A stretch of DNA of 64,000 bases from Actinomycetota bacterium. GTDB taxonomy: Bacteria > Actinomycetota > Geothermincolia > Geothermincolales > RBG-13-55-18. Under the pieces are notes generated by a model that saw nothing but the letters and a program-made list of their open reading frames with translations, was not told the DNA's origin and searched no databases. The stretch covers positions 1-64,000 of the forward strand of contig JASEFK010000005.1 in assembly GCA_030019255.1 (NCBI GenBank), read 5' to 3'. Position numbers and translations under genes: made by a program. Shown here one piece after another: positions 1-64,000 of this stretch (the first letter of the stretch is position 1; every line of letters starts with the position of its first letter).

Positions 1-210
1 TGCCCAAAAATGCCCATCTACCTGGTATTTTGGAAATGCAACTGTAGAAGATGAGTTCAGGCAACCCTTCCTCCGAAGGCCGGCAAGGCTGGGAAAACGG
101 TCTACCTTTCGCCTCTTCGACGCGGACATTTCTCCTCCAGGCCCAGGGTGTGATAAAAGGCGCCTGTGGAAAATGCCGGCCCAACAGGGATCCGCCGTGG
201 CGATCCGGCG

Positions 211-2157
211 TTATTTCAGGAAGTCGTCCAGGTCGGCGTGGGCCCAGGGCTGGTCGTAATGTCCGTGCAGGGACCACATCTCGTGGTCCGCGTTGTCCAT
301 GAGCACGTGGTGGCCCTTCACCGACTGGGTGGTGTCCGTCCCGTAGTAGTCGCAACGCGCCGGGTTGAGGAAGTCGATTATCCACATAGCCCTCGGCACG
401 TCGATCCTGCCATATCCCTCCAGCAGCAGCTCCAGCATGGTCCGGTACCGCCAGATGGAATCGTACTTCTGCGGGCGCAGGGAGGGATAGGTGATGGCCT
501 TCCAGGGAAGGATGTAGTGGTTGGTCATGGCCACCAGGTCCGGGTAGCTCTCTTCCTGCAGAGGTAGGACTTGCTCCACGGTGGAATTGCCGCTTTCTAC
601 CATCCAGCGGACGAGGTCCACCAGCCCCTGCGGGTCGGTGTAGGCCATGTCCCTGACCATGACTCCCCGCTGGTCTAGAACGTCATCTCCCTCGAGTATG
701 GCCTGCAGGCCCGTGTCGGTCAGGCCCGGGAGTGAGCCGGGAACACCGGGCGTCGCGGCTACGGAACCCGCCCCCTCCTGGGAGAGCCAGGGGAAGAGGG
801 CCTGCAGGAGCCCGGAGAAGAACCTCGCGAGGTAGGACTTGAAGAGGTCTTCCGGGGGAGCCAGGCTGCTGGCGGTGGTTTCCAGCACCACGGCTTGCCC
901 GCTCCGGCCGTCGGTGATCATGTACAGCCAGGGGACGGCCCGGTCGGAGTCCCGTATGAGGGCCACGGCCTCTTCCAGGGACCCCCCGTACTGCACCGCC
1001 TTGCGGCAGAGGAGCAGGGCTCCCTCGCCGGTGATGATGGGCCGGAAGAGAACGGAGGCCACCATGTCCATGCCGCAGCTCACCCCGCGGGAGTTGAGGG
1101 CCGTCGGCACCCCCACGAACCCCGGGGCCGCGGAGGCGATGAAGGGATAGCCGCTTTCTGGCTTGTGCACGATGAGCAATGCCTCGTCGGAGAAGACGCC
1201 TCCCCCGGTGGGGAACATGAAATCGCGTCCATGGAAGGTCGTGCCGTTTGGAGTGGCCCTTCCCGACACGGCGAACTCGTTGCAGAACAGGGCGGCGAAC
1301 CCCACGAAGACGCTTTCCAGGACGTCGAACCCCAGGTTTAGGGTGAGGACATCCTGGAAGGAGACGTCGTAACCCTCCTCCCGGCAGGCGTCGGCCATCC
1401 CACGCATCTCATCCAGGAATTCCGGGGGGACGGCATCCATGTTGGCGGTGACGATGAGCTGGAGGAGGGGCCAGAGGAAGCGCACCAGGTTCTGGACGGT
1501 CTGGGGATCGAGGTTGATACCCACCGTGGGCAGCATCTCGCCGATGAGGTTGAAAATGAAGTCGTGGGTTATACGGTAGACGGAGCGGGGACACAGCTTG
1601 CCGGTGGCATATCCTCTCTGATAGGCGTCCCCCTCCAGGAAAAGAAGTCTCTTGCCCGCCTCGTTTTCCGCCAGGTAGGAGTTTCCAAGCCGGGCCACCG
1701 GCCGATATTCGTCGGAGGAGACGGGGTTGCTTAGGCGGCCGTAGACCACCCGTATCCGCGCCACCGCCGGACGGCTGGTACGCGACCCGTCGCTCACCCT
1801 CAGCCTGACCCGGTACACACCCTCCACGTCCGCCGTGAACCACGTTCTAGGGGAGGTGGGGTCGCTCAACTCCGCCGCGCTGCCCGAGGGTTTGGCGGCC
1901 AGGACCCATTGGTAGGTCAGCGCGTCGCCCTCCGGGTCCCGGCTTCCCGTACCGTCCAGCTCCACCCGTTCTCCCCTGACCACCTCCCCGGGGGCGCTGA
2001 TGGAGGCCACTGGGCGATGGTTCGCGGCCGGCCCGGTTCCGGCCCAGGCGGCTCCGGGCAGGGGGAGAAAGAAGGTGAGGAGTAAAATGACCAAAGGGCC
2101 TACCCCGGACTTTAAAAGAAGCGAGAGACGTTTGGGCCTGCGAGTCAAGTCCCCCAT
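211..2157 (-). CDS. Secreted C45-family (acyltransferase/amidohydrolase-like) protein with N-terminal PKD-like domain
   Basis: The 648-residue protein begins with a signal peptide (hydrophobic stretch about residues 17-38, ending AWA). An Ig/PKD-like domain follows at about 48-140 (RVELDGTGSRDPEGDALTYQW). The rest resembles the C45 peptidase/acyl-CoA:6-APA acyltransferase family: GDAYQRGYATG near 180, then a candidate nucleophile in FCNEFAVSG near residue 294, and TTFHGRDFMF. Family members cleave linear amide bonds as Ntn-type hydrolases. The substrate cannot be read from the sequence. The ATG is preceded by an AAGGGGGG ribosome site. It probably acts outside the membrane. The nucleophile assignment is by motif position only. 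Confidence 0.75.
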   Translation of the reverse strand: MGDLTRRPKRLSLLLKSGVGPLVILLLTFFLPLPGAAWAGTGPAANHRPVASISAPGEVVRGERVELDGTGSRDPEGDALTYQWVLAAKPSGSAAELSDPTSPRTWFTADVEGVYRVRLRVSDGSRTSRPAVARIRVVYGRLSNPVSSDEYRPVARLGNSYLAENEAGKRLLFLEGDAYQRGYATGKLCPRSVYRITHDFIFNLIGEMLPTVGINLDPQTVQNLVRFLWPLLQLIVTANMDAVPPEFLDEMRGMADACREEGYDVSFQDVLTLNLGFDVLESVFVGFAALFCNEFAVSGRATPNGTTFHGRDFMFPTGGGVFSDEALLIVHKPESGYPFIASAAPGFVGVPTALNSRGVSCGMDMVASVLFRPIITGEGALLLCRKAVQYGGSLEEAVALIRDSDRAVPWLYMITDGRSGQAVVLETTASSLAPPEDLFKSYLARFFSGLLQALFPWLSQEGAGSVAATPGVPGSLPGLTDTGLQAILEGDDVLDQRGVMVRDMAYTDPQGLVDLVRWMVESGNSTVEQVLPLQEESYPDLVAMTNHYILPWKAITYPSLRPQKYDSIWRYRTMLELLLEGYGRIDVPRAMWIIDFLNPARCDYYGTDTTQSVKGHHVLMDNADHEMWSLHGHYDQPWAHADLDDFLK

Positions 2158-2413
2158 CGGTACCCCCCTTTTTTTCTTGCCGACTATCCCCCGTCGAGTC
2201 GGAATGCAGGACGCGCTCGGATGACAATTTATGTGTTGTGTTACCGACCGAACAGTTTTATCCAGGAATCCATTTCCGAGAAGAATTTAACACATGGGAA
2301 GCCGGATAATCAATGCATAACTCGGTTCCGGGAGGGATCGGGCGGCATTCCCGCTCGCGGATCCGGGGAAAAGATCAGCTGGAGCTGGTGTTGTAAGGCC
2401 GCATATACCCCCA

Positions 2414-2441
2414 GGGGTATCAAAATTCAAGACCTGATCCC
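2414..2441 (-). repeat. Solo copy of the 28-bp terminal repeat found near 28.5-28.8 kb
   Basis: On the minus strand this reads gatcaggtcttgaattttg followed by ATACCCC. It matches the termini of the 289-bp element at 28464-28752. The adjoining 2405-2420 holds a palindrome, tacccccaggggta. The copy overlaps the last codons and the stop codon of the PRC-barrel gene. No second terminus was seen nearby, so it is a solo end or a remnant. Confidence 0.7.
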
Positions 2442-2987
2442 GATGACGATGGCTTCGTCGTCTATGCGGAGGATGGCCTCGTAGGGGATGACGTTGACCT
2501 CGCCCGCGCGGCGGTAGCGCCTTCTCAGTCGTTGCACCAGCTTCTGGACCCTCTTCCCGGTGGGGAACCATTCCATCCCCACCTGCAGCCCTTCCAGAAA
2601 GAGCAGGATGCCTTCGCGTTTCAGGATGACGGCGTCCACGCGGTGCAGCCGGTTTCCCTCCTCGTCGATGAGCTGCTTGTTCAGGATGTCCCGCCGCGCC
2701 AGGACCTTCCCCTCGCAGGAGACCACCTCGAAGTGTGGGTGGGTGTGCCGGAGATACAGGGCTTCTTCCCTGATGGTTTCCAGCTCCGACCAGGGGAGAA
2801 GGAGGACGATCTCCTCCACGGGACGGGGCAGCAGCAGGTTACCGATGCGGTCCGTCCAATCCAGGTGCACCGCCAGGTGGGTGGCCACGGGGGGGCTGGA
2901 GGAGAGATCGAAGGCCAGGTCCTCCAGGTGGCCCACCTCCCTTCCCTCCGCGTCCCGGACCTCCTTCCTGAGGATGGACGACAGCAT
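2427..2987 (-). CDS. PRC-barrel domain protein, probably shortened at its C terminus
   Basis: A 186-residue protein that begins as PRC-barrel proteins do (MLSSILRKEVRDAEGREVGH) and seems to hold two PRC-like modules, at about 1-75 and 85-170. PRC barrels often form the cytosolic regulatory part of metal-transport proteins, joined to MgtE-N or CBS domains; neither is present here. It lies just downstream of an Nramp-type transporter on the same strand, so a regulatory role in divalent-metal uptake is inferred. The chosen ATG has AGAGGG seven bases upstream; an ATG 18 bases earlier is possible. The final Arg-Ser and the stop codon come from an interspersed repeat, so the gene may once have been longer. 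Confidence 0.7.
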   Translation of the reverse strand: MLSSILRKEVRDAEGREVGHLEDLAFDLSSSPPVATHLAVHLDWTDRIGNLLLPRPVEEIVLLLPWSELETIREEALYLRHTHPHFEVVSCEGKVLARRDILNKQLIDEEGNRLHRVDAVILKREGILLFLEGLQVGMEWFPTGKRVQKLVQRLRRRYRRAGEVNVIPYEAILRIDDEAIVIGIRS

Positions 2988-3232
2988 GAACGAACCCTCT
3001 TCCATCAGACCACCACCCCTTTTTCACAGCGGCCCTTCCCGCCGTTCCGGAAAGAACCCGATGCCGCACCATTGATCATAAGGTCACCCCGTCATCCCGG
3101 TGGGGAAAGCGGGTGCAAGGACGGACGACAGCGTGAACGGGCCTTTTGCATGGATTTTTCTCTTCTCCAAACTGCCTTCACCCCCGTATTATATGGTAAA
3201 AAGTGGCAGGCATATCACCGCCAGTGACCTCC

Positions 3233-4501
3233 TCATCCCGAGGGAAGGAAGGTGGAGACGATCATGGCCAGGTTGATGATATAAAGCACCACCACCACTA
3301 ACCACATGAGCGCGTTGAAGCGTGGTGTATTGGCATATTCTCCCATCAATTCACGGTCGTTGGCCAGGATCATCATGTAGGTGACGATGACCGGGAGCAG
3401 CACACCATTCAGGGTCTGCGAGGCTACCATGATGAACACCAGGTTGATCCTGGGAATCATCACCAGGAGGGCACTTCCCATGATGAACAGGGTGTAGGTG
3501 AGGTAGAACTGGGGCGCTTCCCGGTAGGGGCGGTCGAGGGTGGCCTCCCAGCCGAAGGCCTCGCACACCGTGTAGGCGGTGGTCAAGGGCAGGATGGATG
3601 CGGCGAAGAGAGAGGCGGCGAAGAGCCCGAAGCCGAACAGGTAGGAAGCGTATTTTCCGGCCACGGGAGCCAAGCCGACTGCCGCCTCTTCGGCGGTGGT
3701 TATGTTTATGGCCCCCACGCCGGGCTTGTAGTAAAAGGCCGCCGCGCAGCAGATGATGATGAACATCCCCACCACCACGGCGAAGAACACCCCAACCAGG
3801 GTGTCCGCCCGCTCGTAGCCCATCTTTTCGGCGTCCAGCCCCTTGTCCACGATGGAGGACTGCTGGTAAAAGAGCATCCAGGGGGCGATGGTGGTCCCGA
3901 TGTTGGTGACCGCGAGGACCAGGTAAGGGGTCTCCATGCTCAACTTGGGCACCACCAGGGCCTTTCCCACCTCCGACCAGTCCGGACCGGCTAGGAAGGC
4001 GGAGATGAAGTAAGCGATGTACACCAGGCTGACCACCAGGAAGATCTTTTCCACTCGCTTGTAGGTGCCCTTGACCACCAGCCACCACACGGCGAAGGCC
4101 AGGGGAGGTATGGCGATCAGGGGCGGGAGATGGAACAGCTGCAGGCTGGCCGCCAGCCCGGCGAAGTTGGACACCGTGTTGGCGAAGTTGGTGAAGAGCA
4201 GAGCCAGCATAACCAGGGCGGTGACCCGCAGGGAAAAACGCTCCCGGATGAGGGCGGCCAGTCCCTTGCCGGTAACGGTGCCCAGGCGGACGATCATCTC
4301 CTGGATGAGGGCCAGAAAGACGGCGGTTACGGTGAGGACCCAGAGGAGATTATACCCGTAGCGGGCCCCGGACACGGAATAGGTGGCGATGCCCCCGGCA
4401 TCGGTGTCCACCATGTTGACGATGATGCCGGGGCCCAGAACGGCCAGGAAGATGAGGATCTCCCTGCGGCCGAGCCGCCTGCGCCCTTCCTTGCCGGGCA
4501 T
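3233..4501 (-). CDS. Nramp (SLC11)-family divalent metal transporter, atypical binding-site motifs
   Basis: A 422-residue polytopic membrane protein with about eleven hydrophobic segments. It has the family start (LGPGIIVNMVDTDAGG) and the helix-6 region (TTIAPWMLFYQQSS). Classical Nramp proteins carry DPGN in helix 1 and MPH in helix 6. Here the aligned residues are DAGG and APW, so the methionine that selects transition metals is missing. That loss recalls Nramp-related magnesium transporters, so Mg2+ or another hard cation is a reasonable substrate guess. The start at 4501 has GGAGGAGAACC directly upstream and is preferred to a start 75 bases earlier. A TATAAT -10 box lies at 4565-4570. 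A PRC-barrel gene follows on the same strand. Confidence 0.85.
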   Translation of the reverse strand: MPGKEGRRRLGRREILIFLAVLGPGIIVNMVDTDAGGIATYSVSGARYGYNLLWVLTVTAVFLALIQEMIVRLGTVTGKGLAALIRERFSLRVTALVMLALLFTNFANTVSNFAGLAASLQLFHLPPLIAIPPLAFAVWWLVVKGTYKRVEKIFLVVSLVYIAYFISAFLAGPDWSEVGKALVVPKLSMETPYLVLAVTNIGTTIAPWMLFYQQSSIVDKGLDAEKMGYERADTLVGVFFAVVVGMFIIICCAAAFYYKPGVGAINITTAEEAAVGLAPVAGKYASYLFGFGLFAASLFAASILPLTTAYTVCEAFGWEATLDRPYREAPQFYLTYTLFIMGSALLVMIPRINLVFIMVASQTLNGVLLPVIVTYMMILANDRELMGEYANTPRFNALMWLVVVVLYIINLAMIVSTFLPSG

Positions 4502-4564
4502 GGTTCTCCTCCAAGTCTTGATCACCCCTGTTCTCGTGAAAAAAGCGGCGAAAAGCCCTGGTTG

Positions 4565-4570
4565 ATTATA
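4565..4570 (-). promoter_or_regulatory. Likely -10 box (TATAAT) for the Nramp gene
   Basis: A perfect TATAAT on the minus strand, 64 bases upstream of the preferred Nramp start. No good -35 match is seen. Confidence 0.45.
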
Positions 4571-4688
4571 CCTCACGGGGTAAGGCGGGGAAACATCGGG
4601 GTGAAGGGAGGAAGGTTTTTAAGGAAAATACCGGTTGGCGACGGGCCATGAAACGGCCTTGAAAGGTCGCCGTGAAGCGGCATCCCGG

Positions 4689-5537
4689 TCAACCCTGGGA
4701 GGGGAGGCGTTCCCGGGTCAGGAACCGGTCCACGCACCAGGTCATGAAGCGCATCACGAGGTCGTACATCGGAGGGAAAACGCGCTTGAGAAGATACAGC
4801 AGCTTGACGTCCGCGGCCGTGATGACCATGAACCTGTTCTTCTCGATGGCCCTGACGATGAGGTCGGCGACTTTCTCGGGAGGGTCGGCGTGCCTCCTGA
4901 AGAGGTTTCGCCCCCTCGAGCAGGCCTCCGGGTCGGCGTTTATCTCCACCGTGTCGATGATCCCGGTATTCACCGCTCCCGGAAGTATCACGCTGACCCC
5001 AATCCCGTGCTTGCGGAGGTCGAAGCGGAGGACCTCCGAGGTACCGACCAAGGCATGCTTGGTACCGGCATACACCAGGTGCCACGGCAGCCCTATGATT
5101 CCGGCGGCCGAGGAGACGTTGACGATATGGCCGCCGTTTCCGGCGCGCACCATCTCCGGAACGAAGCACTCGATGGTGTGATAGGGACCCCACAGGTTGA
5201 CGTTCACCACCCTTTCCCACTGTTCGTGGGTCATGTCCTCGACCTGCGAGAAGAGCGCCACCCCGGCGACGTTGGCCAGGATGTCCAGGGGCCCGAACTT
5301 CGAGTGAATCTCGCTCGCCAGCGCCTTCACCGCAGCATAATCCGATATGTCTAATGCCCTGGAAAGGCAGACTTCGCCCCCGCCCTCCTCGATCCTGCGC
5401 CGGGTGTCCTCGAGGCCCGGTTCATTGATGTCGGTGATGAAAAGCCGGGCGCCCCGCTCGGCCATGGCGATGGCCGTCGCCCTGCCGATGCCGCTCGCCG
5501 CGCCGGTGACCAGCGCCTTTTTTCCCCGGATTTCCAT
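4689..5537 (-). CDS. Short-chain dehydrogenase/reductase (SDR)
   Basis: A 282-residue classical SDR: the cofactor motif TGAASGIG at about residues 11-18, NVAG near 90, and the catalytic Ser...YAGTK tetrad region near 141-160. Asp follows the second beta strand (FITDINEPG), which favours NAD(H) over NADP(H). The C-terminal extension (about 240-282), with KLLYLLKRVFPPMYDLVMRF, is hydrophobic and may bind membrane, as in SDRs acting on lipids or sterol-like substrates. The chosen ATG follows GGGGGGAG. The substrate is unknown. Confidence 0.85.
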   Translation of the reverse strand: MEIRGKKALVTGAASGIGRATAIAMAERGARLFITDINEPGLEDTRRRIEEGGGEVCLSRALDISDYAAVKALASEIHSKFGPLDILANVAGVALFSQVEDMTHEQWERVVNVNLWGPYHTIECFVPEMVRAGNGGHIVNVSSAAGIIGLPWHLVYAGTKHALVGTSEVLRFDLRKHGIGVSVILPGAVNTGIIDTVEINADPEACSRGRNLFRRHADPPEKVADLIVRAIEKNRFMVITAADVKLLYLLKRVFPPMYDLVMRFMTWCVDRFLTRERLPSQG

Positions 5538-5669
5538 ATCTCCCCCCTTTCCCTCGCTGCATGGATCGATGCCGGCAACCGCCGCTCGCTCCTTCCCCTG
5601 CCCTTCGGCAACCGCACGATCCTTGACCGCTTCGGAGAAAAATGCATGCACTGGGCGGCCCTCGTTGCT

Positions 5670-6269
5670 TCAGTGGAGGATGCAGGTGGAGGGGCAGTCG
5701 ATGACCCGTTCCTCGGTGACGATCTTGTGCACGTGGCGGTCGTGGTCGGCGCAGGGTACGTGTTCCACGATCTGCAGCTCGAAGGCCACGGCTATGAGCT
5801 TGCAGCGGGGGCTGCACTTTTCCAGGAAACGGTCGTAATAGCCTCCCCCGTAGCCCAGCCTGCCGCCGGTGAGGTCGAAGGCCACCCCGGGCATGAGGAT
5901 CACGTCTATCTCCTCCGGGGGGACGGGGCGCAGGCACTCGTGCTTGGGCTCCAGGATATCGTAGTTGCCCATGCGGAGGTCGTTTTCCAGGTCCAGGAGC
6001 TGAGAGGCCACCATGGATTTGTCGTCCGCGTTGGTGCAGGGAACACAGGCCCGCTTCCCCTCCTCGAGGGCGCGCCGGATCATGGGCAAAGTGTCCACCT
6101 CGCTGCGGAAGGAGATGAAGAAGAGCACCGTTTGCGCGGCGGCGAACTCGGGTATCGACCACAAGTTCTCGGCGATGCGTTCGGAGAGCTCCTTCCTCTT
6201 ATCCGGGGGAAGGGCGTCGCGAAGCTCCTGGACCTTCCGGCGCAGTTCCTTCTTCCTCTTGTGGATCAT
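5670..6269 (-). CDS. 5-formyltetrahydrofolate cyclo-ligase
   Basis: A 199-residue member of the 5-FTHF cyclo-ligase family, which converts 5-formyl-THF to 5,10-methenyl-THF with ATP. Visible family marks are the basic N terminus (KRKKELRRKVQELRDAL), FISFRSEVDT, and the C-terminal nucleotide/folate motif LGYGGGYYDRFL. The start at 6269 has GGGAG eight bases upstream. A TATAAT box on the minus strand (6295-6300) lies about 25 bases before it, which rules out longer starts. It replenishes the folate C1 pool, in keeping with a C1-using anaerobe. Confidence 0.9.
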   Translation of the reverse strand: MIHKRKKELRRKVQELRDALPPDKRKELSERIAENLWSIPEFAAAQTVLFFISFRSEVDTLPMIRRALEEGKRACVPCTNADDKSMVASQLLDLENDLRMGNYDILEPKHECLRPVPPEEIDVILMPGVAFDLTGGRLGYGGGYYDRFLEKCSPRCKLIAVAFELQIVEHVPCADHDRHVHKIVTEERVIDCPSTCILH

Positions 6270-6294
6270 CCCGGTTCTCCCTCGGTCCGGAAAC

Positions 6295-6300
6295 ATTATA
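6295..6300 (-). promoter_or_regulatory. Likely -10 box for the 5-FTHF cyclo-ligase gene
   Basis: TATAAT on the minus strand, with only about 25 bases to the start codon. Confidence 0.45.
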
Positions 6301-6429
6301 CACCAGGGTCGGGCGGTACTTCCCGGGCCGGTATTCGGGAGGGACCGTGTCTCCTTTCGGCCTGGCCGTTCCAGGGAAGGGCCGGGAAGGAGCCTGCAAT
6401 TCCTGTCCCCGGGGCGTGAAGGGGCGGGG

Positions 6430-6435
6430 TATAAT
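6430..6435 (+). promoter_or_regulatory. Likely -10 box for the metallophosphoesterase gene
   Basis: TATAAT on the plus strand, about 98 bases before the ATG at 6534. The -35 region is not recognisable. Confidence 0.4.
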
Positions 6436-6533
6436 CAGTTCATCACCGCCACGAGGAATGAAAAAAGCTCATTCTCCGCGACCTTACCAGGGGTGGGTCG
6501 ATTCCCGCCCGCGGACCGGTGAGGGAGGAAACG

Positions 6534-7022
6534 ATGAAAAAGATAGTGGCCATCTCGGATACGCATATTCCGAAGGTGGGGGAGGATCTTCCGCCCGCGC
6601 TGGTGGAGGCCCTGCGCGGGGCGGACCTCATCCTGCACGCCGGGGACCTGGTGGACATCTCCGTGTTGGACCGGCTGCAGGAGATGGGTCCGGTGGTCGC
6701 CGTGGCCGGGAACATGGACTATCCCAGTGTGAGGTCCGTGCTGCCGGAGACCAGGGTGGTGGAGGTGGAGGGGAAGCGAATAGGCATCACCCACGGAGGT
6801 GGGCCGCCCCTAGGCATCGAGCGCCGGGTGCTCTCCCGCTTCACCGGGGTGGACGCGGTGGTCTACGGGCATACCCATTCCGCCCACCTGGAGGAGAGGA
6901 AGGGAGTTCTTTTGGTGAACCCCGGCACTCCAAACGACCGCCGGTTCTCCCGGCGACTTTCCTACGCCGTCCTGGAGGTGGACGAGAAGGGCGTCCGACC
7001 GGAGATAATATGGCTGGATTGA
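6534..7022 (+). CDS. YfcE/MJ0936-type metallophosphoesterase
   Basis: A 162-residue calcineurin-like phosphoesterase with the complete dinuclear metal set in order: SDTHIPK (10-16), LHAGDLVD near 37-44, GNMDYPSV near 60, THGG near 84, and GHTHSA near 110. The size and order match the YfcE/MJ0936 family, which hydrolyses phosphodiesters in vitro; the natural substrate is not known. The ATG at 6534 follows GGGAGGAA and is preferred to an upstream in-frame GTG at 6519. Confidence 0.9.
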   Translation: MKKIVAISDTHIPKVGEDLPPALVEALRGADLILHAGDLVDISVLDRLQEMGPVVAVAGNMDYPSVRSVLPETRVVEVEGKRIGITHGGGPPLGIERRVLSRFTGVDAVVYGHTHSAHLEERKGVLLVNPGTPNDRRFSRRLSYAVLEVDEKGVRPEIIWLD

Positions 7023-7270
7023 CCATGCCTGCCCCGCGGGGATGGACTTCCGGTACCTTTCCCGCGTCTTTTCCGGTACGGGGGTCACCCGGGGCAGGGA
7101 GGACTCGACGGTAGGTAAACCGCCCGGGTTGCGGGAGGATCCAGCGGGGACAGGATTCCACGCAGGCTACAGTACCGTTCGGGCGGGAAGAACGTTTTTC
7201 GCGGGTGCTAGATGGCCTGGATTCCAGCATCTGGCAGGACGTCCCCGGCCCGGCAACCGGGCAGGGCGGA

Positions 7271-7930
7271 TTATTGAGCCTGCTTACCCCATGATTTTTC
7301 CTCGGAGAGGTCCAGGCCGCCCACCACCACCCAGCGGCCCTTGCCGGCGATGTCCGCGAAGCGCTCCCGGTATTCGTCCATCTGGGCCACCTGGAGGAGG
7401 GGGTCGTTGACCGGGTCCTCGTACCAGCTCAGGTAGATCTCGCCCTTCTTGTCCTTGAAACTGTCTATCTTGTACTCCACGGTGCCGAACATCTTCTCCC
7501 CGATGTAGCGGATCTTCCCGTCGGTTATTTTTACCACCGCGCGCTCCCCGTCCACCATCTCGCCCTCCTCCAGGACCACCTCGCTGAACTCCACCTCCCA
7601 CTCCCGGGAGTTCCACCTGTCCTCCAGGTCCCGGAGCTGTTCGGCCCCGATGAATTGCCCGGTGGAATCCAGGAGCATCTCGGGGTTGACCACCTCGAGG
7701 AAATAGGCGAAGTCACGGCCGTTGTCGGGGTTGCGCGACCCGTCCTCCCCCTCCTTCCATTCCATGGACTTGAACCACTTCTTCACCGCGGTGACCGGGC
7801 TCCTGTCCGCGGGGTCGAACTCGTCCCTGAAGGAGGACCCGCTCTGCCAACCGGCGCATCCGGCGAGAAGGAAGAAAAGCAGGGCGGCCGCGAAGTAGAG
7901 GAGCAACCGCCTGGCTCGCGCGTCGATCAT
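7271..7930 (-). CDS. Lipoprotein of unknown function
   Basis: 219 residues. An N-terminal membrane segment (LLLYFAAALLFFLLAGC) ends in a lipobox with Cys at about residue 25, so the protein should be anchored to the outer face of the membrane. The mature part (VTAVKKWFKSMEWKEG, then alternating charged strands up to KGRWVVVGGLDL) looks like an NTF2/DUF4878-type fold of small extracellular domains, but no function follows. The next two minus-strand genes have similar domains. No clear RBS upstream beyond AGGCGAGGGAA. Confidence 0.7.
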   Translation of the reverse strand: MIDARARRLLLYFAAALLFFLLAGCAGWQSGSSFRDEFDPADRSPVTAVKKWFKSMEWKEGEDGSRNPDNGRDFAYFLEVVNPEMLLDSTGQFIGAEQLRDLEDRWNSREWEVEFSEVVLEEGEMVDGERAVVKITDGKIRYIGEKMFGTVEYKIDSFKDKKGEIYLSWYEDPVNDPLLQVAQMDEYRERFADIAGKGRWVVVGGLDLSEEKSWGKQAQ

Positions 7931-8209
7931 TTCGTTCCCTCGCCTTTCGTCTTCGATCGGGATGGCCTTTTCTCGCGCCGTACGCCCCTTCCGTGCCGGC
8001 GTCCGCGTGAGTTTCCCTATAAACCTATAAATTCCGTATAAGTATAGATTAAGCGCCGCGGGCTGTCAGCACTTAACGCTTTCCGCCCGGGAAGCGGCTG
8101 TCGTTCAATCGCTCACCTGTCCTGGTCCCGCCCAGGAAGGCCATGCGATGCATCCGTCTTTCCCGCCGGGCTTCCGGGGGTCAGGGCCCCGAATCGCACG
8201 AGCCCTGAA

Positions 8210-8947
8210 TTAATCCGTAGTTTCTCCTCCCTCTTGTACTTCGGGAAACTCCGGCGCCGAGAGCTCCATCTCCTCCACCAGGTAGGGGAGCTTGGCGGTG
8301 GGGTAATCCTGGATCACCCAGCTGCCCTCCACCTTGACCAGCCGGACCAGCCGGGGGTGCTGGGAGAAATCGACTCCGCCGCTCCGGGCACCGTCCCGGT
8401 AGAAACCCTCGAAGTAGCCCCCCACGATTTCCACCTCGGCGTAGTCGCCCTCCTCCTTCACCAGGCGGGTTTTCAGGTCCTCCACCACGTAGGAGTCGTA
8501 GTCGATGCCCTCGGTGTAGGGATCGGGCTCGTATTCTCCCTTCTGGGCCAGCTTGTATACCTCGGGCTCGGTCAGCTTGAGGTAGGCCATGACGTCCTTG
8601 TCCTTTATGGCCCGGTAGAAGTCCTTGACCGCCTTCTCCGGGGCGCTGTCCCCGCCGGAGAACACGGTGAAGGCCAGGACGAGCACCACGACCAGGACGA
8701 TGACGCCGAGAAGGACCACGCCGCTTACCAGCGAAGGCCGGCGCCGCTGCACTCGGCGCAGGCGCCTTTCTACCTCCGCCCGGTCAACCCCCTCCCTTTC
8801 CAGCTCCAGCCGCAGGCGGGCCGCCTCGCGCATGGTCTTCCTGCGGGCCCTGGCCTTGGCGGCCTCGAACCCGGCTATCTTCTCGCCGCACTCCTCACAG
8901 TAGCGGCGGCCCTCGGGGTTCTGGTAACCGCAGTTAGGACAGCGCAA
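8210..8947 (-). CDS. Zinc-ribbon membrane protein with extracytoplasmic domain
   Basis: 245 residues. A zinc ribbon at the very N terminus (CPNCGYQ...YCEECGEKI) is followed by a basic helical stretch (30-70), one membrane segment at about 74-96 (VSGVVLLGVIVLVVVLVLAF), and an outside domain of about 140 residues (APEKAVKDFYRAIKDKDVMAY) of NTF2/DUF4878 character. This architecture is common in Gram-positive envelope proteins of unknown role. It shares the 'DFY..I...D' start of the outer domain with the lipoprotein at 9472. Confidence 0.75.
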   Translation of the reverse strand: MRCPNCGYQNPEGRRYCEECGEKIAGFEAAKARARRKTMREAARLRLELEREGVDRAEVERRLRRVQRRRPSLVSGVVLLGVIVLVVVLVLAFTVFSGGDSAPEKAVKDFYRAIKDKDVMAYLKLTEPEVYKLAQKGEYEPDPYTEGIDYDSYVVEDLKTRLVKEEGDYAEVEIVGGYFEGFYRDGARSGGVDFSQHPRLVRLVKVEGSWVIQDYPTAKLPYLVEEMELSAPEFPEVQEGGETTD

Positions 8948-9471
8948 GTCTCCCTCCTCTTCCTACTCGCCGTTCCTTGGAAGGTTTTCCCTCTTCCCTC
9001 TTCCCATGCAGCTCGCACTTTCCGTTCCGCGCGATGAAAACTGCATCCCCGCCCCCCACTTCATAGTTTCCAGCCGGACCGGCCATCTCATCCAGACGCG
9101 GTCCTTTTCGGCTACACTACCCTTTAGGAGCGGGAGGAAATCCACTGCCGGAATCCAGTGCTATCCCTGGTTCTCTGACGGGTATATTCCTGCATACCAT
9201 CATATACCCCGCGCTGATCCAATGTTAAAGTCCCGCGCCGTTGAAATCTTTGCCGGCTGGGGGAGGAATCCCTTTTGCCCCGGCATGGTTTGCCGAATGA
9301 AGCCCTCACGGGCACCGTGAGCCGTTTTCCGAGCTCCGGAGGACTCGGGCAACCCTTCCCTTTTCCGGTGCGCCCGGTCGGGTGGTCCCCGATGGGCTAT
9401 GACGCTCCAGGCCTCCGCGTGGTTTCCGGCTTCCCCTCGCACGAGTTGTGCATGCCATGATCTTTATCTGT
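8948..9471. other. Intergenic region without a supportable gene
   Basis: 524 bases. ORFs here are short and lack ribosome sites. A small hairpin around CACGGGCACCGTG near 9308-9320 is the only structure I see. Confidence 0.5.
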
Positions 9472-9999
9472 TCAGTGCCGGCAAGCGATTTCCAGCGCGT
9501 AAAGGACGTAAAGGTCCAGTGCCTCCAGGTACCATTCCCCGCCCCTTTTTGCCAGGTACAGGGGGACGAACTCCTCCCGGGAAAAGTCGATCTCGCCTTC
9601 CTTCACCCAGCGGTCGTTCTTGAGCCGGTAATGGGTGCACTTACCGCCGACAAACGTCACCAGCGCGTGCTCGGGATCCAGGGTCCGGGAGCTCAGCTCC
9701 AAGTTCTCGAAGCGGAAGCGCCAATCCGGCGTACCGTCGAGGAAGCGTCGTCGCATCTCCTCCCATTCCCGGCGCGTTTTCTCCTCGCCCTCCACCTTTT
9801 GCCTGGCCTCGGGGTTTACGAAGGAGCGCATGGTGGAGAAATCCTGGGCTTGCACCGCACCCAGAAAATGGTAAACGGTGGCCTCCGGTGACTCGCGGCC
9901 GCACCCCGCCGCGCAGAGGATGGTGGAAGCCACCAGGACGGCTGAAAGGAGAAGCACCGGGACCCGCAGCCGCGAGCCCGCCTTTCCTGGAGGCAACAT
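9472..9999 (-). CDS. Lipoprotein with NTF2/DUF4878-like domain
   Basis: 175 residues: a signal segment (VLLLSAVLVASTILCAAGC) with the lipobox Cys at about residue 33, then a single domain that begins ESPEATVYHFLGAVQAQDF. The start resembles DUF4878-type domains. It is probably anchored outside the cell membrane. It lies 11 bases downstream of the zinc-ribbon gene at 10011-10478 on the same strand, so the two are probably cotranscribed. Confidence 0.75.
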   Translation of the reverse strand: MLPPGKAGSRLRVPVLLLSAVLVASTILCAAGCGRESPEATVYHFLGAVQAQDFSTMRSFVNPEARQKVEGEEKTRREWEEMRRRFLDGTPDWRFRFENLELSSRTLDPEHALVTFVGGKCTHYRLKNDRWVKEGEIDFSREEFVPLYLAKRGGEWYLEALDLYVLYALEIACRH

Positions 10000-10010
10000 G
10001 AGCGCCGCTG

Positions 10011-10478
10011 CTATCCGCCTATCCTGGCTCCGCAGTTGGGGCAGAAGGCCGACCCGGCGGGAACCTCTCCGCCGCAGGAAGGGCAGACGACGGCACTCGC
10101 CTGGTCAGCCGCCTGGGGTGGTGTCGGCGCCGCGGCCGGAGGAGGCGGGGGAGGTGCCGCCTGCGCCGTCGCTGCCGGCGGGGCGCCTGGAACGGGTGCC
10201 TGCTGGGCGACCTGCCTCTGGGCTTCCAGTTGCTTTTCCAGGTCGATAATCTGCCACTCTAGGTTGAAGATCTGGTCCACCTGGGGTCGCAGCGTGCCGG
10301 GATCGACCTGGTTCTGGCGGAACTGGTTGAGCAGGGCCTCTCCAAGCTGGGTGACCAGCTCCGTCCTCTGCTTGCGCAGGGAGCCTATCTGGGCCTTCTG
10401 CTTGGTGGTGTCCAGGGCCTGGTCGAGCTGGGCTCCCAGGATGGAGGCCTGCTCCTTCAATTTGTCAAAAAATCCCAT
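10011..10478 (-). CDS. Zinc-ribbon protein with coiled coil and Pro/Ala linker
   Basis: 155 residues in three parts: an N-terminal helical, probably coiled-coil region (about 1-85, FFDKLKEQASILGAQLDQAL); a Pro/Ala/Gln-rich linker (90-125); and a C-terminal zinc ribbon (CPSCGGEV...FCPNCGARI). It is soluble. Such ribbon proteins often act as adaptors, but the partner is unknown. The ATG at 10478 lies five bases after GAGGTGAG; a GTG nine bases earlier overlaps that site and is rejected. Confidence 0.75.
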   Translation of the reverse strand: MGFFDKLKEQASILGAQLDQALDTTKQKAQIGSLRKQRTELVTQLGEALLNQFRQNQVDPGTLRPQVDQIFNLEWQIIDLEKQLEAQRQVAQQAPVPGAPPAATAQAAPPPPPPAAAPTPPQAADQASAVVCPSCGGEVPAGSAFCPNCGARIGG

Positions 10479-10540
10479 CCGACTCACCTCTTTCCGATGA
10501 AAAAGCCGACCTGACCTTCGAGTAGGGGCACGACTTCAAA

Positions 10541-10570
10541 ACTTATTATAAGGCAACTTATTATAAGGCA
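10541..10570 (-). promoter_or_regulatory. Tandem 15-bp repeat carrying two TATAAT boxes
   Basis: Two exact copies of acttattataaggca in tandem (10541-10555, 10556-10570). On the minus strand each contains TATAAT, upstream of the zinc-ribbon gene at 10478. This looks like a duplicated -10 region. Confidence 0.45.
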
Positions 10571-10616
10571 ATGTACCGGTTCCGGTCTCCGCGGCGGGTA
10601 CTTGAAATCGCCGGCC

Positions 10617-12050
10617 TCAGAAGGGGGGCTCCTCCCCGGTGAGCAGGCGGTGGATGGCCCGGGCGGAGCGCTTGCCGGCGCCCATGGCCTCGATGACCGT
10701 GGCCGACCCGGTGACGATGTCCCCGCCGGCGAAGACGTTGGGGATGGAGGTCTGCCCGGTCTCGGGGTCGGCGTCGATGTACCCCCACTTATTCAACCTG
10801 AGCTCGGGTATGGTGGAGGGGAGCAGGGGGTTGGCCCGGGTGCCGATGGCCATGATCACCAGGTCCACCTCCATCTCGAACTCGGAATCCGGCACCGGCA
10901 CCGGGCGCCGCCTGCCGCTCTCGTCCGGCTCGCCCAGCTCCATGCGGATGCACTCCATGCTCCTCACCCATCCCTTCTCCCCCAGTATGCGCTGGGGGAG
11001 GGTGAGGAACTTGAAGAGCACCCCCTCCTCGGCTGCGTGGGCCACCTCCTCGGCCCGGGCGGGCATCTCCGCCCGGGAGCGGCGGTAGACGATGGTCACC
11101 TCCTCCGCCCCCAGGCGCAGGGCGGTGCGGGCACTGTCCAGGGCCACGTTTCCTCCCCCGATGACCGCCACCTTCCGGCCCCGCCTGATGGGGGTGTCGT
11201 ACTCCGGGAACAGGTAGGCCTTCATGAGGTTGGAGCGGGTGAGGTACTCGTTGGCCGAGTATACCCCGTTGAGGTTCTCCCCTGGGATGTTCATGAACAT
11301 GGGAAGCCCGGCCCCGATGCCGATGAAGGCGGCGTGGAAACCGGAATCCAGGAGCTCCTGCAGGGTGGTGCTGCACCCAATGACCTGGTCTAGGAGGATC
11401 TCCACCCCCAGGCTGCGGATGTACTCCACCTCCCTCTCCACGATGGCCTTGGGCAGTCGGAATTCCGGGATGCCGTAGGTGAGGACACCTCCCGGGGCGT
11501 GGAGGGCCTCGAAGATGGTAACCCGGTGACCCATGCGGGCCAGGTCCCCGGCGCAGGTCAGCCCCGCCGGCCCGGAGCCGATGACCGCCACCCGCTTGCC
11601 GGTAGGCGGGAGGATGTGGGGAGCTGGGAGGTCCCCCTGCGCCGCCTCGAAGTCGGCGGCGAAGCGCTCCAGGCGGCCTATGGCCACCGGCTCTCCCTTC
11701 TTGCCCAGGGTGCAGACTGCTTCGCACTGCGTCTCCTGGGGACACACCCGGCCGCAGATGGCGGGGAGGTTGTTCTTCTCCTTGAGCTTGGCGGCCGCTC
11801 CCCGGAAATCGCCCTCCTCGATGGCAGCGATGAAGGCGGGAATGTCAATTTCCACCGGGCACCCGGATACGCAGGGTTTCTTGCGGCATTGCAGACAGCG
11901 CGAGGCCTCGGCCACTGCGTCCTCCTCCCGGTAACCCAGGGCCACCTCCTGGAAGTTCCCAGTCCTTGCCCGGGGATCCTGCTCGGGCATGGGACGCCGA
12001 GGCAACCCGGAACCGCGCCTGTGCTTTTCCCGTTTTCCCTCGCTCTCCAT
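10617..12050 (-). CDS. gltA: NADPH-dependent glutamate synthase small-subunit-like flavoprotein (GltA/NfnB family)
   Basis: 477 residues. The N-terminal Fer4_20 domain has the Cys sets CLQCRKKPCVSGCP and CGRVCPQETQCEAVC for two Fe-S clusters. Two Rossmann motifs follow: FAD (VAVIGSGPAGLTCA, about 152) and NADPH (VAVIGGGNVALDSA, about 293). The C terminus has the FAD-closing motif VFAGGDIVTG. Family members are the NADPH-oxidising half of glutamate synthase, or NfnB, which bifurcates electrons between NADH, NADPH and ferredoxin together with NfnA. No glutamate-synthase large subunit is in view, and an NfnA-like gene lies 8 kb away at 19918. RBS AAGGAG. NfnB versus free-standing GltA cannot be settled here. 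Confidence 0.85.
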   Translation of the reverse strand: MESEGKREKHRRGSGLPRRPMPEQDPRARTGNFQEVALGYREEDAVAEASRCLQCRKKPCVSGCPVEIDIPAFIAAIEEGDFRGAAAKLKEKNNLPAICGRVCPQETQCEAVCTLGKKGEPVAIGRLERFAADFEAAQGDLPAPHILPPTGKRVAVIGSGPAGLTCAGDLARMGHRVTIFEALHAPGGVLTYGIPEFRLPKAIVEREVEYIRSLGVEILLDQVIGCSTTLQELLDSGFHAAFIGIGAGLPMFMNIPGENLNGVYSANEYLTRSNLMKAYLFPEYDTPIRRGRKVAVIGGGNVALDSARTALRLGAEEVTIVYRRSRAEMPARAEEVAHAAEEGVLFKFLTLPQRILGEKGWVRSMECIRMELGEPDESGRRRPVPVPDSEFEMEVDLVIMAIGTRANPLLPSTIPELRLNKWGYIDADPETGQTSIPNVFAGGDIVTGSATVIEAMGAGKRSARAIHRLLTGEEPPF

Positions 12051-12351
12051 GGCTCGCTCCTTTTTGGCGGTATTTTAACATGACGGAACGCCGCTGCACC
12101 TGGTCCCCCCCGGATTAAGGCGGCGTCACCTTTCCACCCCTGTGGTTTCGCGAATGTTCCCGCTTTCACGCGTATGGCAGGCAAACGATTGGCGTGACCT
12201 GCCTTACAGGACCCTCCACCCGGCCCGCGCTCCGGCGTGCACAAAGAAAGGGGAGGAAGGGGAACAATTGGATGGGAAGGGGCATCAATCCTTGTAAAGG
12301 GCGGTATTCGAGAGCCGGGTTAGGACGGCGGTCGCGGGGAAGGAGACGGCC

Positions 12352-13266
12352 ATGGGCGACGGAAGAAAATGGAGATGGAAACTTCTGGCAGGGATAGCGG
12401 TGGTCCTTTCAGCAACGATATTGCTGGCGGCGGTGGGCTGCGGGGGGAGGGAAGAGAAAGCTTCCAGCGGCACGGGGGAGGGGTCCCTGGAAAACGGCGG
12501 TGAGACAGGCTTATCCCTTCTCCCCGAGGAGGTCTCCACCCAGGAACCGGCTTCCATCTCCACCGCGGAAGGAACCGGTGCATCCACCCTGCCGGAACTC
12601 CAGGCCAGGGTGATCAGGAACGGACAGGTGAAGATGGAGGCGGAGCGGGGAGGATACGCGAAGATACGCGAGGACGCCGTGGCCCTGGTCACCGCCGCCG
12701 GGGGCTACGTGCAGGACGAGAGTTCCCGCCGCGACGACGAGGGACTGGTCCACGCCACCCTTACCCTGCGCGTCCCTGCGGAGGCGTTCGACCGGACCAT
12801 GACCGATATCTCCGCCCTGGGGAAGATCATCTCCAGCCAGGTGAACACCAGCGACGTGAGCGCGGAGTATGTGGACCTGGAGGCCAGGCTCCGGCACCTG
12901 CAAGCGGAGGAGGCCTTCTACCTCTCTCTCATCGGGCAGGCGAAAACGGTGCAGGAGATGGTCACCATAAGGGAACATCTCTCCTCGGTGCAGCTGGAGA
13001 AGGAGCGGGTGCAGGGGCGCATGAACTTCCTGGACCGCCAGGTGCAGTATTCCACCCTCACCCTCTCCGTGGACGAGGTGGGGCCCGGGGAAGCAGGCGG
13101 CTTCTGGGACTCGGTGGGACGCGCCTTCCGGGCCTTCGCCCGCGGCATGCGCGTCCTGGCGCTGGGCATCTTCTACGCCCTGCCCTGGCTGGTGCTGGCG
13201 GCGCTGATATACCTGGTGGTCCACTTCCTTTTGCGGGGCAGGAAAAAGAGGTCCGCGGAGGGGTAA
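12352..13266 (+). CDS. DUF4349 lipoprotein
   Basis: 304 residues: a signal segment with a lipobox (LLAAVGC, Cys about 30), a Ser/Thr/Glu-rich linker, then a DUF4349 domain (about 85-250) with RVPAEAFDRTMTDIS, the family's coiled pair LEARLRHLQAEEAFY, and VQEMVTIREHLSSVQ. A C-terminal membrane helix follows (LPWLVLAALIYLVVHFLL) with a basic tail. The protein is thus tethered at both ends. DUF4349 has no assigned function. RBS AAGGAG is upstream of the ATG. Confidence 0.85.
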   Translation: MGDGRKWRWKLLAGIAVVLSATILLAAVGCGGREEKASSGTGEGSLENGGETGLSLLPEEVSTQEPASISTAEGTGASTLPELQARVIRNGQVKMEAERGGYAKIREDAVALVTAAGGYVQDESSRRDDEGLVHATLTLRVPAEAFDRTMTDISALGKIISSQVNTSDVSAEYVDLEARLRHLQAEEAFYLSLIGQAKTVQEMVTIREHLSSVQLEKERVQGRMNFLDRQVQYSTLTLSVDEVGPGEAGGFWDSVGRAFRAFARGMRVLALGIFYALPWLVLAALIYLVVHFLLRGRKKRSAEG

Positions 13267-13464
13267 CAGGAAGCGGGGAAGGGGCTGCGTTGCGGATGAT
13301 GATCACCGGAAGCCCGGACCCTCCCTGAAGGACCCCGGGGGCGAGGTCGGCGGGTATGAATGCCGGAAGCGGGGTCGGCGTGCCCGCTCCCCGTGAAAAA
13401 GGAGATCCACCGGACGAGGAACGGCCCGCGGACCGGCATGGGCTCGCTTCCGGCCGGGGGGTTC

Positions 13465-13659
13465 TCAAGAGGAACGGGGGCGAAGGAGTACCTTGTGGTC
13501 CAGGAAGGTGATGGCCGCGATCTCCGCCTCCAGGACGCTTTCCTCCCCGATGATGTTGGAGAGGTGGACCTTCCCGCCCTCCTCCCTGATGTTCACCACG
13601 TCCTCCATGACCAGTTTCTCCTGGTCGCCCTCCAGCAGGTAGGCATGGGATTCACACAT
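13465..13659 (-). CDS. cooT: CooT-family nickel-binding protein
   Basis: A 64-residue protein that matches the small CooT family from end to end: MCESHAYLLEGDQEKLVMED, then a beta-rich body ending FLDHKVLLRP. In Rhodospirillum rubrum CooT helps deliver nickel to CO dehydrogenase, and Cys2 is the metal ligand; Cys2 is present here. The start at 13659 is fixed by GGAGGAG six bases upstream. It overlaps the end of the DUF5318 gene by eight bases, so translation is probably coupled. No CO dehydrogenase gene is in the window, but two CooC-type ATPases are. Confidence 0.85.
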   Translation of the reverse strand: MCESHAYLLEGDQEKLVMEDVVNIREEGGKVHLSNIIGEESVLEAEIAAITFLDHKVLLRPRSS

Positions 13660-14062
13660 CTTGCTCTCCTCCGGAGTTTTCAAAGCGGATGCTGCGCACC
13701 AGGTGGTTCCAGCAGCATCCTATGCAGACCTCCACCACGTAGCAGGTGAAGCTGCGGTACTTCTCCCGCAGCCCGTTGAAGATGGTGCGGGTGGGGAAAA
13801 CCCTCCCGTTGTCGTAGTTCAGCTCGTCGCCGTAAACGAAGTTGAGCAGGCGTAGCTTCTCCCGGCGGCAGATGGGGCAGGTGAACCGTGTATCCTCGCC
13901 CACGTTCCTGGCGATGCGCCGGATCTCCGGGTGGGCGTCGCAGACGTCGTAAACCGAGAGCCGCCCGGCGCGAAAGTCGCGCAGGACGGAACGCTTGCGC
14001 AGCGTATAGTCCACCGTGGTGGCCACGCTTTTTATTTTCCCGCTTCGTACCGCCGCATCCAT
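13652..14062 (-). CDS. DUF5318 family protein
   Basis: About 136 residues with the whole DUF5318 pattern: VDYTLRKRSVLRDFRAGRLS, VCDAHPEIRRIARNVGE, a first Cys pair TCPICRREKL, FVYGDELN, and a second Cys pair in VEVCIGCCWNHLVRSI. The paired cysteines suggest a bound zinc. The family is, to my knowledge, restricted to actinobacteria, which makes this gene the best taxonomic marker here. No SD precedes the ATG; instead TATAAT lies nine bases upstream, suggesting a leaderless transcript. It overlaps cooT downstream. Confidence 0.8.
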   Translation of the reverse strand: MDAAVRSGKIKSVATTVDYTLRKRSVLRDFRAGRLSVYDVCDAHPEIRRIARNVGEDTRFTCPICRREKLRLLNFVYGDELNYDNGRVFPTRTIFNGLREKYRSFTCYVVEVCIGCCWNHLVRSIRFENSGGEQDV

Positions 14063-14073
14063 GTCGGGATAAT

Positions 14074-14079
14074 TATACC
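14074..14079 (-). promoter_or_regulatory. -10 box suggesting leaderless DUF5318-cooT transcript
   Basis: TATAAT lies about nine bases before the ATG at 14062, with no ribosome site between them. Transcription would start at or near the start codon. Confidence 0.4.
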
Positions 14080-14108
14080 CCAACGGAAGAGAGGCGTGGG
14101 CGCGGGGT

Positions 14109-14735
14109 TCAGGTTCGCTGGTCGGCGCTCTCCAGGCCCTTCAGGTGTGCGGTGTCGTTCATGCGGCGCAGCATCCAGCCCCCCTGGTCGCGGGTGATGA
14201 CATTGATGGCCCCGTTGGCCTGGTCCACCCTCCATATCCCCGAGGTGGGGAGGCCCAGCACAATGCAGATTATCAGCCGGTTGATGAGTTTGTGCCCCAC
14301 CAGGAGCACTCTTCCCGAGTGGTCGTGTGCCAGGCGCTCCAGGCCGGCTTTCAGCCTCCTGCGCACCGCCGGCATGGATTCTCCACCAGGGAAGGTCACC
14401 TTCCCGGGGTCCTCCACCCAGAGGCGGAAGACCTCCGGCCAGCCCTCGCGGACCTCGTCCACGCTCTTCCCGCTCCACATGCCGTAATCCACGTCGATGA
14501 ATGAGTCCAGGGTTTCCACCTTTCCCCCATGGGGTTCGGCCACCGCGGAGGCGGTCTCCACCGACCTCCGCAGGGGGCTGGAGTAAAAGGCCTGGAAGGA
14601 GAGGTGAGAGAGGTAGGCTGCCGCCGACTGGGCCTGCCTTTTTCCCCTCCGGTTGAGGGGCAGGTCCACGCGTCCCCGGAAGACGTCCGCCCGGTTGAAC
14701 TCCGTCTCCCCGTGTCGCAGCAGGATGAGCTCCAA
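14109..14735 (-). CDS. Histidine phosphatase (phosphoglycerate mutase / alpha-ribazole phosphatase type)
   Basis: 208 residues of the phosphoglycerate-mutase-like superfamily: LLRHGETEFN with the phospho-accepting His, FYSSPLRRSVETA with the catalytic Glu region, and LVGHKLINR with the second His. Size and motifs fit CobC-type alpha-ribazole phosphatases as well as general sugar phosphatases. The organism handles cobalamin, but this gene is not near the cobalamin riboswitch, so specificity is open. The start is a TTG five bases after GGGAGG. Confidence 0.8.
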   Translation of the reverse strand: MELILLRHGETEFNRADVFRGRVDLPLNRRGKRQAQSAAAYLSHLSFQAFYSSPLRRSVETASAVAEPHGGKVETLDSFIDVDYGMWSGKSVDEVREGWPEVFRLWVEDPGKVTFPGGESMPAVRRRLKAGLERLAHDHSGRVLLVGHKLINRLIICIVLGLPTSGIWRVDQANGAINVITRDQGGWMLRRMNDTAHLKGLESADQRT

Positions 14736-14784
14736 GATATCCTCCCTGGTTATGCGCGGGGTTTAAGGTTCTTACCGGGATTTC

Positions 14785-15240
14785 TTACTGGTTAACGGCC
14801 CGCGCCGCCTCCAGGGCCTCCATATACCCCAGGGTGGTGTAGTAGATGGCGCGGTCGAAGTACAGGACTACCTGGTTGTTAAGCTCCAGGGCCTGGTAGA
14901 GCTCCAGGTTGGTCTGGGTGAGCCCCTCGGAGAGCACCTCCAGCCAGAGGTAGCGCTTGAGGAGGATGAGGGCCATGATCACCTCTTCCAGGCGAAACCC
15001 TTCCTGGAATCTCCTCTGGCCGAGGTTCATGTAGAAGTGGCGGATCTCCTCCTTCTGGGTCTCCGGGCTGAGCCAGTAGCCCAGCCGCTCGTAGACGGCC
15101 ATCGCCCTCTCGAAGAGCAGTTCCTCCGGGAAGTGGTGGTAGGTGGGCGTGTACTTGGACTGCCGGACTTCCTTCAACCAGAGCTTGGCCACCTTGTCCG
15201 CCCTGGTCTCGATCATCTTTATGAACCGCCTGGTAAGCAC
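14785..15240 (-). CDS. RsbRD N-terminal-domain-like protein
   Basis: A 151-residue all-helical protein. The pattern RADKVAKLWLKEVRQSKYTP, YERLGYWLSPETQ, FRLEEVIMALILLKRYLW resembles the RsbRD N-terminal domain, found at the head of stressosome-like and histidine-kinase sensors. Here the domain stands alone with no output domain. The start is a GTG after GGAGG. Function unknown; a small sensor or anti-sigma-pathway component is a guess. Confidence 0.6.
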   Translation of the reverse strand: MLTRRFIKMIETRADKVAKLWLKEVRQSKYTPTYHHFPEELLFERAMAVYERLGYWLSPETQKEEIRHFYMNLGQRRFQEGFRLEEVIMALILLKRYLWLEVLSEGLTQTNLELYQALELNNQVVLYFDRAIYYTTLGYMEALEAARAVNQ

Positions 15241-15546
15241 GATTACCTCCGGTCTTGCTCCCGTTCCATGCTCCCGACAGGGCGAAGGACAGGGATATTA
15301 TAACCCTTTCCCCCTCCTTTTCAAATTTGCCTTTGTTAACCGGGGAATTTACCTTTTCCGTCAACGGCGGTGACACTGAACAGCCGGTCGCGGCCCCGTG
15401 CCTAACCGACGTCTCGGGCTCCATGAGGATGTTGCTCTATACCAGTGACACTGAACAGCCGGTCGCGGCCCCGGGCCTAACCCCCTCCGGGATACCCGGC
15501 CCTCCGTATGCGACCTGCCTTGCCACGCGCGAGGTGCGGGGCGCCC
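15241..15546. other. Intergenic region with a 38-bp direct repeat
   Basis: 306 bases. It holds two copies of a 38-bp sequence (15370-15407 and 15445-15482; one mismatch; period 75 bp) that begins gtgacactgaacagccggtc. No gene seen. Confidence 0.7.
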
Positions 15547-16077
15547 TCATTCGGCGCATTCGCCGGTGTCGCCGCGCAACTTCTCCAGGCCGTGGGGCAG
15601 GGCGGGGATGATGACCTCCAGGTTCTCCCTCGCTCCCCGGGGGCTTCCGGGCAGGTTGACGATGAGGGTGGAACCCCGTATGCCGCTCACCGCGCGGCTG
15701 AGCATGGCGTGGGGGGTGACCCTGAGGGAGGCGGCCCGCATGGCCTCGGCGAAGCCGGGGGCCTCCCTTTCCACCACCCGGCGCGTGGCCTCGGGGGTCA
15801 CGTCACGCGGGCTCATTCCCGTCCCCCCGGTGGTGAGCACCAGGTCCACGCGCAGGCGGTCGCAGAAATACCGGAGCCGCTCCTCGATCATCACCGCCTC
15901 GTCGGGGACTATTTCCCGCGCCTCCACCTTCCAGCCCTCCCGTAAGGCCACCTCCTCCACCGCCCGGCCGGAAAGGTCCTCCCGTTCCCCGGCGGCGCCC
16001 TTGTCGCTCACCGTGAGAATGGCTACCCGGAAGGGGCCTTCCCGCGAGGCGTCTTCACCCCTTCCCTTTCCGCTCAT
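15547..16077 (-). CDS. mogA: MogA/MoaB-family molybdopterin adenylyltransferase
   Basis: 176 residues with the family motifs FRVAILTVSDKGAAGERED, LTTGGTGMSPRDVTPEA and NLPGSPRGARENL. MogA adenylates molybdopterin before metal insertion. It ends the run moaA-moaC-MOSC-mogA. The ATG at 16077 overlaps the TGA of the MOSC gene (ATGA), which fixes the start; a longer reading of the frame would run through the MOSC gene out of phase. Confidence 0.9.
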   Translation of the reverse strand: MSGKGRGEDASREGPFRVAILTVSDKGAAGEREDLSGRAVEEVALREGWKVEAREIVPDEAVMIEERLRYFCDRLRVDLVLTTGGTGMSPRDVTPEATRRVVEREAPGFAEAMRAASLRVTPHAMLSRAVSGIRGSTLIVNLPGSPRGARENLEVIIPALPHGLEKLRGDTGECAE

Positions 16078-16553
16078 CTCTCCTCCACCGCTTCCCGGCC
16101 GCTGCCGCTTTCCTCCAGCACCTCGATGCGGTCTCCCGCCCTCGCCCTGCCGCCCTTGAGGACACGGGCGAAGATTCCCTCCCTCGGCATAATGCAGTCG
16201 CCGGCGGCGTAGTAGATGGCGCAGCGGTCCACGCACTCCTTGCCTATCTGGGTCACCTCGAGGAGGATGTCCCTTCCCACGCGCAGGCGGTCGCCCACCT
16301 TCAGCCGGGTGAGTTCCAAGCCCCGGGTGAGCAGATTCTCCCCGAAGGCGCCAGGCTTGAGGTCCTTGAGCCCCCTGGCCCGCATCTTGTCCACGCTCTC
16401 TTCCGCGAGCAGGCTCACCTGGCGATGGCCGAATCCCGCGTGGGCGTCGCCCTGGATGCCCAGGTTTTCCACCAGGAGAACCTCCTCCACCTCCTCCTTC
16501 TGGACGTGCTTTTCCGCGCTCACGCAAACGGCCACGACCTCACCGCGGGTCAT
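16074..16553 (-). CDS. MOSC-domain protein
   Basis: 159 residues: an N-terminal LLVENLGIQGDAHAGFGHRQ, GAFGENLLTRG, then a Cys-containing strand (IGKECVDRCAIYYAAGDC). MOSC domains bind molybdenum cofactor or carry sulfur in Mo-cofactor metabolism. Single-domain members like this one are common in Mo-cofactor operons. It overlaps moaC upstream by 14 bases and mogA downstream by four, so the three are one translational unit. Confidence 0.88.
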   Translation of the reverse strand: MTRGEVVAVCVSAEKHVQKEEVEEVLLVENLGIQGDAHAGFGHRQVSLLAEESVDKMRARGLKDLKPGAFGENLLTRGLELTRLKVGDRLRVGRDILLEVTQIGKECVDRCAIYYAAGDCIMPREGIFARVLKGGRARAGDRIEVLEESGSGREAVEER

Positions 16554-17061
16554 CTTCGCCTCCTCTCGTGAAGGTCCCCGAGCGTCCGCCCGTTTTCTTC
16601 AGGAGCTGCAGGTCGGTCACGGTCATGGAGCGGTCCACCGCCTTGCACATGTCGTAGATGGTCAGGGCGGCAACGGCGGCACCGGTAAGGGCTTCCATCT
16701 CCACCCCGGTGCGGTCGCGGGTCCTCACCGTCACCAGCACGGTTATGGAGGAGTCCGCCTCGTCCACCTGGAAATCGGTCTCCACCGAGCTGACGGCGAT
16801 AGGGTGACACATGGGAATAAGCTCCCCGGTACGCTTGGCGGCCATGATGCCCGCCACCCGGGCCACGGCCAGTACGTCTCCCTTTTCCACCTCCCCGGAG
16901 AGGATGAGCTTCAAGGTGGAGGGTTTCATGACCACCCGGGCCCGGGCCAGGGCCTCGCGGACGGTGACCGGTTTTCCGCTCACGTCCACCATCCTGGCCC
17001 TTCCCCGCTCGTCCAGGTGGGTGAGGCCTTCAGGCGCTTTGCCCTCGCCGGTGTCCGACAT
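16540..17061 (-). CDS. moaC: Cyclic pyranopterin monophosphate synthase MoaC
   Basis: 173 residues: LTHLDERGRARMVDVSGKP, GIMAAKRTGELIPMCHP, VRTRDRTGVEMEALTG, and TIYDMCKAVDR are the MoaC signatures, including the active-site Lys and Asp region near the C terminus. It forms cPMP from the product of MoaA. RBS GGAGG before the ATG. A Gly/Arg-rich tail of about 14 residues extends past the usual end. Confidence 0.93.
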   Translation of the reverse strand: MSDTGEGKAPEGLTHLDERGRARMVDVSGKPVTVREALARARVVMKPSTLKLILSGEVEKGDVLAVARVAGIMAAKRTGELIPMCHPIAVSSVETDFQVDEADSSITVLVTVRTRDRTGVEMEALTGAAVAALTIYDMCKAVDRSMTVTDLQLLKKTGGRSGTFTRGGEDDPR

Positions 17062-17170
17062 TCCAGCGACCTCCGTGGTCCGAAGTCCCGCCCCTTCTCC
17101 TCGCCCGTGGAGGTGGTGATTCCAGCTCCCCGGGCGCCGTCCGGCATTTAAATCCCCGCCGGAGGAGGGA

Positions 17171-18154
17171 TCATCCGCCGATGCGGGACATGTTCGTCCT
17201 GGAAAAAGATGCCATACCGCCGTGGTCGCGGGGCTTCTTCTCCAGGGCCGTGAGGATGGCCCGGTAGATCTCCTCCTCGTTCTCCCGGTCGTCCGCGCCG
17301 CCGCGGAGTATTTCCCTCACGTCCACTTCGTCCGAGGAAAAGAGGCAGGGCTTCATCTTGCCCTCCGCGGTGAGGCGCAGGCGGTTGCACTCCGGGCAGA
17401 AGTGCGAGCTTACGGGGGAGATGAAGCCCACCATGCCCCGTGCCCCGGGCAGCCGGTAATATCGGGCGGGGCCCGCGCCTGCGGGTGAGGGAGCCTCCTC
17501 CAGGGATCGATGGCGCAGCAGGCGGGTCTGGATCTCCCGGTTGGATACGAAATAGGAGGCGTCCACAGCGCCGCAGGGGCTCATGTACTCGATGAACCTC
17601 ACGTGGACCGGCAGCCTGTATACCAGGTCCAGGAAGCCCTCCACCTCGTCGTTCAGGTGTTTCAGGGTCACCACGTTTATCTTCACCGGGTCCAGCCCGG
17701 CCTCCAGGGCCGCTTCCACACCCTCCAGGGCCGAGGAGAGGTCGCCCCCGCGGGTCAGGTGGCGGTAGGTCTCCGGGTTAAGGGAGTCGATGCTCACGTT
17801 GACCCTCTTGAGACCGGCGGCGGCCAGGCTTTCCGCCTTTCCGGCCAGGAGGGTCCCGTTGGTGGTGAGGGAGATGTCCAGCCGGGGGCGCAGGGCAGCG
17901 ATGCCCTCCACCAGCTGTTCCACGTCCTTGCGCACCAGGGGTTCTCCCCCGGTGAGTCGCACCTTGCCGATGCCCGCCCTTACCGCCACCCGCAGGAAGC
18001 GCAGTATCTCCTCGTAGGTGAGGATTTCCTTGTGGTCGAGGCGGGGAACGCCTTCCGGAGGCATGCAATAGACGCACCGCAGGTTGCACCTGTCGGTCAC
18101 CGCCAGGCGAAGGTAGTCGATGCGCCTCGAAAAGCGATCCACCAGGACGTTCAT
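17171..18154 (-). CDS. moaA: GTP 3',8-cyclase MoaA
   Basis: 327 residues. The radical SAM motif CNLRCVYCMP near residues 24-33 binds the first 4Fe-4S cluster; the C-terminal CPECNRLRLTAEGKMKPCLF holds the second. The last two residues are Gly-Gly, which MoaA needs for activity. It starts Mo-cofactor synthesis from GTP. The ATG at 18154 matches the family start (RIDYLRLAVTDRCNLRC soon after). It lies 56 bases downstream of a selenocysteine-type thioredoxin gene and 109 bases upstream of moaC. Confidence 0.93.
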   Translation of the reverse strand: MNVLVDRFSRRIDYLRLAVTDRCNLRCVYCMPPEGVPRLDHKEILTYEEILRFLRVAVRAGIGKVRLTGGEPLVRKDVEQLVEGIAALRPRLDISLTTNGTLLAGKAESLAAAGLKRVNVSIDSLNPETYRHLTRGGDLSSALEGVEAALEAGLDPVKINVVTLKHLNDEVEGFLDLVYRLPVHVRFIEYMSPCGAVDASYFVSNREIQTRLLRHRSLEEAPSPAGAGPARYYRLPGARGMVGFISPVSSHFCPECNRLRLTAEGKMKPCLFSSDEVDVREILRGGADDRENEEEIYRAILTALEKKPRDHGGMASFSRTNMSRIGG

Positions 18155-18210
18155 CCTTGCGCCTTCCCTTCCTCTGGAGGGCGGTCCCTCACCGCGGGTT
18201 CGCCCTTCCC

Positions 18211-18609
18211 TCACTCGGCGAGCAGAGGTTCGATGTGGGCACGTATCCTCTCCTCGGCCTGGTAACCCACGAGACGGGAAACCTCGTTCCCGTTGCGGTC
18301 CAGAAAGACGAGGGTGGGCGTGGCCGAGATGCGGAAGGTGGAAGCTTTCTCCGTGTGTTCGTAAATGTTGTAGTCGGTGAAATCCACCTTCCCCTCGTAT
18401 TCTTTTGCCAGTCGGGCCAGCACGGGCTCGAGTTCCCTGCAGGGGGGTCACCCGGGCTGCCAGAAGTTTATCACCTGCGGCCTTCCCGTCCCCTCCGCCG
18501 GCGCGGCCGGCTCAGCCGCCCGCTTCCCGCAGCCGGGGAAAAGCCCGAGGACCAGGAAAACCAGGAACCCCAGCGCGATGCGGGGGAAGAGTCTGGCGGG
18601 TCCGGGCAT
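18211..18609 (-). CDS. Thioredoxin-like lipoprotein with Sec-Pro-Pro-Cys active site (in-frame TGA at 18448-18450)
   Basis: Read through one TGA, the frame gives 132 residues. The ATG at 18609 follows GGAGGAAAA. A signal segment (IALGFLVFLVLGLFPGC) ends in a lipobox (Cys27). Next comes the thioredoxin strand VINFWQPG, then TGA at residue 54, then PPC (Cys57) and the rest of the fold, with the cis-proline loop SATPTLVFLDRNG. TGA stands exactly where the first Cys of CPPC belongs. A hairpin downstream on the mRNA (18420-18440: GCAGGG pairing with CCC-g-TGC, 8-base loop) sits where a bacterial SECIS element would. I infer a membrane-anchored selenothioredoxin. A recent nonsense mutation is the alternative. 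No sel gene is in the window. Confidence 0.78.
18420..18440 (-). promoter_or_regulatory. Candidate bacterial SECIS hairpin
   Basis: On the minus-strand mRNA, GCAGGG (18440-18435) can pair with CCC-TGC (18426-18420, one bulged G) around the loop AACTCGAG. The loop starts about 16 bases after the U of UGA. Bacterial SECIS elements lie directly downstream of the UGA and vary in sequence, so this is a positional argument only. Confidence 0.4.
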
Positions 18610-18684
18610 TTTTCCTCCAGGTAGAAAACAGGTAACCACGCTGCGATTATAGCACAGCGGAAGCTCGTTTCCTGCGGGCGCCGG

Positions 18685-19854
18685 TCAGGGGGAGAAAGCT
18701 TTCAGGAGCAGGGCTGTCTCCCGGGAAATGGCGGAGAGGAGGCGGTAGGCGTGCCGCAGCGAGTCATGCCGGGACAGGGGTCCCCCGGCGATGGAGAACA
18801 TGGCCGTGACTCCGCTGCGGTGCAGCTCCTCCGCCCCGGGGACTATCTCCCCGGCCAGGACCAGGACGGGCACCTTCCTTTCCGACGCTTTCCGGGCCAC
18901 GCCGTTCACCGTCTTGCCGTGCGCCGTCTGGGCATCCAGCCTGCCCTCCCCGGTGATCACCAGCCGGCAGGAGGAGAGGAGTTCCTCGAAGCCCACCGCT
19001 TCCATGACCACCTCGATGCCCGGCCTTATCCTTGCCCCCAGGAAGACGGTGAGCCCGAAGCCCAGCCCGCCCGCGGCTCCCGCTCCCGGGACGGCGGCCG
19101 GGTCCGCGCCGGAACGCGGCCCTCCCTCCCGCGCCGGAATGGAGATCTGCGCGGAGGCCACCTCCGCCAGGCGGGCCAGCCCCTTTTCCAGGAATTCCAC
19201 GTCCTCCGGCCCGGCCCCCTTCTGGGGGGCGTAGACGCGCGAGGCTCCCTCCGGGCCCAGCAGGGGGTTGTCCACGTCGCTGGCCACGATGATCTCCGCC
19301 TCGCGCACCCTGGGGTCCAGGCCCGAGAGATCGATCCTTTCCAGCCGGTGCAGGTTCCCCCCTCCGGGCGGAAGCTCGTTTCCTTCCCCGTCCAGGAAGC
19401 GGGCTCCCAGGGCGGAGGCCATCCCCGTGCCCCCGTCGTTGGTGCCACTCCCCCCGATGCCCACGATGATGCGCCGAAAGCCCATGTCCAAGGCCCCGCG
19501 GATGAGGTCCCCGGTCCCGGCGGTGGTAGTCCGCCGGGGGTCCCGGCAGTCCGGGGGTATGAGCTCCAGGCCGGAAGCGGCGGCCATCTCCACCACCGCC
19601 GTGGTCCCGTCCCCGAGGATTCCCAGGGGAGCCCTCCGCTTCTCGCCCAGCGGCCCGGTGACTTCCATCTCCACCAGGCGTCCTCCGGTGGCCTTTACCA
19701 GGACCTCCAGGGTGCCTTCCCCCCCGTCGGCCAGGGGACAGAGGACGCATTCCGCCTCCGGCCATCCTTCGGAAAACCCTCGGGCTATGGCCTCCGCTGC
19801 CTGATTGGCGGTGAGGGAACCCTTGAACTTGTCCGGGCAGACGAGGACGCGCAT
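18685..19854 (-). CDS. Glycerate kinase (GarK/GlxK family)
   Basis: 389 residues with the GarK family start PDKFKGSLTANQAAEAI, CPLADGGEGTLEVL, GIGGSGTNDGGTGM and the C-terminal ITGEGRLDAQTAHGK. The enzyme phosphorylates D-glycerate, usually at the 2-position, and feeds lower glycolysis or serine pathways. It lies 63 bases behind the NfnA-like gene on the same strand, but the metabolic link to the CooC/NfnA pair is not obvious. Confidence 0.9.
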   Translation of the reverse strand: MRVLVCPDKFKGSLTANQAAEAIARGFSEGWPEAECVLCPLADGGEGTLEVLVKATGGRLVEMEVTGPLGEKRRAPLGILGDGTTAVVEMAAASGLELIPPDCRDPRRTTTAGTGDLIRGALDMGFRRIIVGIGGSGTNDGGTGMASALGARFLDGEGNELPPGGGNLHRLERIDLSGLDPRVREAEIIVASDVDNPLLGPEGASRVYAPQKGAGPEDVEFLEKGLARLAEVASAQISIPAREGGPRSGADPAAVPGAGAAGGLGFGLTVFLGARIRPGIEVVMEAVGFEELLSSCRLVITGEGRLDAQTAHGKTVNGVARKASERKVPVLVLAGEIVPGAEELHRSGVTAMFSIAGGPLSRHDSLRHAYRLLSAISRETALLLKAFSP

Positions 19855-19917
19855 CCTGATCTCCGATCCGGTAGGGTGGCCTCCTTACTACGCGGGAAGG
19901 GACACGGCGCCCCCCAC

Positions 19918-20736
19918 TCACAGGGGCTGGTTGCGGGCTATCTCCTCCTCCTCCAGGTACTGGTCCAGGCGGGCGAGCAGCAGGTTCCAGTCCACTTGGT
20001 GGCCGTCGAACTCCGGGCCGTCCACGCAGGCGAAGCGGGTCTTGCCGTCCACCTCGCACCGGCATGTGCCACACATGCCCGTCCCGTCCAGCATGATGGA
20101 GTTGAGGCTCACCTTGGTAGGGACGTTGAATTCCCGGGTGACCGCGGAGGCGAACTTCATCATCACCGCCGGGCCGATGGCCATGACCAGGTCCGCCCCC
20201 TCCTCCCGGAGGACCTGTTCCAGCGCCCAAGTGACCCGACCGGATATCCCACGGGAACCGTCGTCGGTGGTCACCAGCAGGCGGTCGGTGACCCCGGCCA
20301 TCTCCTCCTCCAGGATGAGCAGCCCGGCGGTACGGGCCCCGATGATGCCCGTCACCCGGTTGCCGACGCGGCGCATCTCCCGGCAGATGGGGTAGATGGC
20401 GGCGATGCCCACCCCGCCTCCCACGCAGACCACGTGCCCGAAGCGGTCTATCTCCGTGGGCCTGCCCAGGGGACCCACCAGGTCGAGGATCTCCTCCCCG
20501 GCCTCCATGCGGCTGAGCTTGGCCGTGGAGCGCCCCACCACCTGGAAAACCAGGCGTATCCAGCCTTCTCCGGCATCCCAGTCGCAGAGGGTGAGGGGAA
20601 AACGCTCGCCCCGCTCGTCCAGGCGGAGGATGACGAACTGCCCCGCCCGCGCCCGCGCGGCGATGCCTTCCGCGCGTACCCTTACGGAATATACGCGCTC
20701 GGCCAGGTTCTCCTTATGGAGGATAATGAAACTCAT
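19918..20736 (-). CDS. Ferredoxin-NADP reductase-type FAD/[2Fe-2S] subunit (NfnA-like)
   Basis: 272 residues: a ferredoxin-reductase FAD domain (about 1-100), an NAD-binding domain with CVGGGVGIAAIYPICREM (about 103-125), and a C-terminal 2Fe-2S site GTGMCGTCRCEV...RFACVDGPEFDG. This is the pattern of NfnA, SudB and dihydroorotate-dehydrogenase electron-transfer subunits. Its usual partner is a GltA/NfnB flavoprotein; one lies at 10617-12050, not adjacent. It overlaps cooC upstream by four bases, so the two are translationally coupled. Confidence 0.85.
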   Translation of the reverse strand: MSFIILHKENLAERVYSVRVRAEGIAARARAGQFVILRLDERGERFPLTLCDWDAGEGWIRLVFQVVGRSTAKLSRMEAGEEILDLVGPLGRPTEIDRFGHVVCVGGGVGIAAIYPICREMRRVGNRVTGIIGARTAGLLILEEEMAGVTDRLLVTTDDGSRGISGRVTWALEQVLREEGADLVMAIGPAVMMKFASAVTREFNVPTKVSLNSIMLDGTGMCGTCRCEVDGKTRFACVDGPEFDGHQVDWNLLLARLDQYLEEEEIARNQPL

Positions 20737-21518
20737 GAATCCGCTCCCATTTCCTGAAAAAGCCTTTCCTTGATGCGGCGTATCTCATCCACGAAGGCCG
20801 GGTCTGCGTCGTAGGGGCTGGTGCCCTCCAGGTCGGCGCGTCGGACGTTCTGGTTGTAGGATATGGAGCCAAGGAAGGGCATCCCGGCCAGGCGGGAGCG
20901 CACCAGCTCCTCTTCCTCCGGTGACTGCACCTTGTTGAGGACCACGAAGACGCGCCGCACCTTGAGGTCCCTGGCCAGCTTCCGGATGGAGCTGGCCGTC
21001 TGCAGGCTGCGCATCCCGGGCTCGATGACCACAATCATGGCGTCCACCGCTCCGGCGGTGCCCCGGCCCAGGTGCTCCAGGCCCGCCTCCATGTCCATGA
21101 TCACCACGTCCTTGCGGGCCAGGAGAAGGTGCTGCAGGAGGGCCTTGAGCATCACCGATTCCGGGCACACGCAGCCCCCGCCGCCCTCCTTCACCGTTCC
21201 CATGACCAGGAGGCGCACTCCCTTGTGCACCTTGGAGAGGGCCTCCGGGAGGTCGTCCACCTTGGGATTCATCTTGAAGTAGGTGCCGAAGGTGCCGGGC
21301 TTGGAGTCGGTGCGCTCGGCGATGAGTTCCTTCATGTCCGCGATGGGCACCACGCCCTCCATCTCCTCCTCGGGGATGCCCAGGCTGGAGGCCAGGTTGG
21401 CGTCCGGGTCCGCGTCCACGGCCACCACGTTGTAGCCCTCCTCGGCCAGAAGTCGGGCCAGGCCGCCGGCCAGGGTGGTCTTGCCCACCCCTCCCTTCCC
21501 GGTCACGGCTATCTTCAA
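20733..21518 (-). CDS. cooC: CooC-type nickel-insertion ATPase
   Basis: 261 residues of the MinD/NifH-like P-loop class: deviant Walker A KIAVTGKGGVGKTTLAGGL at the N terminus, DADPDANLA, and the CxC motif GGCVCPESV (about residue 119) that binds nickel or zinc at the dimer interface in CooC. DMEAGLEHLGRGT is the Walker B/switch region. CooC proteins drive nickel insertion into CO dehydrogenase and acetyl-CoA synthase. The TTG start at 21518 has AAGGAG eight bases upstream; a GTG nine bases earlier overlaps that site. A TATAAT box lies at 21612-21617. Confidence 0.88.
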   Translation of the reverse strand: MKIAVTGKGGVGKTTLAGGLARLLAEEGYNVVAVDADPDANLASSLGIPEEEMEGVVPIADMKELIAERTDSKPGTFGTYFKMNPKVDDLPEALSKVHKGVRLLVMGTVKEGGGGCVCPESVMLKALLQHLLLARKDVVIMDMEAGLEHLGRGTAGAVDAMIVVIEPGMRSLQTASSIRKLARDLKVRRVFVVLNKVQSPEEEELVRSRLAGMPFLGSISYNQNVRRADLEGTSPYDADPAFVDEIRRIKERLFQEMGADS

Positions 21519-21527
21519 GGCGATCAC

Positions 21528-22158
21528 TCCTTACTGGTACCGGCGCCTTATGGTAATATATGGTAATTGGAACCGGCTTTCAAGTGCCCGGCGCCGCCGC
21601 TTTCCGGAAGAATTATACTATAGAGCGCCCGAACTTCCGGCATGACGAGGGCTTGTAAAATCCGGGCACGACGGGAACCTATAGCCGTATAGCCTTCCGG
21701 CATGGCGTCCGCATGGCCCCTCGCCTAGTGGCGTCCGCCGACCACGCGTAATAATTCGAGACGCTCCAAGGCGCTCCATTCTCCGTGGCGGTCTCCAGCC
21801 TTCATCGCTGCGGCTTCTTCGATTCGCCCGACTTTCCTCCCCCGCTATCTCTCGGCAGGAGGATAGCGCGGCGTGGGATGTCCCGGATGGACGGCGGTCA
21901 CCAGGGGATCTATCCTTCCCCGTGAAGGACTGACTCCTTCCGCTCCGAGACCGCGCTGCCCGATCATGCGCAGATTTCTGGAGCATGCGAACATGAGCGC
22001 CAAAAATGTTTACCAGCCGTAAAGGGCGTGGTACTATTTCCCTGAATCACCGGGACCGGCTCGCCGTTCCCACCTGTATTCAAGGCTTTTTGCGCCATGC
22101 GTGTTGATACCTTGGGCTGAAGCGGCCGCAGGCGTATCCGTGAAGGGGGTACCTTATC
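21528..22158. other. Intergenic region between divergent cooC and a lipid kinase
   Basis: 631 bases. A minus-strand TATAAT at 21612-21617 likely serves cooC. The short motif cttccggcatg occurs near 21632 and 21685. No ORF with a ribosome site is convincing. Confidence 0.5.
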
Positions 22159-23370
22159 GTGCCCGGAGCCGTCGAAGACCGCAGGTACCTGGTCATCGTA
22201 AACCCCGTGTCCCGGGGCGGGAAGGCCCAGGAAGAGGGCATCTGGCTGCTCAACCGCCTGAAGCGCGCCGGGGTGGACTATGAGGCCCTTTTCACCGAGC
22301 GCGCCGGCCACGCCGAGGAGATGGTGGTCAGGTGGGCAGAGGATTTCGACGTGGTAGTCTCCGTCTCCGGCGACGGTACCACCAACGAGATCATCAACGG
22401 GATCATGAAGGTCCCGTCCTCCCAGCTCAAGCTGGCCATGTTCCCGGCGGGCACGGCCGATGATTTCGCCTGCAACCTGGGGTACGACCGTAAGGACAAG
22501 GAGCAGGCCCTGCGGGCCATTTTGGGAAATACTTGCCGCACCATCGACCTCATCCGCTACGACGATCGCTACGCGGCGGTAACCTTTGGCCTGGGCGTGG
22601 ACTCGGAGATCGCCGACGGGGCCTACAAGTGGAAACGCTTCCGCATCCCCGCCTACTTCTACAGCGGCCTGAAGAAATGTTTCTTCGAGGAGAGAAAGCG
22701 CTACTTCGTCCGCTTCGACTACGAGGACCAGACTTTCGAGGACTGGGTGCTCATCGCCATCCTGTGCAATGCCCCCCTGTTCGGGAGGTATATCAAGATA
22801 CATCCCGAGGCCCGCATGAACGACGGAATCCTGGGCCTGACCATCGGCAGGGAGATGCCCAACGTCTACGGGCTGGTGCTCTTCCTCTTCGCCTGCCTGG
22901 GAGGGCGGCATGGCTTTTCCCGCAAGGTCTCCTTCCACCAGGTGCGGCGGATGCGTGTGGAATGCAAGACCGACACCTACGCCCAGATCGACGGGGAGGT
23001 CTACAAGTTCGACGCCGGCCGGGTGATCGAGCTCTCGGTAGTACCGGGCGCCCTCAAGGTCCTGGTGCCCCCGGAGTCCCTGCGCGACCGCAGGCTGCCC
23101 TTCGTGCCTCGCGAGGAGCCGCCGGAACCCTTGCAGCTTCGCCTCATCCCACCGCGTGGGGGGGTGGCCGAGGACCTGGAGGCGCTCTCCCGCAGGGTGA
23201 AGGCTAGGGTGGAGCAGGCCCTGGAGACGACGAGGGAGCGACGCCGGCGCATTCCCGTTCTCGGAGGACAGGCGGGGAAGCAGCAATCCTTCGACTTCGA
23301 GAGGGAGGAAATGAGGCTGGTCCGACAGGCGGCCAGGCGGCTCAGGAAGGAACTGGCAAATGGTAAATGA
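22159..23370 (+). CDS. Diacylglycerol kinase catalytic-domain (YegS/DgkB-like) lipid kinase
   Basis: 403 residues. The DAGK catalytic domain has IVNPVSRGGKAQEEG (about 12-26), VSVSGDGTTNEIINGI (about 69-84, the ATP-binding GDG motif) and FPAGTADDFACNLGYD. The C-terminal beta-sandwich ends GEVYKFDAGRVIEL, and a charged 95-residue tail (basic, KARVEQALETTRERRRR) extends beyond the usual length. It phosphorylates a membrane lipid such as diacylglycerol or a related polyprenyl/sphingoid lipid. The start is a GTG with GAAGGGGG upstream. A paralogue lies at 31188. Confidence 0.85.
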   Translation: MPGAVEDRRYLVIVNPVSRGGKAQEEGIWLLNRLKRAGVDYEALFTERAGHAEEMVVRWAEDFDVVVSVSGDGTTNEIINGIMKVPSSQLKLAMFPAGTADDFACNLGYDRKDKEQALRAILGNTCRTIDLIRYDDRYAAVTFGLGVDSEIADGAYKWKRFRIPAYFYSGLKKCFFEERKRYFVRFDYEDQTFEDWVLIAILCNAPLFGRYIKIHPEARMNDGILGLTIGREMPNVYGLVLFLFACLGGRHGFSRKVSFHQVRRMRVECKTDTYAQIDGEVYKFDAGRVIELSVVPGALKVLVPPESLRDRRLPFVPREEPPEPLQLRLIPPRGGVAEDLEALSRRVKARVEQALETTRERRRRIPVLGGQAGKQQSFDFEREEMRLVRQAARRLRKELANGK

Positions 23371-23524
23371 CCTCCCCGGGCCGGAGTTCATCCTCGGTTA
23401 CGTTCCGGTAACCGTAGATCCCGGCGGATGAGGTTGATCTATATCAATTTTTCGTCCATTTTGCCCCTCCGACAACTTGACACCTATACCCATCTTTGAT
23501 AACTTCAAATCAACGGGTGGGGAC

Positions 23525-23695
23525 GATATGTAGGATAGTCAGTTAAAGCCCCATCCGGGGCTAAAAGTTTTTGAACCTTGAAACGAGGCCCTACGCTATT
23601 AGCTGCCGGCCAACCCCATATGCCCTATAGCATGAGATAACCTCAGCACATTCCACCCCCTGAATAGCCCTATCCGCCGGTGGCTAATAGCAAAT
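23525..23695 (-). ncRNA. Candidate structured RNA (class uncertain; raiA-like is a guess)
   Basis: Long-range pairing closes a domain: 23595-23610 (gctattagctgccggc) with 23676-23691 (gccggtggctaatagc), about 13 of 16 paired. On the minus strand the enclosed sequence has GGGGGTGGAATGTGC, TGAGGTTATCTCA and GGGGTTGGCC. GGATAG (from 23675) is complementary to CTATCC at 23533-23538, a possible pseudoknot. A hairpin AGCCCC-ggat-GGGGCT follows at about 23547-23562. No protein is encoded. A TATAAG box on the minus strand lies just before the first helix. The strand choice rests on these G-rich motifs. Confidence 0.5.
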
Positions 23696-23700
23696 CTTAT

Positions 23701-23726
23701 AAAGGAGGCGCTACGGCGCCTCCTTT
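23701..23726. terminator. Strong hairpin at the end of the radical SAM gene
   Basis: aaaggaggcgc-tacg-gcgcctccttt: an 11-base-pair stem with a four-base loop, followed on the plus strand by tccttttt. It covers the stop codon of the minus-strand gene at 23711 and would work as a terminator on the plus strand; the minus-strand T run is only three bases. Confidence 0.6.
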
Positions 23727-24838
23727 CCTTTTTGCCTCTGGGGCTTGAGCATGGAGGGAGTGAAGGGATCGGGACGGGCCAGCCCCGGCCTGCCGCAGGG
23801 GGGGTCGTCCAGCCCCGCGCAGCTCACGTGGCAGTTGGCGGTGCATCCCTCGACGGGTGAGAACTCCTCCGGACCGGTGCGCCGCGAGAAGGGCATGGGG
23901 AAGGCCTCGCAGTGGGGCAGGTCGGGGGAGTCCGCGGCGCTGGATGGTAATTCCTGGCAAACGGCATAGGTCATTCCCAGCCTCCCGGAGACGGAGCCGG
24001 CGAGGCGGTGGAAATCCAGGCGCCCGGCGGGGGGAAGCATGTAGCCGCTGGAGGTCGCGGAGCGGTCGAAGCGGTAGTCCTCCAGGAGCGATCGGGCCTC
24101 GTGTTCCGAGTGGGCGGCGACGGCATCCGCCAGCGCCTTGCGGGTGGCCGCGGTGAAGCGGCCCGTGGAGCTCACCACGTGACGTGCCCCGGAGAGGGAC
24201 GCGTCCCGGAGCAATCCCTCCAGGCGCTCCTTCCACCCCGGACCGTAAAGGGCCCGCCAGACATGGGGGACGAAGGGATCCAGCCGGAGTACGGCGGGTA
24301 GTCCCCGGGAGGCCGCCCAGGCCAGGGCCTCCAGCCTCCTTTTGTAGGGGGGCGCGGCCGGGGAGAGGAGGCGCAGCACTTCCGGGGGACCCTCGATAGT
24401 GACCTCCAGAAAAAAGAAGCCGCCGCCCGGGAAGCCCTCGACGGCGTCCAGGAAAGAAGGGTCCCCCTTGGTTATCAGGTGGAAACTCACCCCCCAACGT
24501 ACCAGGACCTCCACCAGCTCCCGAACCACGCGCCTGAGTTCGGGGACCGCCTGGCAGGGGTCGGTGACGTTGGAGATGGAGACCGGAGGGCAGAGCTCCA
24601 GCGCCGACAGTTCCCTCTCCACCACCTGGGACAGGTTGCCATAGACGCGCATGCACCGGTCCGAGGACCGGGAATACACGGCGTCTCTGGCATAGCAGTA
24701 CAGGCAGCCGTGGATGCAGTGCGCCTTTCCTGGGGGCGTGACGTTTATTATCCACTTGTGGTAGCACTTGCGCGCCGGTCCCCGGTAGGGGAAGTCGTGC
24801 AGGGTGGGAGACCTGCGCTCCGCTAGTATAAAATCCAT
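23711..24838 (-). CDS. Radical SAM protein (SPL/Rv2578c-like family)
   Basis: 375 residues. The Cys motif is CIHGCLYCYAR (CxxxCxxC) at about residues 41-51, preceded by KWIINVTPPGKAHC; SISNVTDPCQAVPEL and LRLDPFVPHVW follow. This is the layout of the spore-photoproduct-lyase-like radical SAM group to which Rv2578c belongs, whose reactions are mostly unknown. Extra cysteines near the C terminus (GCTANCHVSCAGLDDPPC) could hold a second cluster. No ribosome site precedes the ATG; TATTAT lies about seven bases upstream, so a leaderless mRNA is possible. Confidence 0.75.
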   Translation of the reverse strand: MDFILAERRSPTLHDFPYRGPARKCYHKWIINVTPPGKAHCIHGCLYCYARDAVYSRSSDRCMRVYGNLSQVVERELSALELCPPVSISNVTDPCQAVPELRRVVRELVEVLVRWGVSFHLITKGDPSFLDAVEGFPGGGFFFLEVTIEGPPEVLRLLSPAAPPYKRRLEALAWAASRGLPAVLRLDPFVPHVWRALYGPGWKERLEGLLRDASLSGARHVVSSTGRFTAATRKALADAVAAHSEHEARSLLEDYRFDRSATSSGYMLPPAGRLDFHRLAGSVSGRLGMTYAVCQELPSSAADSPDLPHCEAFPMPFSRRTGPEEFSPVEGCTANCHVSCAGLDDPPCGRPGLARPDPFTPSMLKPQRQKGKEAP

Positions 24839-24853
24839 GGTTCCATAATACAT

Positions 24854-25161
24854 TATTAATGCTGTGTCGTTTCAGTAGGCGCTTTAAGAGTGGAAAAAGT
24901 ATGACAGACCGCCCTATCATCCTGCCTAAACAGAGCGGTTGCCTTTTCAACCCCGTTAAATCTATAATGGAATACGGCGGTTCGAGTTAATAACCAGGGT
25001 AAGGTCGCAGCCATGGACGAAGCAAATCTCACTCCGCGCCCCCGTATCATCCTTCCAGAAGAAGCGGGACCGGTCCTTTTCACGCCACGTCCCCTTTACA
25101 TAAACTTCGCCCCCATAGGAATCCGTTCCAGCAGACTCTTACACGCCGAAGGAGGTAAGTA
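24854..25161 (+). promoter_or_regulatory. Upstream region of the beta-oxidation operon with a promoter at about 24938-24968
   Basis: 308 bases without a gene. A TATAAT box at 24963-24968 has TTGCCT 19 bases upstream (24938-24943). The leader to the thiolase ATG is about 190 bases. No clear operator palindrome is seen. Confidence 0.45.
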
Positions 25162-26352
25162 ATGGCCAGGGAACTGCAGGAAGTCTATCTTATCGACGCC
25201 TGCCGGACGGCCTTCGGGAAGGCGCGGCCGGACGGCATCTTCGCCCAGACCAGGGCCGACGACATGGTGGTGAAGGTCATCCGCTCCCTCCTGGAGAGGA
25301 ACCCCGAGGTGCCCAGGGACAAGATCGACGACAACATTTGGGCGGCCTCCACCCAGTGGGGGGACCAGGGGCTGACCATCGGACGCACCACGGCCATCCT
25401 GGCCGGCCTGCCGGTGACCACCCCCGGATGCGCCGTGGACCGCATGTGCTCGGGCGCGGCCACCGCCGCTGCCTTCGGGGCCTCGCAGATACAAGTGGGC
25501 GCCGCGGACCTGGTCATCGCCGGCGGAGTGGAGCACATGTTCCGCCATCCCATGGGCCAGGGCGCCGATCCCAATCCCCGCTTCCTGGCGGAGAAGCTGG
25601 TGGACCAGAGCGCCCTGAACATGGGCATGACCGCCGAGAATCTGCACGACATGTACCCGGACATCACCAAGGAGATGTGCGACGAGTACGCCCTTCTCTC
25701 CCAGCAGAAGGCCAAGAAGGCCCTGGACGAAGGGAAGATCGCTAAGTTCCTGGTGCCCATGACCGTGTGGACGGGTAACGGGTGGAAGGTGGCCGACAGG
25801 GACGAGCAGCCCCGCCCCGACGCCACCCTGGAGGGCATGCGGGACCTGCGTACCCCCTTCCGGGTCAAGGGGAGGGTTACCCCGGGCAACGCCTCCGGAC
25901 TCAACGACGGCGCCGCCGGGGTGCTCCTGGCCTCGGAGAAGGCAGTCAAGGAATACGGGCTCAAGCCCAGGATGCGCCTGGTGCAGTATGCCTTCGCCGC
26001 CGTGAGGCCGGAGATCATGGGACTGGGCCCGGTGCCGGCCACCAAGAAGGTCCTGGAGAGAGCGGGCATGAAGTTCGACGACCTGGACGTCATCGAGCTC
26101 AACGAAGCCTTCGCCGTGCAGTGCGTGGTGTTCATGAAGGAGTTCGGGATGAAGCTCGTTGACGACCCACGCCTCAATCCCTGGGGAGGAGCCATAGCCT
26201 TCGGGCATCCCCTGGCCTCCTCCGGTGCCCGCCTCATGGCCCACCTGGCTTACGAGTTCGAGGAGAACCCCAAGTGGAAGTACGGGCTGGTCACCATGTG
26301 CGTGGGACTGGGCCAGGGCGCTTCCATGATCTGGGAGAACGTCCAGAACTGA
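25162..26352 (+). CDS. fadA: Thiolase (acetyl-CoA C-acyltransferase)
   Basis: 396 residues with all thiolase landmarks: VDRMCSGAATAAAFGA with the nucleophilic Cys near residue 96, NEAFAVQ, GHPLASSGAR with the catalytic His, and TMCVGLGQG with the second Cys. It cleaves 3-ketoacyl-CoA to acetyl-CoA in beta-oxidation, or condenses in reverse. RBS GGAGG before the ATG. It is followed after 26 bases by the fused hydratase/dehydrogenase, the usual FadA-FadB pair in reversed order. Confidence 0.93.
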   Translation: MARELQEVYLIDACRTAFGKARPDGIFAQTRADDMVVKVIRSLLERNPEVPRDKIDDNIWAASTQWGDQGLTIGRTTAILAGLPVTTPGCAVDRMCSGAATAAAFGASQIQVGAADLVIAGGVEHMFRHPMGQGADPNPRFLAEKLVDQSALNMGMTAENLHDMYPDITKEMCDEYALLSQQKAKKALDEGKIAKFLVPMTVWTGNGWKVADRDEQPRPDATLEGMRDLRTPFRVKGRVTPGNASGLNDGAAGVLLASEKAVKEYGLKPRMRLVQYAFAAVRPEIMGLGPVPATKKVLERAGMKFDDLDVIELNEAFAVQCVVFMKEFGMKLVDDPRLNPWGGAIAFGHPLASSGARLMAHLAYEFEENPKWKYGLVTMCVGLGQGASMIWENVQN

Positions 26353-26378
26353 TCGAGGGATAAGGAAAGGAGGAAGCG

Positions 26379-28421
26379 ATGCCCGAGGAGCTGGTCACCC
26401 ACTTCAAGGAGACCTACTACGACTCGCCGGCCGGCAAGGTCGCCATCGTGACCATGGACAACGGCGAGGATTACCGCAAGCCCAACACCTTCGGTTTCGG
26501 GGCCATGCAGAGCCTCAACGAGTGCCTGGACCGCATCCAGGCCCAGGGTGACGTGAAGGCCATGGTCCTCACCGGCAAGCCCTTCATCTTCGCCGCCGGG
26601 GCCGACCTCACCCAGGTGCCTCAGGTGAAGACCAAGGAGCAGGCCATGGAGATAGCCCGGGCGGGGCACGCCGCCTTCAAGCGCATCATCGACCTCCCCT
26701 TCGTCACCGTGGCCGCGGTGAACGGCGTGGCCCTGGGTGGGGGGTTGGAGATCGCCCTGGCCTGCAAGTACCGGACGGTGGCCTCCAGCGTGGAGCACAT
26801 CGGCTTCCCGGAGTGCTTCCTGGGCCTCATCCCCGGGTGGGGCGGGACCACCCTGCTCCCCAAGCTGGTGGGGCCGGAGAAGGCGCTCCAGATCATCATC
26901 TACAACGCCCTGAACAACAACCGCATGATCAAGGCCAAGGAAGCCCTGGACATGGGGATTATGGACCGCATGTTCGAGCCGGTGGACCTCCTGGACAAGA
27001 GCATCCAGTTCGCCGTGGACCTGGTCCTGGGCAAGGAGAAGGTGGAGAGGCCGGAGCCGGACTGGTCCAACCTGGGCGCCCTGGTGGAGCAGGCCAGGGC
27101 CTTCGCCGACTCCAAGGTGCACGGGAATTCCCGCGCTCCCTACATGGCCATCGACATCATCGCCAAGGCCAAGGAGAATACCATTGATGAGGGGTTCGCC
27201 CTGGAGGACGAGGCCCTGGGCGAACTCATCCCCTCCCCGCAGATGCAGGCCGGAGCCTACGCCTTCGACCTCACCCAGCGCCGGGCCCGTAAGCCGGTGG
27301 GAGTCCCCGAGGGTCAGCCCCTCCCTGTGCGCAAGGTGGGCATCCTGGGGGCCGGGCTCATGGGCAGCCAGCTGGCGGTGCTCTTCCTGCGCCGCATGCA
27401 GATCCCCGTGGTCATCAAGGACATCAAGCAGGAGTTCGTGGACCGCGGCATGAACTACATCCAGCAGGAGATCAACCGCCAGGCGGAGAAGGGGCGCATC
27501 GAAAAGGACCGGGTGCCCTGGCTGCTCAGCCTAGTGGAGCCCACCCTGGACTACAAGGACATGGCTGAGTGCGACTTCATCATCGAGGCCGTCCTGGAGG
27601 AGATGCCCGTCAAGAAGCAGGTCTTCGGGGAGATCGAGGAGTACATCGCCGAGACGGCCATCCTGGCCACCAATACCTCCTCCCTCTCGGTGACCGAGAT
27701 GGCCTCCGACCTCAAGCACCCGGAGCGGGTGGTGGGCTTCCACTTCTTCAACCCGGTGGCGGCCATGCCCCTCCTGGAGATCATCAAGGCGGAGAAGACC
27801 AACGATCTCACCCTGATCACCGCCTTCGACGTGGGCAAGAAGCTGGGCAAGCGCTGCGTGCTGTGCAAGGACGCTCCCGCCTTCGTGGTCAACCGCCTGC
27901 TCATCCGCTCCATGGTGGAGACCATCAAGCTGGTGGACGAGGGCAACGACTTCAAGGAAGTGGACGAGGCGCTGTGGGCCCTGGGCACCCCCATGCCCCC
28001 CTTCGCCCTCCTGGCCCTGGTGGGTCCGGCCATCGCCATGCACGCCACGGAGACCCTGGCCGCCGCCTTCCCGGACCGCTACTTCGTGAGCGACAACCTG
28101 CGCAAGCTGGTGAACCGCAAGAAGCCCGGCGTGTACGGGCCCGACGGCGAGGTGGACCCCGAAGTGAGGGAGTTCTGGAAGCAGGCCGATCCGCCGAAGA
28201 AGGCCACTCCCCAGGAGATGCGCGACCGGGTGAGCCTGGCCCTGGCCGACGAGGCCTGGCACATGCTGGAGGACGGCGTGGTGGGCGCCCCGCAGGAGAT
28301 CGACATCTGCATGATCTTCGGGGCCGGCTACCCCTTCTACATGGGCGGCCTGACCAAGTACCTGGACTACGCCGGTTACTCGGAGAAGGCCCGGGGCAAG
28401 AAGTTCCACCCCGAGGACTAA
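26379..28421 (+). CDS. Fused enoyl-CoA hydratase / 3-hydroxyacyl-CoA dehydrogenase
   Basis: 680 residues. The N-terminal crotonase domain (about 1-250) shows FAAGADLTQVPQ (oxyanion hole), ALGGGLEIALAC and FPECFLGLIPGWGG with the two catalytic acids. The dehydrogenase domain has GILGAGLMGSQLA (about 321-333), ATNTSSLSVTEMA, RVVGFHFFNP with the catalytic His, and a duplicated C-terminal domain. It performs steps two and three of beta-oxidation. RBS AAAGGAGG. A strong terminator follows directly. Confidence 0.93.
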   Translation: MPEELVTHFKETYYDSPAGKVAIVTMDNGEDYRKPNTFGFGAMQSLNECLDRIQAQGDVKAMVLTGKPFIFAAGADLTQVPQVKTKEQAMEIARAGHAAFKRIIDLPFVTVAAVNGVALGGGLEIALACKYRTVASSVEHIGFPECFLGLIPGWGGTTLLPKLVGPEKALQIIIYNALNNNRMIKAKEALDMGIMDRMFEPVDLLDKSIQFAVDLVLGKEKVERPEPDWSNLGALVEQARAFADSKVHGNSRAPYMAIDIIAKAKENTIDEGFALEDEALGELIPSPQMQAGAYAFDLTQRRARKPVGVPEGQPLPVRKVGILGAGLMGSQLAVLFLRRMQIPVVIKDIKQEFVDRGMNYIQQEINRQAEKGRIEKDRVPWLLSLVEPTLDYKDMAECDFIIEAVLEEMPVKKQVFGEIEEYIAETAILATNTSSLSVTEMASDLKHPERVVGFHFFNPVAAMPLLEIIKAEKTNDLTLITAFDVGKKLGKRCVLCKDAPAFVVNRLLIRSMVETIKLVDEGNDFKEVDEALWALGTPMPPFALLALVGPAIAMHATETLAAAFPDRYFVSDNLRKLVNRKKPGVYGPDGEVDPEVREFWKQADPPKKATPQEMRDRVSLALADEAWHMLEDGVVGAPQEIDICMIFGAGYPFYMGGLTKYLDYAGYSEKARGKKFHPED

Positions 28422-28429
28422 AGAAGAGA

Positions 28430-28462
28430 AAAGCGGCCCCCTCAACGGGGGCCGCTTTTTTG
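28430..28462 (+). terminator. Intrinsic terminator of the beta-oxidation operon
   Basis: AAGCGGCCCCC-tcaa-CGGGGGCCGC followed by TTTTTT: a long GC stem and a T run, nine bases after the stop codon. Confidence 0.9.
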
Positions 28463-28463
28463 T

Positions 28464-28752
28464 GGGGTCAGGTCTTGAATTTTGATACCCCCGGGGGTAT
28501 TCTAATCCAACCGTGGCAGCGCTTTTCAAAGGACGACAAGGGCGTTTGAAATCGTTCGCTTCTCCTCATCCTACCTCCTAAGGTACAGAGCCCCATGCAT
28601 AGCCAGTGAGGCGGGAAATGAGTTCTTTCACGGCGCCGATCATTAAATCTCACCCCCTCGGGACATCCGCAGCCTGCCCTGATGGGGGAGGCTCGCTTGT
28701 GGTCACTAACAGGTGTACATACACGGGTATGCAAAATTCAAGACCTGACCCC
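28464..28752. mobile_element. 289-bp MITE-like element with 27-28-bp terminal inverted repeats
   Basis: The left end (28464-28490) begins ggggtcaggtcttgaattttg and continues into ATACCCC. The right end (28725-28752) is its inverted complement, differing by one extra base near the inner edge. The left end adjoins the palindrome ATACCCCCGGGGGTAT (28487-28502). No transposase or substantial ORF lies inside. Partial copies occur at 2414-2441 and 28797-28823. Target-site duplications are not evident. Confidence 0.65.
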
Positions 28753-28796
28753 TTTGGTAGAATAGGAATGAGGTAATTAAAGAAAGAACTATCAGA

Positions 28797-28823
28797 GTAT
28801 GCAAAATTCGAGGCCTGACCACC
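28797..28823 (+). repeat. Third local copy of the element end, overlapping a start codon
   Basis: gtatgcaaaattcgaggcct and the next bases match the right end of the 289-bp element in direct orientation, 72 bases further on, with two or three changes. The ATG in this copy is the annotated start of the MBL-fold gene. Confidence 0.65.
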
Positions 28824-29758
28824 TGTTGCCGGAAGGGCTCCTTTTGCACCGGGACAAGGAGGCCATCTGGCCGGCCTCGGCCAATGTCCTGGCGGTAAGG
28901 GATTCCGACGGCGTCGCCCTGGTGGACGTGGGGTGCGGGCACGAGGAGACCTACCTGCGCCTGAAGGAATTCCTCTCCTCCCAGGGACTGAAAATAACCG
29001 ATGTGCATACCGTTGTCCTCACCCACGCCCACCCCGACCACATGGGAGCCATGCGCTTCCTCCTCGAGGAGATAAGGCCGCGCGTCTTCCTTCACCCGGT
29101 GGAGATACCCCTGGCCGCCGACCCCTCGCGGCTGAACCACACCTTCGGCATGGAAATCCCCTTCCGCTACGGGATGGCGGACATCCCGCGGGAGCGGGCG
29201 GACATCATCGAGTACTTCCGCAACCTCTGCCCCATGGCCAGCGCCGAGGCCACCCACGAGCTGGTACCGGGAGAAGACCTTCACCTGGGAGAATTTACCT
29301 TCCAAGTGGTGGAGACCCCCGGCCACGCCAACGGCCTGGTCTCCCTCTTCGACGCTGAAAGGGGTCTGCTCTTCTCCGCCGACGCGGTGGGCGAGGTGGT
29401 AGCCTGGTACGCCCCCGACTCCGGGGGTCTCACCGGTTTCCTGGAGGGGCTGGACAGGCTGGAGGCCCTTCCCGCCAGGCTGCTGGTACCCTCCCATGGG
29501 GGGATCAGCCATAAGCCCGGGAAGGAGATCAAAAAGACCAGGGCCTACCTCCTGCGCCGCGAGGAGAAGATAATCCGCCAGCTCGAATCCGGGCCCCTCC
29601 CCTTTCCGGAGCTGATGAAGCGCATCTTCAGGAATCCTTTTATCCATATCTTTCCAGGGCCCCAAATACTCCAGTGTCACCTGGACAAGCTGGAGGCGGA
29701 GGGAAGGGTGCGCCTTCACGGCGAGGAGGAGGGCTGGCTGGTCGAGCTTTCCTGCTGA
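28799..29758 (+). CDS. Metallo-beta-lactamase-fold hydrolase
   Basis: 319 residues. The zinc site is THAHPDHMG (about 78-86), with further ligands in TPGHANG and DAVGEV and a late His in VPSHGGIS. A winged-helix-like C-terminal part (about 260-319, LMKRIFRNPFIH...HLDKLEAEGRVRLHGEE) resembles that of LACTB2-type hydrolases. The substrate is unknown; thioester or RNA hydrolysis are both known in the superfamily. The only in-frame ATG near the 5' end lies in a repeat copy and has no good ribosome site, so the true start may be elsewhere. Confidence 0.8.
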   Translation: MQNSRPDHLLPEGLLLHRDKEAIWPASANVLAVRDSDGVALVDVGCGHEETYLRLKEFLSSQGLKITDVHTVVLTHAHPDHMGAMRFLLEEIRPRVFLHPVEIPLAADPSRLNHTFGMEIPFRYGMADIPRERADIIEYFRNLCPMASAEATHELVPGEDLHLGEFTFQVVETPGHANGLVSLFDAERGLLFSADAVGEVVAWYAPDSGGLTGFLEGLDRLEALPARLLVPSHGGISHKPGKEIKKTRAYLLRREEKIIRQLESGPLPFPELMKRIFRNPFIHIFPGPQILQCHLDKLEAEGRVRLHGEEEGWLVELSC

Positions 29759-30090
29759 GAACACGAAATCGAACCCCCACGATCTAATACCTGGCCCTAA
29801 CGCGTGCCCGAGGAGTTGGAATAAGATGGCAACAGCAACACCGATACTGCAGGCGGCGAAACAAGACAGGAGTTTGCGAAACGGACCATCCCCACTTCAA
29901 AGATTACCCGTATGAGACAGTTGTCGGCCGGAAAAGGGCCCGAAAGACACCGTTATCACCCCTTTCCGGGCATGGTGGCATTCCCTTGGATATAAGAATT
30001 CCAAGTTTCGACCGGCAAGGGCACGTTCGCCGCTTAACCGCGGCGACGGCGGACCGCGAAGGTAGGCGGGCGATCACGTAATCTTATAAG
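29759..30090. other. Intergenic region
   Basis: 332 bases without a supportable gene. A 29-codon ORF at 29826 has a fair ribosome site but no other support. Confidence 0.45.
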
Positions 30091-30687
30091 ATGGTCTGGG
30101 GGGCTCGTGGAATCGTGGGCCGCCGGGCGGGTCGGCTCACCGTAAGGCTGAGGGGTGATGGCTGTGAAAACTGCGCTCGATGTGGAAACCAGGACCAAGT
30201 TGCCTATCCCCAGCGCGCTGTTCCCAAGGTGAGGAAAAGGAAGGTCGCCTTCTGGGCGGGTGCCGGGGTCATGGTCCTGTCTGGCATTCTCATTCTTGTG
30301 AGCTCCTTCTTCCCTTGGATGTCGGGATTTTTCGGAGTTCTTTCCATAAGCGGGATGGATTTGGTGACCAATGAGCAAATAAGGATAGATAACTTGTTCG
30401 TTGATTATGGGGATGGTTACCCTATCTTCGGCGGGCTCACATCCCTCATCCTCGGTCTGCTGGTGACGTTACTGGCGGTGGTCATGCTGGCCGCGCGGGC
30501 GAAATGGCCGGCGGGCCTCGCCCTGCTCTTCTGCCTGGTCTCGTTGGGGATAGCGGTCACCAACCTCTCCAGTATCCTGCGCATGCCGGACGATACGGGT
30601 ATAATGTCCGCCGGTTCGGGGCTATACGTATTAATCCTCTTTTCCTTTCTGGGAGTTACGAGCTCCATCATGGCCCTGTCCGGATGA
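30091..30687 (+). CDS. Small integral membrane protein
   Basis: Up to 198 residues with four predicted membrane segments: VAFWAGAGVMVLSGILILV, FGGLTSLILGLLVTLLAVVM, WPAGLALLFCLVSLGIAV and GLYVLILFSFLGVTSSI. The loop after the first segment is extracellular and holds FFPWMSGFFG. An N-terminal stretch with three cysteines (CENCARCGNQ) may be a vestigial zinc ribbon. The start is uncertain: no ribosome site precedes the ATG at 30091, and a GTG at 30227 just before the first helix is possible. No family recognised. Confidence 0.55.
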   Translation: MVWGARGIVGRRAGRLTVRLRGDGCENCARCGNQDQVAYPQRAVPKVRKRKVAFWAGAGVMVLSGILILVSSFFPWMSGFFGVLSISGMDLVTNEQIRIDNLFVDYGDGYPIFGGLTSLILGLLVTLLAVVMLAARAKWPAGLALLFCLVSLGIAVTNLSSILRMPDDTGIMSAGSGLYVLILFSFLGVTSSIMALSG

Positions 30688-31187
30688 TACTCGATGGGGT
30701 TTTGATGAAGGCGCATGGTTTATAGACGGATTGCAAGTCTCCGTTGGCTTACGGCCCAGAAGACAAGGGAATTGTACTTAGATTGCAAGGGAGTTGTACT
30801 TAGACTGATGGTTGGTACTGAGGATGGGGGAGAGGGATAAAGGCGGCATGGGCTTCTTCGAGGAAATAGGTCTTGGAGTTGTTGACGTTGTATCTTCTTG
30901 CTCGTTTGGAAATGCATGAATCCAAAGGGGGTGGGAAAGCGAATGGAGGAGGAACGAAAACCCCGCCTGTTCAGGCGATGCGGATGATGATAATATCTTC
31001 CTGAAGTCCGGTTGCGATTTCCCCGGGTGATATGCGGATCAGAGAAAGCGGGACGGGCCGGCTTTTGAAACAGCTTCATTATAAGTCATTTTTCCCGGCC
31101 GGCCTGGTGGTATTGATGGTATTTTTTACCTGCGTGCGGGAGGCAGGCCCGCGCTCGTTCCCCTCATTCCTCTTTTCCCTGCCCCTC
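30688..31187. other. Intergenic region with a 22-bp tandem duplication
   Basis: About 500 bases. 30764-30785 and 30786-30807 are tandem copies (two mismatches) of caagggaattgtacttagat plus two bases. A TATAAG box near 31079-31084 may drive the lipid-kinase gene downstream. Confidence 0.55.
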
Positions 31188-32168
31188 ATGGGCATCGCCG
31201 TGATCACCAACGTGGAGGCGGGCAAGAACCGCAACGGCCGCTACAAGCAGTACCATCTTCCGGAGATGGTGGGGGACCGCGGCCTGGTGGTGGAGACGGA
31301 GACCATGGAGGAGATCGACGGGGCCATGGACCGCATCCTTTCCCGGGGGGAGAGGGTCATCTGCCTCAACGGGGGGGACGGGACGGTGCAACGGGCCCTC
31401 ACCCGCCTGGTGAACCGCCTGGGTGAGGACGAGGATTCCCTGCCCGCGATCTTCCCCCTGCGGGGAGGAACCATGAACCTCCTGGCGGACCACCTGAACA
31501 TCAAGGGCAGCACCCCCGAGCTCATGCAGGCAGCCCTGCGTGCCGTGGAGGATGACGGCGAGCTCCCCTGCGTACACGTCCCCACCCTCCGGGTCACGCG
31601 AAGGATGGGGGAACGTGAGGAGAGGGAATACGGCTTCTTCTTCGGGCACGGAGCCCTTTACCGCTTCCACCGCGTGTATTACCGGGACACCAAGGGAGGG
31701 CCCCTGGCGGCAGCGGTCCTTTTCGCCAAGTGCACCTTCGGCGGGGCCACGGGCCTCACCCGCTACAAGGACGTCTTCGGCATGGCCCCCGCGCGGCTGG
31801 TCATCGACGACTTCGAAATGCCCGGGGACCGTTTCACGGTTATCCTGGCGGTCATTTTCAAGGTGGTGGTGATCACCTTCGACGCCTTCCGTGACGTGGG
31901 CGAGGGCGACTTTTACGTTCTGGCCACCAACATTCCTTTCTTCCGTATGGTGGGACGCCTTCCCCGGTTGCTCTGGGCCCGGGGCGCGGAGCCTCCCTAT
32001 CCCCGGGAGGAGTTCTTCAACGAGCGGGCCAAGCGGGTCTTTATCGAGTGCCGCGAGGGCTACAGCCTGGATGGCGAGGTCTTCGAACTGGAGGAACCCT
32101 ATACCCTGACCATCGATCGCGGCCCCACGGTGAGGGTGCTCATGCCTCCCTTGCCGGGAGAAGGATAA
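31188..32168 (+). CDS. Second diacylglycerol-kinase-like protein
   Basis: About 326 residues. ITNVEAGKNRNG at the N terminus and LNGGDGTVQRALTRL (about 62-76) are the DAGK nucleotide motifs, followed by FPLRGGTMNLLADHL. The C-terminal sandwich ends ECREGYSLDGEVFELEEPY, as in YegS/DgkB proteins. The ATG at 31188 fits the domain boundary but has no ribosome site; the frame stays open back to an ATG at 31032. Only weakly like the paralogue at 22159, so probably not a recent duplicate. Confidence 0.75.
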   Translation: MGIAVITNVEAGKNRNGRYKQYHLPEMVGDRGLVVETETMEEIDGAMDRILSRGERVICLNGGDGTVQRALTRLVNRLGEDEDSLPAIFPLRGGTMNLLADHLNIKGSTPELMQAALRAVEDDGELPCVHVPTLRVTRRMGEREEREYGFFFGHGALYRFHRVYYRDTKGGPLAAAVLFAKCTFGGATGLTRYKDVFGMAPARLVIDDFEMPGDRFTVILAVIFKVVVITFDAFRDVGEGDFYVLATNIPFFRMVGRLPRLLWARGAEPPYPREEFFNERAKRVFIECREGYSLDGEVFELEEPYTLTIDRGPTVRVLMPPLPGEG

Positions 32169-32264
32169 CTCGTAGTTCCCGTTTGCGTGGCCTTTTCCGT
32201 CCTTTTACGTTTAAGCAGACGGTCGAAAACGTGGGTATGGCCTTGGCCTTCGTCCGGTCAGGTC

Positions 32265-32669
32265 TCATTTTCCTTTTCCAGAAACGAAGTCCGCGATCTC
32301 GCGGGCGGTGGACACGGCTTCCAGGGCGTCCTTGGAGGTGAAGGCATCCCTGGGTATACCTCCGGGAAGGCCGTTGGGGTACCGGGTGGGGATATAGAAA
32401 CGGTCGAGGAAGGCCCCCTTGTCCCTGAGTTGATGGAACGAGGAATCGTATTGCCTGGCATCGTCCACCAGCTCGGCCACCGAGTGTCCCCAGACTACCT
32501 GGTTTCCCTGGAGATACAGGTAGGCCTTGAGGGCCTTTTCCGCCGCCTGCTGGGCGAGGAAGCAGGCCAGATTGTACCTCCTCCCCCCTGCGTTGAACTC
32601 GGCATCGTCCAGGTCCGAATAGGCCTGCTCGAGCCAGCGCTTAAACTCCCTTTGGGGGTCAAGCGGCAT
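32265..32669 (-). CDS. HEPN-domain protein (partner of MNT)
   Basis: A 134-residue helical protein: FKRWLEQAYSDLDDAEFN, YNLACFLAQQAAEKALKAYL, then GHSVAELVDDARQYD. This is the HEPN pattern found next to minimal nucleotidyltransferases. HEPN proteins are often RNases, with an R-x4-6-H motif, that act as the toxin of a type VII-like pair. A clean R-x4-6-H is not obvious here. It overlaps the MNT gene upstream by 11 bases. Confidence 0.8.
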   Translation of the reverse strand: MPLDPQREFKRWLEQAYSDLDDAEFNAGGRRYNLACFLAQQAAEKALKAYLYLQGNQVVWGHSVAELVDDARQYDSSFHQLRDKGAFLDRFYIPTRYPNGLPGGIPRDAFTSKDALEAVSTAREIADFVSGKGK

Positions 32670-33000
32670 AGAGGACCTTTCCTCCCTTCAGCGCGTGAGA
32701 GAGAAAGGGACTCGAGTCCCTCAATTCCTCGAACTCCTCCGGGGTATACACGAGGATGTCCATGGCCACCCTCGGCTGGATCCTGGCGTAGGCTTCCTTC
32801 AAGCGGTCGAGGAATCGCTTGTTGGTGCGCATCACCGCCACCAGGTCGATGTCCCCGAACGGGTTGACCGGCTCCCCGGCCAGGGAACCGATGAGCACGA
32901 TCCTTTCGGCCCCCATCTCCCGCAGGGCGTCCACCGCCCGGGCCAGCTCCTCCTGCAGTTTTATCAGTCGTTTTTCCAGGGTTTCCCTGTCCGGCATCAT
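32659..33000 (-). CDS. MNT-domain minimal nucleotidyltransferase
   Basis: 113 residues with the polymerase-beta-like motif IGSLAGEPVNPFGDIDLVAV (G-S and D-x-D), and a third acidic residue in VAMDILVYTP. In MNT-HEPN modules the MNT protein AMPylates its HEPN partner to silence it. The start at 33000 has GGAGG eight bases upstream; the frame is open to an ATG at 33024 that has no ribosome site. Confidence 0.82.
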   Translation of the reverse strand: MMPDRETLEKRLIKLQEELARAVDALREMGAERIVLIGSLAGEPVNPFGDIDLVAVMRTNKRFLDRLKEAYARIQPRVAMDILVYTPEEFEELRDSSPFLSHALKGGKVLYAA

Positions 33001-33028
33001 CGCCGCCACCTCCGATGCCTCCATTGTA

Positions 33029-33475
33029 TCATCCCTTGTTCTCGAACCAGGCGATGCGGGCCTCCGGCACGGCGTCTATGCGGCCGCTGTAGGGCTTGAT
33101 GTCCACCACGGGGCTACCATCCACGGCGTCCAGGCCCCGCACCGTCAGCCGGTTGCCCTCCCGGCGCAGGAGCTCCACCACGCACAGGTTGATGGGATTG
33201 GGGCGGGAGGGGGAGCGGCAGGCGAAGACGCCCCGGAGCTCCGGCCCCCAGGGAGTTACCGTCTGCAACACGTCGCGGGAGGCCCGGTCGGCCCAGTAGA
33301 GGATGTAGAGGTGACTGGCGGCCTCGATGTCCTTGAGTCCGTCCGCGTATTCCTCGAAGATCTCCACCACGCATTCGGCGGGGGACATGCTCCCCTGGAA
33401 GGGGGCCCCGTCCATGTCCTGGTAAGGGGATCGGATGACCCCGATGGGTTTGAGATGGAATTCCTCGTCTGGCAT
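33029..33475 (-). CDS. trmO: TrmO/TsaA-family tRNA (t6A37-N6)-methyltransferase
   Basis: 148 residues: LKPIGVIRSPYQDMDGAPFQ, ILYWADRAS, GVFACRSPSRPNPINLCVVE and LDAVDGSPVVDIKPYS are the family's SAM-binding beta-barrel motifs. The E. coli member methylates t6A37 of tRNA-Thr. In archaea and anaerobes TsaA-like proteins often sit beside metal ABC transporters, as here, where the role may differ. RBS GGGTGAGG. Confidence 0.85.
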   Translation of the reverse strand: MPDEEFHLKPIGVIRSPYQDMDGAPFQGSMSPAECVVEIFEEYADGLKDIEAASHLYILYWADRASRDVLQTVTPWGPELRGVFACRSPSRPNPINLCVVELLRREGNRLTVRGLDAVDGSPVVDIKPYSGRIDAVPEARIAWFENKG

Positions 33476-33642
33476 CAACCTCACCCTTTCTAAAGCGTCG
33501 CTCCCCTCACTCGTTGGGGAATCGGTTTCTGTGGTCCCGGTTTCCTTTTCCGGTTTCCTTTTCCTGCTTCCTCCCTGAAACGGCGACCCTGTACCTTGGA
33601 GAAAAGCCTTTTGTGCCCTCCTCCTCGAACAGGGGAAGGCTC

Positions 33643-34611
33643 CTACCGGCAGCAGCAGCCTTCCGGGATGACCAGGACCCGGTCCCCTATCCTCTCCACA
33701 CGGGCCTCCACCCCGTAGGCCTCCCGGATGGTCTCCGGGTTGATGACCTCCGGCCCGCCCCACTTCAGCACGGCCCCGTCCTTGAGGACGATGAACCGGT
33801 CCGAGTAGCGGAGGGCCAGGTTGAGGTCGTGGATGGCCACCAGGACACAGAGGCCGCCGGACCTGGCCTCCGCGCGCAGGATCTCCATCACCTCCGTTTG
33901 GTTGCGCAGGTCCAGGTTGTTGGTGGGCTCGTCCAGGAGGAGGATGCGGGGCTCCTGGGCCAGGGCCCGGGCGATGACTACCTTCTGCAGCTCCCCTCCG
34001 CTCAGCTCGTCGGTGTAACGCAGGGCGAGATGGGCGAGGCCCAGGCGCTGAAGGATGGCCTCCACCGCCTTTAGGTCTACCGTTTCCACCCCCCAGCTCA
34101 CGTGGGGTTTCCTTCCCAGGAGGACGGCGTCGAAGACGGTCAGGCGGTGGTAGCCGTCGAAACGCTGGGGCACGTAACCCGCCTTCCTGGCCAGCTCCGA
34201 TGGCTTCAGGCGGGACAGGGAGATCCCCTCCACGAGGATGGTCCCCTCCCGGGGCCTGAGCAGCCGGAGCAAGCACTTGAGCAGGGTGCTCTTCCCCGCC
34301 CCGTTGTTCCCCAGCACGGAGCAAACCTCACCGCGCCGCAGGGTGAAGCTCACCCCGCGGAGGACCTCCGCCTGGGGGTAGGAGAAGGAGAGACCCTCCA
34401 CCTCCAGGGCCGGGCCGTCGTGCATCAGGGCCAGACCGTCCTGTGCTGCTCCGGCGTCGCTTCGTGCCGCCGGGAGCGTGAGGTGGAACCCCTCCGCGAC
34501 CTCCGGGTTGCCACCACGGTGTCCGGAGGTGTCCTGCGCTCCTTCACCTTCCCCACCGCCGGTGAGCCGTCCGTTAACATTATTTACCATCCTCCCGCGA
34601 GGTTCCTCCAT
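33643..34611 (-). CDS. FecE/BtuD-type ABC transporter ATPase
   Basis: 322 residues. The ABC domain begins near residue 68 (LEVEGLSFSYPQAEVLRGV). Walker A is LGNNGAGKSTLLK, the signature ELSGGELQKVVIARAL, Walker B ILLLDEPTNNLD. The Gly-rich 65 residues before it are unusual for the family. The start at 34611 lies nine bases past the permease stop, with GGAGGTGA upstream. It powers import of ferric chelates, heme or cobalamin. Confidence 0.9.
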   Translation of the reverse strand: MEEPRGRMVNNVNGRLTGGGEGEGAQDTSGHRGGNPEVAEGFHLTLPAARSDAGAAQDGLALMHDGPALEVEGLSFSYPQAEVLRGVSFTLRRGEVCSVLGNNGAGKSTLLKCLLRLLRPREGTILVEGISLSRLKPSELARKAGYVPQRFDGYHRLTVFDAVLLGRKPHVSWGVETVDLKAVEAILQRLGLAHLALRYTDELSGGELQKVVIARALAQEPRILLLDEPTNNLDLRNQTEVMEILRAEARSGGLCVLVAIHDLNLALRYSDRFIVLKDGAVLKWGGPEVINPETIREAYGVEARVERIGDRVLVIPEGCCCR

Positions 34612-34620
34612 GGCTGCGTG

Positions 34621-35691
34621 TCACCTCCGGTATCCCCGCACCAGCAGGTAGATGAAAAGGGGCGCCCCCATGAAGGAGGTTATGGCCCCCACGGGCAGGA
34701 CCACCGGGGCGATGATGTTGCGCCCCACGGTGTCCGAGGCCAGGAGCAGGAAGGCCCCCGCTACCGCCGACCCCGGCACCAGATAGCGGTAGTCGCCCCC
34801 GATGAGGCGGCGCATGAGGTGGGGAGCCACCAGGCCCACGAAGGCGATGATCCCCAGGAAGGCCACGCAAACCGCGGCCAAAAGGGAGGCCAGGAACATG
34901 CCCGCGAGGCGCAGGCGGTTCACGTTCACCCCCAGGGTCCGAGCCGTGTCATCCCCTGCGGCCATGGCGTTGAGGCTCCAGCGGTTGAGGATAAAGAAGG
35001 CGCACACGGGCAGGGTGACCGCGGCGATGATCGCCAGTTCCTTCCAGGAAGCCCGACCCAGGTCGCCGAAGGTCCAGAAGACGATGGAAGCCACCTGGAC
35101 GTCGCTGGCAAAGTACTGGGTGATGATGGTCCCGGCGGAGAAGAGGGCGCCCATGGCGATCCCGGCGAGAATCATGGCCTCGGGGGTCATCCCCCTGGCC
35201 CGGGCCATGCCCAGGACGATTAGGGTGGTGAGGATGGCCCCCAGGAAGGCGAAGACGGTGACCACGTAGGGGTTGTTTATCCACACCGCGTCCACGGTGG
35301 TACTCTGGGTGGAGCCGGCTCCGAAGGCCACGATGGCCACCGCCGCCCCGAAGGCGGCCCCCTGGGAGATGCCCAGGGTATAGTCGGAGGCCAGGGGGTT
35401 CACCAGCAGGTTCTGCATCACGCAGCCGGCCAGGGAGAGGGCCGCCCCGGCCAGGAGGGCGGCGAGGACGCGCGGCAGGCGGATGTGGAGGACGATGCGC
35501 GAGACGGTGGGGTCGGCCCTGCCCAGGAGGGCGCGGATGACCTCCAGGGGGGAGAGGCCCGCCGAGCCAAGGCCCATGGCCACCACGGCGAGGGCCACGG
35601 TGCCCAGGGCTACGAGGGCAATGACCAGGGTCTTTCTCCTCGCGTATCCCCGGTAAGCGGCGGTGACGGAGGCTACGACGTTCTCTCCCAT
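34621..35691 (-). CDS. FecCD/BtuC-type ABC transporter permease
   Basis: 356 residues with about nine or ten membrane helices. Family marks are IRLPRVLAALLAGAALSLAG, NPLASDYTLGISQGA, and the cytoplasmic coupling loop GLVAPHLMRRLIGGDYRYLVP. It forms the channel of the importer with the adjacent ATPase and binding protein. Confidence 0.9.
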   Translation of the reverse strand: MGENVVASVTAAYRGYARRKTLVIALVALGTVALAVVAMGLGSAGLSPLEVIRALLGRADPTVSRIVLHIRLPRVLAALLAGAALSLAGCVMQNLLVNPLASDYTLGISQGAAFGAAVAIVAFGAGSTQSTTVDAVWINNPYVVTVFAFLGAILTTLIVLGMARARGMTPEAMILAGIAMGALFSAGTIITQYFASDVQVASIVFWTFGDLGRASWKELAIIAAVTLPVCAFFILNRWSLNAMAAGDDTARTLGVNVNRLRLAGMFLASLLAAVCVAFLGIIAFVGLVAPHLMRRLIGGDYRYLVPGSAVAGAFLLLASDTVGRNIIAPVVLPVGAITSFMGAPLFIYLLVRGYRR

Positions 35692-35802
35692 GTATCGCGG
35701 TCACCTCGCTCTACCGCGCAGCCGTTGCACGGCCCATCCGGTTCTCCTTTCCGCCTACCGCGCCGGCCCCAAACGGATTCCCATTCACCCGCCGCGGTGG
35801 AT

Positions 35803-36912
35803 TCACCCGCCGAGGTGGAGGGGCTTGAAGCCGCCGAAGTCCCGGACCATGTCCTCGTAGAGGGGTTTTCCCAGCAGGTACTCGTATATCTCGTCGGCCT
35901 TTGCGACCGGGTCCACGTCCTCGAAGGACTCGGGGAAGATGACCTTACCCATGTAATAGGCGTCGGCGATGGCCGTCTCCACGTTGGTGGTGTAGTAGTT
36001 GTAGGGGAGGTAGCCGTAGACCCGGCCCTCCCGGAAAGCACGGAGGGACTGATAGTAACCGGGGTTCTTGCCGTAGTCCTCCTTGACCATGGCCAGGCCA
36101 CCCTCGTCGATGAAGATGATGTCTGGGTCCCAGGCCAGGAGCTTTTCCTTGTCGATCATCACGCTGCCCTTCTGACCCGTCTCGTCGGCCACGTTGACCG
36201 CGCCGATGGCGGAGAGGGGAGGAAAGTTGGCCTGGGTGCTCTCGATACCGTGGGTACCCTTGAAGCCGATGCCTCCCACATACACCTTCGGCTTCTCCGC
36301 GGTAGGGATATCCTTCGTCCGGGACCGCAGGTCCTCCTGGCAGCCCTGGATGAAATCCACCACCTCCTCGGCCCGCTCGCGGTTCCCGGTGATCTCCCCC
36401 ACCAGCCGGATGGAGCGCAGGAGCTCCTCGTCGAAGGCGCCCGGCTGCCCGTAGCTCAGGACCACCACCGGTATGCCCGTCTGCTGCTGCAGTTCGTCCG
36501 CCTTGGCCGCGTCGACCAGGTAAGCCACGAAGATCACGTCCGGATTCACGCTTATCAACTTCTCGGGATCGGGAGATGAATCCGGTCCTCCCTGCCCGAT
36601 GACCGGGAGCTCCTTGAGCTCGGGGTAGGCCATTATGTAGGGGCGCCCTGTGGTCCACTGCTTCTCCATGTTCTCGATGCCCACCACTTTGTCCGCGGCG
36701 CCCGCGTAGCAGACCAGGCGCAGAGCGCCCGGACCGATGGCGGTCACCCGCTCGGCGGGGACGGTCACCTCCACGCTCCTACCGGCGAGGTCGGTGAAGG
36801 TCCTGGTCCCGGCCTCGGAGGTCCCGCTTTTTTCTCCGCCGCATCCCGTCAGGGAAAGGGCGAGGACCAGCGCCGTGAGTACCGCCGCGATGACAGCCGA
36901 CTTGCTTCTCAT
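35803..36912 (-). CDS. ABC transporter substrate-binding lipoprotein (iron/B12 type)
   Basis: 369 residues. Lipobox LALSLTGC (Cys near 24), then a class III periplasmic-binding-protein fold: RTFTDLAGRSVEVTVPAERV, a long interdomain helix (about 165-200), GGIGFKGTHGIESTQANFPP and AWDPDIIFIDEGG. The family binds ferric siderophores, heme, cobalamin or simple metal ions; the ligand is not evident. The ATG at 36912 is preferred, as GGAGG lies nine bases upstream and directly abuts an in-frame TTG. The 284-base gap upstream separates it from the CooC-like gene. Confidence 0.88.
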   Translation of the reverse strand: MRSKSAVIAAVLTALVLALSLTGCGGEKSGTSEAGTRTFTDLAGRSVEVTVPAERVTAIGPGALRLVCYAGAADKVVGIENMEKQWTTGRPYIMAYPELKELPVIGQGGPDSSPDPEKLISVNPDVIFVAYLVDAAKADELQQQTGIPVVVLSYGQPGAFDEELLRSIRLVGEITGNRERAEEVVDFIQGCQEDLRSRTKDIPTAEKPKVYVGGIGFKGTHGIESTQANFPPLSAIGAVNVADETGQKGSVMIDKEKLLAWDPDIIFIDEGGLAMVKEDYGKNPGYYQSLRAFREGRVYGYLPYNYYTTNVETAIADAYYMGKVIFPESFEDVDPVAKADEIYEYLLGKPLYEDMVRDFGGFKPLHLGG

Positions 36913-37196
36913 CGTCCTCAACCTCCTTCGCTACGCTCCTGCGATTCTTATAATTGACCGATGTCCCCGAACCGGGGACGGACCCTGCGGCCGCGTTCGT
37001 CGCTCCGGCGGCGGGCGCCGTCTGACGACAGTGCGACGTCGCATCTCGGCAGTGAGGTAAAAAGCGGTTTTCCACGGACTGAACGACTTTGAACCCGGTT
37101 CACGCTTGTAAACCCCCAGGGGGGACGATTCGCGCTTCGGATTTCCACCCCACCCCCACTTCACGGCCTTCATCCCCAGTTAACCGGGCCGTGCGG

Positions 37197-37982
37197 TCAT
37201 TTCATGACAATTTCTTCCAACTCGGCAACCAGTTCCCCAAGGGAACCGTCGTGTCGCGCACCCGCGAGGCGAGAACCTTCCAGGCAAACACGGAAGATAT
37301 CGGGGGAGAAGGCGAGCGCGGCGGAGGGACGCAGGTCCGCCGCGGCCAGCATGTCCCGGAGCACGTCCTCCGACTCCCGGTCGGCCTTGTTTATCACTAC
37401 TAGGAAGGGCTTTTCCGCCTCCCGACACAGGCGGGCCGCCTTTTCGGCCAGGAGCACTGCCTCCCGCGAGGGGTCCACCACCAGGAGCACGGCGTCGACT
37501 CCCTCCAGGACGCCCCGGCCGAAGTGCTCGATGCCCGCCTCGGTGTCCACCAGGACCCACTCCTCGGGCTCCACCTGCAGGCTGTTCAGGAATCCCCGGG
37601 CCAGGGCGCCCATGGGACAGGCGCATCCCTCCATGCTGTGCTCTATCTTTCCAATTCTTACCAAGGAGACCTTGCCGCTGGTGGAGACGCACTGCGGGGG
37701 AAGGGATCGCGGGCTGAGGGGTTCCTCGAAGAAGATGGGTCCCTCCCGAACCTCTCCGCGCAGCGCTGAGATCAGCTTCTCCCGAACCGCTCCCTTGCCG
37801 CCCAGCCAGTCCATGACCGTGCTTTCAGGCGACTCCACTCCCAGCATGGCGGGAAGCCCGAGGTTGGACTCGTCGGCGTCCACCACCAGTACCGGGCCGC
37901 GTTCCGAAAGCATCCCGGCCAGGATGCTCACCAGGGTGCTCTTTCCGCTTCCTCCTCTTCCGCACACCAGTATCTTGGGCAT
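37197..37982 (-). CDS. Second CooC-like ATPase
   Basis: 261 residues: KILVCGRGGSGKSTLVSILA (P-loop with Arg-Gly-Gly-Ser in place of the usual Lys-Gly-Gly-Val), DADESNLGLP, a CxC metal motif in MEGCACPMGA, and DTEAGIEHFGRGVLEGVD. It belongs with CooC but to a different branch from the gene at 20733. It is embedded in a metal-importer/methyltransferase cluster, so its client protein may not be CO dehydrogenase. Confidence 0.82.
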   Translation of the reverse strand: MPKILVCGRGGSGKSTLVSILAGMLSERGPVLVVDADESNLGLPAMLGVESPESTVMDWLGGKGAVREKLISALRGEVREGPIFFEEPLSPRSLPPQCVSTSGKVSLVRIGKIEHSMEGCACPMGALARGFLNSLQVEPEEWVLVDTEAGIEHFGRGVLEGVDAVLLVVDPSREAVLLAEKAARLCREAEKPFLVVINKADRESEDVLRDMLAAADLRPSAALAFSPDIFRVCLEGSRLAGARHDGSLGELVAELEEIVMK

Positions 37983-38123
37983 GACCTTACCTCCCGCTCT
38001 TCTGAAAAGGTCTTTATATACAGTTTCTATCCCCGGAAGGCTCCTTCTGGCGAAAGGGCTGAGAACCTCCGCACAGCACGCTTTCCCAGGCGTTGCCGGC
38101 CGAATATCGAAGACGCGACCCCC

Positions 38124-38921
38124 TTAACACGGGTTCGCGTTCTCCGGGAGGGAAGCGGCGGTCGGGAAGCTCCCCGCCTCGCGGCAGCGGATGGTGACCT
38201 CCGGCTTCCGGGCCTCGAGGAGATAACCCTCCCGGCCGTCGCGGATTTCAATTACCTCAAATCCCGCCTCCCGAAACCAGCGGCGCATGGTCGCCTCGTC
38301 GGGCAAAAGATCGCCGCCTACCGCTCCACCCAGGCGGAGGTGCCGGGCATTGATTGTCTCCCGGTCCTCGGTGTGGGAGATGACCGCGCGGCCTCCCGGG
38401 CGGAGGATCCGGAACATCTCGCGGACCGCCCTCCCCTTGTCCGCCACGTGGGGGAAGCAGTTGTGGCAGATCACCAGGTCGAAACTATCGTCCAAGAAGG
38501 GGGTGGCGGCGATGTCCGCCTGCAGGTAGTGCAGGTTAGGGCGCTGCAGCTTGGAGCGGGCCACCTTGAGCATCTCCTCGGCCACGTCCACCGCGCACAC
38601 GCTCCCCTCCTCTCCTACCGCCTCCAGCAGCCGAGGGATGAGGACACCGGTCCCGCAGCCCACGTCCAGCACCCGGGAGCCGGGCTCTATTCCGAGGGAG
38701 AGAACCAGTCTTCGGCTGCGCTCGAGGGTCAAGGCGTCCTGGGTCAGGTCCCAGTCGGCGGCCCGGCGGTTGAAGAACTCCCGTATCTCGTGCGCGTGGG
38801 TCATCGGTTGTTCTTCCCAATCGCTCGGAGGAACATTAAGGATTCCCTCTTCGAGTTCGGAGCGGGACAGCGAGGATGCAACCCGGGCGACCTCTCCCGG
38901 AGGGATTACCACGGCGTCCAT
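38124..38921 (-). CDS. Class I SAM-dependent methyltransferase
   Basis: 265 residues. After about 40 extra residues, the motif FFNRRAADWD and motif I VLDVGCGTGVLIPRLL (about 83-98), VDVAEEMLKVARSK, DLVICHNCFPHV and ILRPGGRAVISHTE mark a class I methyltransferase. The substrate is unknown. AGGAGGTGAT lies about 12 bases before the ATG at 38921; an internal ATG at 38804 begins the family core. It is the first gene after a structured leader with a terminator. Confidence 0.82.
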   Translation of the reverse strand: MDAVVIPPGEVARVASSLSRSELEEGILNVPPSDWEEQPMTHAHEIREFFNRRAADWDLTQDALTLERSRRLVLSLGIEPGSRVLDVGCGTGVLIPRLLEAVGEEGSVCAVDVAEEMLKVARSKLQRPNLHYLQADIAATPFLDDSFDLVICHNCFPHVADKGRAVREMFRILRPGGRAVISHTEDRETINARHLRLGGAVGGDLLPDEATMRRWFREAGFEVIEIRDGREGYLLEARKPEVTIRCREAGSFPTAASLPENANPC

Positions 38922-38965
38922 GCGGCCTTATCACCTCCTTGAGCGGCAATGTCCGTGGCTTGGCC

Positions 38966-39001
38966 AAAATAAAAACCACGAAGGTCCGCGACCTTCGTGG
39001 T
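38966..39001 (-). terminator. Intrinsic terminator in the methyltransferase leader
   Basis: On the minus strand accacgaaggtc-gcg-gaccttcgtggt is a perfect 12-bp stem with a 3-base loop, followed by TTTTATTTT. It lies 45 bases upstream of the methyltransferase start, so it would block the whole operon unless relieved. Confidence 0.85.
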
Positions 39002-39110
39002 CACTCGTTCCGTGGCTCTCTCTTACCCGGGCTCTGCGGCCCTTTCTCCGGCGGCTCCCCACCGCCGTCATGTTTCCAGATCATAGGATAACATGGGGAA
39101 AAGGGAAAAT
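39002..39110 (-). promoter_or_regulatory. Promoter and structured 5' leader (candidate riboswitch or attenuator)
   Basis: On the minus strand a perfect TTGACA (39110-39105) is followed, after about 19 bases, by TATCCT, a plausible promoter. The leader then has two GC hairpins, GGCGG-tggggag-CCGCC and GGGC-cgcaga-GCCC, and the strand GAGCCACGGAACGAGTGACC just before the terminator. No ORF or known aptamer was recognised. Confidence 0.55.
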
Positions 39111-39287
39111 GTCAAGCGATGTCATCAACCGGGGCATCGAATTGTAGTCGTGCCCTCGATCCTCGATGGCTTGGTCGTAGGAGAGCGACCTCCTTGCGCG
39201 TCGCTCGAAGGTCGAAGATACGGCCCCCTCAGGGTGACCGAAAATCGAAGATGTGGCTTCAAAGGTCGCGGTAGTTCCCGGCCAGGT

Positions 39288-39317
39288 TTGCGCCAGTGTT
39301 GACGGCGGTGTTATCAT
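39288..39317 (+). promoter_or_regulatory. Likely promoter of the cobalamin-riboswitch operon
   Basis: TTGCGC (39288-39293), an 18-base spacer, and TATCAT (39312-39317). Transcription would start about 20 bases before the aptamer. Confidence 0.45.
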
Positions 39318-39343
39318 GTCTTCGTTCGGGGTTGACAACCGCA

Positions 39344-39507
39344 TAACATGCCGGCCGGGTTCGCAAGATTAAAAGGGAAGTCGGTGAGAATCCGACACGG
39401 TAGCGCCGCTGTGACCGGGGAGCGAAGCCCCAACGATCCCACTGGCGAAAGCCGGGAAGGGGGGGCGGAGCGATGATCCGGAAGTCAGAAGACCTGCCCG
39501 GCATGGG
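39344..39507 (+). promoter_or_regulatory. Cobalamin riboswitch
   Basis: All core elements are present in order: an outer P1 strand acatgccgg pairing with cccggcatg near 39497-39505; aaaagggaagtcggtgagaa; the conserved gccgctgtgacc; actggcgaaagccgggaagg; and the B12 box agtcagaagacctgcc at about 39483-39498. It senses adenosylcobalamin or another corrinoid and should switch off the genes downstream when the ligand is plentiful. Confidence 0.95.
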
Positions 39508-39549
39508 TCAGTGAGCTCTCCGCCTTAGAGAGATTCTGACGGAAGTGTC

Positions 39550-39585
39550 ATCTCCTCTCTCGAAGCGAGAGAGGAGATTTTTTAT
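39550..39585 (+). terminator. Riboswitch expression-platform terminator
   Basis: atctcctctctcg-aag-cgagagaggagat is a perfect 13-bp stem followed by tttttt. It lies about 45 bases after the aptamer. The sequence ctctccgccttagagaga just before it could contribute to an alternative pairing. Confidence 0.92.
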
Positions 39586-39971
39586 CTTTCGGGGGCTGAG
39601 AGCATCAGCCGGTCGATGTCGCTGGGGATGGGCGGGGCAAACTGGGATTATCCATCGAGGTCACTGGGTTCCCGGTGGCAGAAATCACGTCCTCGAGAGA
39701 GTAGAAGCCCACGGGCACAAGTCGGGCAGGGAGGACCGAGCGCCCAGGGCGTGCCCTCCACGGCTCCGCCAACTTAACCCCCACTTCGGTATCGGGCCGG
39801 ACGGGACGGGAGTGGCGCAAGAGAGGGAGTGGCACGGAAGGGGCGGGTCATCGCGGAAGTAGGAAAGCGCATGATCGCGAGGTAGAGGCAGGAGGAGTCG
39901 AGGAGGAAGAAGAGAATGGGCTCAGCTGCCTATTCGACAGCAGGGGAGTGATTCATATGGAGGAGGCGGAA
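39586..39971. other. Leader between riboswitch terminator and first gene
   Basis: About 385 bases, GC-rich, with no ORF that has a ribosome site. No second aptamer recognised. Confidence 0.5.
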
Positions 39972-42623
39972 ATGAAAGGTTGGCTGCGGAAAGACGAATT
40001 CCCCACCGAGAGCTCGGAAGCACGTTTCCGGGCGGGGAGGAAAGGTCACGGGGTGAGGAGGAGGCGGATTCCAACCGTCCTCCACACGTCGTTTATCCTG
40101 ACCCTTTTCATCCTTTCCTTCCTTATCCCCGTGGCGGTCGGGCTGCGGACGGAAAGGGCTTTCGCCCAGCCGGGCGAGCTCATCTTCGAGAGTGCGGATT
40201 ACGACATCAAGGACGGCACCGCCCCCACGGTGGTGAACGGGAAGGCCTACCTCTTCGCCGGCGAGGATCCCTGGACACTTCCCGGAACCAACAGCAAGGT
40301 GGTGGCCCTGGACGCCTCCGACGGTGACCTTGTCTGGGAGACGGAGCTGGAGTGGGCGGGGGGCATGGGGTCCAAGGCCCGACCCCTGGCGGACTCGGGA
40401 TGGCTCTACATCGGTTGTGGAAAGTCGGTTTACTGTTTGATGGCGGACAATGGGGCCAAGGTCTGGGCTAGGGACATCACCCCAGAGGGAGCGGGCTCGG
40501 TCAACTCCGTGATCATCACCGACCCGGTGATGTACACCAATGCCTCCGGCAAAAAGGTGGTGGTGGTCGGAGATTACGTCTACGGGGCCTACGTGGGCCT
40601 GGACGCGGCCGACGGCACCATACTCTGGCGGTATGCCCTGGACGACAACACCTCGGCCATCGGAGCGCCCGGGGTGGACGACGCGAACGACCGCCTCTAC
40701 GTGCCCCAGCACACTTCCTTCGGGTTCCCGGTTAACGGTAAGGTGCACTGCCTGGACGTGTCCGGCGCTTCCCCGGTCAAGAAATGGGAATACAAGACTT
40801 CCTACGACGTGGCCGGCGGTATCGCCGTCCACCAGAGAAAGCTCTTCTTCAGTGACTTCGCCTACGGCGGGCTGAGGAGCAAGTTCTATTGTCTGGAGGA
40901 TCAGGGCGATTCCGCCTCCCTCCTCTGGAGCGCCGAGGTCTGGGGTTCCTCCGGTACGCCCCTGGTGGAGGAGAACAGCGAAACCGTTTACTTCTGCGGC
41001 AACGACTACTCCGTGGGCGGGAACCACTTCTACGCCTATGACATGACTACCGGCAACCTGCTCTGGGACAACCCCAACTGGGGGGCCTACAACGGCAATT
41101 GCTCGCTATCCCCGAGCACCGGATACCTGTACGCCGGGAGCTTCGACACCACGGCCTGGGCGCACAATAAGGGTCTGGCGGCCATGGATCCCTTGACCGG
41201 GAGCGAGCTCTGGTACGTGACCAGCAAGGGCGGCGGGGACCCCGTGGTGGTGGATGGCGTGGTCTACAGCACCGCCGACGGAAGGCTTTACGCCTACCGT
41301 GAGTATGTCCCCTCAACCTTCGACTGGTACTTCGCCGAGGGTTACACCGGGGATGGCTTCGACGAATTCCTGTGCCTGGCCAACCCCGGCGCGACGCCGG
41401 AGGATGATGCTCGAGTGGAGGTGACCTATATCTTCAACGGGGGCCGGCCTCCGGAGACGAAGAATCTCCAGGTGCCCGGCGGTACCCGGAGCACCGTCTA
41501 CGTCAACGCGGCAGTGGGAGGGGGCGAGGAGGTCTCCGTAAAGGTGGTCTCCGACAAGCCGCTGGTGGCCGAACGCCCGGTGTACTTCAACTACCAAGGT
41601 ACGGCCAATCGCAACTGGACGGGCGGCCACTGCGTGGTGGGCGCCGACGCCCCCTCCAAAGAGTGGTACTTCGCCGAGGGCTACACCGGCGACGGCTTCG
41701 AGGAGTACCTCACCCTGGCCAATCCCAGTAACCAGCTGGCAACCGTTCAGGTGACCTACCTTTACAACGGGGAGGACCCGGTGATCAAGCCCTACACGGT
41801 GGGTGCCAACTCCCGCCGCACCCTCAATGTCAACCAGGAGGCGGGAGCGGGCAAGGAGCTGGGCATCAAGGTGAATAGCGACCAGCCCATCCTGGCCGAA
41901 CGCCCGGTGTACTTCAACTACCAAGGTACGGCCAATCGCAACTGGACGGGCGGCCACTGCGTGGTGGGCGCCGACGCCCCCTCCAAAGAGTGGTACTTCG
42001 CCGAGGGCTACACCGGCGACGGCTTCGAGGAGTACCTCACCCTGGCCAATCCCAGTAACCAGCCGGCAACCGTTCAGGTGACCTACCTTTACAACGGGGA
42101 GGACCCGGTGATCAAGCCCTACGCGGTGGGTGCCAACTCCCGCCGCACCCTCAATGTCAACCAGGAGGCGGGAGCGGGCAAGGAGCTGGGCATCAAGGTG
42201 AATAGCGACCGGCCCATCCTGGCCGAACGCCCGGTGTACTTCAACTACGGTGGCAAGTGGACCGGTGGCTCCTGCGTGGCGGGAGCGAAGATGGCCGCGA
42301 ACTTCTGGTGCCTGGCGGAGGGCTATACCGACCTCAACTTCGACGAGTACATATGCATATCCAACCCGGGGAAGGAGGACGCCTGGGTGGCTGGCGTGCC
42401 ACTATTCGGAGGCGGTGAACCCTTCAACCTGGTGGTGGAGGCGGGCAGAAGGCAAACCGTGATCCTGCACAGCGACGAAAGCGTGGAACGCGCCTATGCC
42501 CTCTATTCCGACCGGGGGGTGGTGGTAGAGCGGTCTACTTACTTCAACTACCAGGGATTCGCGGCCAGCAACTGGGATGGCGGACACTGCACCCTGGGGG
42601 CTGCCATGCGGGATATATATTGA
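39972..42623 (+). CDS. Secreted PQQ-like beta-propeller protein with four C-terminal WYFAEGYT repeats
   Basis: About 883 residues. A late signal segment (SFILTLFILSFLIPVAVGL, about 45-63) is followed by a beta-propeller (about 70-440) with repeats such as KVVALDASDGDLVWE and GLDAADGTILWRY. Four modules of about 109 residues then start at WYFAEGYTGDGF (near 452, 565, 674) and a diverged WCLAEGYTDLNF (near 779), each with AERPVYFNY and GGHC. The middle two are almost identical in DNA. It probably works at the cell surface. GGAGGAGG precedes the ATG at 39972; 39957 is possible. As the first gene under the cobalamin riboswitch it may help capture corrinoids; that is inference. Confidence 0.8.
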   Translation: MKGWLRKDEFPTESSEARFRAGRKGHGVRRRRIPTVLHTSFILTLFILSFLIPVAVGLRTERAFAQPGELIFESADYDIKDGTAPTVVNGKAYLFAGEDPWTLPGTNSKVVALDASDGDLVWETELEWAGGMGSKARPLADSGWLYIGCGKSVYCLMADNGAKVWARDITPEGAGSVNSVIITDPVMYTNASGKKVVVVGDYVYGAYVGLDAADGTILWRYALDDNTSAIGAPGVDDANDRLYVPQHTSFGFPVNGKVHCLDVSGASPVKKWEYKTSYDVAGGIAVHQRKLFFSDFAYGGLRSKFYCLEDQGDSASLLWSAEVWGSSGTPLVEENSETVYFCGNDYSVGGNHFYAYDMTTGNLLWDNPNWGAYNGNCSLSPSTGYLYAGSFDTTAWAHNKGLAAMDPLTGSELWYVTSKGGGDPVVVDGVVYSTADGRLYAYREYVPSTFDWYFAEGYTGDGFDEFLCLANPGATPEDDARVEVTYIFNGGRPPETKNLQVPGGTRSTVYVNAAVGGGEEVSVKVVSDKPLVAERPVYFNYQGTANRNWTGGHCVVGADAPSKEWYFAEGYTGDGFEEYLTLANPSNQLATVQVTYLYNGEDPVIKPYTVGANSRRTLNVNQEAGAGKELGIKVNSDQPILAERPVYFNYQGTANRNWTGGHCVVGADAPSKEWYFAEGYTGDGFEEYLTLANPSNQPATVQVTYLYNGEDPVIKPYAVGANSRRTLNVNQEAGAGKELGIKVNSDRPILAERPVYFNYGGKWTGGSCVAGAKMAANFWCLAEGYTDLNFDEYICISNPGKEDAWVAGVPLFGGGEPFNLVVEAGRRQTVILHSDESVERAYALYSDRGVVVERSTYFNYQGFAASNWDGGHCTLGAAMRDIY
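41571..42224 (+). repeat. Two near-identical 327-bp tandem units inside the repeat protein
   Basis: Units 41571-41897 and 41898-42224 keep the reading frame (109 codons) and differ at only a few bases, for example cagctggcaacc/cagccggcaacc and tacacggtg/tacgcggtg. Recent duplication or gene conversion is likely. Confidence 0.9.
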
Positions 42624-43041
42624 GCGGGTTGACCGGCGAATCGGGAGCTCGCGCAATTGTTGTCAATAATTGGAAACCCATGACCACCCCCGCCCGGCTG
42701 GTTCCGGGGCGGTCATCGCCCGCGGAATCGTGGCGGCCCCAAAAGGCCGGGAAAGGAGGGTGAGGCGAAATCCCGGGTCGGATACCTGAAGGCGCGGGAA
42801 GAAGGTGGTAAGGGTTACCATCGAGGGCTCCTTGCGGTCGACCACCTGGAGGGCAGGGGACGAAGATCCCCTGCCCGAGCCCTTGCCATGGAAAGGGGCG
42901 TCCGGTGGAGGGGTGGAGGCACGTTTGACCAGGAGGAGCCGGTGATGCCCGGACGGCCGGGCTCCCCATTCCCGGGAAGATTGTCCGAAGGGGGAACGAA
43001 GACAGGTCGACCCTCCCAGTGGTAAGGAGCGAGGCGGAACG
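42624..43041. other. Intergenic region inside the cobalamin-regulated cluster
   Basis: 418 bases. A hairpin at 42851-42876 (gggcagggga-cgaaga-tcccctgccc) has no T run, so it is more likely an RNA-processing or stability element than a terminator. No gene seen. Confidence 0.5.
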
Positions 43042-44049
43042 GTGAGCAGGGCAGGTGGAGAGGTAAAAGGGAGGCCGGGGTGGTTCGAGGCCCTGGCGCT
43101 CGCCCTTGCCGCGATGGTGGCCTTCTTCCTGGTCCGGGGCTGCTCCTTCATGCCCTGGAACCGTTCCGGCCGGGAAGTGGAGGTGAGGGTCACCGTCACC
43201 CGCGATTTCGGGACCGTAGCCCTCAAGGATGAAAATATTCGACTGGAAGAAGGTGGCAGCGCCATGGATGCCCTACGGGAGGTGGCGGAGGTGGAGACGG
43301 CTTACAGCGGTGGCTTCATCCAGGGCATTGACGGCCTGCGCTCCCGCTACGATTCCCTCCTTGGTGGAGGAGAGAAAGTGGACTGGTTCTTCTACGTCAA
43401 CGGGCACATGGCGGACATGGGAGCCGATTCCTACGAGGTAAGGGACGGCGACTGGCTGGTCTTCGACTATCACACCTGGGATTACTCCACGTTCACTCCC
43501 TTCCTGGCCGGATGCTTCCTCCAGGCCTTTCGCAACGGGTACGGGGGCCGGGTCCCGGAGAGCATAGTGATCCTCAACCCGCCGGGCGACGAGGAGCAGG
43601 CAGAGGAAGTGGCGGCCATACTGGAGGAGCAGGGGCTGACCTGCGAGAACCGCCTCCTGGGTGAGCACTGGGTTCCCCGTGAGGACGAGTACGCGGTGGT
43701 GGTGGGCACGTGGAAGGAACTGGAAAACAATCCCTACCTCCGCGAGGCCCAGTCCAATGCCTCCCGCCTGGGTCTTTACGCCTATTTCGAGGGGGGCGAA
43801 CTGAAGCTCGCCGGCCCGGGAGGAGAGGTGGCCGAGGTCCTCTCCGGGAGCGCCGGCCTGCTCGAGGGCACGGGTCCCCGCCTGGGCGACGGGCGTTCCG
43901 CGCTCCTGGTATCCGGGTTGGACGAGGAAGGCCTCCAAGCGGCTGTGGAGGCGCTAAGGGTACTGGCGGCGGAGGGCGGCAGGCCGGTGACCGCCCTGGC
44001 GGCGCTGCCGGGCCGGGAACCGCTGGCCGTGCCGGGGGAGGTGAGGTGA
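43042..44049 (+). CDS. Membrane-anchored DUF4430 (transcobalamin-like C-terminal domain) protein
   Basis: 335 residues. One N-terminal membrane segment (about 15-34, FEALALALAAMVAFFLVRGC), then a DUF4430 domain (about 45-150): VRVTVTRDFG, GGSAMDALREVAEVETAYSG, KVDWFFYVNGHMADMGADSY, VRDGDWLVFDYHTWDY. In animal intrinsic factor and transcobalamin this beta-rich domain forms one side of the cobalamin cleft. The remaining 180 residues (ESIVILNPPGDEEQAEEVA onward) are not assigned. GTG start after AAGGAG. It overlaps ecfT by four bases. I infer an extracellular corrinoid-binding part of the transporter encoded next to it. Confidence 0.85.
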   Translation: MSRAGGEVKGRPGWFEALALALAAMVAFFLVRGCSFMPWNRSGREVEVRVTVTRDFGTVALKDENIRLEEGGSAMDALREVAEVETAYSGGFIQGIDGLRSRYDSLLGGGEKVDWFFYVNGHMADMGADSYEVRDGDWLVFDYHTWDYSTFTPFLAGCFLQAFRNGYGGRVPESIVILNPPGDEEQAEEVAAILEEQGLTCENRLLGEHWVPREDEYAVVVGTWKELENNPYLREAQSNASRLGLYAYFEGGELKLAGPGGEVAEVLSGSAGLLEGTGPRLGDGRSALLVSGLDEEGLQAAVEALRVLAAEGGRPVTALAALPGREPLAVPGEVR

Positions 44050-44963
44050 AGTTGGTCCCGGTGTACCGACCCCGGGAGACCTTGATACACGGCCTGCATC
44101 CCCTGGCCGCCCTGGCGCTGTACGCCTCCCTGGTGGCCGTGGTGCTGGTGCTCCAGAACCCACTGTACCTGGCAGTAGTCGGGTTGGGCGTCCTGTCGCT
44201 GGTTCTCCTGGCGGAGGTAAAGGAGGAATGCCGACCTTTCCTCCGCCTGGGGATGTTCATGGCCCTGCTGGTGACCCTGCTCAACCCCCTGGTGAACCGC
44301 CAGGGCGGGCACATCCTGGTCTACGGGCCCGGACTGCCCGTCCTGGGAAGGCTGGACATCACCCTGGAGGCGCTGGCCTACGGGATGGTCTCCGGTTTTC
44401 GGCTGTTCCTGGTCATCGCCGTCTTCGGGCTGGCCGGCACCACCGTGAACCCGGACGACCTCCTGGATATCCTTTCCAGTTTGTCCCTGCGCTCCTCCCT
44501 CTCCGCTGCCCTGGCCGTGCGGCTCTATCCCAGCCTAGTGGTGGAGGCCGGGGAAATGCTGGAGGTACAGCTGGCCAGGGGGGAGAGGCTGCGGGGCGGC
44601 AGCCGCAGAGAGAGGATAAAAGCCCGTTTCCCCTTCTGGATGTCCCTGTTCCGGGGTTCCCTGGACCGCGCCGCCGCCATTGCCGAAGCCATGAGCGCGC
44701 GGGGTTTCGGGAGCGGGAAGGTTACCCGGCGTCGCCGCCCCTTCCGGGGAAGGGATTACCTCGTGGTCCCGCTGTCCCTGGGAACACTTGCCGCGGCTGT
44801 CCTCTCCTCCATGGGTGGGGGTTACCGGTACTTCCCGACCCTGGATAATCCGCTGGCCGGGCTGGAGATCCGGACGGCTGCGGTGCTGGCCGGGTTTTTT
44901 TCGGCCCTGGTAATTATTGGAAGGTGCTGGAAAAGATGGCCCTGGTGGAGATCTCGAATCTGA
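44046..44963 (+). CDS. ecfT: ECF transporter T component (EcfT/CbiQ)
   Basis: 305 residues, with membrane helices at the N terminus (LHPLAALALYASLVAVVLVL) and C terminus and a long cytoplasmic helical region. The coupling motifs ARGERLRG (about 176) and SARGFGSGK (about 216) contact the two ATPases in known ECF complexes. The GTG start at 44046 is inside the stop of the DUF4430 gene (GTGA), with GGGGGAGG upstream. The gene overlaps ecfA downstream. Confidence 0.9.
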   Translation: MKLVPVYRPRETLIHGLHPLAALALYASLVAVVLVLQNPLYLAVVGLGVLSLVLLAEVKEECRPFLRLGMFMALLVTLLNPLVNRQGGHILVYGPGLPVLGRLDITLEALAYGMVSGFRLFLVIAVFGLAGTTVNPDDLLDILSSLSLRSSLSAALAVRLYPSLVVEAGEMLEVQLARGERLRGGSRRERIKARFPFWMSLFRGSLDRAAAIAEAMSARGFGSGKVTRRRRPFRGRDYLVVPLSLGTLAAAVLSSMGGGYRYFPTLDNPLAGLEIRTAAVLAGFFSALVIIGRCWKRWPWWRSRI

Positions 44964-46651
44964 CTTACTGGTATCCCCGGGGGGAGAAACCCGCCCTCCG
45001 GGAATTGAGCCTCAGGGTGGAGAAGGGGGAGTTCGTCCTCCTCACCGGTCCCACCGGCTGCGGGAAGACCACCCTCATGCGCCTTCTCAACGGGCTGGTT
45101 CCCCACTTCCACGGTGGTGTTCTGCAGGGGAGGGCCCTGGTATGCGGGATGGACGTGATATCCGCCGGGCCCCGTCCCCTCTCCGCCCGGGTGGGGATGG
45201 TCTTCCAGGACCCCGAGGACCAGCTGGTGAGCACCACGGTGGAGAAGGAGGTGGCCTTCGGCCTGGAGAACGCCGGCCTGCCCGCCCCGGTGATCTCCAA
45301 GCGGGTGGAGGAGATGCTCGCGGGCATGGGACTCTCCCGCCTGCGGCGCTCCTTCCTGCCCGAGCTCTCCGGGGGGGAAGCCCAGAAGGTCATCCTGGCT
45401 TCCATCCTGGCCCTGCATCCCGAGATACTGGTGCTGGACGAGCCCACCTCCCAGCTGGACCCCCTGAGCGCGGAGGAGCTGCTCACCGTGGTGCGACGCA
45501 TCCACGAGGAGACGGGGACCACGGTCATCATGTCCGAGCACCGGCTGGAACGGTGTTTCCACTACGCCACCCGCGTGATCCACCTGGAGGAAGGGAGCAT
45601 TCGTTTCGACGGCACTCCCTCCCAGGCGGCACGCTGGTGGGGGTTGCGCGAAGGAGCTTTCCTTCCCCCAGTCTCTAGGGTCTTCGCCCGGGCGGGGTGG
45701 AAGGAGATACCCCTGACCGTGAACCAGGCGCGGCGGCTGCTTTTCGGTCTCGTGGAGCCGGGTACCGGGGAAAGGCATGGCCGCGGCCAGGAGAGGGGAG
45801 AGAGCCCCGCCGCGTTAGAGGCGTTGGCGGAAACCAGGGACCTCTGGTATGTCTTTCCAGCGGGCGCAGAGGCCCTGCGGGGCGTGGACCTGCGCCTGGA
45901 GGCCAGAAGGCACCTGGTTATCATGGGAGAGAACGGGGCCGGCAAGAGCACCTTGCTGCGCTGCCTCCTGGGTCTCCTTCCTCCCACCCGCGGAAGGGTC
46001 TCGCTGCTGGGGGAGAGGCCGAGCCGGGGGAGGCTGCCTGACCTGGCCTCCCGGCTGGCTTACTGTCCACAGAATCCGAACACCTATTTCCTCTCTCCCA
46101 CCGTGCGCCTGGAGATGCTGCGCACCCTGAAGCTCCGCGGATACAGAGGCGGGGATGCGGAGAAACTGGTGGAGGAACAGCTGCGCCGCTTCGGGCTGGA
46201 AGGAACGGCGGAGAGGGACCCCCGGGACCTGAGCAGCGGGCAGAAGGAGAAGCTGGTCTTGGCCTCCGCGCTGTTGCCGCCCGTGCCGGAGCTCCTGGTC
46301 CTGGACGAGCCCACGCGGGGACTGGATTACGGGAGCAAAAGGGAAATATTGGAAATTATTCGTGACTGCGGCGACGGCGGGAGCACGGTGGCGGTGGTCA
46401 CCCACGACGTGGAGTTCGCCGCCGCCTTGGCGGAGGAGGCGGCCATCCTGGGAGACGGGAAGGTGATTGTGAAGGGCCCCGCCGGGGATATACTGAGCGA
46501 TTCCCTCTTTTTCGCGCCCCAGGTGAACCGGCTGCTCAACGACCTCTACCCGGGCCTGATACGCGAGGAGGAGGCGGTGGCCGTCCTGAGGGCTCTGCGG
46601 GAAAGGCCGGCCGCAGGGAAAAAGCGGGAAGGCAGGGAGGCGGGAGCGTGA
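44936..46651 (+). CDS. Double ECF ATPase (EcfA1-EcfA2 fusion)
   Basis: 571 residues with two complete ABC domains. First: GPTGCGKTTLMRLLNG, signature ELSGGEAQKV, Walker B VLDEPTSQLDP. Second (from about 310): GENGAGKSTLLRC, DLSSGQKEKLVLAS, VLDEPTRGLDYG. Most ECF systems use two separate ATPases; fused ones are known. It drives the T and S components encoded on either side. The ATG at 44936 is 28 bases inside ecfT. Confidence 0.92.
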   Translation: MALVEISNLTYWYPRGEKPALRELSLRVEKGEFVLLTGPTGCGKTTLMRLLNGLVPHFHGGVLQGRALVCGMDVISAGPRPLSARVGMVFQDPEDQLVSTTVEKEVAFGLENAGLPAPVISKRVEEMLAGMGLSRLRRSFLPELSGGEAQKVILASILALHPEILVLDEPTSQLDPLSAEELLTVVRRIHEETGTTVIMSEHRLERCFHYATRVIHLEEGSIRFDGTPSQAARWWGLREGAFLPPVSRVFARAGWKEIPLTVNQARRLLFGLVEPGTGERHGRGQERGESPAALEALAETRDLWYVFPAGAEALRGVDLRLEARRHLVIMGENGAGKSTLLRCLLGLLPPTRGRVSLLGERPSRGRLPDLASRLAYCPQNPNTYFLSPTVRLEMLRTLKLRGYRGGDAEKLVEEQLRRFGLEGTAERDPRDLSSGQKEKLVLASALLPPVPELLVLDEPTRGLDYGSKREILEIIRDCGDGGSTVAVVTHDVEFAAALAEEAAILGDGKVIVKGPAGDILSDSLFFAPQVNRLLNDLYPGLIREEEAVAVLRALRERPAAGKKREGREAGA

Positions 46652-46745
46652 AGGGTTTTTCGTTGGAAGGGCGGCGGGATGACGGCCATCCACGCCGTTT
46701 GCGGGAGGGGGAGACACCGCCTGCGGCGGAAGGGAGACGACGGTG

Positions 46746-47573
46746 ATGCTTACAAGGAAGGGTCTGGACCGGAACGGCACCGAGGGGAGCTTGCCGGAAA
46801 ATCGGTGGCTCACGGGACGGCGGGGCTTGCGGATGTTACGCTGGATCCTCCTGGCCTCCATCCCGGCATCGGTCTTCCTGGGCATAGAAGGAGTGGCGCC
46901 CTTTTCCCGCTGGTCCCTGAACTCCCTCCTCCTGGCCCTCCTCCTCCTGGCCCTGCTCTTCCTGCGCTTCGAGGAGGGGGATTACGGGGCCCGCGAGGTG
47001 GCGGCGGTGGGAGCCCTGGCCGCGGTGGGCGCGGCGGGAAGAGTTTTCTTCGCCGCCCTGCCGGGGGTGCAGCCGGCCACCTTCCTGGCCGTCCTGGCCG
47101 GTTATGCCCTGGGGGCCGAACCCGGTTTCCTGGTGGGAGCCCTGGTTGCCCTCCTGAGCAACATATTCCTGGGCCACGGTCCCTGGACCCCCTGGCAGAT
47201 GCTCGCCTGGGGCCTGGCTGGGGCCAGCGGCGGCCTCCTGGCCGCCTTTCACCGGGAGAAACGCTTGCTCGCCGCGGCCGCCGTCCTGGTCACCGCCTGG
47301 GGATTCCTCTTCGGGTGGTTCATGAACCTGTGGTTCTGGCTCTCCTTCGTCTATCCCCTGAACTGGGCTTCTTACGTCGCCACCTGCGCTACCAGTTTCT
47401 GGTTTGACCTTTTCCATGCCGCGGGGAACCTGGCCTTCGTCCTGGCGTTGTGGAGGCCGATGGCCGACATGCTGCGGCGTTACCGGGAGCGCTTCGGTTT
47501 CCGGTACCTGGGCAATGGCCCGGACGGGATCTCCCTTCCGGGCAATCCCCGGGAGAGGTTGAGCGGTCCATAA
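46746..47573 (+). CDS. ECF transporter S component, probably corrinoid-specific
   Basis: About 275 residues with six or more membrane helices. The segment FLGHGPWTPWQMLAWGLAG is typical of a group of S components, and PGVQPATFLAVLAGYALG precedes it. S components bind the vitamin and set specificity. Cobalamin is inferred from the riboswitch and from the DUF4430 neighbour, not from binding residues. RBS AAGGGAG; a GTG three bases earlier is equally possible. Confidence 0.85.
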   Translation: MLTRKGLDRNGTEGSLPENRWLTGRRGLRMLRWILLASIPASVFLGIEGVAPFSRWSLNSLLLALLLLALLFLRFEEGDYGAREVAAVGALAAVGAAGRVFFAALPGVQPATFLAVLAGYALGAEPGFLVGALVALLSNIFLGHGPWTPWQMLAWGLAGASGGLLAAFHREKRLLAAAAVLVTAWGFLFGWFMNLWFWLSFVYPLNWASYVATCATSFWFDLFHAAGNLAFVLALWRPMADMLRRYRERFGFRYLGNGPDGISLPGNPRERLSGP

Positions 47574-47840
47574 CCCCCGGGATTCCGATAAATGGAAAAT
47601 ACTAATAGGAAAGCCGAGAAGAGCGGGATGACGGCCGGTAGGGTTACGAGGAAAAAGAAGCGGGGGAAGACCGCGAAAAAGGAACGCCTTCTTCCGGCGG
47701 GGGAAGATGGCCCGATAAACGGGAGGCGGGCAGGTTGCCGAAGTCGACCGTTTGCCGGATCTATCCCCGTGAAAAGCGACTGCAGGTGGAGAAGGTGAAG
47801 GATCGCCGGGTACAATGGCGGTTATGCGGAGGTGGTTCTC

Positions 47841-49100
47841 TTGAGGCATAAGGTGCTGGCCCTGGCTTTCGTGGGAGCCTTGCTTCTGTCTGCGCTGGCG
47901 GCCGTGAGCCCCGCGAGAGCAGGGATTGGCGAGGCCTTGGCCTACATCCGGGCCCGGCAGACCCCGGATGGGGGTTTCTGCGAGCCGGGCCGAGGGGCGA
48001 TGGGGCAGGACGTGACCACCGCCTGGTGCATTATGGCCCTCTCTGCTGCGGGCGTTGATCCTTCCTCGGTCAGGTCGCAAGGGCGCTCCCCCCTGGATTT
48101 CCTGGCTACCCAGTCCGCCAACTGGAGGAGCGTGACCGACTACGAGAGGACCTTGCTCGCCGTGGTGGCGGGAGGAGGGAACCCTTACGACTTCGGGGGA
48201 GTGGACCTGGTAGCCAGGGTGAGATCCTTCCAGAGGTCGGGAGGGAACATCGGCGACGCGGTCAACTCCAACGCCTTCGGTATCCTGGCCTACCGGGCGG
48301 CGGGGATCGAGATCCCTCCCGGGGCAGTGCAGTGGCACAAGGCGGTGCAGAACCGTGACGGGGGATGGGGAAACAGCCCGGGGGCGGCCAGCAACCCGGA
48401 CATGACCGCCGCCTCCATCATGGCCTTGCGCACCGCGGGCGTGGACCCGGGTGACCCCTCCATCGTCTCCGCCCTCTCCTACCTCAGGTCCATACAGAAC
48501 TCGGACGGGGGATTCGCTTTCCAGTCCTCTTCCTCCGACGCGGCGGCCACCGCCTGGTGTGTGCAGGCTCTGGTGGCAGCGGGACAGGATCCGGCGGGCC
48601 CGGCGTGGTCGAAGGACGGGAACACCCCCTGGAGCTTCCTCCTTTCCATGCAGGCTCCTGACGGGCATTTCATATGGATGCGGGGGCGGGACGTCAACCC
48701 CCTCTGGACCACCGCCTATGCGGTGTGCGCCTTAGCCCGGAAACCCTACCCGGTGGCCGTATTCCGGGTGGAAGGGAGTTCTTCCGTGGGAGGGGTGACG
48801 GCGCCCTCGCAGGCGGCGGGAGGAGAGCCTGCCGGCGTGGAATCCACGGCCGCACCTGGCGAAGAGGAAGCCGCGGCCGGCGAGAAAGAGGGTGAGGCCG
48901 CGCTGGAGGAGGCCCCGGGAGAGGACACCGCGGCGCCCGAGTCGGAGGCGGCGGAATTCCGCGTGGAGGGAGAGAAGAAGAGCGGCGGGGTACACTCGGC
49001 GGCCTGGGCGGTTCCCCTGGCTGTTCTCGTCCTCGGCGGCGCCTTTGGTTCCTGGTATTTCCTGGCAAGGAGGCGTGCGGGAAAGGTGAACCAGGGTTAA
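47841..49100 (+). CDS. Surface-anchored prenyltransferase/squalene-oxidase-repeat (alpha/alpha-barrel) protein
   Basis: 419 residues. A signal peptide ends ARA near residue 27. The barrel repeats (about 30-300) carry the QxxDGGF/W marks: RQTPDGGFCEPG, VQNRDGGWGNSPG, IQNSDGGFAFQSS, MQAPDGHFIW, and TTAWCIMALSAAGVDP. A Glu/Ala-rich linker (about 315-385) leads to a C-terminal membrane helix (WAVPLAVLVLGGAFGSWYFL) with a basic tail, so the barrel faces outside. This fold is the alpha domain of transcobalamin. TTG start with GGAGG eight bases upstream; a TACAAT box near 47811 could give it its own promoter. Confidence 0.85.
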   Translation: MRHKVLALAFVGALLLSALAAVSPARAGIGEALAYIRARQTPDGGFCEPGRGAMGQDVTTAWCIMALSAAGVDPSSVRSQGRSPLDFLATQSANWRSVTDYERTLLAVVAGGGNPYDFGGVDLVARVRSFQRSGGNIGDAVNSNAFGILAYRAAGIEIPPGAVQWHKAVQNRDGGWGNSPGAASNPDMTAASIMALRTAGVDPGDPSIVSALSYLRSIQNSDGGFAFQSSSSDAAATAWCVQALVAAGQDPAGPAWSKDGNTPWSFLLSMQAPDGHFIWMRGRDVNPLWTTAYAVCALARKPYPVAVFRVEGSSSVGGVTAPSQAAGGEPAGVESTAAPGEEEAAAGEKEGEAALEEAPGEDTAAPESEAAEFRVEGEKKSGGVHSAAWAVPLAVLVLGGAFGSWYFLARRRAGKVNQG

Positions 49101-49118
49101 GGAGATTCGGGGATACGG

Positions 49119-51320
49119 TCATTCCTCGATGACCACCCGTATGTCCCCTTCCTTTTCCGTGACGCTGAAGACGGTGGTTCCCTCCTCGTGTCTGAAGAGC
49201 AGTCCGAGGCGGGAGTCGCCGACCCTCATGCCGCTTATCCTCACCGATTCCAGCCAGGGGGGGAGGCAGGGCTTGTTGATGTACAGGACCCCGCGGGGGG
49301 CGTCCGGGGTGATGCCCAGGAGGGATTGGAGGATGAGGAAGACGCTGCCCGAGGACCAGGCCTGGGGGCTGCAGGCCACGGGATAGGGTACCGGCTCGTC
49401 GTAAAGGGTGCGCCGGAAGCCGCAGAACAGCTCGGGGAGGCGCAGGTTTTCCATGCGCAGGCAGGCCGTCGAAAGGCCCTCCACCAGCCTCAGGCAGGCC
49501 TCGTCGGCGCCGTAGCGTTTCATGCCCCGCAGGATGAGGGCGTTGTCATGGGGCCAGATGCTCCCGTTGTGGTAGCTCATGGGGTTGTAATAATGGGCTT
49601 TCTCGCTCAGGGTGCGGATGCCCCAGCCGGAGAACATGTCGCTCTCCATGAGTCGCCGGATGACCCGGCGGGCGCGCTCCGGAGAGGGTAATCCGGTAAA
49701 GAGTAGCTGACCTCCGTTGGAGGAGACCACCCGCACCGGGTTCTTCTCCCCGTCCAGGGCCAGGACGTAGAAACCCAGATCCTCGTCCCAGAAAAGCTCT
49801 TCCACCTTGCGCCGGACGTCCTCCGCCTCGGCCAGCAGGCGTTCGCCGCGTTCCTTGTCCCCCAGGTCCCGGTAAAGCTCCCCCAGGCGGCGCTTGGCGT
49901 AGTACACGTAGCCCTGGGTCTCCACGGTGGCCACGGGCATGCAGGGCAGGCGGCCGCCCGGCAGGAGGATGGAGTCTCCCGAATCCTTCCAGTACTGGTT
50001 GGCCAGCCCCAGGGGGCTGCGCCGGCTGTATTCCACCAGGCCGTCGCCGTCCTGGTCCCCGTACTCGTCTATCCAGCGCAGGGCCTGGTTCACGTTCTCC
50101 TCCAGGCTGCGGAAGGTATCCAGGTCCGCCGTCCACTTGAGGTACTCGCTCATGAGGATGAGGAAGAGAGGCGTGGCGTCCACGGTTCCGTAATAAGGGG
50201 TGTGGGGGATTTCGTTCATGCGCGCCATCTCGCCCCGGCGGATCTCGTGGAGTATCTTTCCCGGTTCCTCGTCCCTCCAGTCGTCCACCTTGCTGCCCTG
50301 GAAGGAGGCCAGGAAGGCTAGGCTTTCCCGGGCCAGCTCCGGCTTGAGCATGAGGGTCATGTAGCAGGCGATGAGGGCGTCCCTTCCGAAGGGTGTGGAG
50401 TACCACGGCACCCCGCCCACCAGTATCTCCCCGTAGGGAGTACGGGTGTGCAGGGCCCTGAGGTCGCGCAGGCTGCGCTGGATGACCAGGTTGAAGACGT
50501 TGTTGTCGGTGTGGATGCGCGTGGTGGGTTCCATCCACTCCTCGTAGGAGCGGCGCAGCTCGCGGCGGGCCTCCAGGTACCTGGCGGGCCTCTTTTCCTC
50601 GTCTCCCTCGAGGGGGATGACGTGCAGGTCGATGTAGTCCACCTCGTCGGTGGTGAGGAGGAAGGGAAAGACGGCCTCCACGCCCGCCCTGCCCCCCCGT
50701 ATCTCCTCCGGCGGACGGGAGAAGATGATGCGGGTATAGCGCCGCAGTCCGTCGGTGCCAGTGTAGGAAAGGAGGACCTCGCTCTCCTTGACCCCCGGCC
50801 GGTGCACCCTCCCGCGCCTGGGGCGGCGCATGCCGCGCACCTCGAAGATGTCCGCGAAGTCCGAGGCCAGGCTGATGCTCAGCCGCACGTGTACGGGCGC
50901 GGAATGATAGTTGCGGATGTATATCCTTTCCACAAGACCGTCTTTTATAAGGCGGCTGCGCCTTATGCTGATGACGTCCTGGGGGATGACGGTCCGGCCC
51001 TCCTCCAGGATGTCCGGGTTGGAGAGGTGGATATTGGCCATGTAGCCCCTCTCCAGGGAGGAGGAGAGGAAGAGGGGTTGGACGCCTTCCAGGCGGGTCT
51101 CCAGGGTGGAAAGGAAGCGGGTGTCGCGGTAGTAGAGTCCCAGGCCGGCCCGGTTGCCGTGGGTCATGTCCCCGTTCTCGTAGGTGTAGAGGAAGTATTC
51201 ACCCTCCTTGATGATCAGGGACTGGCGGGGCACCTCGCTCACGATGAAGGGCAGGCCCCCGCCGCCCTCCAGGCACAGTGCTTCGCTTCTCAGCTTGGGC
51301 TTCGCCTTGGTCTCTTCCAT
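49119..51320 (-). CDS. Glycogen-debranching / amylo-alpha-1,6-glucosidase-type hydrolase
   Basis: 733 residues. An N-terminal GDE_N_bis-like beta domain (about 25-230: GDMTHGNRAGLGLYYRDTRF, IYIRNYHSAPVHVRL) is followed by an (alpha/alpha)6 catalytic domain (about 270-700: GVPWYSTPFGRDALIACYMT, LKWTADLDTF, SYHNGSIWPHDNALI). The family cleaves alpha-1,6 branches or related glucosidic bonds of storage glucans. The ATG at 51320 follows GGAAGGGA; a frame-open ATG at 51380 is less likely. It faces the glycosyltransferase gene divergently. Confidence 0.88.
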   Translation of the reverse strand: MEETKAKPKLRSEALCLEGGGGLPFIVSEVPRQSLIIKEGEYFLYTYENGDMTHGNRAGLGLYYRDTRFLSTLETRLEGVQPLFLSSSLERGYMANIHLSNPDILEEGRTVIPQDVISIRRSRLIKDGLVERIYIRNYHSAPVHVRLSISLASDFADIFEVRGMRRPRRGRVHRPGVKESEVLLSYTGTDGLRRYTRIIFSRPPEEIRGGRAGVEAVFPFLLTTDEVDYIDLHVIPLEGDEEKRPARYLEARRELRRSYEEWMEPTTRIHTDNNVFNLVIQRSLRDLRALHTRTPYGEILVGGVPWYSTPFGRDALIACYMTLMLKPELARESLAFLASFQGSKVDDWRDEEPGKILHEIRRGEMARMNEIPHTPYYGTVDATPLFLILMSEYLKWTADLDTFRSLEENVNQALRWIDEYGDQDGDGLVEYSRRSPLGLANQYWKDSGDSILLPGGRLPCMPVATVETQGYVYYAKRRLGELYRDLGDKERGERLLAEAEDVRRKVEELFWDEDLGFYVLALDGEKNPVRVVSSNGGQLLFTGLPSPERARRVIRRLMESDMFSGWGIRTLSEKAHYYNPMSYHNGSIWPHDNALILRGMKRYGADEACLRLVEGLSTACLRMENLRLPELFCGFRRTLYDEPVPYPVACSPQAWSSGSVFLILQSLLGITPDAPRGVLYINKPCLPPWLESVRISGMRVGDSRLGLLFRHEEGTTVFSVTEKEGDIRVVIEE

Positions 51321-51760
51321 GGCGTCCCTTCCACCCTTGTCGATGAATTGCGTCCGCTCCCACTCCGTACTGGCCCGCATCGAAGGAAGCGGAATATATA
51401 TTTATATACCCGGAATTCCGGCGCGTAACCAGGGTTTACCCCGGCGCCCCCGTTGCGATATAGACCACGGTGGCGATCTCAAGCATATACCCGGAATCCC
51501 GGCGCGTAACCAGTATTTTAAGCTCACCATGGCTTCCGCTTCGGTTGAGGCATGAGGGGGCGATTTCAAACTCACCCCGCTTCTGCTTTGCTTGAGCGAC
51601 GGGAAGCGGGAACCAGCCCGGGTCGTTTCGCGTCTTGGTTTATGGTGGCGCCTTAAGGGAAAAAATATTATGTTAGGCATCGCGAAGGGCTTAAAACCCT
51701 GAAACCATAACCCCCTTGAGGGGGTTTATCCTATAGGCGCGGTGGAGGAGGTTGGATCAC
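51321..51760. other. Divergent intergenic region with two repeat pairs
   Basis: 440 bases. 51404-51432 and 51485-51513 are 29-bp direct copies (one mismatch) starting atatacccggaatt. A weaker pair of about 35 bp follows (tttaagctcaccatggcttc near 51517, and tttcaaactcaccccgcttc near 51566). A hairpin AACCCCC-ttga-GGGGGTT at 51709-51726 precedes the glycosyltransferase. Confidence 0.65.
51709..51726 (+). terminator. Weak terminator-like hairpin
   Basis: AACCCCC-ttga-GGGGGTT followed by only a short T run; it may also be part of the leader of the glycosyltransferase gene. Confidence 0.3.
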
Positions 51761-52825
51761 ATGCGTATCGCGGTCATCGCTCCGGTGTGGATACCGGTCC
51801 CGCCCGTGGGCTACGGGGGGATCGAGAGGGTGTTGAAACTCCTGGTGGACGAGTTGGTAAAACGTGGCGAGGAGGTGACCCTCTTCGCTGCCGGTCCCTG
51901 CCACACCCTGGCCCGCCAGGTGATCAGCCTGGAAGAGGCTCCCACCTCCCACATGGGGGAGACCCTTTTCGACGCTTACCACGTGGGGCAGGCCTATAGG
52001 GTCATCGCCTCCGGACCCTATGACCTGGTGCACGATCACTCCGGGTTCCTAGGCCCGGCCTTCGCGGGGCTCATCCCCCAGCCTGTGGTGCACACTCTAC
52101 ACGGCCCCTTTATCGCCGATACGCGACTGTTCTACCGGGCCTTCAAGGACGACTGCTACTACGTGGCCATAAGCAGGAGACAACAGGAGTGCTGCCCGGA
52201 TCTGAACTACCTGGGGGTGGTCCCCAACGCCGTGGACGTGGAGGAACACCACGTCTCCACGGAAAAGGAGGATTACCTGGTGTGTGTGAGCCGCATCTGC
52301 GAGGCCAAGGGGACGGAGCACGCCGTGCGCCTGGCCCGGGAGGCGGGGAGGCGCATCCTTCTGGCGGGTAAGATAGACCCAGGCCGGGACCGCGAATATT
52401 TCGAGCGACGGGTGCGTCCCCTGCTGGACGGCGAGAATGCCGTCTACCTGGGCGAGGTCTCCCAGGAGGAGAAGGTGCGGCTGATCTCGCGGGCCGCCGC
52501 CTTCATCTTCCCCATCCAGTGGGAGGAACCCTTCGGCCTGGTGATGGCCGAGTCCCTGGCCTGCGGGACGCCGGTGCTGGCCACGCGTTGGGGGGCGGCG
52601 CCGGAGGTCGTGGAACACGGGGTCACCGGTTTCCTGGCCGATACGCCGGACGGACTCCTGCCTTTCCTGGACCGCATCGACGAGATCGACCCCCTGACCT
52701 GCCGCAGAGTGGCCGAGGAGAGGTTCAGCCCACGCGCCATGGCCGAGGCCTATATGGAAATATATTCCAAGGCGATGGACCTGCACCTCAAGCGCCTGCG
52801 CCCAGTGCATGCACGGCCCGCCTGA
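51761..52825 (+). CDS. GT4-family glycosyltransferase
   Basis: 354 residues of the GT-B fold: IAVIAPVWIPVPPVGYGGIE with the donor loop, DLVHDHSGFLGP, HTLHGPF, then in the C-terminal domain VSRICEAKGTEHAVRLA, FPIQWEEPFGLVMAESLACG (the E-x7-E sugar-nucleotide motif) and TRWGAAPEVVEHGVTG. It adds a sugar to an unknown acceptor. GGAGGAGG nine bases before the ATG sets the start over a TTG that abuts it. A debranching-type gene lies opposite, so trehalose or glucan chemistry is possible. Confidence 0.9.
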   Translation: MRIAVIAPVWIPVPPVGYGGIERVLKLLVDELVKRGEEVTLFAAGPCHTLARQVISLEEAPTSHMGETLFDAYHVGQAYRVIASGPYDLVHDHSGFLGPAFAGLIPQPVVHTLHGPFIADTRLFYRAFKDDCYYVAISRRQQECCPDLNYLGVVPNAVDVEEHHVSTEKEDYLVCVSRICEAKGTEHAVRLAREAGRRILLAGKIDPGRDREYFERRVRPLLDGENAVYLGEVSQEEKVRLISRAAAFIFPIQWEEPFGLVMAESLACGTPVLATRWGAAPEVVEHGVTGFLADTPDGLLPFLDRIDEIDPLTCRRVAEERFSPRAMAEAYMEIYSKAMDLHLKRLRPVHARPA

Positions 52826-52949
52826 GGAATCCGGCCACCCACCCTGACCGGCCTCCTTGCCCGCAAGGCCCCGCGGTTATACATTTACGCCCGGGAGGGG
52901 ATCCCGGAGTAACGGTCTCTTTTCCCCCGGAAGGAAAGAGGCGCAGAAG

Positions 52950-54056
52950 ATGCATTACGACGCGGTGGTGGTGGGGGCGGGCCCCGCCGGATGCATGGCC
53001 ACCAGGGAGCTCGCCGGGAGGGGTTTCAAGGTGCTCCTCCTGGAGAAGGGCAGGCTTCCCCGGGAGAAGGCCTGCATGGGGTTGCTGTCCCCGGAAGGCA
53101 GGCGGATATTGGAGGAGAATTTCGGTCCTCTACCCCCGGAATGCCTGGAGGAGCCGGGCGAGGCACTGGGAGTGGCGGTTCTGAGCGAGGGTGGGGGTGA
53201 ATACCATCTTCCCTTCCACGGCGCGGGTGCCTGGGTGAGGCGCGCCTCGCTGGACGCTTTCCTGGCCCGCTCCAGCGGCGCGGAGGTCCGGGACGGCTGC
53301 GAGGTGGTGGACATAACCCCGGGCCGTTTCCACGTCCGGCTACGGTTCCGGCGGGGGAGCGAGGAAGGGGAAGTGGAGGCCACCTACCTGGTGGGGGCGG
53401 ACGGAGCGGAGAGCATGGTGTCCAGGTATGTCCGTCCCGAGTTCTACCGCCTTTACGCGCGTCCCTTTCTGAGGCACACCATGCTGGTGCTCTCGGAGGG
53501 GGAGGCGGACTGGGATCCCCGCCGGCTGGGGATGGTCCTCCGGAGGCGGGGGTCAGGCCTTCTGCGCTTCTTCGTGCGGGGCGGGACGGTGGGGATGGCG
53601 GTGAGTTACGGAGAGGGCGGGGACTGGCGCGAGGAGCTGGAGTGGATGCGGGAGTTCCTCTCCCGCCGCATCGGCATGGAATTGAGGGGGGAACCCGTGC
53701 GCTTGGCCTCCGCTTCCAACCGCATGGGAACGGGTGGAAGGTATAACCTGGGGGCGGGCAGCGCCCTCCTGGCGGGAGAGGCGGCCGGGTTTCTGGATCC
53801 CTGGGGTTTCGGAATCCGCCTGGCCCTGGAGAGCGGCAGGCTGGCCGCGGAGTGCATCGCCGAGAGCGCGGGAGAGAACGTCAACCCCCACCTCCACTAC
53901 CTCCGCCGCGCACAGCCCCTGCTGGAGGGAATCGCGGCGCGGAAGAGGAAGCCCTTTGGAAGGGTGGGGGAGCTGAACGTGAGCGGGTGGGCCGGTGACC
54001 AGGGGCGCGCGGCGCGAAGGGATTTCCGTTCCCTCCGGCGGCGCCTCAACTCCTGA
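52950..54056 (+). CDS. Geranylgeranyl-reductase-family FAD oxidoreductase
   Basis: 368 residues: the dinucleotide motif YDAVVVGAGPAGCMATREL at the N terminus, EKGRLPREKACMGLLSP (the cysteine-bearing family motif), YLVGADGAESMVSRYV, and the second FAD motif ALLAGEAAGFLDPWGFGI. Family members reduce isoprenoid chains or act as halogenase-like flavoproteins. The isoprenoid substrate here is unknown. RBS GGAAAGAGG. Confidence 0.85.
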   Translation: MHYDAVVVGAGPAGCMATRELAGRGFKVLLLEKGRLPREKACMGLLSPEGRRILEENFGPLPPECLEEPGEALGVAVLSEGGGEYHLPFHGAGAWVRRASLDAFLARSSGAEVRDGCEVVDITPGRFHVRLRFRRGSEEGEVEATYLVGADGAESMVSRYVRPEFYRLYARPFLRHTMLVLSEGEADWDPRRLGMVLRRRGSGLLRFFVRGGTVGMAVSYGEGGDWREELEWMREFLSRRIGMELRGEPVRLASASNRMGTGGRYNLGAGSALLAGEAAGFLDPWGFGIRLALESGRLAAECIAESAGENVNPHLHYLRRAQPLLEGIAARKRKPFGRVGELNVSGWAGDQGRAARRDFRSLRRRLNS

Positions 54057-54080
54057 GAGCCGGCCGCGGAAGATAACCGC

Positions 54081-55193
54081 TCAGGGGGCGAGGGGCCGGT
54101 TGACGTCTATCTCCAGCACCTCCCCGGTGGTGGCCCGCAAGGCGAAGACGATGCCCTTGGTATTATATTCCAGAATGGTCAGTTGCTCCCCCTGGTGAAG
54201 CCCAGTGGTCTGCCTTTCCGGCGCCCCGAATTCCTTGATCACCTCCACCTGGGCGGAACCTATGCCCACCCCCTTGGGGGTCCTGCCGGCATAGGGATGG
54301 CGCAGGCAGATGGAGACCACGGTGTCGAAATCGTCCAGGCCCTTGCCCTTATCCCGGTCCTCCAGGTAAACGGTGAGCTTCCAGGTGCCGTATCCCCAGG
54401 TGTAGGTGGCGTAGACCAGGCCCTCCGTGGTGTGTCCGCTGGAGTCTGGTGTCCCGTACAACTCCCTCACGGAGCGGAAGTCGCTCCCGATGCCGATGCC
54501 TGCGGCGGACTGCCCGGGAAGGATGGGATCCGCCTTGTGGGATCCGAAGAGACCCTCCTCGCCCGGGCCGACCTCTGCCGCCTTCTCCACCGGGCGCAGG
54601 CCTCCGTAGGCGGTCACCACCACCGTGATCACGCCTTCCCGCGGGCTGATGAGGAATTCCACGCCCCGGTCCGCGTAGGAGTAGAGGAGTAGCTCTCCGT
54701 GTTCGGTGGAGGAGGCGGAAATGCTGGGGCAGGGACCGAATTCTACCTCCACCTCCTCGGCTGTGCTCCCTATGCCCACGCCGCCCGAGGTCCTTCCGGC
54801 GTAGGGCGAGGAGACCTCCACCGCCCCCACCTCGTCCTCCGGGTCCAGGTACCCGTTGCCCTGGTCGTAGAGGGTTACCACCAGGAGCCAGGAAGCGGGG
54901 TCGTCTAACCTTCCCCCCTCGCGCGTACGGCCGTAATAGGCGTAAAGATAACCGCCGTCCCGGCGGTGGTCCTCTGGGTCCCCGTGTACCTCGCGGACGG
55001 CGGAGAAGGTGCTCCCGATCTCGATGTCCGCCGCCGAGTAGCCGGGCACGATGGGGTCCCTTTCCCAGGTGGGGAGGTCTTTACCGCCCTTCCCGCAGCC
55101 GGAGGGGGCGAGCGCCAGGGATAACGCCAGGATGGCCGCCGCCGTGAGTTTCCGGAAGCCGGGCTTGTGGTTCCCATTTATTTCCATGGTCAT
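54081..55193 (-). CDS. Lipoprotein with two tandem homologous modules
   Basis: 370 residues with a lipobox ALAPSGC (Cys near 33). Two modules of about 150 residues share the same landmarks: DPIVPGYSAADIEIGSTFSA / DPILPGQSAAGIGIGSDFRS, and PYAGRTSGGVGIGSTAEEVE / PYAGRTPKGVGIGSAQVEVI. An old internal duplication is clear. No known enzyme motif. The ATG overlaps the stop of the upstream gene (ATGA). No function can be assigned. Confidence 0.78.
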   Translation of the reverse strand: MTMEINGNHKPGFRKLTAAAILALSLALAPSGCGKGGKDLPTWERDPIVPGYSAADIEIGSTFSAVREVHGDPEDHRRDGGYLYAYYGRTREGGRLDDPASWLLVVTLYDQGNGYLDPEDEVGAVEVSSPYAGRTSGGVGIGSTAEEVEVEFGPCPSISASSTEHGELLLYSYADRGVEFLISPREGVITVVVTAYGGLRPVEKAAEVGPGEEGLFGSHKADPILPGQSAAGIGIGSDFRSVRELYGTPDSSGHTTEGLVYATYTWGYGTWKLTVYLEDRDKGKGLDDFDTVVSICLRHPYAGRTPKGVGIGSAQVEVIKEFGAPERQTTGLHQGEQLTILEYNTKGIVFALRATTGEVLEIDVNRPLAP

Positions 55194-55780
55194 GACTGCC
55201 TATTCCTCCCCCTTCCCCCCACGCCTCTCCGGGAATAGGAAACCGGGAGGCCCAGGTACGCGGCCAGGGTTTCCACCACCGCGAAGGCCCGGGCCCGGTT
55301 CTCCGCCGGGGAAGCGGACGTCTCGGAGCGGAAGACCCTGCGCTTCTTTCCTCCCCGCCAGCGGAGATAGACGCGGGCGGAGTAGGAGAGGCTCCTTCCG
55401 GAAGGATTTTCATCCTCCTCCGGGCGTTCTCCGCCCGATTCCACGACCACGATCTCCTCTAGGTCCTCCCGGGGGTGCTTGCGGCGGAAGGGGAGGAAGA
55501 AGCGATACCGTTCCCATACCACGGCTTTCTCTCCCGGGAGGATGACCAAGTAGGTGGGTGAGGAGAAGACGGCCAGGATGCTGTAGAAGAGCAGGGTCAC
55601 GGCGCATATCCCCGTGGCCATGCGGGCGACACCCGCCGTGGCCAGGACGGCGCAGATCACCGCGACATAGAAGACCAGGACATGGAAGACCTCCCAGGGC
55701 CCTCCCCGGATCTCGAATTCCAGGCCCTTTTCCTCACTGCCCGGGCCGGCCGCCATCTTCCTCTCCTTTCGCGCCAGCAT
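55190..55780 (-). CDS. Membrane protein with cytoplasmic PH-like region
   Basis: 196 residues: two adjacent membrane helices (VFHVLVFYVAVICAVLATAG and MATGICAVTLLFYSILAVF), then LVILPGEKAVVWERYRFFLP and a charged domain that reads like a bacterial PH domain. TATAAT at 55793-55798 on the minus strand lies 13 bases before the ATG, so the leader is very short. The gene is translationally coupled to the lipoprotein behind it. Confidence 0.65.
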   Translation of the reverse strand: MLARKERKMAAGPGSEEKGLEFEIRGGPWEVFHVLVFYVAVICAVLATAGVARMATGICAVTLLFYSILAVFSSPTYLVILPGEKAVVWERYRFFLPFRRKHPREDLEEIVVVESGGERPEEDENPSGRSLSYSARVYLRWRGGKKRRVFRSETSASPAENRARAFAVVETLAAYLGLPVSYSRRGVGGRGRNRQS

Positions 55781-55835
55781 GCCCTCGTGAGCGATTATAA
55801 ACCATGACCGGCTCGGGAAACGGCCCGGAAGGGCA

Positions 55836-56090
55836 CTACTCCTCGATGACCTTGTAGACCACGTCGTGTTCGCGGGCGTGCTCGATGACCTTGACCCCGA
55901 CGACGTCGCCGGGGCCCGCCTGCTGGACCTGGCGGTGTTCGATCTGCATGGACTCCACCTTCTGCGTCCAGTCGGAGGTGTGCCCCTTCACGTGTATGGT
56001 ATCCCCGACCTTGAGCTCGTCCTCGAGCTCGATGGCCGCCACGCCCACCTTGCCGAAGTAATGGGTCACCCTTCCCACCTGCTTCTCCAT
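55836..56090 (-). CDS. EF-Tu domain-2-like small protein
   Basis: 84 residues with the beta-barrel pattern of translation-factor domain 2: VGRVTHYFGKVGVAAIELED, LKVGDTIHVKGHTSDW, VESMQIEHRQVQQAGPGD, VGVKV. Such stand-alone proteins are annotated as elongation-factor-like; their role is unknown, though nucleic-acid or protein binding is likely. It ends on an acidic tail. GGGGGAGGTGAAGG precedes the ATG. Confidence 0.8.
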   Translation of the reverse strand: MEKQVGRVTHYFGKVGVAAIELEDELKVGDTIHVKGHTSDWTQKVESMQIEHRQVQQAGPGDVVGVKVIEHAREHDVVYKVIEE

Positions 56091-56592
56091 CCTTCACCTC
56101 CCCCTTTCGGTACGTCCGCCCCTGTCCCGCGCCGGGCAGAGAGGATCTTTTCCGTTCCCAGGGATAATTTCTCCCCCTGCCGCCGACGTCCCTGCATGTT
56201 CCCAACCTACCCGCGCCTACAGCCATTCGCGCCCGGGCGGTGGATCCAACTACCGGGTGCTCGGCGCCTCCCCCAACTCGGTTGTTCCCCATCTCCGACC
56301 GGGATAAACGGCATCGCGGGGGAAATGCGAAAATGTTCGGTCGCCTTTCAGTTCGGTGAGCTCGATTTTTCGCCAGGACGCGGGAGCGACACGATGCTGT
56401 AACTTTACGGCATGCACTTTCAGGGTTGGAAAAGATTAAAAGATCACCCTGTTATCCTGGCGAAACGAGCAAAAACTGGTGGGAAAAAGAAGTTATGGCT
56501 CCAACTCAATACTCTATCCGGAAAAGGACGGTGTGCAATCCCCTTGAAACCGTTATATAATATTCATGTTCCGTCCGAGGCGAGGAGGGTCA
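56091..56592. other. Upstream region of the CsoR/CstR-type gene
   Basis: 502 bases without a gene. TATAAT at 56556-56561 is the likely -10 box of the repressor gene. No G-tract operator is seen before this gene. Confidence 0.45.
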
Positions 56593-56871
56593 ATGCCCGC
56601 GGATGAAGATCCCAGAAAGGCGGTACTGCGCCGTCTTCGCCGCATCGAAGGGCAGGTGCGCGGCATCATCCGCATGGTGGAGGAAGGTAAGGACTGCCGC
56701 GAGGTCCTCAATCAGGTGGCGGCGGTCCGCTCCGCGATGGAGCGGGTGGGAGCGCAAATCATCACCCATCGCATGAAGGAGTGCCTGCGCGTCCACTCGG
56801 AGGACGAGTTCGAGAAGGCGGTGGGAGAAGCCGTGGAGACCTTCCTCCGTTTCACCTCCTCCATGGACTGA
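56593..56871 (+). CDS. CsoR/CstR-family transcriptional repressor
   Basis: A 92-residue all-helical DUF156 repressor: RRLRRIEGQVRGIIRMVEEG, Cys35 in EGKDCREVLNQVAAVRSAM, and THRMKECL with Cys64. In copper-sensing CsoR a His sits four residues before the second Cys; here that residue is Arg60 and His59 is one place off. The persulfide sensor CstR also lacks that His and has the same GKDC pattern. So copper or persulfide are both possible effectors. A CsoR-type operator lies before the next gene, and a CopB-type copper ATPase follows it. The ATG is preceded by GAGGAGGG; an earlier ATG overlaps the -10 box. Confidence 0.85.
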   Translation: MPADEDPRKAVLRRLRRIEGQVRGIIRMVEEGKDCREVLNQVAAVRSAMERVGAQIITHRMKECLRVHSEDEFEKAVGEAVETFLRFTSSMD

Positions 56872-57460
56872 TTGGCGCGGACGGGGGACCAGGTTTGAGC
56901 TGAAGTCGGATCCTCTCTGCCCGGAGGGGGCCAAGTTTTAGAAAACCAACCGCAACGCCCCGAAAATCCACGCCTAAGGGAAGACCTTCAGGCATGCGGA
57001 CCTTTTTCGGGGATCCTCACGCCCGAGGGAATTTCCGAAGACACTTATCTCCATGCCGCTCATCCTCCTACCGGTTGAACGCACGTCAAAGATGCGTTTT
57101 CCTTCCAGGGGTCCTCGCAACGGGGGAGTTGGAGCGTTGAAGCCCGCTGCGGGTTGTGGTAAGAAATACCAAATCATTGTCATTCGTGGTCGTGCGCCGC
57201 CTGCGGTTCGGGTACTTTGGAGCCGTACGGCGCCCGGGATCGTAGGCCTTTTCCGCATCCGGGTTACACCTGTGCTCTTCCCGTGAACCTCCACTCACCG
57301 GTGCAGGAAAACGTTTAATCGGTACCTTGCGCTTCATGGCCGATTTCGTGATCCGAAAGACGTCAATCCCCGAACGAGGGCCGAGCAACATCCGTGGCCG
57401 CTCATCGACTGTCGGGGTTCGCCCGGGGTGAGGGGGATGATCTGGATTAGGTCACGGATA
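56872..57460. other. Intergenic region
   Basis: About 590 bases; small AT-richer segments, no ORF with a ribosome site. The operator and promoter of the oxidoreductase gene begin at its right end. Confidence 0.45.
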
Positions 57461-57478
57461 CCCAAGGGGGTATATTAT
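57461..57478 (+). promoter_or_regulatory. CsoR-type operator overlapping the -10 region
   Basis: gatacccaagggggtata is a near-palindromic ATACCC-n-GGGTAT site, the pattern recognised by CsoR/CstR-family repressors. It runs into tatattatg, a likely -10 box. Repressor binding here would block transcription of the oxidoreductase gene. Confidence 0.65.
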
Positions 57479-57524
57479 GCTCCTGTCTCCTGTTCCTGAT
57501 CCGAGAGAGGCATGGAGGTGGATG

Positions 57525-60500
57525 ATGAAGGTCACCCGCCGGAAGGACCTGGCGCCCTCCCTGCTCTCCGAGCTCGAGGGGCGCTTCGGGGAGCGCGTCA
57601 GCTTCGATGCCGTGGAGAGGTACGTTTATTCCAGGGATATGGGGGAGTTCCCTCCCCTGGTGGGCCGGGTCGTCGGAGGCCTGGCCCAGGCGGTCGTGCA
57701 GGTCCAGGAGGTGGAGGAGCTGGCCTGGCTCCTGAATTTCTCGTCCCGCCACCGAATACCCCTCACCCCGCGGGCCGCGGCCACCAGCGGGTACGGCGGC
57801 GCCGTGCCCGTGCGTGGAGGAATAGTGGTGGACCTCACCAGGCTGAACCGGGTTCTGGAGGTGGACGAGGCGGGGGCGCGGGTGAGGGTGGAACCGGGCG
57901 TGATCTGGTGGAACCTGGAAAAGGAGCTGCGCTCGCGGGGCCTGGCCCTGCGCGCTTATCCCTCCAGCGCCCCTTCCTCCACCGTGGGCGGCTGGGTGGC
58001 CGAAGGGGGTTCGGGTATAGGTGCCTATGGCTACGGGGGAATCCGGGACGTCCTCCTGGGGCTCGAGGTGCTCGGGCCGCGGGGAAAGCTGAGCCTGGAA
58101 GGGGAGGATCTGGACCTTTACGTCGGTTCAGAGGGTATCCTGGGATTTATTACCGAGGTGGAGCTGGCCGTACGCCCCGCCGTGCCGGAGCGGCCCTTCC
58201 TGCTTTCCTTTCCCGACCCCCGCGCGGCGCAGGACTTCATCGATGCCCTCGTCGCGACCTATCCTCCGGGACCGGGAGAATCCGTTACAGGCGGGAGCGG
58301 GAGGAAGACGCAGGAAGGTGGTAGGCGGAGGATCTTCCACCTGCAGGTGATCACCCCGGCGCTGGCTGCGCTCAAGAACCGCACCGCCGACCGGACTTAC
58401 CTTCCCGAGGGATGCTACCTAGTCCTGGTGGTGGTGGAGGGCGAGGACGGAGCGCGGGCGGGAAATGAGCTCTCCCGGCTCGCCTCCTCCCACGGCGGAG
58501 AGACCCTCGGGGAAGAAGGGGCGGAGCGCGAGTGGAAGGAGAGGCTCTACCCCCTGCGCATCAAGAAAGCGGGTCCCTCTGTGGTACCGGCGGAGGCTGA
58601 GGTGCCCACCATCAAGGTGGGCGAGCTCCTGGCGGAGACCGCGCGCCGCCTGCCGGAGCTGGCCCTGGAAGTGGTGGTGGGTGGCAGGGGAACCTCGGTA
58701 TGCCTGGGTTTCATTCCCTGCGACTCGCGGGCCTCCGATTTCACCGTCCGCTTCGCCGCCTCCCTGGAGTTCCTCCGCTTGGCGGAGAGGCTCGGCGGGG
58801 CCCCCTACGGGGTGGGGCTCTACTTCCTCGACCGGGCGGAAAGGAGGCTGGGAAGGTATAAGAGGAAATTAATGGTAAACGCCAAGCGGGAGACGGATCC
58901 CGATTGCTTGCTCAACCCGGGGAAGATACTGGATTCCTGCGCCGATGATCCACGCCTCAAGGCCCTGCGCCTCATGATGAAGGTGGGGAGCCTCTCCCTG
59001 CCCCTGGCCGTTCCCCTGGGACGCCTGGTCCCGGGGGTGCGGGTGATGCGCCGCAGGCTCCCGGAAAGGGTGGAGGAAGCCGCCTTCACCTGCGCCCAGT
59101 GCGGCTACTGCAAGGAGGGGTGCACCCTATTCGCCGGGAGGGGCTGGGAAAGCGCCTCCCCGCGGGGAAAGATGCAGTTCCTGCGGGGCTACGCGCGGGG
59201 GGAGATACCTTTCACGGAGAAGATGTCCAACACCTTCCTCCTCTGCACCACCTGTAAGAAATGTGACCTCGCCTGCCAGACCGACCTGCCCATCGAATCC
59301 ATCTGGGAGGAGATGCGCGGTGAGCTCATCGCCCGGGGGAAGTTCCACACCTTCCCGCCCTTCGAGATGATGGGCGCTTCTTACGACCTGGAGAACAACA
59401 TCTGGGCCGGGTTCGCCGCCGACCGCTCCGCCTGGCTCCCGGAGGACATCAAGCCGTTGGAAAACGGCCCCATCGGGTACTGGGCGGGCTGCACCGCCTC
59501 CTACGTGGAACAGGACATCGCCCGTGGGGCGGTGCGCATCCTCAAGGAAGGAGGCGTGGATTTCGTCTACCTGGGGAACGAGGAGACCTGCTGCGGGGTG
59601 CCCTTCCTCATGAGTGGGAAATGGGACGTCTTCGAGAAGGCCCTGCGCCGCAACATCCGTACCCTGAAGGAGCGCGGCGTGAAGACCCTTTATGCCTCCT
59701 GCCCGGGTTGCTGGGTGACCCTGGCCCACCATTACCGGGAATGGGCGGAGAGGCTGGGCCTGGATTGGGACGTGGAGGTGAAGCACATCTCCCAGCTGGC
59801 TGCCGAGCTGGTAAAAGAAGGAAAGTTGAAGTTCGAACACCCGGTGAACATGAAGGTCACCTGGCACGATCCCTGCCACATCGGCCGCCACGGCGGCATC
59901 TACGAGGAGCCGCGGCAGGTTCTCCAGGTCATTCCCGGACTGGAGCTGGTGGAGATGGAGCACAACCGCGACGAGGGCCTGTGCTGCGGAAGCGTGCTCA
60001 CCCTCATCGGGGAGACCCGTCCCACCTCCGGGCGCATAGCCTCCCGGAGGCTGGCCGAGGCGCGGGCCACCGGCGCCCAGGCCGTGGTCACCACCTGCCC
60101 CTGCTGCGAGTTCCAGCTGCGGGTATGGAACGCCGCGGAGGGGAACGGCCTGAGGATCCTCGATTTCGCGGCGGTGGTGGCCGAGGCCCTGGGGGAGAAA
60201 CTGGAGGACCCCGACCCGCAGGTCCAGGACGCCTGGGCGGTTTTCGACACCATGATCCAGCTGATGACCCCCCAGGGGATGGCCGATTTGGTGTGGGAAT
60301 TCATCGATTCCTTGTCCCCCGTCCTGGGAAGGGTCATGCGCCTGAGGAAGAGAAGCCCCGCCCCTCTCAAGAAGGCCGTGTTCGCCGTCACCGACCGGGT
60401 CATGCCCCTGCTCATGCCCCGCGTGCTCCCGGTGATGATGCCCTGGATGCTTCCCCGCATGATGCCCCTGATGGAAAAGAGGATGCCCACCATGAGCGAT

Positions 60501-60593
60501 TCCATGCGGGAGCTCATGCCAGCCGTCCTCCCCAGGGTGATGGACCGCGTCATGCCCTACATGATGCCCCGCATTCTGCGCTGCATGCTGTGA
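57525..60593 (+). CDS. FAD-linked oxidase / Fe-S / CCG-domain oxidoreductase with Met-Pro-rich tail
   Basis: 1022 residues. The FAD-binding PCMH-type domain is at about 40-215 (ATSGYGGAVPVRGGIVVDL, SSAPSSTVGGWVAEGGSG), followed by the cap domain. Two 4Fe-4S motifs: CAQCGYCKEGC (about 524) and CTTCKKCDLAC (about 574). Two CCG domains: EETCCGVPFLMSG (about 687) and HDPCHIGRHGG...GLCCGSVL (about 781-826). The family includes D-lactate and glycolate dehydrogenases that pass electrons to quinone or heterodisulfide-type acceptors. The last 66 residues hold 17 methionines (MPLLMPRVLPVMMPWM and so on). GGAGGTGG precedes the ATG; the ATG at 57477 lies in the promoter. An apparent CsoR-type operator is upstream. 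Confidence 0.85.
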   Translation: MKVTRRKDLAPSLLSELEGRFGERVSFDAVERYVYSRDMGEFPPLVGRVVGGLAQAVVQVQEVEELAWLLNFSSRHRIPLTPRAAATSGYGGAVPVRGGIVVDLTRLNRVLEVDEAGARVRVEPGVIWWNLEKELRSRGLALRAYPSSAPSSTVGGWVAEGGSGIGAYGYGGIRDVLLGLEVLGPRGKLSLEGEDLDLYVGSEGILGFITEVELAVRPAVPERPFLLSFPDPRAAQDFIDALVATYPPGPGESVTGGSGRKTQEGGRRRIFHLQVITPALAALKNRTADRTYLPEGCYLVLVVVEGEDGARAGNELSRLASSHGGETLGEEGAEREWKERLYPLRIKKAGPSVVPAEAEVPTIKVGELLAETARRLPELALEVVVGGRGTSVCLGFIPCDSRASDFTVRFAASLEFLRLAERLGGAPYGVGLYFLDRAERRLGRYKRKLMVNAKRETDPDCLLNPGKILDSCADDPRLKALRLMMKVGSLSLPLAVPLGRLVPGVRVMRRRLPERVEEAAFTCAQCGYCKEGCTLFAGRGWESASPRGKMQFLRGYARGEIPFTEKMSNTFLLCTTCKKCDLACQTDLPIESIWEEMRGELIARGKFHTFPPFEMMGASYDLENNIWAGFAADRSAWLPEDIKPLENGPIGYWAGCTASYVEQDIARGAVRILKEGGVDFVYLGNEETCCGVPFLMSGKWDVFEKALRRNIRTLKERGVKTLYASCPGCWVTLAHHYREWAERLGLDWDVEVKHISQLAAELVKEGKLKFEHPVNMKVTWHDPCHIGRHGGIYEEPRQVLQVIPGLELVEMEHNRDEGLCCGSVLTLIGETRPTSGRIASRRLAEARATGAQAVVTTCPCCEFQLRVWNAAEGNGLRILDFAAVVAEALGEKLEDPDPQVQDAWAVFDTMIQLMTPQGMADLVWEFIDSLSPVLGRVMRLRKRSPAPLKKAVFAVTDRVMPLLMPRVLPVMMPWMLPRMMPLMEKRMPTMSDSMRELMPAVLPRVMDRVMPYMMPRILRCML

Positions 60594-60594
60594 T

Positions 60595-62751
60595 TTACTG
60601 TTCGGAGGGAAGCGATAACAGCCGGGCGTTGACGGCCACGATGACGGTACTCAGGGACATAAGTACGGCACCTATGGCCGGGCTGAGCAGAATGCCCAGG
60701 GGATAGAAGACTCCGGCGGCGGCCGGTATGGCGAAGGCGTTGTATCCCGTCGCCCAGGCGAGGTTTTGTTTCATCTTGCGATAGGTGACCCGGGAGAGCC
60801 CGAGAATCGCCGCTACGTCGCGGGGATCGTTGCGCACCAGGATGATATCCGCCGACTCCACCGCCACATCGGTGCCCGCCCCGATTGCTATTCCCACGTC
60901 CGCTTCGACCAGGGCCGGGGCATCGTTGACTCCGTCCCCCACCATGGCCGTTACCAACCCTCTTTCCTTGGTCTCCCTTATTTTTTGGGATTTTTCATGG
61001 GGAAGGACCTCGGCGAAATAATCGTCCAAGGCGAGTTCTTCCGCCACCCATCGGGCTACCTGCCGGTTGTCTCCGGTGAGCATCATGCATTGCAGGCCCA
61101 GGTTCTTGAGCTGCTTGATCGCTTCCCTGGATTCCTTCCTGATGAGATCGGCTAGAGCAACGGCGCCTATGGGCTGGTCGCCGGAAAGCACGTAGATCAC
61201 CGTTTTTCCCTGGCCGGCCAGCTCCCTTATCTCCTCCCGGTCCAGGCGAATATTCATTTCCCGCAAGTATCCCGGGCTTACCACCATGATCTCCTTGCCC
61301 CCCACGACGGCCCGGGCTCCCTTCCCCGGCATGGCCTTGAAGCTTTCCGGTTGTTCGATGCGCAGGCCCCGGCTCCGCGCTGCCTCGACGATTCCGCGGG
61401 CGATGGGATGTTCGGACTGGGATTCCACCGCCGCGGCAAGGGCCAGCACCTCCTCCTCGCCTGCTTCTCCGTCCAGGGCTACCACGTCCGTCACTCCGAA
61501 GTGCCCCTCCGTCAAGGTGCCCGTCTTGTCGAAGACCACCGCCTCCAGCAACCGCGCCCTTTCGAAAGCGGAGCGATCGCGGATAAGCAGCCCGTTACTG
61601 GCGGAAAGGGAAGTGGAGACCGCGACCACCAGCGGGACGGCCAAACCGAGGGCGTGGGGGCAGGCGATAACCATTACCGTGACCGCTCTTTCTATGCCGA
61701 ATTCAAAGGGGTGGCCCAGGATGAGCCACACGGCCAGGGTCGCCAGCCCCGCTGAAATGGCGATGACGGTCAGCCAGAAAGCGGCGCGATTGGCAAGATC
61801 CTGGGTACGGGAACGGCTTTCCTGTGCCTCGCGCACCAACTCGATGACCTGGGAGAGATAGGTGTCCGCTCCGGTCTTTTCGATGATCATCTCCACCGCG
61901 CCTTCTCCGTTGACCGCCCCTCCGATAAGCTCGTCGCCGGGAGACTTGGGCACGGGGACGGATTCGCCGGTGAGCATGGAGAGGTCAACGCTGGTCTCCC
62001 CCTTGACCAACTTTCCATCCACGGGTATCTTCTCTCCGGGTTTCACCAACACCTGGTCTCCGGGCTTGAGGGATTCCAAGGGAACCTCCACCACCTCGCC
62101 GTCGGGCCGGAGGAGGTGAGCCTCGCTGGGCAGAAGCTCGACCAGTTTTTCCAGGGCCCGGGAAGCCCCCATTACCGAGCGCATCTCGATCCAATGTCCC
62201 AGGAGCATGATATCGATCAGGGTGGCCAACTCCCAAAAAAGCAACTTGCCCTCGATGCCGAATACCACCGTTGCACTGTATAAATAGGCTACGGTTATGG
62301 CCAGGGCGACCAGGGTCATCATCCCCGGCTCCCGCTTGGCGATCTCCTCCTTCAGTCCCTTTAAGAAAGGCCATCCTCCGTAGAAGTAGACAAAGCTGGA
62401 GAAAGCCAGGAGGACGTACAACTTCCCGGGAAAATCAAGGGCTTCGGATATATGGAGGACATCCTGGATCATGGGAGAGAGGAGGAGGACGGGGACGGTC
62501 ACCACCAGGCAGACCCAGAAACGGCGACGGAAGTCGGCCACCATGTGGGCATGGTGAGAAGCGTGGGAGGCGTGGGCCTTTCCTGCATGCCCCTCATGAC
62601 CGGCGGCGGCATGACGGTGCGCCGCGTGCACCCCCTTTTCTTCTGCCGTACCCGGATGACGGTGCGCCGCGTGCATCTCCTTTTCTTGTCCAGGCGTGCT
62701 CGGCTTGCCGGTCCCATGGTCGTGTTCCCCATGATTCATGCTGTTTCCCAT
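60595..62751 (-). CDS. copB: CopB-type copper-translocating P1B ATPase with His-rich N terminus
   Basis: 718 residues. The first 65 hold about 20 histidines (HGEHDH, MHAAHRH, HASHHAH) and no CxxC domain. The membrane metal motif is ACPHALGLA (CPH, about 364), as in the CopB/P1B-3 group, which exports Cu(II)/Cu(I) or silver. [11 protein letters not shown] (about 404) holds the phosphorylated Asp; MLTGDNR and [11 protein letters not shown] follow. The ATG at 62751 has GGGAGG eight bases upstream. It converges with the oxidoreductase gene, with one base between their stops. Confidence 0.93.
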
Positions 62752-63123
62752 ATGCTTACCTCCCTTGCCCAAAAAGTGAAAGACGGGCGCCGCGCTCCCG
62801 CCGTCGACCGTCCTCGCCTTCGTCGGCACGGAAAAACCGCTTGCCCCATCAATTTTCAATTTATAATTATTTCCAATTCCACGGCGATGAAACACGGTTT
62901 TCGCCGACCGACGGCGCTACCCGGGTTTTGTCGCGCAACTTCCGGGCAATAATAAAAGCGGCGATCTTGGCTTGGAATATCTTTAATGAGTGGAAGACGG
63001 TATATACGGAACCGGGTGGCGGGGGAATCCGCGAAAAGACGGAAGACGTAAGCAGCGTCACCAAAACGATCGGTGATACGCTGAACTGGGAGACGGGGAA
63101 ATCCATGAAAGGAGGTGAGCATC
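62752..63123. other. Divergent region between copB and the SHOCT gene
   Basis: 372 bases. AT-rich on the copB side (tttataatta near 62870). No CsoR-type operator palindrome is seen here. No gene. Confidence 0.45.
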
Positions 63124-63381
63124 ATGTCGAGCTTGGTCCTCATCGCGGACATGATGCACTGGGAAGAGGGCGGCTGGTTCTGGATGACCCTGATGATGGT
63201 CTTCTGGGCCCTGGTGGCCATCGTGGTCGTCTTTTTCCTGGCGCGGGCCTTCTCATCTCACGGCGCCGGGGAGGGGCGAAAGGAGGGGGAAACTCCCCTG
63301 GAAATCGCTAAGCGCAGGTACGCGGCCGGGGAAATAACCCGGGAGGAATTTGAAAGAATAAAGCAGGACTTACGGGAATGA
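63124..63381 (+). CDS. Small membrane protein with SHOCT domain
   Basis: 85 residues: an N-terminal membrane helix (WFWMTLMMVFWALVAIVVVF), a Gly/Glu linker, and a C-terminal SHOCT motif (PLEIAKRRYAAGEITREEFE). SHOCT domains are short helical oligomerisation units. Proteins like this often neighbour copper-export genes, as here. The ATG follows AAAGGAGGTGAG; an in-frame GTG lies inside that site. Confidence 0.85.
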   Translation: MSSLVLIADMMHWEEGGWFWMTLMMVFWALVAIVVVFFLARAFSSHGAGEGRKEGETPLEIAKRRYAAGEITREEFERIKQDLRE

Positions 63382-63910
63382 GCGAAGATAGGTGACAGGA
63401 AAGAAAGACCCCTCGGTTTGCTAATAAATAAGGGCGGCTGTCGGAAGTCGGGTCGGCCGTCGTCCGGTCATATCCTTATCTAACCCTGTTTTATCATCGG
63501 CATTAAGTGCTTTGACGCAGATTCCCTTCGCCTTAAGCTGGGCGGTTCAACGTCATTGCTCCGGCGATCCGGCCGGACGTCGGCAGGCAGGCAACCCGCC
63601 GGGACCCCGGAAACGCGCTGCACGGTGCTGGCGGGTGCAGGCTATATTTAAAATTTTAACCAGACTTATATAGTCGGGTCTCCGTCGAATATTGTGGATG
63701 ACAGGACCTCATCAAGTGGGCGACGGGACCCATAACGGCTGGTAATATTATCCCGGTGTTCTGTGGTTCTGTTGTCACCCGCGCTTATGTGGGAATAGCA
63801 TGGGAATAGCCTGCTAAGGAGGCGGTTGAGGCCGGGAACGTTGAGCGTCAGGTGAATCCGGGCCGGATTCCGCGGCCGGTGCATCCGGCCCTTGGAGTAC
63901 GGAGGTGGAA
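63382..63910. other. Intergenic region before the methyltransferase
   Basis: 529 bases. Hairpins: gact-tatat-agtc near 63664-63676, and gggccggat/atccggccc (63860-63868 with 63883-63891) close to the ribosome site of the next gene. No aptamer recognised, no gene. Confidence 0.45.
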
Positions 63911-64000
63911 TTGATCGAGATCGGAAAATGGACCCTGGTCGTCGGCGAGAGGATCAATCCCACGGGAAGGAAAAAGCTGGCCGAGGAACTGAGGGAGGGA
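63911..64000 (+). CDS. Pterin-binding methyltransferase, 5' end only (MeTr/dihydropteroate-synthase fold)
   Basis: The first 30 codons before the window ends. IGKWTLVVGERINPTGRKK is the N-terminal strand motif of pterin-binding domains in methyltetrahydrofolate:corrinoid methyltransferases (AcsE) and MetH. The start is a TTG after GGAGGTGGAA. If it is AcsE-like, it moves a methyl group from methyl-THF to a corrinoid protein in the Wood-Ljungdahl pathway. The rest of the gene lies outside the window. Confidence 0.65.
   Translation, partial: MIEIGKWTLVVGERINPTGRKKLAEELREG

Follow-up and report, generated by a model that had tools for sequence, protein, structure and literature searches.

A cobalamin riboswitch-controlled ECF operon in an actinomycetote, probably for corrinoid uptake with transcobalamin-like halves on separate surface proteins

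The animal B12 carriers transcobalamin, haptocorrin and intrinsic factor are each a single soluble chain in which an alpha/alpha barrel is joined to a DUF4430-type beta domain. In a 64,000-nucleotide stretch of the genome of an uncultivated member of the Actinomycetota (GCA_030019255.1, contig JASEFK010000005.1, positions 1 to 64,000; hereafter the window), a barrel and a DUF4430 domain are encoded as two separately anchored chains in an operon with an ECF importer, which raises the question of whether these proteins work together in taking up vitamin B12. We conclude, with a probability of roughly three in four, that this riboswitch-controlled operon serves the uptake of corrinoids (vitamin B12) and includes transcobalamin-like split halves.

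The operon follows a cobalamin riboswitch whose aptamer aligned over its full length (positions 1-189 of the 189 in the covariance model) and passed the RF00174 gathering score of 31.5, in agreement with the original prediction of a clear B12 riboswitch at this place (Table 1). The adjoining intrinsic terminator is likely its expression platform, acting by transcription attenuation. That prediction had also named, as evidence that would speak against it, homologous clusters lying under riboswitches for other vitamins. Instead, cobalamin riboswitches were found upstream of the homologous clusters in relatives of the same class and at all seven of the distant loci directly inspected, so this objection falls away.

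Table 1. Riboswitch, terminator and genes of the operon, in positions of the window.
Feature	Position	Strand	Evidence or remark
Cobalamin riboswitch aptamer, RF00174	39340..39515	+	Infernal, 112.6 bits, E=2e-27
Intrinsic terminator, 13-pair hairpin and T-run	39550..39578	+	directly 3' of the aptamer
Secreted PQQ-type beta-propeller with C-terminal DUF5719-like surface repeats	39948..42623	+	Pfam PQQ_2 2e-26
"Long"-type membrane-anchored DUF4430 protein with extra C-terminal domain	43042..44049	+	Pfam DUF4430 4e-14
DUF4430 domain (SLBB, transcobalamin beta-domain-like)	43255..43473	+	domain profile
EcfT transmembrane component; overlaps the end of the DUF4430 gene	44046..44963	+	CbiQ family 2e-17
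Double ABC ATPase EcfA-EcfA'	44924..46651	+	two ABC_tran domains, Pfam 5e-53
S component, CbrT family	46743..47573	+	Pfam ECF_trnsprt 3e-7, barely above cut-off
Alpha/alpha-barrel protein	47832..49100 (start 47832 or 47841)	+	Pfam squalene-cyclase/prenyltransferase toroid 3e-12

Pfam matches also bear out the predicted gene order, namely beta-propeller, DUF4430 protein, EcfT, double EcfA, S component and anchored barrel, and this block order is kept in about 20 related genomes wherever contigs permit viewing it, so the arrangement is not a matter of chance. The propeller is the first gene across the class, sitting between the riboswitch and the DUF4430 gene. The EcfA-EcfA' protein scored 329.7 bits for TIGR04520 in NCBIfam (cut-off 315). 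Membership in the SCO2321 family (NF053823, NCBIfam) was rejected at 100.5 bits against a curated cut-off of 300, a score that points to a relative and not a member. Hydropathy places a transmembrane segment at the N terminus of the DUF4430 protein, where a conserved RGC motif comes next; for the barrel protein it predicts a signal peptide and a transmembrane anchor at the C terminus. The start codons of these two genes and of EcfT are provisional. An outer-membrane BtuB partner was not found in the operon.

The S component indicates what the importer carries. Its profile matches the S component of ECF-CbrT (PDB 6FNP chain A) with E=1.6e-25 over 174 of 218 positions; the sole further match is 4HZU (E=2e-5), and the CbiM, FolT and RibU structures are not matched. 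By sequence, this protein belongs with CbrT, a cobalamin S component proven by experiment. That the transporter instead imports cobalt or another vitamin might be suggested by the placement of EcfT in the CbiQ family and by weak NCBIfam and Pfam matches of the S component that name folate and riboflavin, but with the CbrT match and the cobalamin riboswitches both pointing elsewhere we consider it hardly tenable, and other substrates were rejected at the level of the S component. ECF-CbrT of Lactobacillus delbrueckii shares with the window this S-component family and the ECF architecture of a T component plus two A domains. What sets the window apart is a dedicated module in which A and A' are fused, together with its riboswitch for cobalamin and the barrel and propeller proteins at the surface.

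As ECF-CbrT carries both cobalamin and cobinamide (PMC5997447), the same mechanism could serve mainly for an incomplete corrinoid or precursor such as cobinamide. The host genome, which is 98.8% complete, speaks for corrinoid uptake in general: it encodes 15 B12-binding domains, it lacks CbiC, whose presence would mark de novo corrin synthesis, and a second riboswitch precedes the corrinoid salvage genes cobU, cobT, cobS, cbiB, cobD and btuFCD. This salvage operon would also suit a precursor as the ligand. The affinity of CbrT, however, is higher for cobalamin (9 nM) than for cobinamide (36 nM; PMC5997447), and the barrel and DUF4430 proteins resemble binders of complete cobalamin, which makes a precursor improbable as the main ligand. 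Because BtuFCD-type genes are also present, the operon is not the only corrinoid route of this genome.

For the beta half, a profile built from 57 DUF4430 domains recovers the beta domains of mammalian B12 carriers, at E=1.4e-4 for haptocorrin, 0.005 for transcobalamin and a weak 0.13 for intrinsic factor; the DUF4430 domain is homologous to these beta domains. In the DUF4430 tree, the window protein falls in the clade of the "long" type with a support of 0.998. The long proteins have a WDYHxW motif with a conserved histidine, a possible cobalt ligand.

The alpha half is less direct. Taken alone, the barrel (AF2 model with pLDDT 97.1) resembles terpene cyclases and prenyltransferases more closely, in both sequence and fold, than it does transcobalamin: Foldseek returned terpene cyclases first and transcobalamin at rank 44 (E=1.8e-6), no B12 carrier was among the best 60 PDB sequences listed for the barrel profile, and hhalign of this profile with transcobalamin gave a weak match. 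These matches would favour an enzyme that is incidental in the operon, as would the DxDD motif present in four of 60 barrel relatives, two of which belong to the same class. This acid motif of the cyclases is, however, missing from the other 56 aligned barrels and replaced in the window by NPDMTA; the protein is predicted to be secreted and membrane-anchored; elsewhere the barrel is fused to DUF4430; and among 120 genomes it is found solely where CbrT and DUF4430 occur. With the motif missing and the distribution tracking CbrT, we rejected an enzymatic role as strongly disfavoured.

The fusions connect the two halves. At 43 of 115 CbrT loci the barrel and DUF4430 domains are in one chain, in either order, and many of these proteins end in an LPxTG- or SLH-like sequence; two actinobacterial loci carry a further fusion with a divergent DUF4430. 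When the predicted structure of one fusion was searched with Foldseek, ranks 1-15 were all transcobalamin, haptocorrin or intrinsic factor (E from 9e-11 to 5e-8), followed by squalene-hopene cyclase (2.5e-5). Sequence identity to the animal carriers is 14-17% over the fusion, and hhalign of the fusion profile with the transcobalamin sequence aligned the beta domain alone (prob 42, E=2.6e-4). The domain placement in the fusion model is unlike that in transcobalamin, with an rmsd of about 20 A. The animal carriers are nevertheless the best PDB matches of this bacterial fusion.

The genes also travel together. In a sample of 120 genomes from one Bacillota phylum, CbrT and DUF4430 were each present in 37 and together in 36 (p=2.5e-28, uncorrected for kinship), and all 32 genomes with this barrel had both (p=3e-24). 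Within the class, the S component and DUF4430 were both present in 22 genomes, both missing in seven and discordant in two. The window barrel belongs to a clade of solo barrels (support 1.0), and this clade and that of the long DUF4430 proteins are drawn largely from the same loci in several phyla. Across phyla, the separate barrel and the long DUF4430 protein have for the most part been inherited together.

How the two surface proteins cooperate is a separate matter. They may serve the same importer independently, with DUF4430 as a delivery lipoprotein beside EcfT and CbrT and the barrel as a separate scavenger or receptor, without a joint clamp. In the examined loci, EcfT immediately follows the long DUF4430 gene, including three in which a barrel was not found (L072, L077 and L094), many Bacillota operons with the fused protein encode an additional DUF4430 lipoprotein as a chain of its own, and a Lactobacillus protein that we infer to be of the DUF4430 type is annotated as "Additional lipoprotein component of putative cobalamin ECF transporter" (PMC9963975). 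Against such independence stand the fusions in either domain order and the co-inheritance of the separate proteins, and we regard it as rather unlikely. In at least 13 loci, three of them archaeal, DUF4430 is present but no barrel was recognised within the stretch covered, so a clamp made of two parts is not a universal feature. By computation, the core idea of a transcobalamin split over two envelope proteins around a corrinoid ECF importer is well supported, through the CbrT-like S component, the beta domain, the carrier-like fusions and the cobalamin riboswitches of homologous clusters; corrinoid binding and joint clamping by the two proteins are predictions, and the original prediction as a whole is supported in part.

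In the preferred reading of split transcobalamin-like halves, plentiful cobalamin would bind the aptamer and the terminator would stop transcription, and under scarcity the cell would make the ECF importer (EcfT, the double EcfA and the CbrT-type S component) together with three envelope proteins. The C-terminally anchored barrel and the N-terminally anchored DUF4430 protein would be the counterparts of the two halves of the animal carriers. A corrinoid would be caught outside the membrane and sandwiched by the barrel and the beta domain, in the manner of transcobalamin and intrinsic factor, before being handed to CbrT, which would topple and be reset by ATP hydrolysis. The propeller would probably act in surface capture or anchoring. 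That the two halves clamp the corrinoid jointly is a step we lean towards slightly. We give about even chances to the fullest version, a true two-component transcobalamin whose separately anchored halves close on one corrinoid outside the membrane and open to release it to CbrT. In this version the propeller would be a third surface component particular to the class, and the split form would be an ancient alternative to the fused one, from which the animal carriers have been proposed to descend.

Parts of this system have precedents. Burroughs et al. (2007; PMC1796856), in their passages on bacterial transcobalamin-like proteins, described toroid plus SLBB proteins beside CbiO/CbiQ transporters, predicted them to scavenge B12 outside the cell, and proposed that the animal carriers came from Gram-positive bacteria. 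These proteins have the same two domains, transporter neighbourhood and predicted role as those in the window; fused proteins with Gram-positive anchors and a second, paralogous SLBB protein in the operon are further points of agreement with the homologous operons. The window differs in its separate membrane-anchored proteins and in a propeller as first gene. For this clade, the same passages list low-GC Gram-positives, planctomycetes and euryarchaea but no Actinomycetota, and neither an S component nor a riboswitch is mentioned in them. In acI Actinobacteria, a riboswitch-controlled ECF module was likewise proposed as a cobalamin transporter (PMC5301498), and the passages concerned do not describe transcobalamin-like surface proteins such as those of the window. 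BtuG of Bacteroides (PMC6143338) is, like the first gene product here, a beta-propeller at the cell surface whose gene accompanies those of a B12 transporter. The window propeller is PQQ_2/BamB-like, and its Pfam scan matches (PQQ_2, DUF5719 and minor overlapping families) do not include PF16819, the propeller family named for Bacteroides B12 loci; it is a candidate B12 binder. In the open-access literature we found no report tying a bacterial transcobalamin to an ECF S component or a riboswitch, and no experimental test of the bacterial transcobalamin-like proteins. The claim of a distinct uptake architecture accordingly applies to the split pair, its CbrT partner, the riboswitch and the propeller, which are newly described here; the fused form was already predicted in 2007.

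The 2007 prediction is now linked with a proven B12 importer family, CbrT, with cobalamin riboswitches and with a genomic co-occurrence that is nearly perfect. Because the halves of the two-gene version can be expressed and mixed separately, the proposed clamp and the descent of the animal B12 carriers can both be put to a direct test. A likely function is thereby offered for DUF4430 and for a set of "squalene-cyclase-like" surface proteins in bacteria.

The gene content originally predicted for the window, a riboswitch followed by genes for a repeat protein, a DUF4430 protein, EcfT, a double EcfA, an S component and an alpha/alpha barrel, was borne out exactly, with overlaps between the DUF4430 and EcfT genes and between those for EcfT and EcfA. 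Because a terminator comes after the riboswitch, control is likely exerted by transcription attenuation. A profile of 23 S components matched chain A of PDB 6FNP (E=1.6e-25), its sole other match being 4HZU (2e-5). 6FNP is the ECF-CbrT of Lactobacillus delbrueckii, for which cobalamin and cobinamide transport and nanomolar binding have been shown (PMC5997447); given this match, the substrate of the window's importer is very probably a corrinoid.

Features of the window and of two Streptomyces-type loci
Feature	Position	Strand	Remarks
BtuD-/BtuC-/BtuF-like genes	33646-36921	(-)	divergently upstream of ECF operon
ParA/CooC-like ATPase	37197-37982		with the divergent Btu-like genes
SAM methyltransferase	38124-38921		with the divergent Btu-like genes
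Cobalamin riboswitch, full-length	39340-39515	same as operon	112.6 bits, E=2e-27
Intrinsic terminator	39550-39578		13-pair; directly after riboswitch
PQQ-type beta-propeller	39948-42623	same as riboswitch	secreted; DUF5719-like repeats
DUF4430 protein	43042-44049	same as riboswitch
EcfT	end at 44963	same as riboswitch
Double EcfA	44924-46651	same as riboswitch
S component	46743-47573	same as riboswitch
Alpha/alpha toroid protein (barrel)	47832-49100	same as riboswitch
Barrel fused to divergent DUF4430-like domain	L058, 12457-14118	(-)
Barrel fused to divergent DUF4430-like domain	L064, 12556-14253	(-)

We searched 58 related genomes and the window's own, and the order riboswitch-propeller-DUF4430-EcfT-EcfA-S-barrel was kept in about 20 loci of the class, wherever the contig was long enough. 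Among 31 class genomes, 22 had both the S component and DUF4430, seven had neither and two were discordant (Fisher p=2e-5, kinship ignored); the latter two are fragmented assemblies, and the G029 contig starts within EcfT. Beyond the class, in 120 genomes of one Bacillota phylum, DUF4430 and a strong CbrT were each present in 37 and together in 36 (p=2.5e-28), with 64 of 83 DUF4430 matches at most 15 kb from CbrT, and all 32 genomes with the barrel family also had CbrT and DUF4430 (p=3e-24; both p values ignore kinship). A same-strand cobalamin riboswitch lay within 35 of 50 loci, mostly just 5' of the first gene (mapped by contig coordinates, a few cases being doubtful), and just 5' of the operon in all seven loci searched directly. 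The check for homologous clusters under riboswitches for other vitamins thus did not refute the original prediction of a split transcobalamin feeding an ECF importer.

On profile and structural comparison, the window's two surface proteins are probably the halves of a transcobalamin-like binder, with corrinoid binding predicted. A genome-wide S-profile scan gave 80 loci in Bacillota, Actinomycetota and archaea; adding the window and its class relatives brought the number examined to 115. Barrel and DUF4430 occur in a single gene in 43 of these. Either domain may come first, the ends are often SLH or LPxTG-like, and a second DUF4430 protein, mostly encoded immediately 5' of EcfT, usually accompanies the fusion. 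In the more divergent actinobacterial loci of Streptomyces type, a DUF4430-like gene, assigned by motif reading and an hhalign match (E=3e-5), lies between barrel and EcfT, or, in L058 and L064, is joined to the barrel. A profile built from 57 DUF4430 domains of the 115 loci matched haptocorrin (1.4e-4) and the transcobalamin beta domain (0.005), with the structural-genomics protein 3U7Z sharing first place; intrinsic factor (0.13) fell below significance. Modelled alone (pLDDT 97.1), the window barrel most closely resembles terpene cyclases, with transcobalamin at rank 44 (E=1.8e-6). For a 408-residue fused protein (L122; pLDDT 86.8, pTM 0.73), only transcobalamin, haptocorrin and intrinsic factor appeared among the 15 best PDB matches (9e-11 to 5e-8), ahead of squalene-hopene cyclase as the first non-carrier (2.5e-5). 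Its domain orientation is unlike that of transcobalamin (rmsd ~20 A), which might be expected because the model is unliganded. A DxDDT[AG] motif resembling the squalene-hopene cyclase acid motif occurs in a few barrels (L069, L070 and L147; two from the window's class).

Hydropathy analysis predicts that, in most of the class relatives examined, the barrel has a signal peptide and is anchored by a transmembrane segment at its C terminus. For the DUF4430 protein it predicts a transmembrane segment at the N terminus, after which most relatives have a conserved RGC motif. The C-terminal domain of the long DUF4430 proteins (~175 residues; 43522-44049 in the window) matched no Pfam or NCBIfam family. 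Following a GD turn, a WDYHxW-type motif is almost invariant among them (alignment A4; FDYHTW in the window), and its histidine is a candidate cobalt ligand.

In trees, the window barrel falls in a solo-barrel clade (support 1.0) that takes in barrels adjoining the S gene in five Bacillota loci (L073, L076, L081, L083 and L086), and its DUF4430 protein groups with other long DUF4430 proteins (support 0.998), which come largely from those loci too. Some of these operons hold both a fused binder and the split pair. Outside the class, long DUF4430 and a solo barrel are significantly but only moderately associated (p=0.008). These phylogenies mark the split pair as a separate lineage. Two halves of intrinsic factor separated by proteolysis come together again around cobalamin, and by analogy a joint clamp formed by two separate chains is plausible. 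DUF4430 can probably also work without a barrel, because at least 13 loci with DUF4430 have no barrel in the stretch examined. Three Thermoplasmatota or other euryarchaeal records (L072, L077 and L094) are DUF4430-EcfT-EcfA-S operons lacking a barrel, at which a cobalamin riboswitch was not detected.

Burroughs et al. (2007; PMC1796856) described bacterial relatives of the transcobalamin beta domain, often fused to alpha/alpha toroids and encoded near CbiO/CbiQ genes, and predicted a role for them in B12 scavenging and their transfer to animals. The uptake architecture is only partly new, the fused form beside CbiO/CbiQ having already been predicted there. The present analysis extends that work by linking the proteins to CbrT and to cobalamin-riboswitch control, by quantifying co-occurrence, by identifying in Actinomycetota a version with separate chains and a distinct phylogeny, and by revealing a conserved propeller gene, which recalls BtuG but has no match to it. 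Experimental tests of bacterial transcobalamin-like proteins appear to be absent from the open-access literature searched.

In L038, L039 and L040, too, parts of the group of Btu-like, ATPase and methyltransferase genes are found close to the ECF operon. The window's genome (98.8% complete) lacks CbiC, a single marker of de novo corrin synthesis, and encodes 15 B12-binding domains. Its only other cobalamin riboswitch (G000:C3:20510-20691, locus L067) precedes a corrinoid salvage and uptake operon, cobU-cobT-cobS-cbiB-cobD-btuF-btuC-btuD. This gene content suggests a cell that scavenges corrinoids.
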